A stretch of DNA of 42,336 bases from assembly GCA_943328915.2 (NCBI GenBank), contig CALQBW020000008.1, positions 1 through 42,336 of the forward strand, in the 5' to 3' direction. Numbering within the stretch: position 1 is the first letter of the stretch; every line of letters begins with the position of its first letter. A program made the position numbers and the translations under genes. Source of the stretch: Singulisphaera sp. GP187 (GTDB lineage Bacteria; Chloroflexota; Chloroflexia; Chloroflexales; Roseiflexaceae). Below the pieces are notes generated by a model that saw only the letters and a program-made list of their open reading frames with translations, ran no database searches and was not told the origin of the DNA. This document shows, in pieces, positions 1 through 42,336 of this stretch.

Positions 1-329
1 CGCCAACAACGGTGGCGCGGGGTATTCGAGAAGGCCACGTTGCCAGTGGCTGGTTGTTGGCCAAAGGCACTGGCCACGGTGGCACGCACTGCTGCAATAT
101 CGGGGAACTCATCGAGGTCGATGTAGTAGGCACGCATGACATCGTAATCCAACAGCGCCCCGGCGGCATGTACAAAATGATAGCGCAACGACGAACGCCC
201 ACTCTGTCGTTCACCAAGGAGCAACGCCGGTGTGCGTCGTTCAAGGATTTGACAGAGTTGGTTCAATTCGCTCCAACGACATACGAAATATTCATGGGTA
301 CGAATTATTTCTGCAGCAAATGGTGGCAT
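1..329 (-). CDS. AAA/P-loop ATPase, N-terminal part (runs off window)
   Basis: The minus strand is open from an ATG at 327-329 to the left edge (109 codons). The protein starts MPPFAAEIIRTHEYFVCRW and contains a Walker-A-like loop GERQSGRSSL at about residues 41-50, followed by helix/strand text including AYYIDLDEFPDI. An N-terminal lead-in of about 40 residues before the P-loop is typical of AAA_16/STAND-type ATPases, which often serve as sensors or as ATPase modules of larger proteins. An AGGG lies 7-10 bases before the ATG as a weak SD. The rest of the gene is outside the window, so Walker B, sensor motifs and any fused domain cannot be seen. The plus-strand frame over the same bases lacks any recognisable family and was not called. 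Confidence 0.6.
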   Translation of the reverse strand, partial: MPPFAAEIIRTHEYFVCRWSELNQLCQILERRTPALLLGERQSGRSSLRYHFVHAAGALLDYDVMRAYYIDLDEFPDIAAVRATVASAFGQQPATGNVAFSNTPRHRCW

Positions 330-417
330 ATGTACCCTAATATTCCCAGCGAAAGATACGGCTGCATGCTTGCTATTCCCAAAATCCCAAAAACACTGTG
401 TCGCTGAGATTCTACGA

Positions 418-459
418 TATAATACCCTGTGTACACCACAGGTGGTGGCATACACAGGG
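418..459 (+). promoter_or_regulatory. -10 element plus inverted repeat in the leader of a small membrane protein gene
   Basis: A consensus TATAAT lies at 418-423; no clear -35 is visible 17 bases upstream. Right after it is an inverted repeat: CCCTGTGTACACCAC (425-439) and GTGGCATACACAGGG (445-459), 13 of 15 positions complementary with a 5-base spacer. It covers the expected transcription start and its right arm runs into the SD (GGGAGG, 457-462) of the gene starting at 467. It could be a DNA operator or an RNA hairpin that hides the SD. Confidence 0.5.
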
Positions 460-466
460 AGGAACC

Positions 467-685
467 ATGACATCAAATCAAATCGAAGCCAGTGTGGCGA
501 CGTTTTTTTTTAGTTTATTGATTATCAGCGGCGTCGTATATACCCTTAGTTTGCGGTTTCATTTCGTGTTCCCATGGGTATTCATGCCAATCGGTGCCCT
601 GGTTATCACCGGCGTGGTTATTTGGCGAGCTCGCGCTCGCCGCGGTGCATCGCCAAAAGATCCCCAACCACCGCAAACCCCGTAG
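467..685 (+). CDS. small two-helix membrane protein, unknown function
   Basis: A 72-residue protein starting at ATG 467, chosen because GGGAGG lies 5 bases upstream; longer in-frame starts lack an SD. Two hydrophobic segments are visible, about residues 10-28 (VATFFFSLLIISGVVYTL) and 34-52 (PWVFMPIGALVITGVVIW), followed by a basic RARARR stretch and a Pro-rich tail, so both ends may be cytoplasmic with a short outer loop. I recognise no family. Its 3' end overlaps the 3' end of the convergent homoserine dehydrogenase gene by 68 bases. A TATAAT and a large inverted repeat in its leader suggest its own regulated promoter. Confidence 0.65.
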   Translation: MTSNQIEASVATFFFSLLIISGVVYTLSLRFHFVFPWVFMPIGALVITGVVIWRARARRGASPKDPQPPQTP

Positions 686-1658
686 CCACGCCACCGGCAC
701 CCGCACCGATGATGGTTACATCACCCAGCAAATCAGTCGTGTAGGTCAACGCATTGGTCGCACCTGCAGCACCTGCCAAAGGATGCGTGACCGCCAAGCG
801 CATCGGTTGGACTGATGCAACGATACCATTTGGGGTACGTCGCACTTCGGCAATCAATTTCCAACGTTCGCCAGCGGCTTTGGCGGCGCTTACATCGGCA
901 GCAGTGATGCCCGTAATCCCTTTGCAGGCCACGTCACTGGGGCGCAATCCTGCATCCATCAACACATTGGCCAAAATCGCCGCTTTGCCGGCCGCATCGT
1001 GACCTTCGACATCGCCAGTGGGATCGGCTTCGGCATAGCCGAGGCGCTGAGCATCGGCCAAGGCGTCAGCATAATCGAGCCCCTGTTCCATCTGGGTCAA
1101 CATATAATTGGTGGTGCCGTTGACAATCCCGCGCACCATGCTGACCTCACACCCTTGCAAGCTACTCCACCCTAAGCGCAACGACGGCGTGCCGGCCATC
1201 ACGGTGCCTTCGATTCCCAAAAAGAGGCCTTTTTGGGCGGCCAACGCGCGTAATTCTTTGAGGTGTAAGGCAGCAGGGCCTTTGTTGGCGGTTACGACAT
1301 GCATACCGCGGTTGAGCGCTACCCGGATATGGGTCGTCGCTGGCTCGCCACTGTCGAGGTTGGTCGGGCTGAGTTCGACCATCGCATCAGCTCCCCGCGT
1401 TGCAATCATCGTCAAGGCATCGTCGGGGACGGCTTGCACTAGGGTTTTCAGCGAGCCTTGACCAATTGCAGTCAAAAGACTCGCTGCATCAATGCCATCG
1501 GCGGCATATGCGCTGCCACGGCGGGCAGTAGCCACTCCCACAATTTTGATATCGGCGCCGGTGCTGGCAGCGATGCGCGCTCCGTGGTCACGAATAATTT
1601 GGGCAAATCCTTGGCCAGCGGCACCAAACCCCACCAACAACACACGGTATACTGTCAT
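618..1658 (-). CDS. hom: homoserine dehydrogenase (short form, no ACT domain)
   Basis: A 346-residue NAD(P)H-dependent oxidoreductase that reduces aspartate semialdehyde to homoserine, the branch point to Thr and Met. Seen: N-terminal Rossmann loop VGFGAAGQGF (about 9-18), TANKGPAALH (substrate/cofactor interface), the family signature GIVNGTTNYML and AQRLGYAEADPTGDVEGHDA with the catalytic-region Asp/Glu residues. The length fits a protein without the C-terminal ACT regulatory domain, so feedback inhibition by threonine through that domain is not expected. The start has a good SD (AAGGAA, 8 bases upstream). It is divergent from the DHOD-like gene with only 27 bases between start codons, so promoters must overlap the coding regions. 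Confidence 0.93.
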   Translation of the reverse strand: MTVYRVLLVGFGAAGQGFAQIIRDHGARIAASTGADIKIVGVATARRGSAYAADGIDAASLLTAIGQGSLKTLVQAVPDDALTMIATRGADAMVELSPTNLDSGEPATTHIRVALNRGMHVVTANKGPAALHLKELRALAAQKGLFLGIEGTVMAGTPSLRLGWSSLQGCEVSMVRGIVNGTTNYMLTQMEQGLDYADALADAQRLGYAEADPTGDVEGHDAAGKAAILANVLMDAGLRPSDVACKGITGITAADVSAAKAAGERWKLIAEVRRTPNGIVASVQPMRLAVTHPLAGAAGATNALTYTTDLLGDVTIIGAGAGGVATGFAVVGDLLAMHRGERELAK

Positions 1659-1685
1659 GGAAGTTCCTTTTTATACAAATGCAGC

Positions 1686-2465
1686 ATGATACAACTCACA
1701 CCACACAATCCTAATGAAATTATACTAGAGCACCCGTTCATGGCCGCAGCTGGTAGCCTCGGTTTTGGGGTGCATACTGCTCCGACTATCCACCACGTGC
1801 AACCCGCCGCGCTCATCACCCCAAGTATCACCATGGCCGGACGGAGCCCCAATGGGCCAAATACCTTACACGAACACCGCGGCGGTCTGCTCTATGCTGA
1901 ACCATGGCATGACCCCGGTGTGCAATGGGTGGGGCGGCGCGCGACGCCGGTATGGGCAACCTGGACAATCCCCGTTATCGTATCGCTGGCTGGCGATGAT
2001 GCCGAGGTAGTTCAGGCCGTGCGTGAACTCGACCAAGTCGAAGGCGTAGCAGGGTTCGAAGTCGCCTTGTCATCGAGTCAACTTAGTTGCGAGCCGTTGC
2101 TCCAACAGCTTCGTCGTGCCACGACGTTGCCACTTTTTATAAAAATCCCCTTAGCCGACCCACACTTGTTGTTACCATTAGTGACACAGTGTGTAACAGC
2201 CAACATCGATGCAATTACCCTTTGTGGAGCACCACGGGTTGCGACCGGTGGTTACCTCAGCCCAGCGTTCTTCCCGTTGGTGTTGTATGCCTGTCAAACC
2301 ATTGCACCACTGACTACGCTGCCAATCATGGCGTGTGGTGGCATTGCAGATTATGCCAGTGCCAGCGCCTGCCTCAACGCCGGGGCCACTGCAATCCAAA
2401 TCGGAAGCTGGTTGCTTCGTGATCCTGATGCCATCAACAGCCTGCGGGCTCAAACGCGAATCTGA
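1686..2465 (+). CDS. dihydroorotate dehydrogenase-like FMN protein with altered catalytic loop
   Basis: A 259-residue TIM-barrel flavoprotein related to class 1 dihydroorotate dehydrogenase (orotate formation in pyrimidine synthesis). Seen: N-terminal FMN-barrel start HPFMAAAGSLGFG (about 18-30), SITMAGRSPNGPNT, a barrel Lys in LPLFIKIPL, GGYLSPAFFPLVLYACQ and the phosphate-binding end PIMACGGIADYASA ... GATAIQIGSW. The usual N-x-S-C-P-N loop carrying the substrate Asn and catalytic base is replaced by FEVALSSSQL and the protein is shorter than the usual ~300 residues. It may use another substrate or be a paralogue of the true PyrD. Start is the first ATG after the divergent hom start; an SD is not evident. 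The longer upstream frame is antisense to hom and was rejected. Its end overlaps proA by 16 bases (convergent). Confidence 0.75.
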   Translation: MIQLTPHNPNEIILEHPFMAAAGSLGFGVHTAPTIHHVQPAALITPSITMAGRSPNGPNTLHEHRGGLLYAEPWHDPGVQWVGRRATPVWATWTIPVIVSLAGDDAEVVQAVRELDQVEGVAGFEVALSSSQLSCEPLLQQLRRATTLPLFIKIPLADPHLLLPLVTQCVTANIDAITLCGAPRVATGGYLSPAFFPLVLYACQTIAPLTTLPIMACGGIADYASASACLNAGATAIQIGSWLLRDPDAINSLRAQTRI

Positions 2466-3730
2466 CCTTCGCCTTGGACGACCCATTTATATGTTGTTAG
2501 TTCACGTAGACCCATTGGCCCACGTACATGGAGTTTTTGGGTACTGATGGCAATTTCTGCACCCAAGCCGAGTTGACCGCCGTCATTGAAACGCGTCGAC
2601 GCATTGACCATCACGGCAGTAGCGTCTACATGATGCACAAAATGCGCAATGGCAGTGGGGTTTTCACTAATAATCACTTCGGTATGGCCACCATGTTCGC
2701 CAATATGCGCTATCGCTGCGTGAATGTCGGCCACAATGTGGATTGTGGCAATGAGCGCCATATATTCGGTGTCGTAATCATCATCGCCCAAGGCAACGAT
2801 ATTGGCGTCGGAAATCCCGCAGCGTTCCAGCAAATTCTGCACTTCTGGATCACAACGTAATTCCACTTCTTGTGCGAGCAACGCGGTGGCAACAAGTGGC
2901 ACTATCTGCGGGGCAGCTGCCCGCTCGATGAGCACCACATCCAGCGAATTACAGACGCTCGGCCGTTGCACTCGCCCGTTGACTACAATGTTGCGTACAT
3001 AGTCGGGGTTGGCCGTATGGTCAATATACGCATGCACAATGCCGATGCCCCCCACAATCACTGGCATGGTGGCGTGTTCGACACAAAACCGGTGTAATGC
3101 GGCCCCGCCCCGCGGAATCACCACGTCGACATATTTGTCGAGTTTGAGTAATTGTTCGACCAATCCGCGATCTGGATCAGCAATTACTTGCAATGTTTCT
3201 GCGGGTAACGATGCAGCGACCAACGCACGCTGTAACAGCGCCACGATTGCGGCACACGAGGCGGCGATTTCTTTGCCCCCACGAAGGATGGCTGCATTGC
3301 CCGATTTGAGGCACAACGTCGCCACATCAAAGGTCACATTTGGGCGGGCTTCATAGATCACCGCCACTACCCCCAATGGGACACGGACTTTGTGCCAGCG
3401 CAATTTATTGGGCAATACTCCTTGCTCAATAATTTCACCGACTGGGTCGGGCAGCGCAATCACCGTGGCAATATCACTCGCGATGGCATTGAGGCGTTGC
3501 GGAGTCAACAGCATACGGTCGAGCAATGCAGGGCGTAATCCGGCGGTTTGGGCATTGTGTATATCGATTGCATTCGCGGCCAAAATCGCTATTTGTTCGG
3601 TTGGATCGTTCAGATACTCGGCTATTTTGGTCAACGCATTATTACGCTGGGCGGTGGTTGACGTCGCAATCGTGCGGGCGGCAGCCCGGGCCCGTTTTGC
3701 CATGGCAAGTATATCAAGCGTGGTCATCAT
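2450..3730 (-). CDS. proA: glutamate-5-semialdehyde dehydrogenase (gamma-glutamyl phosphate reductase)
   Basis: A 426-residue NADPH-dependent enzyme that reduces gamma-glutamyl phosphate to glutamate 5-semialdehyde, the second step of proline synthesis in the cytoplasm. Seen: VPLGVVAVIYEARPNVTFDVA, GNAAILRGGKEI, IPRGGAALHRFC and the catalytic Cys in QRPSVCNSLDVVL; AEIAISTQKLHVRGPMGL near the C-terminus is also typical. Full family length (about 415-425). Its ATG overlaps the stop of proB by 4 bases (ATGA), so the two are one translationally coupled unit, which fits the known ProB-ProA channelling of the unstable acyl phosphate. Confidence 0.96.
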   Translation of the reverse strand: MMTTLDILAMAKRARAAARTIATSTTAQRNNALTKIAEYLNDPTEQIAILAANAIDIHNAQTAGLRPALLDRMLLTPQRLNAIASDIATVIALPDPVGEIIEQGVLPNKLRWHKVRVPLGVVAVIYEARPNVTFDVATLCLKSGNAAILRGGKEIAASCAAIVALLQRALVAASLPAETLQVIADPDRGLVEQLLKLDKYVDVVIPRGGAALHRFCVEHATMPVIVGGIGIVHAYIDHTANPDYVRNIVVNGRVQRPSVCNSLDVVLIERAAAPQIVPLVATALLAQEVELRCDPEVQNLLERCGISDANIVALGDDDYDTEYMALIATIHIVADIHAAIAHIGEHGGHTEVIISENPTAIAHFVHHVDATAVMVNASTRFNDGGQLGLGAEIAISTQKLHVRGPMGLRELTTYKWVVQGEGQIRV

Positions 3731-4839
3731 TCTCTCACTTCCGCACGGGCTATCAACACCATATCATCGCGGTGAATCGCTTCGGAACCATATTCGTAGC
3801 CCAATAAATCTGCAATCGCGGTCGAACGTTTGCCCATTATGCGACGCAAATCGACCGAAGCATATTGGGTCAATCCCCGGGCAATTTCGATTTCGCCGTG
3901 GTAAATGCGCACCGTCTGGCCACGTTCAAAATCACCTTCAACCAACGTAATCCCCGCCGGAAGCAGGCTTTTGCCACGGGTCGTAATTGCGGTAGCGGCG
4001 CCGTTATCGACATCCAGTTTACTATTGCGCGCTGTTTCCGCCAAAATCCAGCGTTTGCGCCCTTCGAGATGATTCCCTTTGGCGGGGAAGCGGGTACCGA
4101 TGGCATCGCCATTGGTTACCCGAGTGATGACTTCAGCGAGGGCGCCAGGGGCAATCACCACCGTGACGCCACTTTTGGTCGCGAGGTCGGCAGCTTGGAT
4201 TTTGGTAATCATGCCTCCTGTCCCGCGGCTACTGCCAGTACCCCCAGCGAGGGCATAGATAGCTGGGGTAATGTCGTGGACTGTGGGGATGAGGGTAGCG
4301 GTGGGGGTAGTTCTTGGGTCAGCAGTATACAGACCATCGATATCGGTCACGATTATTAATAAATCCGCATCGACGAGGTTCGCAACCAGCGCCGACAAAT
4401 TATCGTTGTCTCCGACCTTTATTTCATCAACCGCGACAGCATCGTTTTCATTGATTATCGGCAACACGCCATGCACAAAACAGGTAAGCAACGTATTTCG
4501 CGCATTGAGATAGCGATTGCGGTCGCTCAAATCAGCTTTGGTTAATAAGGTTTGCCCGACGGGTACACCGTGCACTTCAAACATTTGTTGATATAAATGC
4601 ATGATGTAACTTTGGCCAACCGCAGCCAGCATTTGTTTTTGGGCAATATCACGGGAGCGCGATTGGAGCGTTAACCGTTCACGGCCGGCGGCCACTGCAC
4701 CAGAGGTAACGAGGATTACTTCATGGTTCAATTCCCGTAGATGCACCATTTGGCTGACAAAATCGAGCATGCGTGGGCGATGTAATCGCTCGCTCCCCGC
4801 CGTTAACACATTGGTTCCGAGCTTTACCACCACACGCAT
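3727..4839 (-). CDS. proB: glutamate 5-kinase with C-terminal PUA domain
   Basis: A 370-residue kinase that phosphorylates glutamate to gamma-glutamyl phosphate, the first and feedback-controlled step of proline synthesis. Seen: amino-acid kinase fold start VVKLGTNVLT, VTSGAVAAGRERL, the glutamate/proline loop PIINENDAVAVDE, DNDNLSALVA, VTDIDGLYTADPR and GTGGMITKIQAA; then a PUA domain from about residue 275 (LPAGITLVEGDFERG to the end). The start ATG has AAGGCG 6-11 bases upstream. Downstream it overlaps proA by 4 bases; upstream a response regulator gene ends 36 bases away on the same strand, so the three may be co-transcribed. Confidence 0.96.
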   Translation of the reverse strand: MRVVVKLGTNVLTAGSERLHRPRMLDFVSQMVHLRELNHEVILVTSGAVAAGRERLTLQSRSRDIAQKQMLAAVGQSYIMHLYQQMFEVHGVPVGQTLLTKADLSDRNRYLNARNTLLTCFVHGVLPIINENDAVAVDEIKVGDNDNLSALVANLVDADLLIIVTDIDGLYTADPRTTPTATLIPTVHDITPAIYALAGGTGSSRGTGGMITKIQAADLATKSGVTVVIAPGALAEVITRVTNGDAIGTRFPAKGNHLEGRKRWILAETARNSKLDVDNGAATAITTRGKSLLPAGITLVEGDFERGQTVRIYHGEIEIARGLTQYASVDLRRIMGKRSTAIADLLGYEYGSEAIHRDDMVLIARAEVRE

Positions 4840-4875
4840 GGTTTCGCCTTATGTATTCATGCCTCAAATTACGGG

Positions 4876-5565
4876 TTACTGCACCAATCGATAACCAACA
4901 CCCCATTCTGTCAACAACAACCGCGGTGTCCGGCCAGCATTGGGTTCGATTTTGCGTCGCAAATGCCATATATACACTTTGAGGTAGTCTAGGTCATGTT
5001 TCGAGTCTTCACCCCACACGGCACGCAGCAGTGTGTCGTGATGGACCACATTCCCTACATTATCTGCTAATACCGATAATAATGCATATTCCGTCGGCGT
5101 CAAATCGACATTAGACCCATTGACTGTGACGACGTGTGATTGCATATTAATAATAATCTCACCTTGGCCTACAACCAGCGATGATATGATAGTCTTGCTA
5201 CGCCGGAGCAAAGCCCGCACCCGTGCCAATAACTCGTCCATATCAAATGGTTTGCGCATGTAATCATCAGCACCGCAATCAAGCCCCATCACTATATCAC
5301 GTGCTTGTGTCCGAGCCGTCAACATCAAGATTGGCACCAAAATGCCTTTTTGACGAATATGCTGAACCACTTCACGCCCATTCATTTCGGGTAGCATTAC
5401 GTCAAGAACGATTAAATCAGGGGGTTTATTTACAATTTGCTGAAAGCATTCGTGTCCATTGCTTGCTTCGCGAACAGTATACCCTGCATTACTAAACAAT
5501 AAGTTTAAAAGTTTGCGCAAACCTGATTCATCATCCACCACCAAGATACTCTGTTGTTGAATCAT
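4876..5565 (-). CDS. OmpR/KdpE-type response regulator (no histidine kinase alongside)
   Basis: A 229-residue two-component regulator. The receiver domain (about 1-122) has the acidic pair D11-D12, phosphoacceptor D55 in LIVLDVMLP, the Thr of LMLTART and Lys in MRKPFD. The winged-helix DNA-binding domain (about 130-229) has VDLTPTEYALLSVL and VYIWHLRRKIEPNAG ending in WGVGYRLVQ, closest in style to KdpE. No sensor kinase is adjacent, so it is an orphan in this window. It reads directly toward proB (36-base gap). Proline is a compatible solute and KdpE answers turgor, so osmotic control of proBA is an attractive but unproven idea. A 13-base perfect inverted repeat lies 28 bases upstream of the start. 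Confidence 0.9.
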   Translation of the reverse strand: MIQQQSILVVDDESGLRKLLNLLFSNAGYTVREASNGHECFQQIVNKPPDLIVLDVMLPEMNGREVVQHIRQKGILVPILMLTARTQARDIVMGLDCGADDYMRKPFDMDELLARVRALLRRSKTIISSLVVGQGEIIINMQSHVVTVNGSNVDLTPTEYALLSVLADNVGNVVHHDTLLRAVWGEDSKHDLDYLKVYIWHLRRKIEPNAGRTPRLLLTEWGVGYRLVQ

Positions 5566-5789
5566 AACGACCTCTTAGTCAATAAAACTGATATTGTATT
5601 GTGTATAAAGTACTTTCTCAGTACACAATACAATTCACCTTTTGGGTTTAGTGATTATTCTACCATTTAAACAACTAAAAGGGAATAGTGCGACCAATTT
5701 ATTTGTATTTTTTTATTCGGTTTTCTTCAAATTCAATAAAAATTTTGCATGGTGTAGTTTTGCGTTTGAAGTGGCGTTTTGTCTTAACA
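5566..5789. promoter_or_regulatory. AT-rich intergenic region with 13-bp perfect inverted repeat
   Basis: Between the response regulator start (5565) and the end of the thioredoxin-fusion gene (5790). ATTGTATTGTGTA (5593-5605) and TACACAATACAAT (5622-5634) are perfect inverted copies separated by 16 bases; the spacer itself holds the palindrome AAAGTACTTT. It lies 28-69 bases before the regulator's start codon, where an autoregulatory operator or a leader hairpin would sit. The GAGG at about 5571-5574 (minus strand) is the SD. The rest is AT-rich and must hold the promoter, but no convincing -35/-10 pair with 17-base spacing was found. No gene is seen. Confidence 0.5.
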
Positions 5790-6650
5790 CTATTTAATTT
5801 TTGGCTGTAGCCGGCGCACGAGTTCAACCGTATCTGCGGTTGTGAGCGTGCCTATATATACGTAGCGAATGTTGCCTTGGGTATCGAGGAAGTAGCTCAC
5901 TGGAATCGGGGAGATTTGATATTTTTGCGAAATCTCCCCTTTGATATCAAACACCACCGGGTAGGTTACACCATATTTTTCGACAAAATTCGCCACATCG
6001 GCATCACCAGCTGCACCGAGTGCTTCTTGGTGACGCAAGTTTACCCCCACAAACTCTACGCCTTGGGAATGCAATTGCAGGTAGGCTGCCTCAAGTGCCG
6101 GAGTTTCGGCTTTGCACGGCTCACACCAAGTCCCCCAAAAGTTGACCACAACGATCTTTCCTTTGAGATCAGCTAATTGGAGCTTCCCCCCGCCCAACCT
6201 TGGCAACGTAAAGGCGGGCGCAGCCCGATTGGTTTCGGCGGCGGCAGGCATGATTGGCGTCGCCATACGGCCACTGATGACCCAGACAATCGCCACAATC
6301 ACAATCCCGATAAGCCCGCCGAGAATTACCATGACCAATTCTTTGCGCAAAGGCGTACTCTCCACGTGCGGAGGTCTACCTGTTTGGAACTCAACTGGCG
6401 GTGGTTGCAGGAGCAAACCAAGCGAACGGTCATAGAAATACCGTTGCCGCGGATCACACAAAATATCACGCAATTTTTCATATTCGGCAATTCGTTGCTC
6501 CGCCAAATGCACCAACTCACCACTTGGATCAATTTGCATATCTGCACGGCAGCGTGCCACGGCGACTTGACACGCCGCAACGATATCGTCATTTGTTGCA
6601 TCGACTGCGATACCGAGTGTTTCGTAATACGTCGTGCGCGTTGTCATCAA
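5790..6650 (-). CDS. CcmG/ResA-like thioredoxin with N-terminal degenerate J domain
   Basis: A 286-residue fusion. Residues about 8-78 read as a J domain (YYETLGIAVDATNDDIV ... EKLRDILCDPRQRYFYDRS) but the HPD tripeptide needed to stimulate Hsp70 is absent (RCRAD in its place). One membrane helix follows (about 104-127, VMVILGGLIGIVIVAIVWVI). The outer part (about 144-286) is a TlpA/ResA/CcmG-type thioredoxin with active site WCEPC (C176, C179) and the cis-Pro region SPIPVSYF. Known members of that family reduce apocytochrome CXXCH cysteines outside the membrane so heme can be attached. With the J part in the cytoplasm, the topology is N-in/C-out. It is the last gene of the ccm cluster, 30 bases after the J/TPR gene, which fits a CcmG role. 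Confidence 0.85.
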   Translation of the reverse strand: MMTTRTTYYETLGIAVDATNDDIVAACQVAVARCRADMQIDPSGELVHLAEQRIAEYEKLRDILCDPRQRYFYDRSLGLLLQPPPVEFQTGRPPHVESTPLRKELVMVILGGLIGIVIVAIVWVISGRMATPIMPAAAETNRAAPAFTLPRLGGGKLQLADLKGKIVVVNFWGTWCEPCKAETPALEAAYLQLHSQGVEFVGVNLRHQEALGAAGDADVANFVEKYGVTYPVVFDIKGEISQKYQISPIPVSYFLDTQGNIRYVYIGTLTTADTVELVRRLQPKIK

Positions 6651-6680
6651 ATATCCTCTTAATACAAGCCGTCAACTGGT

Positions 6681-7679
6681 TTATTTTTTGATTTGGCGAA
6701 TCAGCTTGGTCGCTTGGATGGCAAACGGCGAATCACTTGCGACCAAGGTGGTGATTTTTTGCCAGGTTGCAATGGCTTCTTCGGATTGACGCGGCGTTGA
6801 TTCAGCCAAACAAAATCCGAGGTTCAACAATACGCGGGGCTGTTCGCTGTCGGGGATTTGGGCAAGTGCGTTGCGTATTTGTTGTAACCCAGCAGTTGCT
6901 TCACCTTGGTTATTGGTACCATTGCCATAAAAGCAACGACTCGCGCCCAAATCAGCTGCGACCACCACACTGCTGGGATCAAACGACAAGGCTTTGGCAT
7001 AGGCGTCAGCCGCCATCTGCCAACGCACAATCCGGTTTTGATACAACGGACTGTCTGGCTGTTGCTCACGCACAAACTGTACACTGTTGTAAAGCTGATT
7101 CCCATACTCCACCCATGCTTGAATGCTGGTGGGGTAGGCCACTGTAGCCGCCCGTGCATCGATAATGGCTTGCTCAAATTGATCCGCCACGGCGGCGGCA
7201 CGTGCCACCGGTTGGACGTCATTGCCTTCCGCCACTCTCTTGCCACCGTCGGTAATAATAAAGGTGGCCAACACAATCGCAAGCGGGAGCGCAATTGCCA
7301 GGACCAACGAAAATTGGCGCTCACCGAAGGTAAACCGAACTTTACGCTCAGGTGTAGGATCAAATTCCTGCGTCCGTTCGTTGCGCCCTGCCGCTGGCAA
7401 TGGGCGGTAGTCATAGCTTGGCTCAACGGCAACAGGTAAGGCGCGTTCAACCACGCCCGTGATACCCGCGTCATAGGCGGCGCGCATCATCACATCACCA
7501 ACAATCGCAAAGGCTTGATCAAGGGCGGCAGCACGCTCAGCAGCCAAGTCACGCAATTCGTCGCTTACCCCATGTAATCGGCTCGGGTCATATGCCACCC
7601 GTAAGCGCTGATAGACAGCTTCAATAGTCGCCTGATCAGCGTCACGCGGAACTTGTAATACCGCATAAAAATCTACCAT
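6681..7679 (-). CDS. TPR protein with N-terminal degenerate J domain (CcmI/NrfG-like)
   Basis: A 332-residue fusion. Residues about 2-71 resemble a J domain (VDFYAVLQVPRDADQATIEA ... AFAIVGDVMMRAAYDAG); at the HPD position it has YDPS, so His and Asp are lost. A charged linker is followed by one membrane helix (about 122-143, SLVLAIALPLAIVLATFII) and an outer helical-repeat region (about 160-332) with TPR-like units such as WVEYGNQLYNSVQF, AADAYAKALSFDPSS and RVLLNLGFCLAE. In other bacteria TPR proteins of the CcmI/CycH/NrfG type hold apocytochrome c for the heme lyase. Position between ccmF (12-base gap) and the thioredoxin fusion (30-base gap) supports this. Family assignment of the TPR part is by layout, not by a signature. 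Confidence 0.75.
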   Translation of the reverse strand: MVDFYAVLQVPRDADQATIEAVYQRLRVAYDPSRLHGVSDELRDLAAERAAALDQAFAIVGDVMMRAAYDAGITGVVERALPVAVEPSYDYRPLPAAGRNERTQEFDPTPERKVRFTFGERQFSLVLAIALPLAIVLATFIITDGGKRVAEGNDVQPVARAAAVADQFEQAIIDARAATVAYPTSIQAWVEYGNQLYNSVQFVREQQPDSPLYQNRIVRWQMAADAYAKALSFDPSSVVVAADLGASRCFYGNGTNNQGEATAGLQQIRNALAQIPDSEQPRVLLNLGFCLAESTPRQSEEAIATWQKITTLVASDSPFAIQATKLIRQIKK

Positions 7680-7691
7680 GAACCAACCTTC

Positions 7692-10067
7692 TTATTTCAC
7701 ACTTGGTAATGAATTGTCTCGACGCCAGCTCCGTGCCCATGTCATGAGTGATTCTGACCACACAGTGGGATTGATATTCCCTGATTCGAGTGAGCGGCGC
7801 AAGACGGCGAGGAACCCACCAAGTACGCCCAAAATAATCCCACCCCACACCAATGCAACGCCTGGCTTGACGATTACCGTGACCACGGCCCGTGCTGGGT
7901 TGATGGGCAAGTTCAGTCCGCCGACGTTGATAATCACCCGTTTTTGGCTTGGATCAAACGCCGCCATCGAAGCCCGATGACCACCCGGCAAGTCGACCGG
8001 CATCTCTTTGATGGCCTTGGCAGGGTCTTTTTCGTTGGCCAAAATCACAATGCCTGGCACAATTTCGCTGGTTTTGCCTTGATACACCACGGTCAAACGT
8101 GCGCTAATATCAGCCGAGGCGGCATGATCGGTCGGTACGACAAAGCCATTAAAGGTGATTTTGTAAGGACCGACTTCTTTGGTTTCGCCTTCATTGAGGT
8201 CGGCAATATTGCGATCAAACGGAGGTTGGTATTCCACCGGAGAAATATACAAATCCTGGAATATTTCGCTCCGTACCGACGGCGTGGCCATCGTGGCACC
8301 CATGCGATTGTTGAAGTAGAGTTGTGGTGTGGCAGTACTGACATTGCCACCACGGGCAACGCGCATATCAAGTAAGCCACGACCAGTGGCATCCATACGC
8401 CAGCCGTTAAAGGTCAAATCATACCCAAAAATCGTCATCGTTTCGCCTTCGGGAATCACGACGCGCGTTTCGGGAGTGGCATACCATGTCGAAGTAATTG
8501 CCCCTACTACAAACAACATAATCCCGACATGGGCCAAATAGCCACCGATCCGTAGAAAGCCGCCTTTAAGGGTGCGGATAATCATGGTCACATTGGTGCC
8601 GACGGCAAATGTCGCAATCCCCAAATAGGCCACGGCCATAAAGGTGCGGGCACCCAAAATTACACCCACGCAGGTCACGATGACGGCCACAATTCCGGGC
8701 CAGCGAATGGTACGGAGCAGTTGGCGGGCATTGCTGTCACGCCAACCCAGCAACGGCCCAACAATCATCAAAGCCGCCAAAATCAATCCGAGCGGCGCAA
8801 TGGTGGTGCTATAAAAACTGCCGATGAGGCCAAAGCGGCCATCTTGGAATGGTTTCGCTCCGGCGTTGTACGTCGTGCCATCATCTAATTGGAACATGGA
8901 TCCAAAAAATCCTTGCAACTGTTGTCCAACCCCTGGAAAAGCCGAAATCACTGGCATTGACGTACCCAACGCCACAATCCCCGCCATCAGCATCACGACC
9001 AAAATCATCAACGAGAAAAAACTATCGCGTGATAATAATTTCTCAGACATCGGCACTGAGGGGATATCGCGCCAACGCCAGGCAACCACACCAAAACCCA
9101 ATATTGCCAATATCGCCAAAAAGCTGGTCATCACCCACTTCAGGCCTTCTTCGACGAACGAGTGCACCGAAAAGGATGACAACACGCCGCTCCGGGTCAA
9201 AAAGGTCGAATAAAAGACCAGTACATAGGTCGCAACCGCCAACACTGCGGTAGTCCGGCGCAGCGAGCCTCCCGCACGTTGCACGAGCATGGCGTGGATG
9301 AGGGCTGCCACGGTCAACCACGGTACCAACGCCGAATTTTCGACGGGGTCCCAACCCCAGTACCCACCCCAACCCAACGTTTCGTAGGCCCAATAGCCAC
9401 CGAGGAGCAACGCCAAGCCCAACACCGCCCATGCGGCAATCGTCCAAGGCAACGCTGCTTTGACCCAGCCATCGTAATCGCGACGCCACAAACCGGCAAT
9501 GGCGTAGCTAAACGGCACCGCCATTAAGGCAAAGCCAGTAAACAAAATCGGGGGGTGAATCAACATCCAAATGTTGTGCAAGGTTGGATTTAAGCCTTTG
9601 CCATCGGTTGGCATGATTCCATCGGCTGTGACATGCAAAATAAATGGGTTGCGGATAAGCATGAATACGATCAAGGCACATTGAATAAACATTACCACAC
9701 TCAGCACATATGGCTCGGCGTGACGGGTACGTCGCACCAAAAACTGGGCACCGATGACCCCCCACAAGGCCCAAATCACAAACGACCCCGGTTGACCGGC
9801 CCAGACCGCTGCCACTCGGAAGTAGGATTCGAGATCTTGCGAGCTATAATTGTAGACGTATTCAACATCGTAGCGCTGTGCAACGAACAAATAATTCAAC
9901 ATCACCACAACGGCCAGGACTCCAACCAATGTCAATCGCGTGCCAATCCGACCATACTTCAATGCCTGTGGACGACCGAGTGGCACCAAACAATAACTGA
10001 TACTTGCCATAGCAGCCATGGCAATGGTTGCAACGATTAACAATGTCCCAAAAAAGTAAACTGACAT
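7692..10067 (-). CDS. ccmF: cytochrome c heme lyase subunit CcmF
   Basis: A 791-residue multi-spanning membrane protein that, in System I maturation, receives heme from CcmE and joins it to apocytochrome c on the outer face. Seen: the WWD domain WGGYWGWDPVEN (233-244), conserved His of IHPPILFTGFA (170-180), HSF in the loop after VLSSFSVHSFVEEGLKW, and a large outer C-terminal domain (about 530-735) before a final membrane helix (VALVWGGIILGVLGGFLAVL). Length is somewhat longer than the ~650 of proteobacterial CcmF because of that domain. It follows ccmE by 24 bases and precedes the J/TPR gene by 12. Confidence 0.93.
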   Translation of the reverse strand: MSVYFFGTLLIVATIAMAAMASISYCLVPLGRPQALKYGRIGTRLTLVGVLAVVVMLNYLFVAQRYDVEYVYNYSSQDLESYFRVAAVWAGQPGSFVIWALWGVIGAQFLVRRTRHAEPYVLSVVMFIQCALIVFMLIRNPFILHVTADGIMPTDGKGLNPTLHNIWMLIHPPILFTGFALMAVPFSYAIAGLWRRDYDGWVKAALPWTIAAWAVLGLALLLGGYWAYETLGWGGYWGWDPVENSALVPWLTVAALIHAMLVQRAGGSLRRTTAVLAVATYVLVFYSTFLTRSGVLSSFSVHSFVEEGLKWVMTSFLAILAILGFGVVAWRWRDIPSVPMSEKLLSRDSFFSLMILVVMLMAGIVALGTSMPVISAFPGVGQQLQGFFGSMFQLDDGTTYNAGAKPFQDGRFGLIGSFYSTTIAPLGLILAALMIVGPLLGWRDSNARQLLRTIRWPGIVAVIVTCVGVILGARTFMAVAYLGIATFAVGTNVTMIIRTLKGGFLRIGGYLAHVGIMLFVVGAITSTWYATPETRVVIPEGETMTIFGYDLTFNGWRMDATGRGLLDMRVARGGNVSTATPQLYFNNRMGATMATPSVRSEIFQDLYISPVEYQPPFDRNIADLNEGETKEVGPYKITFNGFVVPTDHAASADISARLTVVYQGKTSEIVPGIVILANEKDPAKAIKEMPVDLPGGHRASMAAFDPSQKRVIINVGGLNLPINPARAVVTVIVKPGVALVWGGIILGVLGGFLAVLRRSLESGNINPTVWSESLMTWARSWRRDNSLPSVK

Positions 10068-10091
10068 TCCGCCCTCGCTTCTCGTCGTGCG

Positions 10092-10517
10092 TTATTTAGC
10101 CGCAGTAGCGTTCAATTGCTCTTGATATTTCGATGGACATTTCACTAATAGACTTTCGGCCATGAAATTACCCGTTTTGACATCATAATTCCCTATCGCC
10201 ACAATACTCACTGCTTGTTCGAAATTTGATGGTTTGGGTTGACTATAAATCACAGGGATTTTTTGGCCCCGAGAGTCTTGTAACAAAAAAGTAAATTTGC
10301 CATCGGCGTTGTATTCGCCTTTATTGCCGAGAAACCCGGCCAATTGCACGCCACGCCCACTATCTTTGGCTTCGGCAATCAGCGTCGTATACGGCCGCAT
10401 TGATGAGCTCAGGCCATAATAGCCCAGCACAACCGACAACACAATTATCGCAATACCGATGAAATGCAACGGTCTCAGCTTCTGCTTCGTTGTGGGAGGC
10501 AATGTCATGTTCCTCAT
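10092..10517 (-). CDS. ccmE: heme chaperone CcmE, CXXXY type
   Basis: A 141-residue membrane-anchored heme carrier. One helix (about 19-35, FIGIAIIVLSVVLGYYG) then an OB-fold outer domain (GVQLAGFLGNKGEYNADGKF, VIYSQPKPSNFEQAVSIVAIG). In most CcmE a His in an HXXXY-type motif binds heme covalently; here the site reads LLVKCPSKY, so Cys127 replaces His and Tyr131 is kept. Cys-type (CXXXY) CcmE proteins are known from some delta-proteobacteria such as Desulfovibrio and from archaea, and often occur where CcmH is missing. Start chosen at 10517 because AAGGA precedes it at good spacing; an ATG three codons later is possible. Confidence 0.9.
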   Translation of the reverse strand: MRNMTLPPTTKQKLRPLHFIGIAIIVLSVVLGYYGLSSSMRPYTTLIAEAKDSGRGVQLAGFLGNKGEYNADGKFTFLLQDSRGQKIPVIYSQPKPSNFEQAVSIVAIGNYDVKTGNFMAESLLVKCPSKYQEQLNATAAK

Positions 10518-10553
10518 CTGACTATCCTTCTCGGTTACCGAGTATCTCCAAAA

Positions 10554-10754
10554 CTACTCCGCGGAACGATCATTGGTTATGGTAGCCCGTGGTGCGGGGG
10601 CATCAGTGCTGCTAGTGCGTTCGTTGAGTTGGCGCGCCACGTCTTGGGTGGCATGGTCAATCCGCAATAAATAGAAGAACACCCCAACCCAAACAATCAA
10701 CGCCGTCGACATTGCCACATAAATGGCAACCCCTGCATCAAGGATTGTGGTCAT
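10554..10754 (-). CDS. ccmD: CcmD-like small membrane protein
   Basis: A 66-residue protein with one membrane helix (about 9-30, AIYVAMSTALIVWVGVFFYLL) followed by a charged cytoplasmic tail beginning RIDHATQDVARQL. In System I, CcmD is a small single-span protein that helps release holo-CcmE from CcmC and CcmAB. The assignment rests on size, layout, and position: its start overlaps the stop of ccmC by 4 bases and ccmE follows 36 bases later. Sequence conservation in this family is low. Confidence 0.75.
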   Translation of the reverse strand: MTTILDAGVAIYVAMSTALIVWVGVFFYLLRIDHATQDVARQLNERTSSTDAPAPRATITNDRSAE

Positions 10755-11716
10755 ATGTTTATCTCCCCTGGGGTCAGCGTCAGCTGCACCTGCAAAATCG
10801 TCCGTCGGATTTTATACAACCAAAACGCCAAGGCCAAAAAGCCTAAATTGCTCGCCAAAAAGACCCACAATGTACGGGGATTGCTCAATAAATTCGTGCC
10901 AGGCGCTTGCATATTGACCCGTATCGTCCCAGCAGTTGCATCGGCTTCAAGCAATACCATGCGGAATTGTTGGCCAGGGAATTCGGGGCGATCGGCCGGC
11001 TTGCCGTCACCATCGAGTGACGGCACCAACGTGGCAATATTTTTCATCCCCGGCATACGTACTTCTATAGTGGCGTGGGTGAGTGTCCCAGTTTTGACGA
11101 GTGATTTGAATTCAATCACCACATCACCTAACTGGCCGATTTTGGCTCCGGTCAGACTGAGCGAAATCCCATCACATTTGCTGCCCTGCAAAAAAGCACA
11201 ATTGGGGTGGAGCGTACTATCGGCCACGCGCGGCGCCACAAACAACAAAAAGGGCATCGTCACTGCTGCAAAAATATTATAGACGGCAGCCAAACGGCGC
11301 CGCCGCTCACTGTCGTCGACCGACGAACGCAACGCAAAGTAAGCCGCATAAATCAACAACAACACGAGGATGGAAGTTTCACGTGGGTCCCAATTCCAAA
11401 ACGTGCCCCAAACGACTTCGGCGAAAATAGAACCGGTGATTGTGGCAAATATACAATAAAGTGTGCCTACTTCCGCAGCAGCTACTGCGGCCACGTCGCT
11501 TGCAGGGTTACGCTTCCATAAATAAATGATGCTATAGATTGCAGACAAACAGAACGCCGCTGATGTAATCCACGCCACAGGCACATGCACGATGATAATT
11601 CGGCCCGCATCACCCAAGCCAACGTATTGCGGTACCACTAAAAACATCGTATAGATAACGGCAGCAATCCACAATCCGAGGAAAATTTTTAGACCGTCGC
11701 CTTTGCGAAGCGCCAT
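10751..11716 (-). CDS. ccmC: heme handling protein CcmC with extra outer-loop domain
   Basis: A 321-residue membrane protein that loads heme onto CcmE. Seen: WWD motif WGTFWNWDPRET (103-114), first conserved His in RIIIVHVPVAWI (about 39-50), second in ADSTLHPN (about 165-172). Usual CcmC is about 240 residues with a short loop after the TLHP segment; here about 95 extra residues, including two Cys (CAFLQGSKC), are inserted before the last helix (LWVFLASNLGFLALAFWLY). The insert reads like a small beta-rich outer domain. A good SD (GAGGAG) precedes the ATG. It is separated from ccmB by 152 bases that hold a possible internal promoter. Confidence 0.9.
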   Translation of the reverse strand: MALRKGDGLKIFLGLWIAAVIYTMFLVVPQYVGLGDAGRIIIVHVPVAWITSAAFCLSAIYSIIYLWKRNPASDVAAVAAAEVGTLYCIFATITGSIFAEVVWGTFWNWDPRETSILVLLLIYAAYFALRSSVDDSERRRRLAAVYNIFAAVTMPFLLFVAPRVADSTLHPNCAFLQGSKCDGISLSLTGAKIGQLGDVVIEFKSLVKTGTLTHATIEVRMPGMKNIATLVPSLDGDGKPADRPEFPGQQFRMVLLEADATAGTIRVNMQAPGTNLLSNPRTLWVFLASNLGFLALAFWLYKIRRTILQVQLTLTPGEINI

Positions 11717-11750
11717 CGCATCTCCTCACGATAATTCAATAATCCTTCGC

Positions 11751-11779
11751 ATAATACCCCATCAAAGACAGATGAGCAA
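11751..11779 (-). promoter_or_regulatory. possible promoter for ccmCDEF
   Basis: On the minus strand TTGCTC (11774-11779) and TATTAT (11751-11756) are 17 bases apart, about 35 bases upstream of the ccmC start. This would let ccmC to the CcmG-like gene be transcribed separately from ccmAB. The match is moderate and untested; the gap between ccmB and ccmC has no terminator-like hairpin that I can see. Confidence 0.35.
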
Positions 11780-11868
11780 ATAGTGAGAAAGCGCATTGCT
11801 ATGCTGATTCCCCAATTTTTTACAAATTTTTCGCCATTCATAGAATCATAGGTCAGGAGGTGTGTTTT

Positions 11869-12552
11869 TCATTCCCAAACGGTGGCAAACAAAAACAACG
11901 ACGTGACAAACATCGCCACGGCATAGGCCAACAAGGTTTGGATGGGGGCCATACCGCGCTCCCAATTAACCCCGGCCAACGCCATGGCGGTACCACGCAC
12001 CGCCGTCACCAACATTGGGATGAGGATTGGCAAAGACAATACGGCAAACAACGCTCCTCGCGAGCTCGAGCGGGCAATAATTGCTGCTACCAACGTCGTA
12101 CCAGCCACCAAGGCCAGAGATCCCGACAGCAACATGCCAATCAACAAATCGCTGGCACCGACCCGAATATGCAACATCACAATGGCCAAAATAGTCACTA
12201 ATATGGTCAACCCCAACAACAATACCAAATTAAAACAGAGCTTGCCTAAATAGACTGCAATCGGTGGGGCTGCCAGACGCAACGCGGCAGCCGTGCGTTG
12301 TTCTTCTTCTACCACAAACACTCGTGCAAGGGCGGTAAACGCCGCAAACAACAGTACAATCCACAAAAACGCCGCATGCACCAACGCAACATCTGCCGAA
12401 GGCATCAACGGACCAAGCCCAAGGCTGACGGTGACCACACTACAAATCGCAAACAAGGCTACCGCATTCAAGGCTTGGCGATTGCGTAGTTCACTCCGCA
12501 ATTCACGCAAAAAAATTGCCCGCGTGGCGCGCCAAATCAATGGATCAATCAT
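11869..12552 (-). CDS. ccmB: heme exporter/CcmAB permease subunit CcmB
   Basis: A 227-residue membrane protein with about six helices, starting MIDPLIWRATRAIFLRELRS, a typical CcmB opening (cytoplasmic amphipathic segment before helix 1). VFVVEEEQRTAAALRLAA marks the characteristic cytoplasmic loop, and LLSGSLALVAGTTLVAAI and VLSLPILIPMLVTAV match later helices. With CcmA it forms an ABC transporter whose ATP hydrolysis releases holo-CcmE from CcmC. Its ATG overlaps the ccmA stop by 4 bases. Confidence 0.92.
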   Translation of the reverse strand: MIDPLIWRATRAIFLRELRSELRNRQALNAVALFAICSVVTVSLGLGPLMPSADVALVHAAFLWIVLLFAAFTALARVFVVEEEQRTAAALRLAAPPIAVYLGKLCFNLVLLLGLTILVTILAIVMLHIRVGASDLLIGMLLSGSLALVAGTTLVAAIIARSSSRGALFAVLSLPILIPMLVTAVRGTAMALAGVNWERGMAPIQTLLAYAVAMFVTSLFLFATVWE

Positions 12553-13172
12553 ATTGCCACCTCGAGTGCCACCAACACATCCGCAAAGCGCCGCTCACGC
12601 TCGTCGTTGGTGGCGATAATCGTCATACCGTGCTGGCGTTGGCGGGCTACCACCCGCGCCAACAAGTCGTGGCCAGTGGCATCGAGCATTACACTGGGCT
12701 CATCAAGCAACAACAACGCCGGTTGGTGGAGCAAGGCGTAGGCATAGCGCAAGCGGTGCGTCATCCCCGACGAGTACGTCGCCAGCAAATCACCCCCACG
12801 CCCCTCCAAGCCGACTTCACAGAGCAATTCGGCAATAGCAGTGTCGGTAATGGTAAAGCCACGGACATCCGCAAAAAAGCGTAGGTTTTCGTGACCGGTG
12901 AGTTCACGGTAGAGCATCAAATCGGGTGCCATCCAGCCGATTGCATGGCGCATCTGTAGCGGGGCATAGCGTACCGTATCTGCGATACACCAGACCGCAC
13001 CGGCTGTTGGCCGTTGCAATCCGGCGATGACCCGTAGCAACGTACTTTTGCCACTACCGTTACTCCCAGTCACCACTACTACTTGACCAGTGGTTACCTG
13101 CAACGACAAATCGTGGAGGACACGCCGGCGCCCATAATCGAGGGTGATATGTGTGAGTTCCAAAGCCTGCAT
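12549..13172 (-). CDS. ccmA: cytochrome c maturation ABC ATPase CcmA
   Basis: A 207-residue ABC ATPase, first gene of the ccm cluster. Walker A is GSNGSGKST (36-44), the signature is degenerate as YSSGM (about 133-137, in place of LSGGQ), Walker B is ALLLLDEPS (about 152-160). Near-normal length for CcmA (about 200-215). It powers the CcmAB complex that frees heme-loaded CcmE. Overlaps ccmB by 4 bases. The upstream 320 bases toward the ChrB-like gene must hold its promoter; a CATAAT about 50 bases upstream is the best -10 candidate but lacks a partner at 17 bases. Confidence 0.92.
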   Translation of the reverse strand: MQALELTHITLDYGRRRVLHDLSLQVTTGQVVVVTGSNGSGKSTLLRVIAGLQRPTAGAVWCIADTVRYAPLQMRHAIGWMAPDLMLYRELTGHENLRFFADVRGFTITDTAIAELLCEVGLEGRGGDLLATYSSGMTHRLRYAYALLHQPALLLLDEPSVMLDATGHDLLARVVARQRQHGMTIIATNDERERRFADVLVALEVAI

Positions 13173-13257
13173 AGCGGCATCCCCATCGTTGCTACCAAAT
13201 ATTTCTATTATGACATATCAGAAGTATGAAGTTTGAAGGAGGAAGTCCCCCAGCCTA

Positions 13258-13323
13258 ACGTCATTCCATGCCGGTTGCCACCGCAACCGTAGCCTGGAAT
13301 CTCCGTGGCATGGAAATATGACA
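13258..13323. repeat. REP-like palindromic element, copy 1
   Basis: CGTCATTCCATGC begins at 13259, followed by a perfect hairpin CGGTTGC-CACC-GCAACCG (13272-13289) and TGGAATCTCC (13295-13304). An outer inverted repeat pairs TCCATGCC (13265-13272) with GGCATGGA (13307-13314). The CGTCATTCC...GGAATC frame resembles the widely scattered bacterial REP-type palindromes. A second element with the same parts in different order is at 17365-17424. Confidence 0.55.
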
Positions 13324-13452
13324 TCGTACGGTCCAGTGCGGAGATTGCACTGCGCCTATAGCACCATGCAATGAGGTTGGAGTTTCTGCGTCCTCTGTGT
13401 TCCCTGTGCGAGATAATTGAACAGAAAATACCATGACACCCGACCGCGGTTC

Positions 13453-13464
13453 GTGTTATAACAC
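13453..13464. promoter_or_regulatory. 12-bp perfect palindrome upstream of the ChrB-like gene
   Basis: GTGTTATAACAC is a perfect palindrome ending 31 bases before the ATG at 13496. Its centre TTATAA could also serve as a -10 element, so a dimeric repressor bound here would block transcription. No regulator gene is adjacent. Confidence 0.4.
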
Positions 13465-13495
13465 ACCCAATCCATCAATAATTAGGAGCCTTGCC

Positions 13496-13939
13496 ATGAA
13501 ATGGTTGACCAAATCACATATCAAAGTAGGGCGCATCGGGTGTGCATGGTTGATTCATCGCTTTGTCGATCACAACCCGCAATTTATCTTTAGCGATGGG
13601 GTAGATTTGAGTGAAGAAGCAACCCGAGCTGGTGCGCTTTTGTTCCATGTCGAGGGCAGCGATTATGCTCGCGAAGGACTTGAATCGTCATTTGAAGTCC
13701 TCATCCGCAAAGCCAACCTGACCCACGACCCCGTCTTGGTGCTGATGAGCCATATCGTGGGCACCGCCGACGTCAAACAAAGCCCGCACAACCATCCTGC
13801 CGGCATCGGCTTGCGGGCTGTCTGCGATGGGCTCGGCTGGCGATATCCCGACGACGACGAACGTATTTTGCGCGAAGGATTTGTGGTCTATGACGCGTTG
13901 TACAGTTGGTGCCAACGCCAAATAAAAATCGGGACGTAA
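13496..13939 (+). CDS. ChrB C-terminal domain protein (chromate-resistance related)
   Basis: A 147-residue soluble protein starting MKWLTKSHIKVGRIGCAWLI, the hallmark of the ChrB_C domain: Arg/Cys and conserved DHNPQFIFSDGV, LFHVEGSDYAREG and, near the end, GFVVYDALYSWCQ. In proteobacteria ChrB has an extra N-terminal regulator domain and helps sense chromate; here only the C-terminal domain is present and no chrA transporter is nearby. The start was set at 13496 because of AGGAG 9 bases upstream, dropping about 20 residues of an upstream frame. Its specific activity is not known. Confidence 0.8.
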   Translation: MKWLTKSHIKVGRIGCAWLIHRFVDHNPQFIFSDGVDLSEEATRAGALLFHVEGSDYAREGLESSFEVLIRKANLTHDPVLVLMSHIVGTADVKQSPHNHPAGIGLRAVCDGLGWRYPDDDERILREGFVVYDALYSWCQRQIKIGT

Positions 13940-13976
13940 CGATAACGCCCCGTCACAGCCATCAATTTGCCTATGC

Positions 13977-14006
13977 GTAATGCCCACCGCGTACGGTGGG
14001 CATTAC
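13977..14006. terminator. bidirectional hairpin between convergent genes
   Basis: GTAATGCCCACCG (13977-13989) and CGGTGGGCATTAC (13994-14006) are perfect complements with a CGTA loop. It sits between the ends of the ChrB-like gene and the beta-propeller gene. There is no long T run, so it may act as a weak or factor-assisted terminator, or as an mRNA end stabiliser, for both strands. Confidence 0.6.
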
Positions 14007-14037
14007 GTGTCCATGAAGCGTCCGCAACCGAACGGGT

Positions 14038-17000
14038 TTAGGCGACCACACTATTCACGCCTGCGGCCGACACTTTTTTGCCAAAATCGGCAATCTCACC
14101 CGTAACCAAACCCTGCATACGACTAAAGACTTCATCGATGTTTTCGGACAAGCTGTCAAACACCGCCACTGCTTGATCGGTGGGACGATAATTCCCCACT
14201 GACACGGCATCGGCGATGCTGCCCAGTTTGGCGAGCATTTTGGTGCCATGATTCATTTGGCCAGGCCAACCCGGCTTGAGATCAGGGACTTGGATTTCTT
14301 TTTCCACAGCCAACACCTGGTCGCGCAAGGCGGCTGCTTGCTCGGCCAAGGCGGCGGTCTTTGGGTTGCGGGCGAGTCGTGTGTGCCAGCCGTCGAGCTG
14401 GGCGCGTACGTCACGCATTTGGTTGATAGCAGTGACGGCATCACCGGTGCGGTGATAAATGCGCATCAGCATTTCGAATTGGGCATCGAGGTCAGCTTGT
14501 GATGCGTCGCTGTAGGAATCGGGAACAATCGTCAATGGTTGACGGGCAATTTGACCATCTACGGTCAATTCGACCATATATTGGCCAGGAGCAACTTTGG
14601 GGCCATACATGAGTGATCCGGCAATAGGGTCGCTGCCGACGATTTTGGGCAGGGCTTTGACGCGCATGTCCCAGGTAAAGCGGTTCCAACCAGCCTTGGC
14701 CACGGTGCGCCGCAAGTCGTGTTTGCTGTCTGATTTTTCGACTTTGGTTCCTTCGGGGCGGCTATAAAACTCGTTGATCAAGGTCCCTTTGATGTCGTAA
14801 AAAGCCAAGCGGATGGGCGTGGTGGGGGTTTCTTTGAGCCAATAGGTGATAATCGCACCACGGGGCGGATTACTGCCCGCGTCGAGGAAGGTGCGCTCGA
14901 TGGCACCTTCGGGGGTGACGGTCACGGTATGCGCACAGACGTCACCCAGGCCCGCCATGTAGTTTTTGCCAGGAGCGCCAGCGCCATCTTCGTCTTCGAA
15001 CAAGGCGGCCAAGACGCGCTCGGTGGTGCGGGGCGCAAACAAATGCGCGCCTTGGGTGACCAGTGCCGGATTGTATTGGCGGAGCGGCGTGATGTCGTCG
15101 AGGATCCACATGGCGCGGCCATGGGTACCACACACCAAGTCGTCGTTTTTGATAATGAGGTCATAAATCGGACAAATGGGCAAGTTGAGTTGGAACAATT
15201 CCCAATTGTCGCCGCCATTAAACGACACATACAGGTTGGTTTCGGTGCCGGCAAACAACAAGCCTTTGCGTACGGAGTCTTCGCGGACAATCCGCACGAA
15301 ATGATCGCTCGCAATCCCGCTGACTACCCGCGTCCAGGTCACACCGCTGTCAGTGGAGCGATAGATATAGGGTGCGTAGTCGTCGAGTTTGTGGCGGGCG
15401 GCCGAGAAGGTGATGGTGTTGGCATCATGGGGCGATACTTCAATCGACGTGACCATGGCCCATTCGGGCATGTGGTCCGGCGTGACGTTTTGCCATGAAT
15501 TGCCGTTGTCGCGTGACACATGGATCAGCCCGTCGTCGGAACCGGCCCACAATTCGCCGCGGCGGTGGGGGGATTCGGTGAACGAAAAGACGGTACAGTA
15601 GACTTCGGCGCCCACCGAGTCACGGTCGATGGGACCACCGGTGATTTGTAGTTTGCTGGGGTCGTTGCGGGTCAAATCGGGGCTGATTGGCGTCCAGCTT
15701 TGACCTTCGTTGGTGGTCTTGAAGACAATATTGCCGGCGGCGTAGAGCACGTTGGCGTCGTGTGGTGAAAAGACGATGGGGTAGGTCCAGGCAAAGCGGT
15801 AGCGGTGGCTAATTGCCCCCTCACCCGTCATTGCTTCGGGCCAAGTCGTCACCAAGCGCACTTGTTTGGTGCGCTCGTCGTAGCGTTGCAAACAATTACC
15901 GCCACCCGATGAACTACCGATGGCGCCCAAATAGACGATATCGTCGTTTTTGGGGTCGACGGTGATGTAGCCACTTTCGCCCGTACCGGCAATGATGACA
16001 TTGCTCCACGGAATCGAGCTACTGGGGGTGCGGCTTGGTACGGCCAACGAGCTGTTGTCTTGTTGGGTGCCATAGACGCGGTAGGGTTTGCGGTTGTCGA
16101 CGCCGATGTGATAGTACTGCGAGGTGGGTTGATTGTAGACGCTGGTCCAGGTTTTGCCAGTATTGAATGATACATTCGCGCCACCGTCGTTGCCTTGGAT
16201 CATGCGCTTGTTGTATGTAGGCGAGATCCACAAATCGTGGTTGTCGCCGTGGGGGGTATCGATTTGGGTAAAGGTACTGCCGGCGTCGGTGGACTTCCAG
16301 AACGACAAGTTGTTGACATAGACGGTATCGGGGTCTTGGGTGTCTGCATGCACGTGCGTGTAATACCAGGCCCGTGAAATCAACAAGTGGCTGTCGCTGA
16401 CATGCGTCCAGTGCTCGCCACCATCATCGGAACGGTATAACCCAGGGGCTTCGGCATGCTGAATCAAGCACCATACCCGACCTGCTTGGGCGGGCGAGGC
16501 GGTGATACCCATTTTGCCGAGGGTGCCTTTGGGCAGACCGGGTTTGTTGGTGATATCTTCCCAAGTTTCGCCGCCGTCTTTGGAGCGATAGACGGCCGAA
16601 CCGGCGCCGCCGCTGGAGATTTCGGAGAAGGAGCGATGAGCTTCCCAGGTGGTGGCGTACAAAATCCGGGGGTTGGTGGCATCGACGGTCAAATCGATGG
16701 CGCCGGAGTTTTCGTCACGATACAACACCTGGCGCCAGGTTTCGCCGCCATCGGTGGTTTTGTAGATGCCCCGTTCGCTGTTGGGACCAAAGGCGTGCCC
16801 AAAGGCGGCCACCCACACGGTGTTGGGGTCTTGGGGGTGGATGCGCACTTTGGCGATGTGGCGGGTATCGGTCAAGCCCATGTGGCGCCAAGTGGTGCCG
16901 GCGTCGGTTGAGCGATAGACACCGTCGCCGTGCGAGACGTCGATGCGGATGGTGCTTTCACCGGTACCGGCCCAAATCACGTTGGGATCTGATTCGGCCA

Positions 17001-17217
17001 CGGCCAAGGCGCCGATTGAGGAGGTGTTAAAAAAGCCGTCCGAGACGTTGTACCAATACTGGCCAGCGTCATCGGTCTTCCAGACGCCACCGGCACAAGC
17101 CCCGAAATAAAAGACGTTGTTGTCGGTGGGGTGACCGGCTACGGCGAGCACACGGCCGCCGCGAAATGGGCCAATACAGCGCCACTTCAATAATCCATCA
17201 AACTGCTGATCTGCCAT
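14038..17217 (-). CDS. large Asp-box (BNR/sortilin-like) beta-propeller protein
   Basis: A 1059-residue protein. The first ~730 residues contain about nine Asp-box motifs of the S-x-D-x-G-x-T-W type (for example TTDGGETW, SKDGGETW, SDDGGEHW, SRDNGNSW, STDSGVTW), which sit on turns of beta-propeller blades as in sialidases and VPS10/sortilin. It opens LLKWRCIGPFRGGRVLAVAG, as in many bacterial proteins annotated as glycosyl hydrolases or photosystem-stability-like. After about 780 a beta domain (PTTPIRLAFYDIKGTLI) and a helical C-terminus (about 930-1059) follow. No catalytic set is recognisable. Unlike most relatives I see no signal peptide or membrane segment, so it would be cytoplasmic unless the true start differs. 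Coding is unusually G+C-rich compared with the 3' part of the window. Confidence 0.75.
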   Translation of the reverse strand: MADQQFDGLLKWRCIGPFRGGRVLAVAGHPTDNNVFYFGACAGGVWKTDDAGQYWYNVSDGFFNTSSIGALAVAESDPNVIWAGTGESTIRIDVSHGDGVYRSTDAGTTWRHMGLTDTRHIAKVRIHPQDPNTVWVAAFGHAFGPNSERGIYKTTDGGETWRQVLYRDENSGAIDLTVDATNPRILYATTWEAHRSFSEISSGGAGSAVYRSKDGGETWEDITNKPGLPKGTLGKMGITASPAQAGRVWCLIQHAEAPGLYRSDDGGEHWTHVSDSHLLISRAWYYTHVHADTQDPDTVYVNNLSFWKSTDAGSTFTQIDTPHGDNHDLWISPTYNKRMIQGNDGGANVSFNTGKTWTSVYNQPTSQYYHIGVDNRKPYRVYGTQQDNSSLAVPSRTPSSSIPWSNVIIAGTGESGYITVDPKNDDIVYLGAIGSSSGGGNCLQRYDERTKQVRLVTTWPEAMTGEGAISHRYRFAWTYPIVFSPHDANVLYAAGNIVFKTTNEGQSWTPISPDLTRNDPSKLQITGGPIDRDSVGAEVYCTVFSFTESPHRRGELWAGSDDGLIHVSRDNGNSWQNVTPDHMPEWAMVTSIEVSPHDANTITFSAARHKLDDYAPYIYRSTDSGVTWTRVVSGIASDHFVRIVREDSVRKGLLFAGTETNLYVSFNGGDNWELFQLNLPICPIYDLIIKNDDLVCGTHGRAMWILDDITPLRQYNPALVTQGAHLFAPRTTERVLAALFEDEDGAGAPGKNYMAGLGDVCAHTVTVTPEGAIERTFLDAGSNPPRGAIITYWLKETPTTPIRLAFYDIKGTLINEFYSRPEGTKVEKSDSKHDLRRTVAKAGWNRFTWDMRVKALPKIVGSDPIAGSLMYGPKVAPGQYMVELTVDGQIARQPLTIVPDSYSDASQADLDAQFEMLMRIYHRTGDAVTAINQMRDVRAQLDGWHTRLARNPKTAALAEQAAALRDQVLAVEKEIQVPDLKPGWPGQMNHGTKMLAKLGSIADAVSVGNYRPTDQAVAVFDSLSENIDEVFSRMQGLVTGEIADFGKKVSAAGVNSVVA

Positions 17218-17558
17218 CTGTTTGGCCTCTCTGATTTGACTCTATTTATAAAAAACGAAACGCCCGGGTATTATACCGCAGGAATAGGTAAATGTGGCCA
17301 TTGCCCATCGCACAGTCAATCGATGCAACCCCACTCAGGCAAATCTACTGGCATCGTCCCCGAGCGTCATTCCATGCAGGGTGCCCGCACCCAGAGCGTG
17401 GAATCTCCCAGCGGTTGCCACCGCATCGGCACACGACAATGCACTGCCACCCAACCAACGATCCGCCTCGATTGGCGTAGGTATTGACTATTGCTGATAT
17501 GTGCTTTATACAATATAATGAGCCAATCCAAATGTTGGCAATCAAAGGAGCAATTATC
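17218..17558. other. intergenic region with REP-like element
   Basis: About 340 bases between the divergent beta-propeller and small membrane protein genes. Short open frames on both strands (about 17236-17560) have no SD and come from the palindromic repeat. The SD AAGGAG of the next gene is at 17545-17550. Besides the REP-like element, no clear feature is visible. Confidence 0.5.
17365..17424. repeat. REP-like palindromic element, copy 2
   Basis: Starts CGTCATTCCATGC (17365-17377), continues with hairpin GGGTGC-CC-GCACCC (17379-17392), TGGAATCTCC (17399-17408), then a second hairpin GCGGT-TGCC-ACCGC (17411-17424). The outer words and the GGTTGCCACCGC word are shared with copy 1 at 13258-13323, but in a different order. 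Confidence 0.55.
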
Positions 17559-17810
17559 ATGTATCAGCTACTCCGTTCGTTGAGCACACAAGCCTTGGTA
17601 CGCGATCAACTACCCGTATTTTTGATTTCGTTCATTATTGCGTCGGTATTTTATAAGTTCGGTAAATTCTTTTTGTTTGGGTTCAAATTGGGCTTCGCCG
17701 CAGAATGTGTGGCATTCTTGGCGACGTGGTATGTGCTTGATTTGGTGTATAGCACGGTTGTCAAGCCCCGTTTTTTCCCAACTCCGGTTACGAGCTCCAC
17801 TGACGTCTAG
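17559..17810 (+). CDS. small conserved-looking membrane protein, unknown function
   Basis: An 83-residue protein starting MYQLLRSLSTQALVRDQLPV, chosen because AAGGAG lies 9 bases upstream; the longer frame from 17484 lacks one. Two hydrophobic segments: about 19-44 (PVFLISFIIASVFYKFGKFF) and 52-68 (AECVAFLATWYVLDLVY). The pattern of a charged DQ pair before helix 1 and ECVAFLATW in helix 2 looks like a conserved short hypothetical family, which I remember only loosely. A strong terminator follows, so it is a single-gene unit. Confidence 0.75.
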   Translation: MYQLLRSLSTQALVRDQLPVFLISFIIASVFYKFGKFFLFGFKLGFAAECVAFLATWYVLDLVYSTVVKPRFFPTPVTSSTDV

Positions 17811-18128
17811 ATGATGTGCTTTCTTTTTGTTTATCTCCACCAAGCAAGATGACAAAAAAACGCGACCCGAATTCGCTCCCTTGCATAGCCATGCGAGGGA
17901 GCTTTTTTTGATGCAAATATATAATTTATTTTAGGTATAATCAAGCCAACATCGAGAAAAATTTATCATTGCGTGATACTATTTTTTCTTTCAAAAAAGG
18001 AGAATCAATACATACGCTATTTGTATCGCTAGCCTCCATAGGTATGTAACACCATGGCGCGCATCCTCATAATCGCATGTGCGGTGGTGAGGGTGCGCTT
18101 ATCCGTTCTTACGCTGGTTGCGTCATGC
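17811..18128. other. intergenic region: terminator, TATAAT and an SD without a start codon
   Basis: About 318 bases. After the terminator at 17875-17909 there is a TATAAT (17936-17941) and an excellent SD AAAAAAGGAG (17993-18002), but no ATG/GTG/TTG follows at a normal distance; an ATA at 18008 opens a frame of only 13 codons. It may be a decayed small gene. The plus-strand frame that starts near 18054 is antisense to the nucleotidyltransferase gene and was not called. Confidence 0.4.
17875..17909 (+). terminator. intrinsic terminator
   Basis: GCTCCCTTGCAT (17875-17886) pairs with ATGCGAGGGAGC (17891-17902) with one G-U wobble and a 4-base loop AGCC, followed by seven T (17903-17909). It ends the small membrane protein transcript. 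Confidence 0.9.
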
Positions 18129-18902
18129 TTATTCCCAGGCAATGCCCATTTTTTCGCCGACGACGCGCACCATTTCTACCGCAAAGCGATACGTCGCGGC
18201 ATGGTTGATATCCAGCTCGCGGTGGTCACGGCGCCATACCAACGCATTGGCGATGATGTCCGCGTGGGCCGGTAATTGTTGCATGGCCCATTCCGCCGCC
18301 ACCCGTTTGGATACCTGTGTACCACTATCCCAGGCATAGAGCGCCCGGCACATGGTCAGGATGGTATAGGCTTGCGACGGGCGCGAATCGCGGGTATGGC
18401 TGACCCAGTCACGCCATTCGCCGACTTGGCGGCGCACGTTGTCACGGAACTCGAGTGCGCTAATGTCGGGAATCACCATCGCCACCGCCGGCCCATACAA
18501 CACCACACTCTGCTGACGAATGGTGTACCAGTTGATGAGCCAGTCGATACCCGCTTCTTTGATATTAAAAGGCTCGCCTGGGCTGATGACCGCGATGGGA
18601 CTATTGTGGCCACGAAATGTCTGCAGTGCGGTGGTGCTGATGTAGGCGATTTCGATGCGCCCTGCCCAAGCTGGGAAGCGCGCCTCCACATCCTGATGCC
18701 ACGCATCGAGACGCGCAAACAGGGCGTCATCAATGTCGCGGGTTAGTACCACCAGCAGGTCAATGTCGCTGATGTCGTCATTGAAATCACCCCATACGGC
18801 TGAACCGTACAGATAAATGCCAACGAGGGTATCGCCGAGCTGGGTGGGGAGTTCATGCGTGATGGTAGCAAGCACCGGTTGGATGGTAAGTGCAATATGC
18901 AT
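18129..18902 (-). CDS. AadA-like nucleotidyltransferase (DUF4111 C-terminal domain)
   Basis: A 257-residue protein. The N-terminal nucleotidyltransferase core has GIYLYGSAVWGDFNDDISDIDLLVV (GS at about 33-34, the DxD metal pair at about 46-48) and a further acidic residue in GRIEIAYIS; the C-terminal helical domain (about 150-257, SQAYTILTMCRALYAWDSG, KRVAAEWAMQQLP) matches the domain found in streptomycin/spectinomycin adenylyltransferases. Those enzymes add AMP to the drug. Chromosomal relatives often have other or unknown substrates, so resistance is not implied. A TGC-TAGAAT extended -10 ends only 6 bases before the ATG, so the mRNA may be leaderless; no SD is visible. Confidence 0.8.
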   Translation of the reverse strand: MHIALTIQPVLATITHELPTQLGDTLVGIYLYGSAVWGDFNDDISDIDLLVVLTRDIDDALFARLDAWHQDVEARFPAWAGRIEIAYISTTALQTFRGHNSPIAVISPGEPFNIKEAGIDWLINWYTIRQQSVVLYGPAVAMVIPDISALEFRDNVRRQVGEWRDWVSHTRDSRPSQAYTILTMCRALYAWDSGTQVSKRVAAEWAMQQLPAHADIIANALVWRRDHRELDINHAATYRFAVEMVRVVGEKMGIAWE

Positions 18903-18908
18903 GGCGCC

Positions 18909-18917
18909 ATTCTAGCA
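18909..18917 (-). promoter_or_regulatory. extended -10 placed for a leaderless transcript
   Basis: On the minus strand TGC-TAGAAT is followed by GGCGCC and then the ATG of the nucleotidyltransferase gene. Transcription normally begins 6-8 bases after the -10, which is the A of that ATG. No -35 is recognisable. The ribosome hibernation gene upstream region has the same TGC-TA-AAT style element. Confidence 0.35.
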
Positions 18918-18999
18918 CAGGCATACGGCACAGTGGGCTGTGGGCAAGTGGGTGGCGGGCCTGCAGAACGCCGCGTCGCACAAGCACCCAGTCCAGCAA

Positions 19000-19442
19000 T
19001 TATACCAACGGATTATCAGGCGTGGTTAGTCGATGCCCGAAATATTCTTGGAAGCGGAGCAGGTACCCATCAGGATCCTGCACCAAAAATTCCCGTTGGC
19101 CTTCGGTGATACCAGGCTGCGTGGCATACCAGCGCTCTGTCAGCGGACGAAACAACGTCATCCCGTGTTGCTGACACACGGCCACCATGGCACCCACATC
19201 GGTTACTTCGATTTGCAGGTTGATGCCACGCCTAAATGGTGGCTCGAGGGTGCAGTTTGCCAGCCATCGACGTGCCATGCTTCGAGCATCAGTTGCGCCT
19301 GACCGCGTGTGAGATAGACAAAATCTGGCTCACTCCGCTGAAATCGCACCGCAAACCCCAATAGCCGATAAAACGCCAGCGATACGGCTATATCGCGTAC
19401 CGTTAACTCGGGAACCATGGCATTCCAGTATGTATCTGCCAT
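19000..19442 (-). pseudogene. VOC-family (glyoxalase/bleomycin-resistance-like) protein, one frameshift
   Basis: Two overlapping minus-strand frames together give one VOC protein of about 147 residues. The first runs from ATG 19442 (GGAGG upstream) through AVSLAFYRLLGFAVRF and QAQLMLEAWHVDGWQTA; the second continues LEPPFRRGINLQIEVTDV, FLVQDPDGYLLRFQEYFG to the stop at 19000. Both halves match the paired beta-alpha-beta-beta-beta modules of the family (metal-binding or drug-binding proteins). The break is at the GGG run 19248-19250 (CCC on the coding strand): one more C restores a continuous frame. Either a real null mutation or a one-base assembly error in a homopolymer. Confidence 0.75.
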
Positions 19443-19480
19443 CTCAGCGCCACCTCCGTACAACCAGCGTAACTCCTCGG

Positions 19481-19722
19481 TTATTTCTTGACGCCAGCCA
19501 AGCCACCATCAACCACCACCACCTGACCGGTCATCCATGTGGATGTCAGGACGGCTTCGTCGAGGTGTGCGACATCATCCGCCACCCCGATACGGCCGAG
19601 GGTATGCATTTGGTGCGCCGCTTAAAGCGCCATTGTATTTGAGGTAATAGGCGCGTGAGGGGAGTATCGATGAGCCCCGGTGCAATCAGGTTAGTCGTGG
19701 TCGCAACACACTCAGTGTAACG
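19481..19722 (-). pseudogene. short-chain dehydrogenase C-terminal remnant, frameshifted
   Basis: No intact frame, but three minus-strand frames in sequence read as the C-terminal third of an SDR: NLIAPGLIDTPLT, then KYNGALSGAPN, then LGRIGVADDVAHL and STWMTGQVVVVDGGLAG, ending at a stop at 19481-19483. The first and last blocks correspond to the usual (N)xVAPGxIDTP and GRxGxPEDVA...TGQxLxVDGG segments. At least two frameshifts are needed and the Rossmann half and YxxxK part are missing, so this is a dead fragment, left beside another broken gene. Confidence 0.7.
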
Positions 19723-19755
19723 ACCACATAATTTATGTCAATATAACGGTCATTT

Positions 19756-20754
19756 TTACGGCGCAATCAACCCCAACAATTCATCGTTGCTGACATTGGC
19801 GATAAAGCTGTTCACATCGATAGTAGCAAGCACTGCGGCCAATGTGGCATGGTCGTAGCGAAGATTGGTCAACTGGGTCTCGAGGTCGGCGATGTCGCCT
19901 TGACCCATGAAGTCACCAAAAATCCGGGCCGAGACGATGTGGTTGTTTTGGATGTCGAGGCGTACGTCGACCTCGCCTCCTGCAAAGCGCTGGGTGCGTT
20001 GCAGGTTGGCCGCCGGATTCCGCCCATAATTCCAGTCCCAGTTAGCGTAGCGGCTAGCCCGCAAGGCCTTGACCCCGTCCCAATCGGCGGCACTGAATGC
20101 CACGGTGGGGATGTGGGCGCGGTCACGGGTACCAAATATTTTTTTCAGAATTCGTTCACGAAGCTCAGTAACCGTGATAGGAGTCTCAATGAATTCGTTG
20201 ATGTTGGCCACGCGGCTGCGAATCGATTTGACCCCTTTGGATTCAACTTTGCCTGGCTTGGGACGCAAGGCTGCCGTGACGGCATCGAGGTCTGAATCTA
20301 CCAGCAACGTGCCATGACTGAGCATCCGGTCAGAGGCGGCAAATTGCGCATTGCCCGAGATTTTGCGGCCATCGACGATGATGTCGTTGCGTCCACTTAG
20401 TTCGGCCGGCACACCCAAATCGTGGAGGACTGCGAGTACTGGTTGGTTAAAGGTGTCGTAGCGATTAAAGCGCGCGTTGATTTCACGGGTCATAAAACTA
20501 AAACAAAGATTCCCGGCATCGTGAAAGACCGCCCCACCGCCCGACACCCGCCGTACCACTTGGATGTCGTTGGCAGCCACGACATCGCTCGCGATTTCTT
20601 CGTTGGTGTTTTGGTTGCGTCCGACAATGATGGCAGACCGATTACTATAAAACAGCAACAAATCTTCATTTTCGAGTTTTTGGCGGATAGAGTATTCTTC
20701 GAGCGATAGATTCATCGTCGCATCGCTCATATCGAAATTGTCAACAAATCGCAT
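19756..20754 (-). CDS. lplA: lipoate--protein ligase A-type
   Basis: A 332-residue enzyme that activates lipoate with ATP and attaches it to Lys of E2 and GcvH proteins. Seen: NLSLEEYSIRQKLENEDLLL, IIVGRNQNTNEEI, the lipoyl-AMP loop VVRRVSGGGAVFHDAGNLCF, GRNDIIVDGRKISGNAQ with the catalytic-region Lys, MLSHGTLLVDSDL and, in the C-terminal accessory domain, WDWNYGRNPA. The start was set at the ATG at 20754 rather than a TTG eight codons upstream; a GAAAG is the only SD-like stretch. Divergent from the hibernation factor gene. Confidence 0.92.
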   Translation of the reverse strand: MRFVDNFDMSDATMNLSLEEYSIRQKLENEDLLLFYSNRSAIIVGRNQNTNEEIASDVVAANDIQVVRRVSGGGAVFHDAGNLCFSFMTREINARFNRYDTFNQPVLAVLHDLGVPAELSGRNDIIVDGRKISGNAQFAASDRMLSHGTLLVDSDLDAVTAALRPKPGKVESKGVKSIRSRVANINEFIETPITVTELRERILKKIFGTRDRAHIPTVAFSAADWDGVKALRASRYANWDWNYGRNPAANLQRTQRFAGGEVDVRLDIQNNHIVSARIFGDFMGQGDIADLETQLTNLRYDHATLAAVLATIDVNSFIANVSNDELLGLIAP

Positions 20755-20831
20755 GGTTGTGCTTTCTTTTTTGGTCAAAATAACCGGTCTCCAACACTAG
20801 TATACCGTGATTTTTACACGCATTTGCCCTA

Positions 20832-20860
20832 TTGCATTTGGCATGGCAACGTGCTACAAT
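20832..20860 (+). promoter_or_regulatory. sigma-70 type promoter for the hibernation factor gene
   Basis: TTGCAT (20832-20837) and TACAAT (20855-20860) are 17 bases apart, and TGC directly precedes the -10 (extended -10). Transcription would start near 20867, giving a leader of about 80 bases. Confidence 0.6.
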
Positions 20861-20904
20861 CGCGCCAACTCAGTAATGAGTATGGTTGCCACCCCTGGCG
20901 GCCA

Positions 20905-20924
20905 GTGTGATAGCCCTATCACAC
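20905..20924 (+). promoter_or_regulatory. leader hairpin upstream of the hibernation factor gene
   Basis: GTGTGATA (20905-20912) and TATCACAC (20917-20924) are perfect complements with loop GCCC, in the predicted 5' leader 14 bases before the SD GGGAG (20938-20942). It could be a post-transcriptional control element or an operator; there is no T run, so not a terminator. Confidence 0.4.
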
Positions 20925-20947
20925 ACCTAACAACATGGGAGAGCGTT

Positions 20948-21472
20948 ATGGAACTAATCGTTCGCACCCAACATGGTCATCTCAGCCCCGCCACCCGTGC
21001 CCGCATTGATGCCAAATTGACAAGTCTTGAACGGTACTTGCGTCCCATCCAGCATGTGACTCTCGATGTCAAAGAGCACGGCAAACACCAAAGTGTGCAA
21101 TTGACGTTGGCAGGCGAGCATGGGATTTTGCTCCGCGCCGAAGAACAAGCGCATGAGTTGATGCATGCCATTGACGCGGCCATTGCCGCCTTGCGCCGCC
21201 AAATTGAGCGCTACAAAGGCAAACATTGGCGTAACGTGCAACGCCACGAAACAGCGTTTAGTGCGGCAGCAGTCGCCGAGATTATGGATGATGCCCCTGC
21301 CGAAATCGTGCGCACCAAAGCATTTGCCATCAAACCGATGCATGACGATGAGGCACTCGAACAAATGGAACTGCTCGGCCATACCTTTTTTGTCTATCGT
21401 GATCACGAACATCAAGTGCGGGTCGTCTATCGCCGCAAAGATGGTCGCTATGGCGTGATTGTCACTGCCTAA
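20948..21472 (+). CDS. hpf: long-form ribosome hibernation promoting factor (HPF/RaiA family)
   Basis: A 174-residue protein. The N-terminal S30AE domain (about 1-100) has LSPATRARIDAKLTSLERYL and DAAIAALRRQIERYKGKHW, which binds the 30S subunit; the C-terminal dimerisation domain (about 118-174) has TKAFAIKPMHDDEALEQM, GHTFFVYRDHEHQVRVVYRR and DGRYGVI. The long form pairs two 70S ribosomes into an inactive 100S dimer in stationary phase. The start at 20948 has GGGAG 5-9 bases upstream; a longer frame from 20807 covers the promoter and was dropped. Confidence 0.95.
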   Translation: MELIVRTQHGHLSPATRARIDAKLTSLERYLRPIQHVTLDVKEHGKHQSVQLTLAGEHGILLRAEEQAHELMHAIDAAIAALRRQIERYKGKHWRNVQRHETAFSAAAVAEIMDDAPAEIVRTKAFAIKPMHDDEALEQMELLGHTFFVYRDHEHQVRVVYRRKDGRYGVIVTA

Positions 21473-21497
21473 CATCCAACTTCAAACTGCATTCTCC

Positions 21498-21528
21498 ACG
21501 CCCATCACGCTCCCGTGATGGGCGTTTT
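21498..21528 (+). terminator. intrinsic terminator after hpf
   Basis: ACGCCCATCACG (21498-21509) and CGTGATGGGCGT (21514-21525) pair perfectly with loop CTCC, then TTTT (21525-21528). It is 25 bases after the hpf stop. Confidence 0.85.
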
Positions 21529-21606
21529 GTGAAGACATCCCCAGTGAGGCACACAATCCAAACTGTGATGTACAATAGGAATATCATAGATTCTAAAGGG
21601 TATGAC

Positions 21607-22863
21607 ATGCGTCAGTTAATCCAACATCGTGTGGTGGTGACTGGTTTGGGGGCAGTGTCGCCTATCGGCAACGATGTGGCAACATTTTGGCAAGGATTAA
21701 TGACAGGGCGTTCGGGAGTGGCGATTGCCACCCGCTACGATCCCACCGACATCCCGTATGTGATTACGGCCGAAGTCAAAGACTTTGATCCAGCGCAATA
21801 CATGGATCCCAAGACCGCCAAACGCACCTCCCGCTTTGCCCAATTTGCCCTCGCTGCCGCCGGTGAAGCCTTGCGTGATAGCGGCTTGACCGCCTACGCC
21901 GACCTCGACCGCACCCGTGTGGGAGTGGTGATTGGCACGTCGTTGGGCGGGACGGCCGATGTCGAAGCCCAGACCTTGAGCTTTGAGGCACGCCAACGCA
22001 AACGGGTTGACGCCCTCTACTTGCCCACATTCATCTACAACATGGGCTCGTGCCATGTGGCCATCGCCCATGACCTGCATGGTCCAAATACGACTCCGGT
22101 GATGGCGTGTGCGACTGGCACTTACGCCATCGGCGAAGCCTTCCGAATGGTGCAACGCGGCGATGCAATTGCAATGGTTGCTGGTGGGAGTGATGCGGGC
22201 GTGACGGCCCTCAATTCGATGGCCTTTGGCGTCATCGGGGCAATTGCGCCGCCGGGTGATGATCCCAGCCGGGCAGTCCGACCATTTGATGCCAATCGGC
22301 ATGGCACTGCTGGCGGGGAAGGATGTGGCGTCGTCATCCTCGAAGATCTTGACCATGCCATCGCGCGCGGCGCCACGATTTATGCCGAGCTGGTAGGATT
22401 TGGTGCCACCGAAGACGCCTTCCATCTCACCGCTCCAGCGCCTGGTGGCAAATACGCCGCCTTGGCGATGACGCGGGCTATGGCCGATGCAGAGCTCCAA
22501 CCCAGTGACGTCGACCATATTAGTGCCCATGCCACCGCGACGTCACTCAACGATAGCGCCGAAACGGCAGCTATCCATACTGCATTTGGAGACCATGCCA
22601 CCAATTTAACGGTGAGTGGCATCAAATCGATGTTGGGGCATACTGCTGGTGCAGCAGGTGCCTTGGCGGCCGTCGGTGCCGTCAAAAGTATCATGCACCA
22701 GATGGTGCCACCGACCATGGGGTATACCACCCCCGACCCGGCCTGTGACCTCGACTGTGTGCCAAACCAGGCACGGGCAAGTAGAGTACGCACTGCTATG
22801 GTCAATGCCTTTGGCTTTGGTGGGCAAAACGCCGTCGTGCTGTTTGCCCAGTATCAAGCATAA
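21607..22863 (+). CDS. fabF: beta-ketoacyl-ACP synthase II
   Basis: A 418-residue condensing enzyme of fatty acid elongation. Catalytic triad visible: C168 in PVMACATGTYAIGEAF, H308 in ISAHATATSLND, H345 in KSMLGHTAGAAG. It opens RVVVTGLGAVSPIGNDVATF, the normal FabF start, so the ATG at 21607 (AAAGGG 6-12 bases upstream) was preferred over the frame from 21529. C-terminal MVNAFGFGGQNAVVLF is also typical. It starts a same-strand run with the asparaginase-like, lipoprotein and apt genes (gaps 27, 4 and -4 bases). Confidence 0.95.
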   Translation: MRQLIQHRVVVTGLGAVSPIGNDVATFWQGLMTGRSGVAIATRYDPTDIPYVITAEVKDFDPAQYMDPKTAKRTSRFAQFALAAAGEALRDSGLTAYADLDRTRVGVVIGTSLGGTADVEAQTLSFEARQRKRVDALYLPTFIYNMGSCHVAIAHDLHGPNTTPVMACATGTYAIGEAFRMVQRGDAIAMVAGGSDAGVTALNSMAFGVIGAIAPPGDDPSRAVRPFDANRHGTAGGEGCGVVILEDLDHAIARGATIYAELVGFGATEDAFHLTAPAPGGKYAALAMTRAMADAELQPSDVDHISAHATATSLNDSAETAAIHTAFGDHATNLTVSGIKSMLGHTAGAAGALAAVGAVKSIMHQMVPPTMGYTTPDPACDLDCVPNQARASRVRTAMVNAFGFGGQNAVVLFAQYQA

Positions 22864-22890
22864 AAGTCGTCTATCAGAGAGGATGCTGAC

Positions 22891-23820
22891 GTGATTATCA
22901 TCGCAAGTAGCAATGGTGACATCGGACTCAAACAAGGGTGGGATATTCTCAAAAAAGGTGGCACCGCCATCGAAGCAATCGAAGCCTGCACCTGGCCCGT
23001 CGAAGACAACCCGCTTGACAATTCAGTCGGGTACGGCGGCTACCCCAATGTACTTGGCCAAGTCGAGCTCGATGCATCGATAATGGACGGCAAAAACCTA
23101 CGGGCGGGCTGTGTCGGTGCCATCAAAGGCATTCGTCATCCCATTAGCGTCGCCCGCAAAGTCATGGAAGAACTCCACCACGTGATGTTGGTTGGCGAAG
23201 GTGCTGAAATGTTTGCCCGTGAAAAGGGCTTCAAAACCGAAAACCTACTCAGCCCCGAAGCCGAAAAAACCTGGCGTGATGGCCTCGCCGGCAAATTTGG
23301 TCCCGAATGGGCCAACGACGGTTTGGCCAATATCAAGGCCTTGATTAGTCAAGCGAGTGCACTGGCCACCGACCCCCAAAAGGTCGCTGGTACAGTCAAC
23401 TTCATCGCCATCGACGGTCATGGCAACATGGCATCAGCGGTGAGCACCAGTGGTTGGGCTTGGAAGTACCCAGGCCGCTTGGGCGATTCACCCATTATTG
23501 GCGCAGGGAACTATTGCGACAATCGATTTGGGGGCGCTGCTTGTACCGGATTGGGCGAAATAGCGATCCGCTGTAGCCTTGCCCGGACTGCCGTAATGAA
23601 CATGCGCTTTGGTATGAGTGTCGAAGAAGCCGTGCATAGTGCCTTTGTCGATATGCGTACTCTCGACATGCCCAAAGACAAAGTCAACATGAACATGATT
23701 GCCCTCGATGCCAAAGGCCGCCACTTTGCCATGAGCACCAATGCCAAGGCTGATTATGCATACATTACCGATGACATGGATGCGCCAGCATTGGTGCCTC
23801 GTATGAATTTCGTGGCTTAG
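22891..23820 (+). CDS. N4-(beta-N-acetylglucosaminyl)-L-asparaginase-type Ntn hydrolase
   Basis: A 309-residue protein of the isoaspartyl peptidase/glycosylasparaginase family. These precursors cut themselves before a Thr that becomes the nucleophile; here it is T168 in KVAGTVNFIAIDGHGNMA, followed by STSGWAWKYPGRLGDSPI and GAGNYCDNRFGGAACTGLGE, which form the substrate pocket. The N-terminal ASSNGDIG and GGTAIEAIEACTWPVEDNP are normal for the glycosylasparaginase branch. The usual HDTIG reads AGTVN here. GTG start with AGAGAGG upstream. No signal peptide, so likely cytoplasmic. Natural substrate (GlcNAc-Asn or isoAsp peptides) cannot be decided from sequence. Confidence 0.88.
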   Translation: MIIIASSNGDIGLKQGWDILKKGGTAIEAIEACTWPVEDNPLDNSVGYGGYPNVLGQVELDASIMDGKNLRAGCVGAIKGIRHPISVARKVMEELHHVMLVGEGAEMFAREKGFKTENLLSPEAEKTWRDGLAGKFGPEWANDGLANIKALISQASALATDPQKVAGTVNFIAIDGHGNMASAVSTSGWAWKYPGRLGDSPIIGAGNYCDNRFGGAACTGLGEIAIRCSLARTAVMNMRFGMSVEEAVHSAFVDMRTLDMPKDKVNMNMIALDAKGRHFAMSTNAKADYAYITDDMDAPALVPRMNFVA

Positions 23821-23824
23821 TCAG

Positions 23825-25087
23825 ATGCTACGGGTTTGGCGGTGGATATTGATAGGTCTCTTCTGCGGGTTAACCGCCTGTAGCGCTGCACCGGTCACCC
23901 CAGTGCCGGTGGCTACTGTGACACCCCAAACCACCGCCCCCACGACGCTAGTCGTCTGGCATGCCCTCGGTGGCAACAATGAAGTGGCGTTGCGCGATGT
24001 GCTGACCCGCATTGCCAACGCCAATGGTTTTGCCATCGTCCTGCAACGCATCCCGATCACCGACATTCAACACGAAGCCCAAGTTGCATTTGCCCAATCA
24101 CGTGGGCCACACCTCATTATCCTCAGCAACGCCCAACTCCAGGCATTGGCCAAAAACGATTGTTGCCTTGCCATCGACAGCCTGCTCGACGTGGCAACAC
24201 GCGACAATGTCGACAAAACACTGCTCACGACGGCCCAATATACTCCGCCAAACGGCACATTGCAAACACTTGGGTTGCCGATTAGTTATGACATCCCCGT
24301 GTTGTATTACAACAAGCGCAGTATCATCAGCCCACCCATCACGAGCGATGATTTAATTGGATTGGCGCACAATTTGCGTAATCCACCGCAATGGGGGCTT
24401 GGCGTAGATTTGACTATCGACACCATGTACGGCTATTTAGCGGCGTTTGATGGGGCTGTTCTCGATAATCAAGGGAATGTGGTCCTCGCCGATGCCGGCC
24501 GTTCGGGGAGCGAAGCGTGGTTGACCTGGCTTGCAAGCCTCAACAACGATCCCTTGATGCTTACTCACCTCAATACCGTATTTACGATTGAACAAACTGT
24601 CGGCGCCGGGCAACTAGATATGGTAATTGACTCCTCGGCCAATCATCTGACCTATGAGCAATTATGGGGCGATGCGACCGGCGTGACGACATTACCCGTG
24701 TTGAGTATCACCAATCAAGCAGCACATCCGCTGCTCCAAAGCATGGTGATGGCGGTCAACAAACATCTGAGTTTACCCGAGCTCGTCGCCACACGCACAC
24801 TGCTCAATGCGTTGTTGACGCAAGCAAATCAAACAATATTGCTTGATTACGGCATCCAACCTGCGAATCGCTTGCTGTCATTAACGGATCATCCTGTGGC
24901 CCTTGCTATCCGTACCGCAAGTGCCGATGCCGTTGCCCCTCCAGCTGCATTGACACGCTATGATGTCTATGCAGCACTCAATACGATGCTCAACCAAGTG
25001 GTGTTTGGGACCCAGACCCCTGCCGACGCCATCACCACTACCGATGCCCAACTGCGTATATTACTCGAAGGAACTACGACACCATGA
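23825..25087 (+). CDS. ABC-type substrate-binding lipoprotein (family 1), no permease alongside
   Basis: A 420-residue lipoprotein: signal MLRVWRWILIGLFCGLTAC with lipobox LTAC, Cys19, then a Pro/Thr-rich linker. The mature part starts TTLVVWHALGGNNEVALRDV, typical of sugar-type (family 1) solute-binding proteins; DIPVLYYNKRS and TMYGYLAAFDGAV are the hinge-side blocks. Usually such a gene has two permease genes next to it; here it stands between the asparaginase-like gene (4-base gap) and apt (4-base overlap), so partners must be elsewhere or it has another role at the cell surface. The ligand cannot be named. Confidence 0.85.
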   Translation: MLRVWRWILIGLFCGLTACSAAPVTPVPVATVTPQTTAPTTLVVWHALGGNNEVALRDVLTRIANANGFAIVLQRIPITDIQHEAQVAFAQSRGPHLIILSNAQLQALAKNDCCLAIDSLLDVATRDNVDKTLLTTAQYTPPNGTLQTLGLPISYDIPVLYYNKRSIISPPITSDDLIGLAHNLRNPPQWGLGVDLTIDTMYGYLAAFDGAVLDNQGNVVLADAGRSGSEAWLTWLASLNNDPLMLTHLNTVFTIEQTVGAGQLDMVIDSSANHLTYEQLWGDATGVTTLPVLSITNQAAHPLLQSMVMAVNKHLSLPELVATRTLLNALLTQANQTILLDYGIQPANRLLSLTDHPVALAIRTASADAVAPPAALTRYDVYAALNTMLNQVVFGTQTPADAITTTDAQLRILLEGTTTP

Positions 25088-25602
25088 CACAGCCACTCGA
25101 ATCCTACATCCGCAACATTCCTGACTTCCCCATCCCGGGCATCCAATTCAAAGACATCACCACCTTGCTCCGTGACGGTGCAGCAATGCACCGCGCCATC
25201 GACGTCTTTGTGGAGCGCTATCGCGATCAAAAGATTGATGCGATTGTGGCCATCGAATCACGCGGATTTATTTTTGGGGCCCCACTCGCCTATGCCTTGG
25301 GGATTGGGCTCGTCCCAGTGCGCAAAGCAGGCAAATTGCCTGCTGACACCCACCGCCTCGAATATGCCCTCGAATACGGCACTGCCACCCTCGAAATCCA
25401 CAAAGACGCCTTCCCCACCGGCGCCCGCGTCATCGTCATCGACGATTTGCTGGCCACGGGGGGTACGATTGCGGCCGCCTGTCAGTTGGTCGCCCAAGCG
25501 GGTGGTCAAGTGGTCGAAGCCGCCTTTTTGATTGAATTAGCCGCCCTGGCTGGCCGTGAACGTTTGGGTAATCACCCTATTTACGCCCAAATTACGTATT
25601 GA
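25084..25602 (+). CDS. apt: adenine phosphoribosyltransferase
   Basis: A 172-residue purine salvage enzyme making AMP from adenine and PRPP. Seen: IRNIPDFPIPGIQFKDITTLL, AIESRGFIFGAPLAYALG, VPVRKAGKLPADT and the PRPP loop VIVIDDLLATGGTIAA. Normal family length (170-180). Its ATG overlaps the stop of the lipoprotein gene (ATGA), which serves as its coupling since no separate SD is needed. Confidence 0.96.
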   Translation: MTQPLESYIRNIPDFPIPGIQFKDITTLLRDGAAMHRAIDVFVERYRDQKIDAIVAIESRGFIFGAPLAYALGIGLVPVRKAGKLPADTHRLEYALEYGTATLEIHKDAFPTGARVIVIDDLLATGGTIAAACQLVAQAGGQVVEAAFLIELAALAGRERLGNHPIYAQITY

Positions 25603-25666
25603 TTCCAAAACCTCCCGAGGCAATTTCGCGCAATGGTGAGTGGTAGTTTTCACACCACAATATTTC

Positions 25667-26401
25667 TTACAAGCGCATCCGCCCAACCACCACCACATAC
25701 CCCACCGCCAAAATCACCGCAAAGCCAAACCATTGAATGGCATAGCTCAAATTCGAACCCATGCCCATATCAGTAGTGAAAATAGGAATCGGTTGATTGG
25801 CGGCTTGCGGACTACCATCGGGTTGCACATCGATAAAACCAGGGGCAAGCGGCAGTGGTATTTGGGATTGGATGGCGGGAATGGTAATCAAAAACCATTT
25901 GTCGCGCCAGCCATTCACCAGCGGCGCTTCATCAACAGTGGTACTGGGGGCTTGGGATTCACGCCAGACGCCGATGACGGTTTGCAGCCCCATTGGTGGT
26001 GCGAATTGGGTTGACCACGCGGTATTTACGGATTCATACGGCACCCAACCACGATTGACCAACACCACAGCACCGTCGTCGCTCTGGAGCGGCGTCAAAA
26101 TTTGAAAGCCGGTGCGACCAGCATAGGAGCGATTGCGCCAGAGGATTTGATGGGCAGCGTCGTATTGGCCTACGGCACTCACGCGGCGAAAATCACGGTC
26201 TGCTGATGGCAATACGATGAGTTGGGAGATCGGGAGGGGAGTCATATGCATCCGATCGCTGATGAGTTGATTATGTGTTATGCGTTGGATGTGGCGATCG
26301 AACTGCCAAACCCCTAATCGCGATAGCAAAATTACTCCAATAACGACGGCAATCGTAAGGTAACGGCGGCGTCCTTGCCAAAAAAGTTGAGTAGTGCGCA
26401 T
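25667..26401 (-). CDS. SURF1 family cytochrome c oxidase assembly protein
   Basis: A 244-residue membrane protein with an N-terminal helix (YLTIAVVIGVILLSRLGVWQ), a large outer domain (AVVLVNRGWVPYES, the SURF1 hallmark) and a C-terminal helix in SYAIQWFGFAVILAVGYVVV. SURF1 helps insert heme a into subunit I of the terminal oxidase. Start taken at the ATG at 26401 (AAAGGA upstream) rather than 26449. It is not next to oxidase genes, but the window's ccm cluster also serves heme-protein respiration. Confidence 0.9.
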   Translation of the reverse strand: MRTTQLFWQGRRRYLTIAVVIGVILLSRLGVWQFDRHIQRITHNQLISDRMHMTPLPISQLIVLPSADRDFRRVSAVGQYDAAHQILWRNRSYAGRTGFQILTPLQSDDGAVVLVNRGWVPYESVNTAWSTQFAPPMGLQTVIGVWRESQAPSTTVDEAPLVNGWRDKWFLITIPAIQSQIPLPLAPGFIDVQPDGSPQAANQPIPIFTTDMGMGSNLSYAIQWFGFAVILAVGYVVVVGRMRL

Positions 26402-26504
26402 GATGCCAATCCTTTTGGAGAATGAAAACCAGAAAGTACCGGATGCCACATCATTATGACAGATTTTAATGGAGATCTATTCTTAAATTCGCACACTGCT
26501 AGGT

Positions 26505-26533
26505 TTGACATTGGCATGTCAACCTGATATACT
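26505..26533 (+). promoter_or_regulatory. strong promoter of the tRNA gene, with a palindromic -35
   Basis: TTGACA (26505-26510), 17-base spacer, TATACT (26528-26533), with start expected near 26540, nine bases before the tRNA. The -35 is part of a perfect inverted repeat TTGACAT-TGGC-ATGTCAA (26505-26522), which may be chance or a regulator site. Confidence 0.7.
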
Positions 26534-26548
26534 GCGTTTCGTTGTTGT

Positions 26549-26624
<76 letters not shown>

Positions 26625-26630
26625 ATAGTT

Positions 26631-26667
26631 AAATCCCCCCAAACAGCTGGCTGTTTGGGGGGATTTT
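26631..26667. terminator. strong hairpin terminator after the tRNA
   Basis: AAATCCCCCCAAACAGC (26631-26647) pairs perfectly with GCTGTTTGGGGGGATTT (26650-26666), then T. With A runs on one side and T on the other it can end transcription from both directions, including the acyltransferase gene ending at 26737. Confidence 0.9.
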
Positions 26668-26736
26668 GTAGGTTATCTTCTGGTATATGATTTTGCGCAT
26701 ACGGGTGTAATACTGTGGCTTATTCACGTCGCGCCG

Positions 26737-28896
26737 TCAGTCTTTTTTAATTAAATCAATATCATCACGCCAGCGTAATTGCATTAACGGGCGTTCGATA
26801 AGCAGATGCCAGCGATACGCTAACCATACTGCGCCGACGGCATACACGATGGTAATGAACCCATCGCGCCACCATGTGTCACCTTGATTGCCAAACAACC
26901 CTTCGACGGTCAAACGCCACGGCGTGTGCAACAAATAGAGTGGATACGAAATCAATGCGAGCCATTGAATAGCGCGCGTGACCATTGGCCACCGCGACCA
27001 TTCGAGGCGAGCCAACCCTGGTAGCCAACAAGCGACCGCCACGGTGCTTAGTGGCAACAACACAACCCGAGGCCATGTCGGGGTATCGAGCTGTGTATAG
27101 GTCATTGCAAACAAAACGACGACTACGACACTGCCTAATACCGCAACCCACTGGAGCCACCTACCGTTCCGTGGCCGCGATTGCCACCACCACACCATTA
27201 CAACTCCCATTGCGAGTGCATCGAGTCGCAACGGGACCAATTGGCGCACACCGGCTTCCCAGGGCACATCAGACAAAGCCATCCAGCTGCGCAGGAGTAA
27301 CGGCACGGTAATAAGCACAACCAAAATCACGCGCAATGCTGTGGCAGGCCGCCACCAGATTGCAAGGCCGCTCAACCCAATCGCCGCAGTGAGATAAAAC
27401 CATTCTTCGATGGAAAGACTCCAGGCGACAAACAAAAATGGTGGGTGCGCCTGCCAGATGTTTTGGCTAAATACGAGGTATGGCACAAAGTCACCAAGTG
27501 TGGCGCCGCCCCATCCCACCACCCCTACTAATCCCAAAACGATCCAGTAGGTGGGCAGGGTACGTACCCAACGGCGATGCAGAAAAAGGGCCAGTGCCTG
27601 TGGCGATTGCCACGTATCGAGATGCCGAATCAGCAAGCCACCGATGAGCCAGCCACTCAACACAAAAAAACATTCCACGCCGATATAGGCAAACCAATGG
27701 GGCAGCCAGGTTACTATCGAAGGGTAATAGGGATAGAGCGCTGAAGCGTGCCCAAGCAACACGCTCATAATCGCAAAAGCGCGCATCACATCGAGACCGA
27801 CGCGTCGTGGTGCCGATAATGCAGGAATTTGGGCGTGCCTACCGGTCAACCACGCATCAAGGACGGTGGCAATGCTATAAAGGGCACTAAGTACGGCATG
27901 GTACCGATTAGTATCGGGTAGTTGACGCCGCCCATGCCAAATCGCGAATAATGCGATTGCCACAATCGCCATCCCCAAAATCCCTGTGCACACGAGCGCA
28001 CTCATCAACACACCCAACAGCCACCAACGCCACGGACGGATCCAGCGCCACCAAACACGTCGTTTTGCCAACCCAGCCAACACCAACAACATAATATCGA
28101 GTTGCCATAGTGGTTGAAATACCACTGTAGCACTCATATAAAGCATGACGAGCATCACCATGACGGCGCTAATAGCCCCCCATGGCTGCCAACGCCGTTG
28201 GCTTACAAGATCAATACCAATTGCCCAACTTGCACCGAGTATCAAGGTTGCTTGCCACAACAGATACCCAGCGTCACCACGACGCAAAACCACTACGGCT
28301 CCACATACACCAATGGCCAAACCAACGCTCAACCACGCAGGAATACGCCACCATCGCCCCCACACAAGAGTCAAGCCGATGAATATACTGCTGACAAACA
28401 ACGCCCACCAGTCTGGCCAATGCCATTGTACGGGGATAAGTCGAACGTCATCCACAGCAATCCCAAGTTCACGTTGCGCTTGGGTGGAGGGGTGTTCCAC
28501 ATGAATCGTTAGTTGATTGCCACCAAAACGCATCGGTACATGGATGATGGTCGGTGAACGATAAGGCACAAAACCTCGAGTTTGGAGTATCATGTGATAT
28601 ACGGGCGCATCGTCGATGGTAATGGTTGCAATGGTTCCCGCAGGCGCAGTGGCTTGGATTTCGAGCCAATAATCACCGGCACCGACCCCTGCGAGGGTAA
28701 TGAGTGATGTCGCTTTACTCCAACGAAACCACGTTCCTGCGCCAAATTCCTGTGCATGGAAATCCAGCGCGCTGATGTTATCCCAATGCCCAATATCAAT
28801 GCGATACCTGAGCGGTGCACTCCACAATACCAATAACAGACACGCAATCCCACTAATCATCCAAAAACGATGTTTGCGTGCGAATTTGTTTATCAC
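26737..28896 (-). CDS. acyltransferase-3 (OafA-like) membrane protein with N-terminal ectodomain
   Basis: About 719 residues. One N-terminal helix (HRFWMISGIACLLLVLW), then an outer beta-rich domain (about 30-145: RIDIGHWDNISALDF, TWFRWSKATSLITL, LGIAVDDVRLIPV), several helices, and an acyltransferase-3 domain in the second half (RVGLDVMRAFAIMSVLLGHA with the active His, GVECFFVLSGWLIGGLL, RWVRTLPTYWIVL, SLSIEEWFYL). Such enzymes move O-acetyl or other acyl groups onto extracellular sugars. The ectodomain matches those of the two GT87 proteins in this window. Start set at GTG 28896 (GAGGAA upstream), which shares a base with the stop of the upstream gene (TAGTG); the longer frame from 28959 would overlap that gene. 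Confidence 0.82.
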   Translation of the reverse strand: MINKFARKHRFWMISGIACLLLVLWSAPLRYRIDIGHWDNISALDFHAQEFGAGTWFRWSKATSLITLAGVGAGDYWLEIQATAPAGTIATITIDDAPVYHMILQTRGFVPYRSPTIIHVPMRFGGNQLTIHVEHPSTQAQRELGIAVDDVRLIPVQWHWPDWWALFVSSIFIGLTLVWGRWWRIPAWLSVGLAIGVCGAVVVLRRGDAGYLLWQATLILGASWAIGIDLVSQRRWQPWGAISAVMVMLVMLYMSATVVFQPLWQLDIMLLVLAGLAKRRVWWRWIRPWRWWLLGVLMSALVCTGILGMAIVAIALFAIWHGRRQLPDTNRYHAVLSALYSIATVLDAWLTGRHAQIPALSAPRRVGLDVMRAFAIMSVLLGHASALYPYYPSIVTWLPHWFAYIGVECFFVLSGWLIGGLLIRHLDTWQSPQALALFLHRRWVRTLPTYWIVLGLVGVVGWGGATLGDFVPYLVFSQNIWQAHPPFLFVAWSLSIEEWFYLTAAIGLSGLAIWWRPATALRVILVVLITVPLLLRSWMALSDVPWEAGVRQLVPLRLDALAMGVVMVWWWQSRPRNGRWLQWVAVLGSVVVVVLFAMTYTQLDTPTWPRVVLLPLSTVAVACWLPGLARLEWSRWPMVTRAIQWLALISYPLYLLHTPWRLTVEGLFGNQGDTWWRDGFITIVYAVGAVWLAYRWHLLIERPLMQLRWRDDIDLIKKD

Positions 28897-31235
28897 TACG
28901 AATTCCTCGTTTTTTCTTGGCTGTTGTTGGTACCATCGGAAAATTGGACTTGCTGACACTCAGCAAGCAATAGGTGCGCTCGCTCAGTGCGGATTTCGAC
29001 ATAACCGACGCCAGCGACAAGTCTAACTGCCGTGCCAGTCGCCAAAGTATCATATGCACCACGTACGGCCGAAATCGCCGGGATGCCCAGGATGCGTAGG
29101 ATATTTGCACCATGCGACAACTCACCACCATGCTCGAGAATGACCCCCGCACATTGTTGGGCAACTTCGATCCACTGGGCATCAAACACCCGAGTCACCA
29201 AAATAGTTCTCTTTGCTTCAAAGTTGGCGGGCATAAATGGGGAAGGGGAATCCAAACGCCACGTTACACCTTCGACAACGCCATCGTTGATACTACGGCC
29301 TTCGAGCATCACGCGATTGTTGCCATTATCCGCGCGCCAGCGTTCGCTATCGTCAAAGCGCAGTACAACTGCCGGTACTTGCAATTGTGAATGGTATTGG
29401 TGTTGCACAACACGCGCCTGATACATGTCGTCGGGCATATGCCAGCCGGCAAAGATGCGCACGACTTCGCCAGGACTGAGATTCCAAATCATATCAGCCT
29501 GGCGCAAATACCCACGGTCCACTGCGTGAGCAGCTTGTTGGAGCAATACGCGTCGACAACGGTCGTAGAGGCGCATCACAGCAGAACGAATGGCGTCTCG
29601 TTTGGTTAACGCCCAGCGCAACACCAACCAGACTGGCCATGCCAACAGACCGGCCACCGTATGACGATTCGCCGTAATCATGGTGGTGCCTTGGAGCACG
29701 ATTTGCATAACGGCACTCGATTGCTCGCGGTAGCGTGGCGTGGCGATGTCTGATTCGGTTGTACCGCGGTGGCCGTAGCGCGCCAAAAGTTCTTCCCACA
29801 TCCCTGCGAACACTGCATCTCCCGGCATCGATTGTTGGCGCAAAAGTTCAGTGATGTCGGGACGGGTGGCAAGATAGTCACGTACTGGAGCTAAATCAGC
29901 AACGATGGTGCGATTCAATGATTGATAGCGACTGCTCCACTCGGCATAGACCCGCCGCCGACGCATCCACGATTCAAGCGGACCAGTAATAAGCGCCAAG
30001 GCCATATCGGCATGATAGTGGAGCACGATTGCCTCGTGCAAAATCATCATAATGACATCGATTTCGCCGTTGAACCGTTGCATCCTTTTCGCGAGTGTCT
30101 TTAGTTGTTGCAACACGCGGTTTGGGCGCAGGAGCGAATCCCATGCCAGCTTCACCATCCGCCACCAATGTTTGCGTACCCGTAATCGGTCATAGGGAAT
30201 AGCCATCAGGACCGCATCATTGAGGTCAGCCGCCATATTGCCGGGTAGCCCACAGGTGTGGAAAACATCAGCAATCATCCCATAATTAAACCGTGGCCGG
30301 CCAGCAAATAATTCGACAAATTGGCGATTGTGTGGGATGCGTGCATCAAACGAACGAAAATACGCAAATAAATCATTACTCGCCCCACGATAAAGTTGGG
30401 CCATAAAATACGAAGGCAAATCAGGCATCGCTTCGCGGATTTCTCCACTGCCAAAACGTTCATTCCGTCGGGGCGAAAGAACCATTTGTTGGATTTGGAT
30501 TAACCAACAGGTGGTACCATCATCAGCCCATTCCACTTCCCAAGGCTGGTCTCCAAACACCTTACGGATCTTGCGCAAGAGGTTTTGGAGGCGTTGCACA
30601 AATGGCAAGGAAGCAGTGGGAACTTCACCGGGCATAATGCGCGGGAGTGCCAATGTCGTCCCCGATATTTGACCGCGGACAAGGGCTTCTCCGGCGCTCG
30701 CCGTAAAATTAACCAAATCATCGGCATATGCTGATTCACTCACGGCAATCCCGGCATGTTGGGCATCAATCATTGTCGACAATAACACATCTCGACGTGT
30801 AATTAATCCCTTGCGGTTCGCCGTTGACCAGACGTTACAAATTGCCATGGCTAAGCTTTGTGGGTCTCGTCGGTCGACCCGTAATTTGCTCTTGATCATT
30901 CCATCATATATCGATGCATTACTTGGTGCGTACAAAAAAAGCGCACGTACTGCCACCCGCGCCCCGAGTGGCGACAATGCATGGAAAATTCCGAGTGCTT
31001 GGATAAATTCCATGGCATCTCGGGGGGTGAAGTCATCATTTCTACCAGCTACCAAATCGTGGCGTTGGGCAAAGCGCCACGCTTCATCAAGCAATACGAC
31101 GCTCGTAGGCACAGAAATACCATGCCGCATGGCACGATCGAGCAATATTCCCTTCTGTGCAATACCTTGTTTGGCGATTTTGCCGGTACCGACTGGAATC
31201 AAAAACGACGTTGCTGCCATTCCACAATCCATCAC
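28896..31235 (-). CDS. PEP-utilising phosphotransferase-like protein (PEP synthase/rifampicin phosphotransferase type)
   Basis: About 779 residues. The N-terminus (IAQKGILLDRAMRHGISVPT, then VAVRALFLYAPSNASIYDGM, and QPWEVEWADDGTTCWLIQIQ) follows the ATP-binding PPDK_N domain but with changes in normally strict positions (RSS of the ATP loop reads RALF). The C-terminus (about 650-760) is the swivelling phospho-His domain: CAGVILEHGGELSHGANILR with the catalytic His in ELSHG and LGIPAIS. The middle (about 300-640) is helical and not recognised. Without the PEP/pyruvate TIM barrel it is more like Rph-type dikinase proteins that phosphorylate a small molecule. Start uncertain (GTG 31235 or ATG five codons on). 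Translationally coupled to the acyltransferase. Confidence 0.72.
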   Translation of the reverse strand: MMDCGMAATSFLIPVGTGKIAKQGIAQKGILLDRAMRHGISVPTSVVLLDEAWRFAQRHDLVAGRNDDFTPRDAMEFIQALGIFHALSPLGARVAVRALFLYAPSNASIYDGMIKSKLRVDRRDPQSLAMAICNVWSTANRKGLITRRDVLLSTMIDAQHAGIAVSESAYADDLVNFTASAGEALVRGQISGTTLALPRIMPGEVPTASLPFVQRLQNLLRKIRKVFGDQPWEVEWADDGTTCWLIQIQQMVLSPRRNERFGSGEIREAMPDLPSYFMAQLYRGASNDLFAYFRSFDARIPHNRQFVELFAGRPRFNYGMIADVFHTCGLPGNMAADLNDAVLMAIPYDRLRVRKHWWRMVKLAWDSLLRPNRVLQQLKTLAKRMQRFNGEIDVIMMILHEAIVLHYHADMALALITGPLESWMRRRRVYAEWSSRYQSLNRTIVADLAPVRDYLATRPDITELLRQQSMPGDAVFAGMWEELLARYGHRGTTESDIATPRYREQSSAVMQIVLQGTTMITANRHTVAGLLAWPVWLVLRWALTKRDAIRSAVMRLYDRCRRVLLQQAAHAVDRGYLRQADMIWNLSPGEVVRIFAGWHMPDDMYQARVVQHQYHSQLQVPAVVLRFDDSERWRADNGNNRVMLEGRSINDGVVEGVTWRLDSPSPFMPANFEAKRTILVTRVFDAQWIEVAQQCAGVILEHGGELSHGANILRILGIPAISAVRGAYDTLATGTAVRLVAGVGYVEIRTERAHLLLAECQQVQFSDGTNNSQEKTRNS

Positions 31236-31377
31236 ACATAACGATAAACGTCCATATCCTAATCAATATAATATACGGTATGATGCGGAGCGTATTCGTA
31301 ATTAGATTACAAAATGCATTAAAAGCTATTCACGCCGTCCCGATGATTGAAATAACTGAAATGAAAGCATTCAGAAG

Positions 31378-31770
31378 ATGAATCGTTACCGTGGTCTTGC
31401 AGCCCTCTACGCATTTTGGGCACTCGCCGTTATGAGCCGTGTCAGCTGGCAATATGCCACACACCTTGGCAATCATTTGCCCACCCACCTTTCCGCAATA
31501 ACGGGGATAATTTATGTGTTGATTGCCTATTGGGCCTGGCAAGGATGGACCAAAGCACTCCAATGGGGACTCATCGTCGAGCTCATCGGGGTCATCGTTG
31601 TCGGTACCTATGAACTGTTTTACCCATTTGGATACGCTACCGCATGGTCTCATTATGGCGCAGGATATTTGTACATGCCACTCCTCTTGCCCATTGCAGG
31701 AATTGTTGTAGTCTGGCGGAATCGTAAACGGAGGATCGATGTAGTCACTTTCACGGTCGCGTGGCATTAG
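31378..31770 (+). CDS. small four-helix membrane protein, unknown function
   Basis: A 130-residue hydrophobic protein with about four membrane helices (GLAALYAFWALAVM, ITGIIYVLIAYWAW, WGLIVELIGVIVVGTYELF, YMPLLLPIAGIVVVW) and a basic tail RNRKRRIDV. An AGAAG precedes the ATG. I cannot name a family. It is divergent from the PEP-utilising gene (142-base gap containing TAATAT/TATGAT-like -10 candidates) and ends 10 bases before the leuS promoter. Confidence 0.65.
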   Translation: MNRYRGLAALYAFWALAVMSRVSWQYATHLGNHLPTHLSAITGIIYVLIAYWAWQGWTKALQWGLIVELIGVIVVGTYELFYPFGYATAWSHYGAGYLYMPLLLPIAGIVVVWRNRKRRIDVVTFTVAWH

Positions 31771-31780
31771 TTTTGGCTAT

Positions 31781-31810
31781 TTGACAAGCTTATATTGGCT
31801 AAACTATACT
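31781..31810 (+). promoter_or_regulatory. leuS promoter
   Basis: Consensus TTGACA (31781-31786), 18-base spacer, TATACT (31805-31810). Transcription is expected to start near 31817, giving a leader of about 187 bases before leuS that holds a Leu-rich reading frame and a terminator. Confidence 0.8.
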
Positions 31811-31852
31811 TTAAGCAGTTTCTTCCTAATTTTTTCACTGGATACTTGCGAC

Positions 31853-31927
31853 ATGACATTAACGCTCCTACTACCACAGTTGCTATGCCTACGAACCCGC
31901 CGAGCGGGTTTGGTGTGTAACTGGTAG
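31853..31927 (+). CDS. Leu-rich leader peptide of the leuS attenuator
   Basis: A 24-codon frame ATG to TAG. It reads MTLTLLLPQLL, then CLRTRRAGLVCNW: eight Leu among 24 residues, four of them CTA codons, which the neighbouring genes seldom use. It begins about 36 bases after the predicted transcription start and its end overlaps a hairpin that competes with an anti-terminator. This is the layout of leader peptides such as leuL, in which shortage of charged tRNA-Leu stalls the ribosome. The SD is weak (GGA, 11 bases upstream), a point against strong translation. Confidence 0.6.
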   Translation: MTLTLLLPQLLCLRTRRAGLVCNW

Positions 31928-31967
31928 AGGCGCGGGAATCCCGCACAAGCAACTTCAACCTCTCCCG
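31894..31967 (+). promoter_or_regulatory. competing hairpins of the predicted leuS attenuator
   Basis: Segment 1 AACCCGC (31894-31900) pairs with segment 2 GCGGGTT (31904-31910). Segment 2 extended (GCGGGTTTGGT, 31904-31914) can instead pair with segment 3 ACCTCTCCCG (31958-31967) as CGGG/CCCG plus GGT/ACC around a 3x3 loop, which would block the terminator (segments 3:4). A ribosome stalled on the Leu codons at 31865-31893 would cover segment 1 and favour 2:3. A small hairpin GCGGG-AAT-CCCGC (31932-31944) lies between. Confidence 0.5.
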
Positions 31968-31987
31968 AACCACGGGAGAGGTTTTTT
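31957..31987 (+). terminator. attenuator terminator before leuS
   Basis: AACCTCTCCCG (31957-31967) pairs perfectly with CGGGAGAGGTT (31973-31983), loop AACCA, then a T run (31982-31987), only 16 bases before the leuS start codon and after a strong promoter. A terminator in that place only makes sense as conditional control. Confidence 0.85.
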
Positions 31988-32003
31988 CATCATGGAGGAA
32001 TAG

Positions 32004-34658
32004 ATGACTGATAGTAAACGTGATCGTTTTGATCCTGCAATCGAACCGAAATGGCGTGATTTTTGGGAAAAACAAGGTATATTCAATGCGGGGCGTCGTC
32101 CTGGTGCGCCGAGCCGCTATATCCTCGAAATGTTCCCCTATCCAAGTGGGGATTTACATATAGGCCATCTCAAAAATTACGTCATCGGCGATGTATTGAC
32201 GCGCTACTACGTATCGCGGGGCTACGACGTCCTCCACCCCTTTGGTTGGGATGCCTTTGGCTTGCCCGCCGAAAACGCCGCCATCAAACGCGGAATCAAT
32301 CCTGCGGATTGGACCTATAGCAACATCGCTGAATCCAAAGGCTCACTCGCCATTGCCGGCATCATGTATGACTGGAGCACCGAGCTCGCCACCTGTGCCC
32401 CCGATTATTACCGCTGGACCCAGTGGTTGTTCCAATTGCTCTACAAACGGGGCTTGGCCTACCGTTCAAAATCTTGGGTAAATTGGGACCCCGTCGACCA
32501 AACGGTGCTGGCCAATGAACAAGTTGATGCCGAAGGCCGGAGCTGGCGGAGTGGTGCCAAAGTCGAAAAACGCGAACTCGACCAGTGGTTTTTCAAAATC
32601 ACCGATTACGCCGAACGCTTACTGGTCGACCTCGACACGCTCACCGACTGGCCCGAGCAAGTCAAAACCATGCAGCGCAACTGGATTGGTAAAAGCGAAG
32701 GCGCCGAAGTCAATTTTGCCACTGCTCAGGGTGACTTGGTCGTCTTTACCACCCGGCCCGATACTTTGTGGGGCGCTACCTTCATGGTGCTGGCCCCCGA
32801 ACACCCCTTGGTCAGTAGCTTGACCACGCCAGACAAAAAAACCACTGTCGATGCCTATATCGCCAAAGCACGCTTGACCAAAGAAATCGACCGCGCCAGC
32901 ACTGCCCGCGAAAAAACCGGCGTCTTTATTGGGGCCTTCGCCACCAACCCCGTCAACGGCGCCCAGATTCCCATCTGGATCGCCGATTATGTCTTGATGG
33001 GCTACGGCACCGGCGCAATTATGGCAGTGCCTGCTCACGACGAACGCGACTTTGCCTTTGCCAAAGAATTTGGGCTCGACATTATCGTCGTTGTCCAACC
33101 CAATATGGGCAACTTGTCCGGGATTACGATGACTGAAGCTTGGGCAGGTGAAGGAGTAATGGTCAATTCAGGACCACTCGACGGTATCCCGGCCGGCAAG
33201 GGTGATGGCCAAAGCGTCAAAGCAGCTATTGCCTGGCTCAATGCACATGGCAAAGGCAAAGGAACCACAACCTATCGCTTACGCGACTGGTTGATTAGCC
33301 GACAACGCTATTGGGGGGCGCCCATCCCCATGCTTTATTTGGCCGACGGCAGTATGGTGCCAGACACCCGATTACCCGTCGAGTTACCGAAGGTCGACGA
33401 TTATCTCCCCAGAGGCAAATCACCCTTGGCCGCCGCCACCGATTGGGTCAATACTACCGACCCGGTCAGTGGCCAGCCCGCCACCCGTGACACCGACACG
33501 ATGGATACATTTGTTGATTCGTCGTGGTATTTCTTGCGCTATGCCGATGCCCAAAACGACCAAGAAATTTTTTCACAAGAACGCATCAAACGCTGGATGC
33601 CCGTCAATCAATACATCGGCGGTATCGAGCATGCTATTTTGCATCTGCTCTATTCACGCTTCATCACCAAAGTACTGTTTGACGAAGGCTTAGTGCCCTA
33701 CGATGAACCCTTCCAAGCCTTGTTTACCCAAGGGATGGTGCAACGGCGTGTACGCACTGCCTTGGAAGGCAACGCCGCCGGCGTTACCTTCCCCGAAGAA
33801 TTACGGCGCAAACACGAATTGCCAAATGGTCTGCTCAGTCTCGCCGCCGCCCGCCAAGCCATCAAAGCCCACGGCTACACCATCGAAGGCGACGACAGCA
33901 AGGGTTGGGAGGCCGTCAGTGGCCCCATCACCATGTCCAAAAGCGCCGGCAACGGTATCCCCGTGGGCCCATTTGTACGCCAATACGGCTCTGATGTGGC
34001 CCGCATCGTCGTCTTATTTGCGGCTCCACCCGAAAACAGCATGGAGTGGACGGACGAAGGCGTGGCCGGTGCCCAACGCTTCCTCAACCGCATCATGGCA
34101 CTGTTTATGACTGAACACACCGCCATCGCTGCCCATAGTGTGGGCAGCGTCACCACCGCAACCATTGCCGATCACGAAAAAGAATTGTGGCGGGCGCTGC
34201 ATATCGCCATCCGCAAAATTACCCAAGATACCGAATCATTCCGCTTCAATACGGCCATTTCTGCGATGATGGAATTCCTCAACGAAGCGCAGCGCTACCG
34301 TAATGAGCATCCCGTCGGCGCAGTTTTTTGTGATGCGGCTCACCTGTTTGCTCGCCTGCTCTGCCCCTTTGCCCCCCATTTGGCCGAAGAACTGCATGCC
34401 GCCTTTGGTGGCACCGGCAGTATCTACGACGTGGAGTGGCCCAGCTGGGACGAACAAGCCTTGTTGGTCAGCGAAATCGAAGTGGTGCTCCAAATCAACA
34501 GCAAAGTACGTGGCCGTATCCTCGTGCCTGCTGCCGCCGACGAAGCCCAACTCGAAAACTGGGCGCGGAGTAATCCCCGCATCCAAGAACTCATCGGCAA
34601 CGCCACCATCCGCAAAGTCATCGTGGTACCGGGAAAGTTAGTCAATTTCGTCGTCTAA
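32004..34658 (+). CDS. leuS: leucyl-tRNA synthetase
   Basis: An 884-residue class Ia synthetase. Seen: HIGH-type [20 protein letters not shown] (about 49-68), editing domain CP1 ([20 protein letters not shown] and [20 protein letters not shown]), and the KMSKS-type loop [11 protein letters not shown]. The zinc-site region reads [17 protein letters not shown] ... [16 protein letters not shown], with the metal Cys residues absent, as in some other bacterial LeuRS. C-terminal anticodon-binding and small terminal domain present; full length. SD GGAGG 6 bases upstream. Expression is likely governed by the leader described at 31781-31987. Confidence 0.98.
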
Positions 34659-34670
34659 ACGCCAACGAGC

Positions 34671-34723
34671 AAACGATAGCAGTCATAGATTTCATATAAA
34701 TTCTATGACTGTTATCGTTTTTT
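34671..34723 (+). terminator. intrinsic terminator after leuS
   Basis: AAACGATAGCAGTCATAGA (34671-34689) pairs with TCTATGACTGTTATCGTTT (34702-34720) with one wobble pair, followed by T (to 34723). It ends the leuS transcript; the A run on the left also allows function on the other strand. Confidence 0.9.
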
Positions 34724-34745
34724 ACTATCACCAAGAAAGATTGCG

Positions 34746-35120
34746 ATGTTAACCCTCAAATTGCTCCCTACCACCTATACGATTTGGCAATTACCTAGCG
34801 ATGCCCTCACACCCACCATCGCCGCGGGAATCTTTACCACCGTGATTCGCACGGCCGATGAATTATCGGGAGTGTGTGAGGCAACGCAAGTACCCGTAGG
34901 CGCGACGATCGATGCCGGCTGGCGCTGTCTGCAATTTGTCGGACCATTTGATTTGACCTTGACCGGTATCATGGTGCGTGTGGCAACACCGCTGGCGCAG
35001 GCCGGAGTGCCTATTTTCACTTTGGCAACCTATAATACCGATTACATCTTGGTACCGGGCGCCCGGCTTGCCGATGCCTGTGACGCAATTACCCAAGCAG
35101 GGCATTCGATTCGTACGTAA
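34746..35120 (+). CDS. ACT-domain protein (CASTOR/ACT_7-like)
   Basis: A 124-residue protein made of two ACT-like halves: TYTIWQLPSDALTP ... GIFTTVIRTADELSGVCEA and WRCLQFVGPFDLTLTGIMVR ... AQAGVPIFTLATYNTDYILV. This arrangement is common in small bacterial ACT proteins thought to bind amino acids; the ligand is unknown. It begins 23 bases after the leuS terminator, with AGAAAGA upstream as SD. Function in amino-acid sensing is inferred from the family only. Confidence 0.8.
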   Translation: MLTLKLLPTTYTIWQLPSDALTPTIAAGIFTTVIRTADELSGVCEATQVPVGATIDAGWRCLQFVGPFDLTLTGIMVRVATPLAQAGVPIFTLATYNTDYILVPGARLADACDAITQAGHSIRT

Positions 35121-35209
35121 TGTTACAGCACCGATAATGGCATCCAAAAAACAAAAATGAACATTCGGACAGTTGGGCGATGTGGCGCTGCCACTCCAAA
35201 GGATTCCCG

Positions 35210-35962
35210 ATGCGGAATATACAAAACCATTTTGCGGGTGTTGCCAATCAATACGCTACCTACAGACCAACATACCCGCGTCAGCTCCTGGCCGATCTTG
35301 CAGAACTTGCAGGTGGACCCAAAACCACTGCGCTCGATGTAGCCGCAGGCAACGGTCAAGCAACGACTATGCTCGCTGATTATGTCAATCATGTGTATGC
35401 TAGCGACGTCGCCTTAAGCCAGATCCAAGCGATGCCGACGCATCCACGCATATCGGCATATGTAGCCAGAGCCGAAGCAAGTGGGGTGCACGCACATTCC
35501 ATTGATCTGATTACGGTGGCTCAAGCGATGCATTGGTTCGATGTCGCTGCGTTTCACCGCGAAGTCAGTCGGGTCGTCCGACCAGGCGGAATAATTGCAG
35601 TCTGGAGTTATGCATTACTACATGCCACCCCGGCCATAAATGACGTAATCACTGATCTCTACCGCACCACAGGCCCATGGTGGCCAGTCGACCGTGCCCA
35701 TGTGGACGACGGCTACGCCAACCTTGCCTTCCCCTACCCACTCGTCCCTTACACGCCACCGGCGATGACCGCCGAATTCGATGTGACGCGTTTATTGGGC
35801 TATTTGGGCACATGGTCGGGGGTGCAACGCTACAAAAAAGCCACCGGCGACGACCCCGTCGCCGCCCGTAATGAAGCATTCCGCGCCGCATGGGGCGGCC
35901 CTGATACGATGCCGGTGACCTTTACGTTTGACGTGTCGATGCGGGTCGGTCGGGTCGGATAA
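35210..35962 (+). CDS. class I SAM-dependent methyltransferase
   Basis: A 250-residue protein. It opens NHFAGVANQYATYRPTYP, then SAM motif I ALDVAAGNGQATTMLA, acidic end of strand 2 (YASDVALSQIQ), motif at strand 4 IDLITVAQAMHWFD and VRPGGIIAVWSY, the layout of the methyltransferase type-11/'TMT1-like' group, which often acts on small molecules such as trans-aconitate. Start at 35210 has AAAGGA 7 bases upstream. Its 3' end overlaps the convergent GT87-like gene by 41 bases. Confidence 0.85.
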   Translation: MRNIQNHFAGVANQYATYRPTYPRQLLADLAELAGGPKTTALDVAAGNGQATTMLADYVNHVYASDVALSQIQAMPTHPRISAYVARAEASGVHAHSIDLITVAQAMHWFDVAAFHREVSRVVRPGGIIAVWSYALLHATPAINDVITDLYRTTGPWWPVDRAHVDDGYANLAFPYPLVPYTPPAMTAEFDVTRLLGYLGTWSGVQRYKKATGDDPVAARNEAFRAAWGGPDTMPVTFTFDVSMRVGRVG

Positions 35963-38225
35963 CTGCCCACAAGCGTGACGCATCTTTGCGCCAATGCACT
36001 GCCCATGATGCGTCATCATGCCACAGTTCATAAGCGATTAAACACAATAACAACACCATCCCAAAAAATTTATATGAACCCATCAGTAAGGTTATAATTC
36101 CATAATATTCGGGGTAGCCAAAGCTCTTGTGATACCCAAACGCCAGCAAGGCGAAACTAAGCCCAGCTACACTGGTTTGCCTCAATCCTAACGTCCGTTC
36201 ACGATAATGCCACCACAACATAATAAATACCATAATCAAGAGTGTCATGTAATGCATCCACGCGACTGGAATCGCCAGAACCATCAGAAGCATAAATAAC
36301 CCATATTGCAGCGCATATGCGCTACTTTCACGGGGGAAATCACGGAGTGCCAAAAGACATACACTTGCCGAAACCACCATTGATAGGTAAGTCGCAATAT
36401 GCTCGATGTGTGGGACGGCAAAGCGATTCATTTCGTAGGGGGTGTCATAAAACCGTGCCAAAAAGCTAGTAAACGTTTGATTGTCGATCCAAGACGTTGT
36501 ACCACCAATACTCGGCAACACCGTAGTCATAAATTGAGCACTCGTCTGCCAATCAGATACTAAAATCGCCAATCCATTCCACAGCACCATCCCCAACACA
36601 AACCCAAGTAACGACCACCAGCGTCGTTTAATCACAAAAAACGCCAATATGATAATTGGGTAGATTTTGAGCGAAGTCAGGAAGGCAATAACAAGTCCAG
36701 CCCACCCATCACGATTGTTCCGCATGCACCAATACGCCAGGGTAAACCCAAACAATAGAACGACATCGGTTTGCCCATATTTAATGCTGTCGTACAACGG
36801 CTGATAATTCGCGAGAAGCACCAATGCACCCACCCACCACCAACGGACTTGCGGTTTGATGATAGCCATCCATAAGACCAATGTAAGCACAAACAAGCAA
36901 ATATTAACGATACGAAAATAATTTAATACCGTAATGTCTGCCATTGCGATAAACGGCGAAAACAACAAAATATAAAATGGCGGTCGCTTATAAACTGCAA
37001 AGGGATTGTCTGCCACCATGTTGATTTGATAGAGCACACCTGTGTACATCCAACGCCGAGCGGCATTCAACCAAATACTAAAATCACCGCTGCCATAATG
37101 AAATATGCGTGACATCAATACCGCTTGATGCACGAGTGACATGATTGCCAACGATGCCATACCATACCATTGACCAATCATTTTGGCACTGCGAAGATAC
37201 CCATTTCGGCGCAATAACCAGGTACTCATACCACCACTTGTTAGTAACACTCCAAGTGTTATCCCCATCCAATGCTCATAGGTTGTAGGAATGGTAATGT
37301 GATCGGCCATTAGCAGTAATTGGATAATGGGAAGCGACCACCATACCATCCCACACCAAAACGGTAAATCAATCCCTTTCATCCGCCAATCAAATTGCAA
37401 TACACCTGACAAATATGCTCCCCAAATCCCCACAACGCCTAGCAATAGCCAAATCACGCCCCAATGCAAGAATGGGATAATTTCATACGGTCGCCACCAC
37501 AAACAAAGGGCAATCAATACATTACTGGAAATCACAATCCTGATAATTGATCTAGGCGTTACATGCGTCATAATAGCAATGATGCTGCCAAATAACACAA
37601 TACCTAATGTACAAAGGATGGTGTAGAGTCCCAATACCGGATAATAATTTGTTACCAGTTTAATATTTGCAGCAAGTAACATCACTCCAATGGGCCGTGA
37701 ATCGGTGGAACTATGCCAAACATCACTTTTGATATGGAATGGTACTCCCCAACCCCAATTATTTGTGGCCATATCCAATACATGATATTGCCGAATAGTA
37801 CTGACAATCAGCACTTTCGTCACAATCCGCGACGGCGTTAAATGAAATTGAATAATTTCTGGGATTAATTTATTAGCATCGCCATTCGACATCACTAATG
37901 AAATAATTTTGGGCCCATGGGTAATCTGCGGGAAACGAATAGTGCTTTCCATTTGCGTCCAACGAAAATTAACCATGCCAACATTTGTGGCGAGTTGCTC
38001 AACATCATACACACCATCTAAATACATCGTATCATTATGGCCTATGACAATCTGCATCGCTTGGTCCGGAACTGCAAGGCTAACAAACATCCACATTGCC
38101 ACCAAGCTTACCCAAACATAACGATTAAATATAACGACTTTCAGCCGCGACAACATCAATCGTATTTCAGATACAGGCAGTACCGCAGAAACAGATGGTG
38201 TCTCTCGGAGACCATATGGCTGCAT
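35922..38225 (-). CDS. GT87-type (DUF2029) membrane glycosyltransferase with N-terminal ectodomain, paralogue A
   Basis: A 767-residue protein. After one helix (YVWVSLVAMWMFVSLAV, about 36-52) comes an outer domain (about 55-205: IVIGHNDTMYLDGVYDVEQ, NFRWTQMESTIRFP, SRPIGVMLL), then 11-13 helices. The catalytic half contains YGSGDFSIWLNAARRW, the acidic first-loop site of GT-C enzymes, then PFAVYKRPPFYILLFSP, YGQTDVVLLFG and LTSLKIYPIIILAFF, which are shared by DUF2029/GT87 mannosyltransferases using polyprenyl-phosphate sugars. Acts on the outer face; acceptor unknown. Paralogue B lies divergent 492 bases away with long identical blocks. Coding is AT-richer than the first half of the window. 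Confidence 0.82.
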   Translation of the reverse strand: MQPYGLRETPSVSAVLPVSEIRLMLSRLKVVIFNRYVWVSLVAMWMFVSLAVPDQAMQIVIGHNDTMYLDGVYDVEQLATNVGMVNFRWTQMESTIRFPQITHGPKIISLVMSNGDANKLIPEIIQFHLTPSRIVTKVLIVSTIRQYHVLDMATNNWGWGVPFHIKSDVWHSSTDSRPIGVMLLAANIKLVTNYYPVLGLYTILCTLGIVLFGSIIAIMTHVTPRSIIRIVISSNVLIALCLWWRPYEIIPFLHWGVIWLLLGVVGIWGAYLSGVLQFDWRMKGIDLPFWCGMVWWSLPIIQLLLMADHITIPTTYEHWMGITLGVLLTSGGMSTWLLRRNGYLRSAKMIGQWYGMASLAIMSLVHQAVLMSRIFHYGSGDFSIWLNAARRWMYTGVLYQINMVADNPFAVYKRPPFYILLFSPFIAMADITVLNYFRIVNICLFVLTLVLWMAIIKPQVRWWWVGALVLLANYQPLYDSIKYGQTDVVLLFGFTLAYWCMRNNRDGWAGLVIAFLTSLKIYPIIILAFFVIKRRWWSLLGFVLGMVLWNGLAILVSDWQTSAQFMTTVLPSIGGTTSWIDNQTFTSFLARFYDTPYEMNRFAVPHIEHIATYLSMVVSASVCLLALRDFPRESSAYALQYGLFMLLMVLAIPVAWMHYMTLLIMVFIMLWWHYRERTLGLRQTSVAGLSFALLAFGYHKSFGYPEYYGIITLLMGSYKFFGMVLLLCLIAYELWHDDASWAVHWRKDASRLWAVIRPDRPASTRQT

Positions 38226-38717
38226 ATTTCTACTCTCTTATCTTATTTCATTACCCAATATCCATCTTCTTCAACACAAATGCCCATATAATCATCTTCG
38301 TTATTTTTGGGCATTTCATTTCACTCATAATTTCATATTAACATTACCCTCATTTCTAATAAAATCAAAATCATTAACAACACATGATTTTTAATTAAGC
38401 ATTATGATTATTATATAACAATATTTACCTCTACTGCGGATGACCTTGGGCGATTCACTATTGCCCGAGTAACGACGTTTCAAGACTGCTAATTTGTGAA
38501 GTCTTGATTTAATGTGCCCAAAATTTTGTGATTTGTGCTGCATCACTATTGATACACGTATTATCTGCATAAATCATATCGTCTACTCCTTAAATCACCT
38601 GTTTTGCGATTATTAGTCGGTCAACACTCCAAATATATGGTAAAACTAGGTGTACTTCCTTGCATAATGCCATGATATGCATATACCAAGACTATTCACC
38701 TCAAAGGCTTTACTACA
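38226..38717. other. AT-rich intergenic region between divergent GT87 paralogues
   Basis: About 490 bases, very AT-rich in its left half (38330-38430). It contains an inverted repeat TCAAGACT (38480-38487) / AGTCTTGA (38500-38507) followed by TTT, and a looser one around GGGCGATTCACTATTGCCC (38449-38467). No frame with an SD is present except short ones in the last 60 bases. Promoters for both neighbours must lie here. A small RNA is possible but unsupported. Confidence 0.4.
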
Positions 38718-41051
38718 ATGACACTCACGAATTTCATGTCCTACGTGCTAAATGGGCGCATAAGTATGCCAAAAATAAAAATGATCTTGCTTGGTGTGCT
38801 CTTTATCGTCATGTCAATCATCATCTATCAAGCGAGTTTATCTACCGCCGGCAAAATCGTGATTGGTCAACATGATAGTGTTTGGATTCGCGCATTTGAC
38901 GAAGTCGATACCAGTGATAATCAAACATTTCGTTGGTCATCAGATACGAGCGTTATACGGATACCTCTCATCCATCAAGGTTGGAACACGGCGACACTCT
39001 ATGGGTGGGGATCGCCATCAGGTACCCGTAGCACGGATCAAAGTGCCGATGTTACGAGTAGCATCGAGTCTCATACTGCCATACCGTTTACCGTGCAATC
39101 TGCGTTTCGACGGCATTACACGTTACTTGTGCCACCCCCAGCATTGCCATTTTGGTATACACCGATGACGCTACAAAGTAGCGTATTGTTTGATACGGTC
39201 AATTCCCGTTCTTTGGGAATAGCCCTCATGTCGGTCGCAGTACAACCTACAACCATCCACACAGGAATAACCTATAGTTTGTTGGTTTTTTGGGGATTAT
39301 GTCTTATCAGTGGTCTTTTCTGTAAACTCATCGGAGCATCTTGGCGTAGAAGTGCCCTTAGCGGTATCGGAGGGATGTCAGTCATCGCTATCGCTTATAT
39401 AACCAATCCCATAGCGTTATTACCTCATTTACTTTGGGTAGCAATATGGCTCGGGCTCTGTTGTGGCGGAATTGTTATTGCACGGATGACTCGAATTATT
39501 CTCAATGGCACCCACGTGCCAGGGTTTGCACTCCCGTTATTGTGTGCGCTTGCATTTTGGTTATTACCCCTGTATCAAATTTTTTTACGGTTGGATGATG
39601 TCTATATCCGTAATTTTCGCTTTGAATCTTGGATGGGGATTGGATTGGGTCTGATTATTAGCGGTGGAATTGGCCTAGCGTGGCTCCAAAATCGCCGCCT
39701 CATACCGTACATCCCCAATCTCGCCTATTGGTATATGCTCACGGGGTTTGCCGTACTTGGGATCGGGTACCAACTCTCCATGTGGCACCATTTGTTTACC
39801 TATGGGAGCGGTGATTTTGTGATTTGGTTGAATGCTGCTCGCCGCTGGGTTGATAGTGGTGTGCTATATGACGCGAGCAAAATCGCTGATAATCCCTTTG
39901 CCGTCTACAAACGCCCACCGTTTTATATTATGTTGTTTACGCCATTTGTCCGTTTTGATGAATTACTCGTACTACAATATTTTCGAGTTGCCAATATTAT
40001 TTTATTTCTCATCACACTAGGAATCTGGGTACGGATGATGCAACGACAATTCCTATGGTGGGGTCTTGTGTTGATCTTATTGACCAATTATCAGCCGTTA
40101 TATGATACAGTCGCCTATGGCCAAACAGACATTATTTTGTTATTTAGTTTCACCCTCGTGTTATGGGCGATACATACTCAACAACCTGAAAGGGCCGGTA
40201 TTGTGGTTGCATTTTTGACCATGATAAAAATATACCCCGTCATACTCCTTGCTTTTTTTGTGATTAAACGTCAATGGAAAGGAATTGCTGGATTTGGCAT
40301 TGGAATGATTGTATTGAACCTCATTGCAATTATGGTCATTGGTTGGGAAATCCATGTGCAATATGTCACTCGCATATTGCCAAGTATCGGCGGCACAACA
40401 TCTTGGATTGAAAACCAAACTATTGCAGGATTTATTACCCGTTGGTATGACAACCCCTTTGCAATGAGTCGATTTTCAATTCATTTGGTCGAACGCATTG
40501 CCACGCTTATTTCTGGAGGGTTGTCTGCTTTGGTGTGTCTCTTTGCATTCCGTGACACATCCGTACGTGACAGTAGATTTGCGGTTCAATATGCCATGTT
40601 TGTCATGCTAATGGTCATTGCGATTCCAGTCGCGTGGATGCACTACTCAACAATGCTCATACTCGTATTTTTAATCATGTTTTGGCATTATCAAACAAAA
40701 GTTATCAAAATTATTCCGGCAGCACTCTTTGCAATGAGCTATGCATTAATTGCCTTCGGGAATTTCCGGAGCTTCAACTACCCCACAAACCTTGGTCTTG
40801 TCAGCATATTAATGAGTTCATATAAATTTTATGGGATGATTCTCCTGTTCATCGTATTATTTTATGAAGTCTGGTTCTCAGCCACCACTTGGTCGCAAAC
40901 TTGGATTCATGATTTGCGCAAAATAAGGGATTGGATTCGCCTCCAACTATCCTACATACCCACAACGCAACAAGACCCAATAGTGCGTGATTATGCCCCG
41001 CCCCCTTCCGAATTCCGCCACACCGAAAATCACAACAATACGGACCGGTAA
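38718..41051 (+). CDS. GT87-type (DUF2029) membrane glycosyltransferase with N-terminal ectodomain, paralogue B
   Basis: A 777-residue protein laid out as paralogue A: helix (IKMILLGVLFIVMSIIIYQ), outer domain (about 45-180: IVIGQHDSVWIRAFDEVD, TFRWSSDTSVIRIP, HYTLLVPP, SRSLGIALMSV), then many helices. YGSGDFVIWLNAARRWVDSG, PFAVYKRPPFYIMLF, YGQTDIILLFSF, MIKIYPVILLAFFVIK and LPSIGGTTSWIENQT match paralogue A almost word for word. The ectodomains are clearly more diverged than the catalytic halves. A cytoplasmic polar tail (about 745-777) is rich in Pro/Asn. Start at 38718 (AAAGG upstream); an ATG 16 codons later lacks an SD. Confidence 0.82.
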   Translation: MTLTNFMSYVLNGRISMPKIKMILLGVLFIVMSIIIYQASLSTAGKIVIGQHDSVWIRAFDEVDTSDNQTFRWSSDTSVIRIPLIHQGWNTATLYGWGSPSGTRSTDQSADVTSSIESHTAIPFTVQSAFRRHYTLLVPPPALPFWYTPMTLQSSVLFDTVNSRSLGIALMSVAVQPTTIHTGITYSLLVFWGLCLISGLFCKLIGASWRRSALSGIGGMSVIAIAYITNPIALLPHLLWVAIWLGLCCGGIVIARMTRIILNGTHVPGFALPLLCALAFWLLPLYQIFLRLDDVYIRNFRFESWMGIGLGLIISGGIGLAWLQNRRLIPYIPNLAYWYMLTGFAVLGIGYQLSMWHHLFTYGSGDFVIWLNAARRWVDSGVLYDASKIADNPFAVYKRPPFYIMLFTPFVRFDELLVLQYFRVANIILFLITLGIWVRMMQRQFLWWGLVLILLTNYQPLYDTVAYGQTDIILLFSFTLVLWAIHTQQPERAGIVVAFLTMIKIYPVILLAFFVIKRQWKGIAGFGIGMIVLNLIAIMVIGWEIHVQYVTRILPSIGGTTSWIENQTIAGFITRWYDNPFAMSRFSIHLVERIATLISGGLSALVCLFAFRDTSVRDSRFAVQYAMFVMLMVIAIPVAWMHYSTMLILVFLIMFWHYQTKVIKIIPAALFAMSYALIAFGNFRSFNYPTNLGLVSILMSSYKFYGMILLFIVLFYEVWFSATTWSQTWIHDLRKIRDWIRLQLSYIPTTQQDPIVRDYAPPPSEFRHTENHNNTDR

Positions 41052-41582
41052 GAGACCAACAGAGTGATTCCTTACCGGTAGTCACTCATGCTGAGGTTCC
41101 ACTCGCTAACATCCGTATCCATAACTTTTTACAATCAGCAATCCATGCAGATGCCCATGTTGCAGGAGTTACCGAAATTTCGTGGAGCATCAAAACTGCG
41201 AGCATCATCATGGCACATCGCGAAAAGACCCCATAAAAAGGATGTCAACGCCTGAATTACTGGATAATTGAAACTGCAAAATTCCTATGCTTAATTACTC
41301 CGAACTCATTGTAATGACCATTGAATACGCTGGGCACACAATATGCCTGTGTATCACCCTTTAGTAAACACAAATTACGACAACTGCACCCTGCAGTCTT
41401 TTGGTCGATTCCAAGCGCCTACGTGAATCCTCAAAGCACAGAGATGATTTTGGATGCTCGCTATAGATTAATCCTATTGACCGTGGTCAACCATCATTTC
41501 ATTGTTAATATAAACCGCAAAATATATTTATTTCTGTTACTATATATTGTAGAAAAGTCCTTTTGATATAGTGGAATTCACG
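41052..41582. other. intergenic region with possible coding remnant
   Basis: About 530 bases. From about 40990 to the stop at 41235 one plus-strand frame is open and codon-like (HAEVPLANIRIHNFLQSA, then AGVTEISWSIKTAS) but has no start codon, so it may be the 3' remnant of a lost gene. The remainder (41240-41570) is AT-rich; another open frame from 41321 has no SD. The right end holds the promoter of the acetyltransferase gene, with TATATT-like -10 candidates near 41541. Confidence 0.4.
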
Positions 41583-42116
41583 ATGTCTGCCAAATCAGAT
41601 TCAGTTTTAAACCATGCCAATTTATCGCTTCATCGCGCGCGGGTCACCGATTTCGGGGTGCTTCAAGCATTACTTGATGATAGTGCTGCCACATTGCGCG
41701 TACGCTACGGCATTGGCCCATGGGGGATTGCGACGACAGCACGGCAAATGGAACGCAATATGACGCGCCATCACATAATGTTGGTGCATTATCTCGGCGT
41801 CGCGGTCGCGACATTCACATTTGCACCAACTACCCCTAGCTGGTACCCTACAAACGTCTTCACCCCCACCGCAAAACCGGTAGGGTATCTGACCAATTTA
41901 AGTGTTTTGCCGTCGTTTCAAGGTCAAGGTGTTGGATTGTGGTGTGCCGGCAAAGCTGCGGAACTCGGACATACGCTCGGCTATGGCGCCATTCGCTGCG
42001 ATCTCTATGCAGACATAAAACCATCACACCATTTTGCCCATAATGCCGGCTATACCTGGTGTGGCGATATCACATTTGCAAGCCATGTCCGCATGCTTTG
42101 CGAGAAACTCATTTAG
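41583..42116 (+). CDS. GNAT-family N-acetyltransferase
   Basis: A 177-residue protein. The acetyl-CoA loop is VLPSFQGQGVGLWC (Q-x-x-G-x-G type) after strand 4 GYLTNLSVLP; later IRCDLYADIKPSHHFAHNAGYTWCG matches the family's strand 5 and C-terminal part. It transfers acetyl from acetyl-CoA to an amine; substrate unknown. Start at ATG 41583 chosen (GTGGAA upstream); a GTG four codons earlier is in frame. Confidence 0.82.
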   Translation: MSAKSDSVLNHANLSLHRARVTDFGVLQALLDDSAATLRVRYGIGPWGIATTARQMERNMTRHHIMLVHYLGVAVATFTFAPTTPSWYPTNVFTPTAKPVGYLTNLSVLPSFQGQGVGLWCAGKAAELGHTLGYGAIRCDLYADIKPSHHFAHNAGYTWCGDITFASHVRMLCEKLI

Positions 42117-42237
42117 TTTCCGTATGATTTTGCAACAAAACTGCAACTTGCGGCAAAATATAACGCGTAGCCCAACACTATTTTCAAAAAACAGCTGAAT
42201 TATCCCCACGAGGAAGCAATACTTTTCCATTCGGAAC

Positions 42238-42336
42238 TCATTGGTTTGCCGTGTCGCGCGCAAAATCACGCATCGCCGGTAAAAACCACAATATCGGTAC
42301 CATCACCAGCGATGCCACACCAGCCGCCACAAACCA
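42238..42336 (-). CDS. C-terminal end of a membrane protein, perhaps an MFS transporter (runs off window)
   Basis: The minus strand is open from the right edge to a TGA at 42238-42240. The 32 visible residues are a hydrophobic helix (WFVAAGVASLVMVPILWFLP) and a charged tail (AMRDFARDTANQ), as at the end of helix 12 in many MFS carriers. Too short to be sure; no other evidence is in the window. Confidence 0.4.
   Translation of the reverse strand, partial: WFVAAGVASLVMVPILWFLPAMRDFARDTANQ

Follow-up and report, generated by a model that had tools for sequence, protein, structure and literature searches.

HPD-less J-like domains on two membrane-anchored proteins of the Chloroflexales cytochrome c maturation locus

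Two fusion proteins at the end of a ccm cluster

The stretch of DNA that we analyzed (the window, 42,336 nucleotides) is a contig of a 2.9-Mb Chloroflexota genome from the order Chloroflexales, which takes in the Roseiflexus, Chloroflexus, and Oscillochloris genomes. By ORF and profile scans of the window, a ccmA-like gene, ccmB, ccmC, ccmE, and ccmF follow one another on the minus strand. After a gap of 12 nt, ccmF is followed by the gene for J-TPR, a protein with a J-like domain and TPR repeats, and about 30 nt further on by the gene for J-Trx, in which a J-like domain is joined to a thioredoxin-like domain (Table 1). A sequence-only reading of this DNA had claimed that these adjacent genes share one design, consisting of a J-like domain, a membrane helix, and an outer effector domain. 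We recovered both ORFs at the positions given in that reading, and the design recurs across the order. The heme site of the window's CcmE is of the CxxxY type, with Cys rather than His, as it is in 58 of the 58 CcmE sequences of the order in our set. Promoter-like sites within the cluster were at chance level (10 found versus 9.9 expected).

Table 1. Genes, domains, and sites of the ccm cluster and of its two terminal fusion genes (positions in the window)
Feature	Position	Strand	Basis or detail
ccmA-like ABC ATPase gene	12549..13172	-	ORF with Walker A and signature motifs, adjoins ccmB; family by position
ccmB	11869..12552	-	Profile matches
ccmC	10751..11716	-	Profile matches
ccmE, CxxxY type	10092..10517	-	CcmE 5e-13; motif
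ccmF	7692..10067	-	Cytochrom_C_asm and CcmF_C; nrfE/ccmF models
J-TPR gene, 332 aa	6681..7679	-	ORF; J-like N terminus, then a linker, one membrane helix, and a TPR domain outside
J-like domain of J-TPR, residues 1-76	7452..7679	-	AlphaFold pLDDT 92-97 over residues 1-70
HPD position of J-TPR (DPS), residues 31-33	7581..7589	-	Alignment to E. coli DnaJ
Conserved linker of J-TPR, predicted cytoplasmic, residues 90-110	7350..7412	-	Consensus DYRPLPPAxxQERPxxFNxQP
Membrane helix of J-TPR, residues 123-143	7251..7313	-	Model helix and hydrophobic sequence; predicted topology
Outer TPR domain of J-TPR, residues 157-331	6687..7211	-	AlphaFold model; Foldseek TPR matches
Cys249 codon of J-TPR	6933..6935	-	Coupled with Cys290
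Cys290 codon of J-TPR	6810..6812	-	Coupled with Cys249
J-Trx gene, 285-286 aa	5790..6650	-	ORF; J-like N terminus, one membrane helix, and a CcmG/ResA-like thioredoxin-like domain outside
J-like domain of J-Trx, residues about 4-76	6420..6638	-	AlphaFold four helices; Foldseek; PDB profile search
HPD position of J-Trx (RAD), residues 34-36	6540..6548	-	Alignment to E. coli DnaJ
Predicted membrane helix of J-Trx, residues about 104-126	6270..6338	-	Hydrophobic stretch LVMVILGGLIGIVIVAIVWVISG in translation; predicted topology
Outer thioredoxin-like domain of J-Trx, residues about 140-283	5799..6230	-	Pfam; WCEPC at 6114-6128

The J-Trx ORF starts at an ATG at 6647 or at an alternative TTG at 6650, a small correction to the earlier reading. 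Its outer part has the family trait of CcmG and ResA, a thioredoxin-like fold with an active-site CxxC, and both cysteines of its WCEPC motif are invariant across the family. Pfam assigned AhpC-TSA (5e-29) and Redoxin (1e-22) to the protein, which falls below the curated NCBIfam cut-offs for ResA (130.8 of 170 bits) and DsbE/CcmG (63.6 of 123.15 bits). A basic juxtamembrane motif near LSRRE is present in J-Trx and is also kept by relatives that have no J-like domain.

In J-TPR, the TPR fold is modeled with high confidence, and the TPR family of CcmI (TPR_CcmH_CycH, PF23914) matches at 19.5 of 42 bits, below its cut-off. The best NCBIfam match, the cold-adaptation model ActJ, lies far under its own cut-off (33.7 of 150 bits). 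The linker is strikingly conserved, with D90 and P93 at 100%, L94 at 98%, A97 at 97%, and P95, E101, and R102 at 95%. Residues that are at least 90% conserved make up 35% of positions 88-110, versus 24% of the J-like domain and 11% of the TPR part, and the DYRPLP core survives in the J-less locus L049. The window's J-TPR has no cysteines other than Cys249 and Cys290, which lie in the outer TPR domain. These are all-or-none, with both in 57 of 67 homologues and neither in 10, a pattern that tracks families and may therefore be one event. Their coupling across the sequences suggests a disulfide pair. The homologue search for J-TPR used an alignment of a closer set, not of 20 diverse proteins.

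A J-like fold in residues 1-75 of each protein was also part of the sequence-only reading, and structure models and profile comparison confirmed it. Using family alignments, AlphaFold modeled four-helix J folds in J-Trx (helices 7-11, 19-39, 43-64, and 66-75) and in J-TPR (helices 4-8, 16-29, 40-60, and 63-80), and most J residues in both models have a pLDDT above 90. Foldseek matches to the N terminus of J-Trx were almost all J domains, with a probability of 1.00 but E values of 1e-3 or weaker, and the top TM-score was 0.83 by target length (5nro_B). When a profile from 26 J-Trx N termini was compared with the PDB, solved J domains were matched at up to 8e-16; the Pfam DnaJ model gave J-Trx 15.9 bits, below its cut-off. 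The full-length Foldseek search with J-TPR was swamped by the TPR part and is uninformative on its J-like domain, the fold of which rests on the model helices and on a Pfam DnaJ score of 27.4 bits against a cut-off of 27.8 (30.4 bits in the whole-genome search).

Loss of the HPD motif and spread of the fusion

The His and Asp of HPD had been read as lost in both proteins (RCRAD in one and YDPS in the other), and the alignment bears this out for the family as a whole. At the HPD columns, the motif occurs in 0 of 67 J-TPR and 0 of 46 ccm-linked J-Trx sequences, versus 44 of 50 other J proteins; some of the sequences counted come from genomes that are identical or nearly so, and some of the comparison proteins had been picked by a J-like pattern. 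The single HPD among 47 J-Trx sequences is that of L125, outside any ccm locus. Since these domains have the J fold and lack the HPD motif, we call them J-like and do not class J-Trx and J-TPR as J proteins.

The L125 sequence itself (L125:2-1363, from a Chloroflexi MAG) joins an intact-HPD J domain to a hydrophobic segment and a thioredoxin-like domain, and it is a separate J-TM-Trx fusion. The order also has HPD-bearing J proteins of 411-461 aa (G000:C110, which is L003 from the window's own genome, and L064, L068, L069, and L070), whose C-terminal parts are poorly characterized, with a weak TPR match in one.

Close pairs with measurable dS gave dN/dS values of about 0.03-0.11 for the J part of J-TPR and about 0.07-0.20 for that of J-Trx, near or somewhat above those of their own outer domains. 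By this sequence measure, the J parts are under purifying selection and constitute a retained J-like fold without the Hsp70 motif, which fits a noncatalytic role such as docking. The low ratios disfavor decay of the domains.

Other J features persist as well, namely, the helix II arginines and the R..YD end of helix IV, both kept in many members. Their persistence, and the fact that the window's own genome encodes two DnaK and three HPD-type J proteins, would agree with J-like domains that still touch Hsp70, whether as decoys for DnaK and its J proteins near the membrane or as their regulators, and thereby tune apocytochrome supply. However, HPD, which is required for Hsp70 interaction and ATPase stimulation (PMC11349236), is lost in every member, and we regard such contact as quite improbable; the domains would not be expected to activate Hsp70.

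Within the Chloroflexales, J-TPR lies directly after ccmF in nearly every locus, and the J architecture recurs order-wide. Both proteins carry the J-like domain in 42 of 69 locus entries; in 11 it is present on the TPR protein with a J-less or fragmentary Trx protein, and in 2 (L049 and L050) neither protein has it. Three entries have it on the Trx protein only, all of them split or contig-end ORFs, and in the remaining entries one gene is absent from the stretch. We infer that the J-less family f3 is Herpetosiphon. Given its absence from both proteins in L049 and L050 and from many Trx proteins, the J-like domain is not essential to the module everywhere. Such repeated absences, with the juxtamembrane motifs staying in place, could mean that the J-like domains next to the membrane are spare parts that do little by themselves, the actual work being left to the linker and the outer domains. 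We find this highly improbable in view of the order-wide retention of the domains, their low dN/dS, and their conserved positions.

The fusion was confined to the Chloroflexales in our survey of Chloroflexota ccm loci: none of the ORFs near ccm had a J domain in the 60 ccm regions covered, which came from 43 other families of the phylum, same-class families included, a few of these regions ending at contig edges. A ResA/CcmG-like protein is present in many of the 60. In four draft-genome loci (L111, L112, L114, and L083), two ORFs take the place of J-TPR or J-Trx, through either sequencing error or true fission. The records L102 and L111, labeled Cyanobacteria bacterium M5B4 and Candidatus Gracilibacteria, also contain Chloroflexales-type ccm loci and are probably misbinned contigs.

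In a tree of 121 J domains with the HPD columns removed, all ccm J domains fall on one side of a 100/98 branch, and the Trx copies are nested among part of the TPR copies (98/93); the tree has 71 columns and some long branches, and its outgroup is partly biased by the search pattern. As the simplest reading, this topology favors one J acquisition followed by copying to the neighboring gene, and it disfavors separate gains by the two genes.

The same nesting bears on a sharper version of the docking idea, in which the J-like domains, having arisen by duplication, pair specifically with each other in the manner of Pam16 and Pam18 and so physically couple the reductase to the TPR protein that would hold the apocytochrome. 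In intact loci, the Trx protein has a J-like domain only where the TPR protein also has one, and the trypanosome Pam16 and Pam18, which both lack HPD, probably heterodimerize, and their action is believed to be independent of Hsp70 (PMC11349236). Yet the nesting also fits simple descent and loss, and the 11 loci with a J-like domain on the TPR protein and a J-less or fragmentary Trx protein imply that the TPR copy must have another role or partner too. We therefore judge specific pairing to be rather unlikely. We reject the idea that the J-like domains serve solely as an obligatory J-J pair, as the TPR protein keeps its J-like domain where the Trx protein has none.

Missing CcmH and CcmI signatures

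CcmH (PF03918) was detected in 0 of 40 Chloroflexales genomes, and the CcmI signature TIGR03142, which covers the N-terminal domain, was likewise detected in 0 of 40, the window's own genome included; control genomes matched both models. The absence of TIGR03142 is weaker evidence than that of CcmH, because this model also gives low scores, 17.5 bits at most, to the small CcmI-like proteins found elsewhere in the phylum. These absences had escaped the sequence-only reading, as had the linker and the cysteine pair of J-TPR.

CcmH is present in 78 of 89 other ccmE-bearing Chloroflexota genomes, and in three loci from other Chloroflexota (L172, L206, and L210) ccmF is followed directly by ccmH and a small CcmI-like ORF. 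J-TPR sits in the slot that these two genes hold elsewhere in the phylum, and what it has in common with CcmH is position only. In 11 of the 89 ccmE-bearing genomes outside the order, CcmH was not detected, and seven of these belong to family f31 (G174, G182, G213, G220, G227, G234, and G248). The f31 ccm region L173 has no J fusion, so loss of CcmH alone does not explain or require the J-like domain.

The question of how cytochromes c mature where CcmH and CcmI are missing has been raised for archaea (PMC9084895). It is conceivable, though in our estimate unlikely, that a non-orthologous heme-ligation module took the place of CcmH and CcmI in the Chloroflexales, in which Cys249 and Cys290 would stand for the CcmH thiols, J-Trx would be the reductant, and the J-like domains would dock to CcmF. 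If true, J-TPR and J-Trx would be linked to each other and to CcmF via their cytoplasmic HPD-less J-like domains. The order lacks CcmH and CcmI signatures and has a different conserved protein pair in the slot, which makes such a substitution directly testable.

A possible docking role and its parallels in known systems

We propose, tentatively and at somewhat less than an even chance, that the HPD-less J-like domains are Hsp70-independent docking modules within a Chloroflexales-specific module that stands in for CcmH and CcmI. J-Trx and J-TPR would then be membrane-anchored parts of a Chloroflexales variant of System I without CcmH and without a CcmI signature protein. On the outer side, the apocytochrome would be held beside CcmF by the TPR domain of J-TPR, a CcmI-like role, and the WCEPC domain of J-Trx would keep cysteines reduced, a CcmG/ResA-like role, with reductant perhaps coming from the genome's one DsbD/CcdA-like protein. 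In the cytoplasm, the J-like domains and the J-TPR linker would keep the two proteins attached to each other or to a further Ccm protein. The sequence-only reading had suggested that the J parts may dock to each other, to CcmABCF, or to the Sec/ribosome side, all of which are candidate partners. The closest structural parallel for such docking is NdhU, whose J-like domain and loop anchor it in the chloroplast NDH complex. The Chloroflexales pair would be a bacterial case of J-like domains serving as structural docking parts and not as Hsp70 switches.

The fusion had been thought to be without earlier description, and our search of open-access papers likewise found no J fusion described for cytochrome c maturation. 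Database records may already name J-Trx and J-TPR as J domain-containing.

Compared with CcmG/ResA of System I, J-Trx is alike in being anchored to the membrane near its N terminus, in its predicted outer CxxC-bearing thioredoxin-like fold, and in its location in a ccm locus, but it has an extra, predicted cytoplasmic, J-like domain and scores below the curated models for ResA and DsbE/CcmG. J-TPR resembles the System I CcmI in having a predicted outer TPR domain on a membrane anchor and in adjoining ccmF. Proteobacterial CcmI also has a cytoplasmic region, which contains a leucine zipper in R. capsulatus (PMC3884852). However, CcmI has two helices and a cytoplasmic loop, whereas J-TPR has one helix and a J-like domain, lacks TIGR03142, and matches PF23914 below the cut-off. 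The archaeal Ccm system of M. acetivorans shares with the Chloroflexales a CxxxY CcmE and the lack of CcmH or CcmI, and its authors hold non-orthologous replacement to be unlikely (PMC9084895). Unlike in M. acetivorans, J-TPR and J-Trx fill the CcmH/CcmI slot in the Chloroflexales.

Other parallels lie among J-like proteins. In NdhU/CRRL of the chloroplast NDH complex, the J-like domain and the connecting loop both contact neighboring NDH subunits (PMC12170339, PMC9407819). Its J-like domain, linker loop, and single membrane helix make for a resemblance in design, not membership, as it has no outer effector domain and belongs to an unrelated complex. Pam16 and Pam18 of trypanosomes (PMC11349236) are likewise two membrane-anchored, HPD-less J-like proteins thought to act independently of Hsp70, but they have no Trx or TPR parts and reside in the mitochondrial inner membrane, and in the Chloroflexales such pairing is only a candidate. 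ERdj5 (PDB 3apq) combines J and thioredoxin domains in one protein, as J-Trx does. In ERdj5, the two share a compartment and the J domain works with the Hsp70 BiP (PMC10591012), whereas the J-like and thioredoxin-like domains of J-Trx are predicted to lie on opposite sides of the membrane, and HPD is lost.
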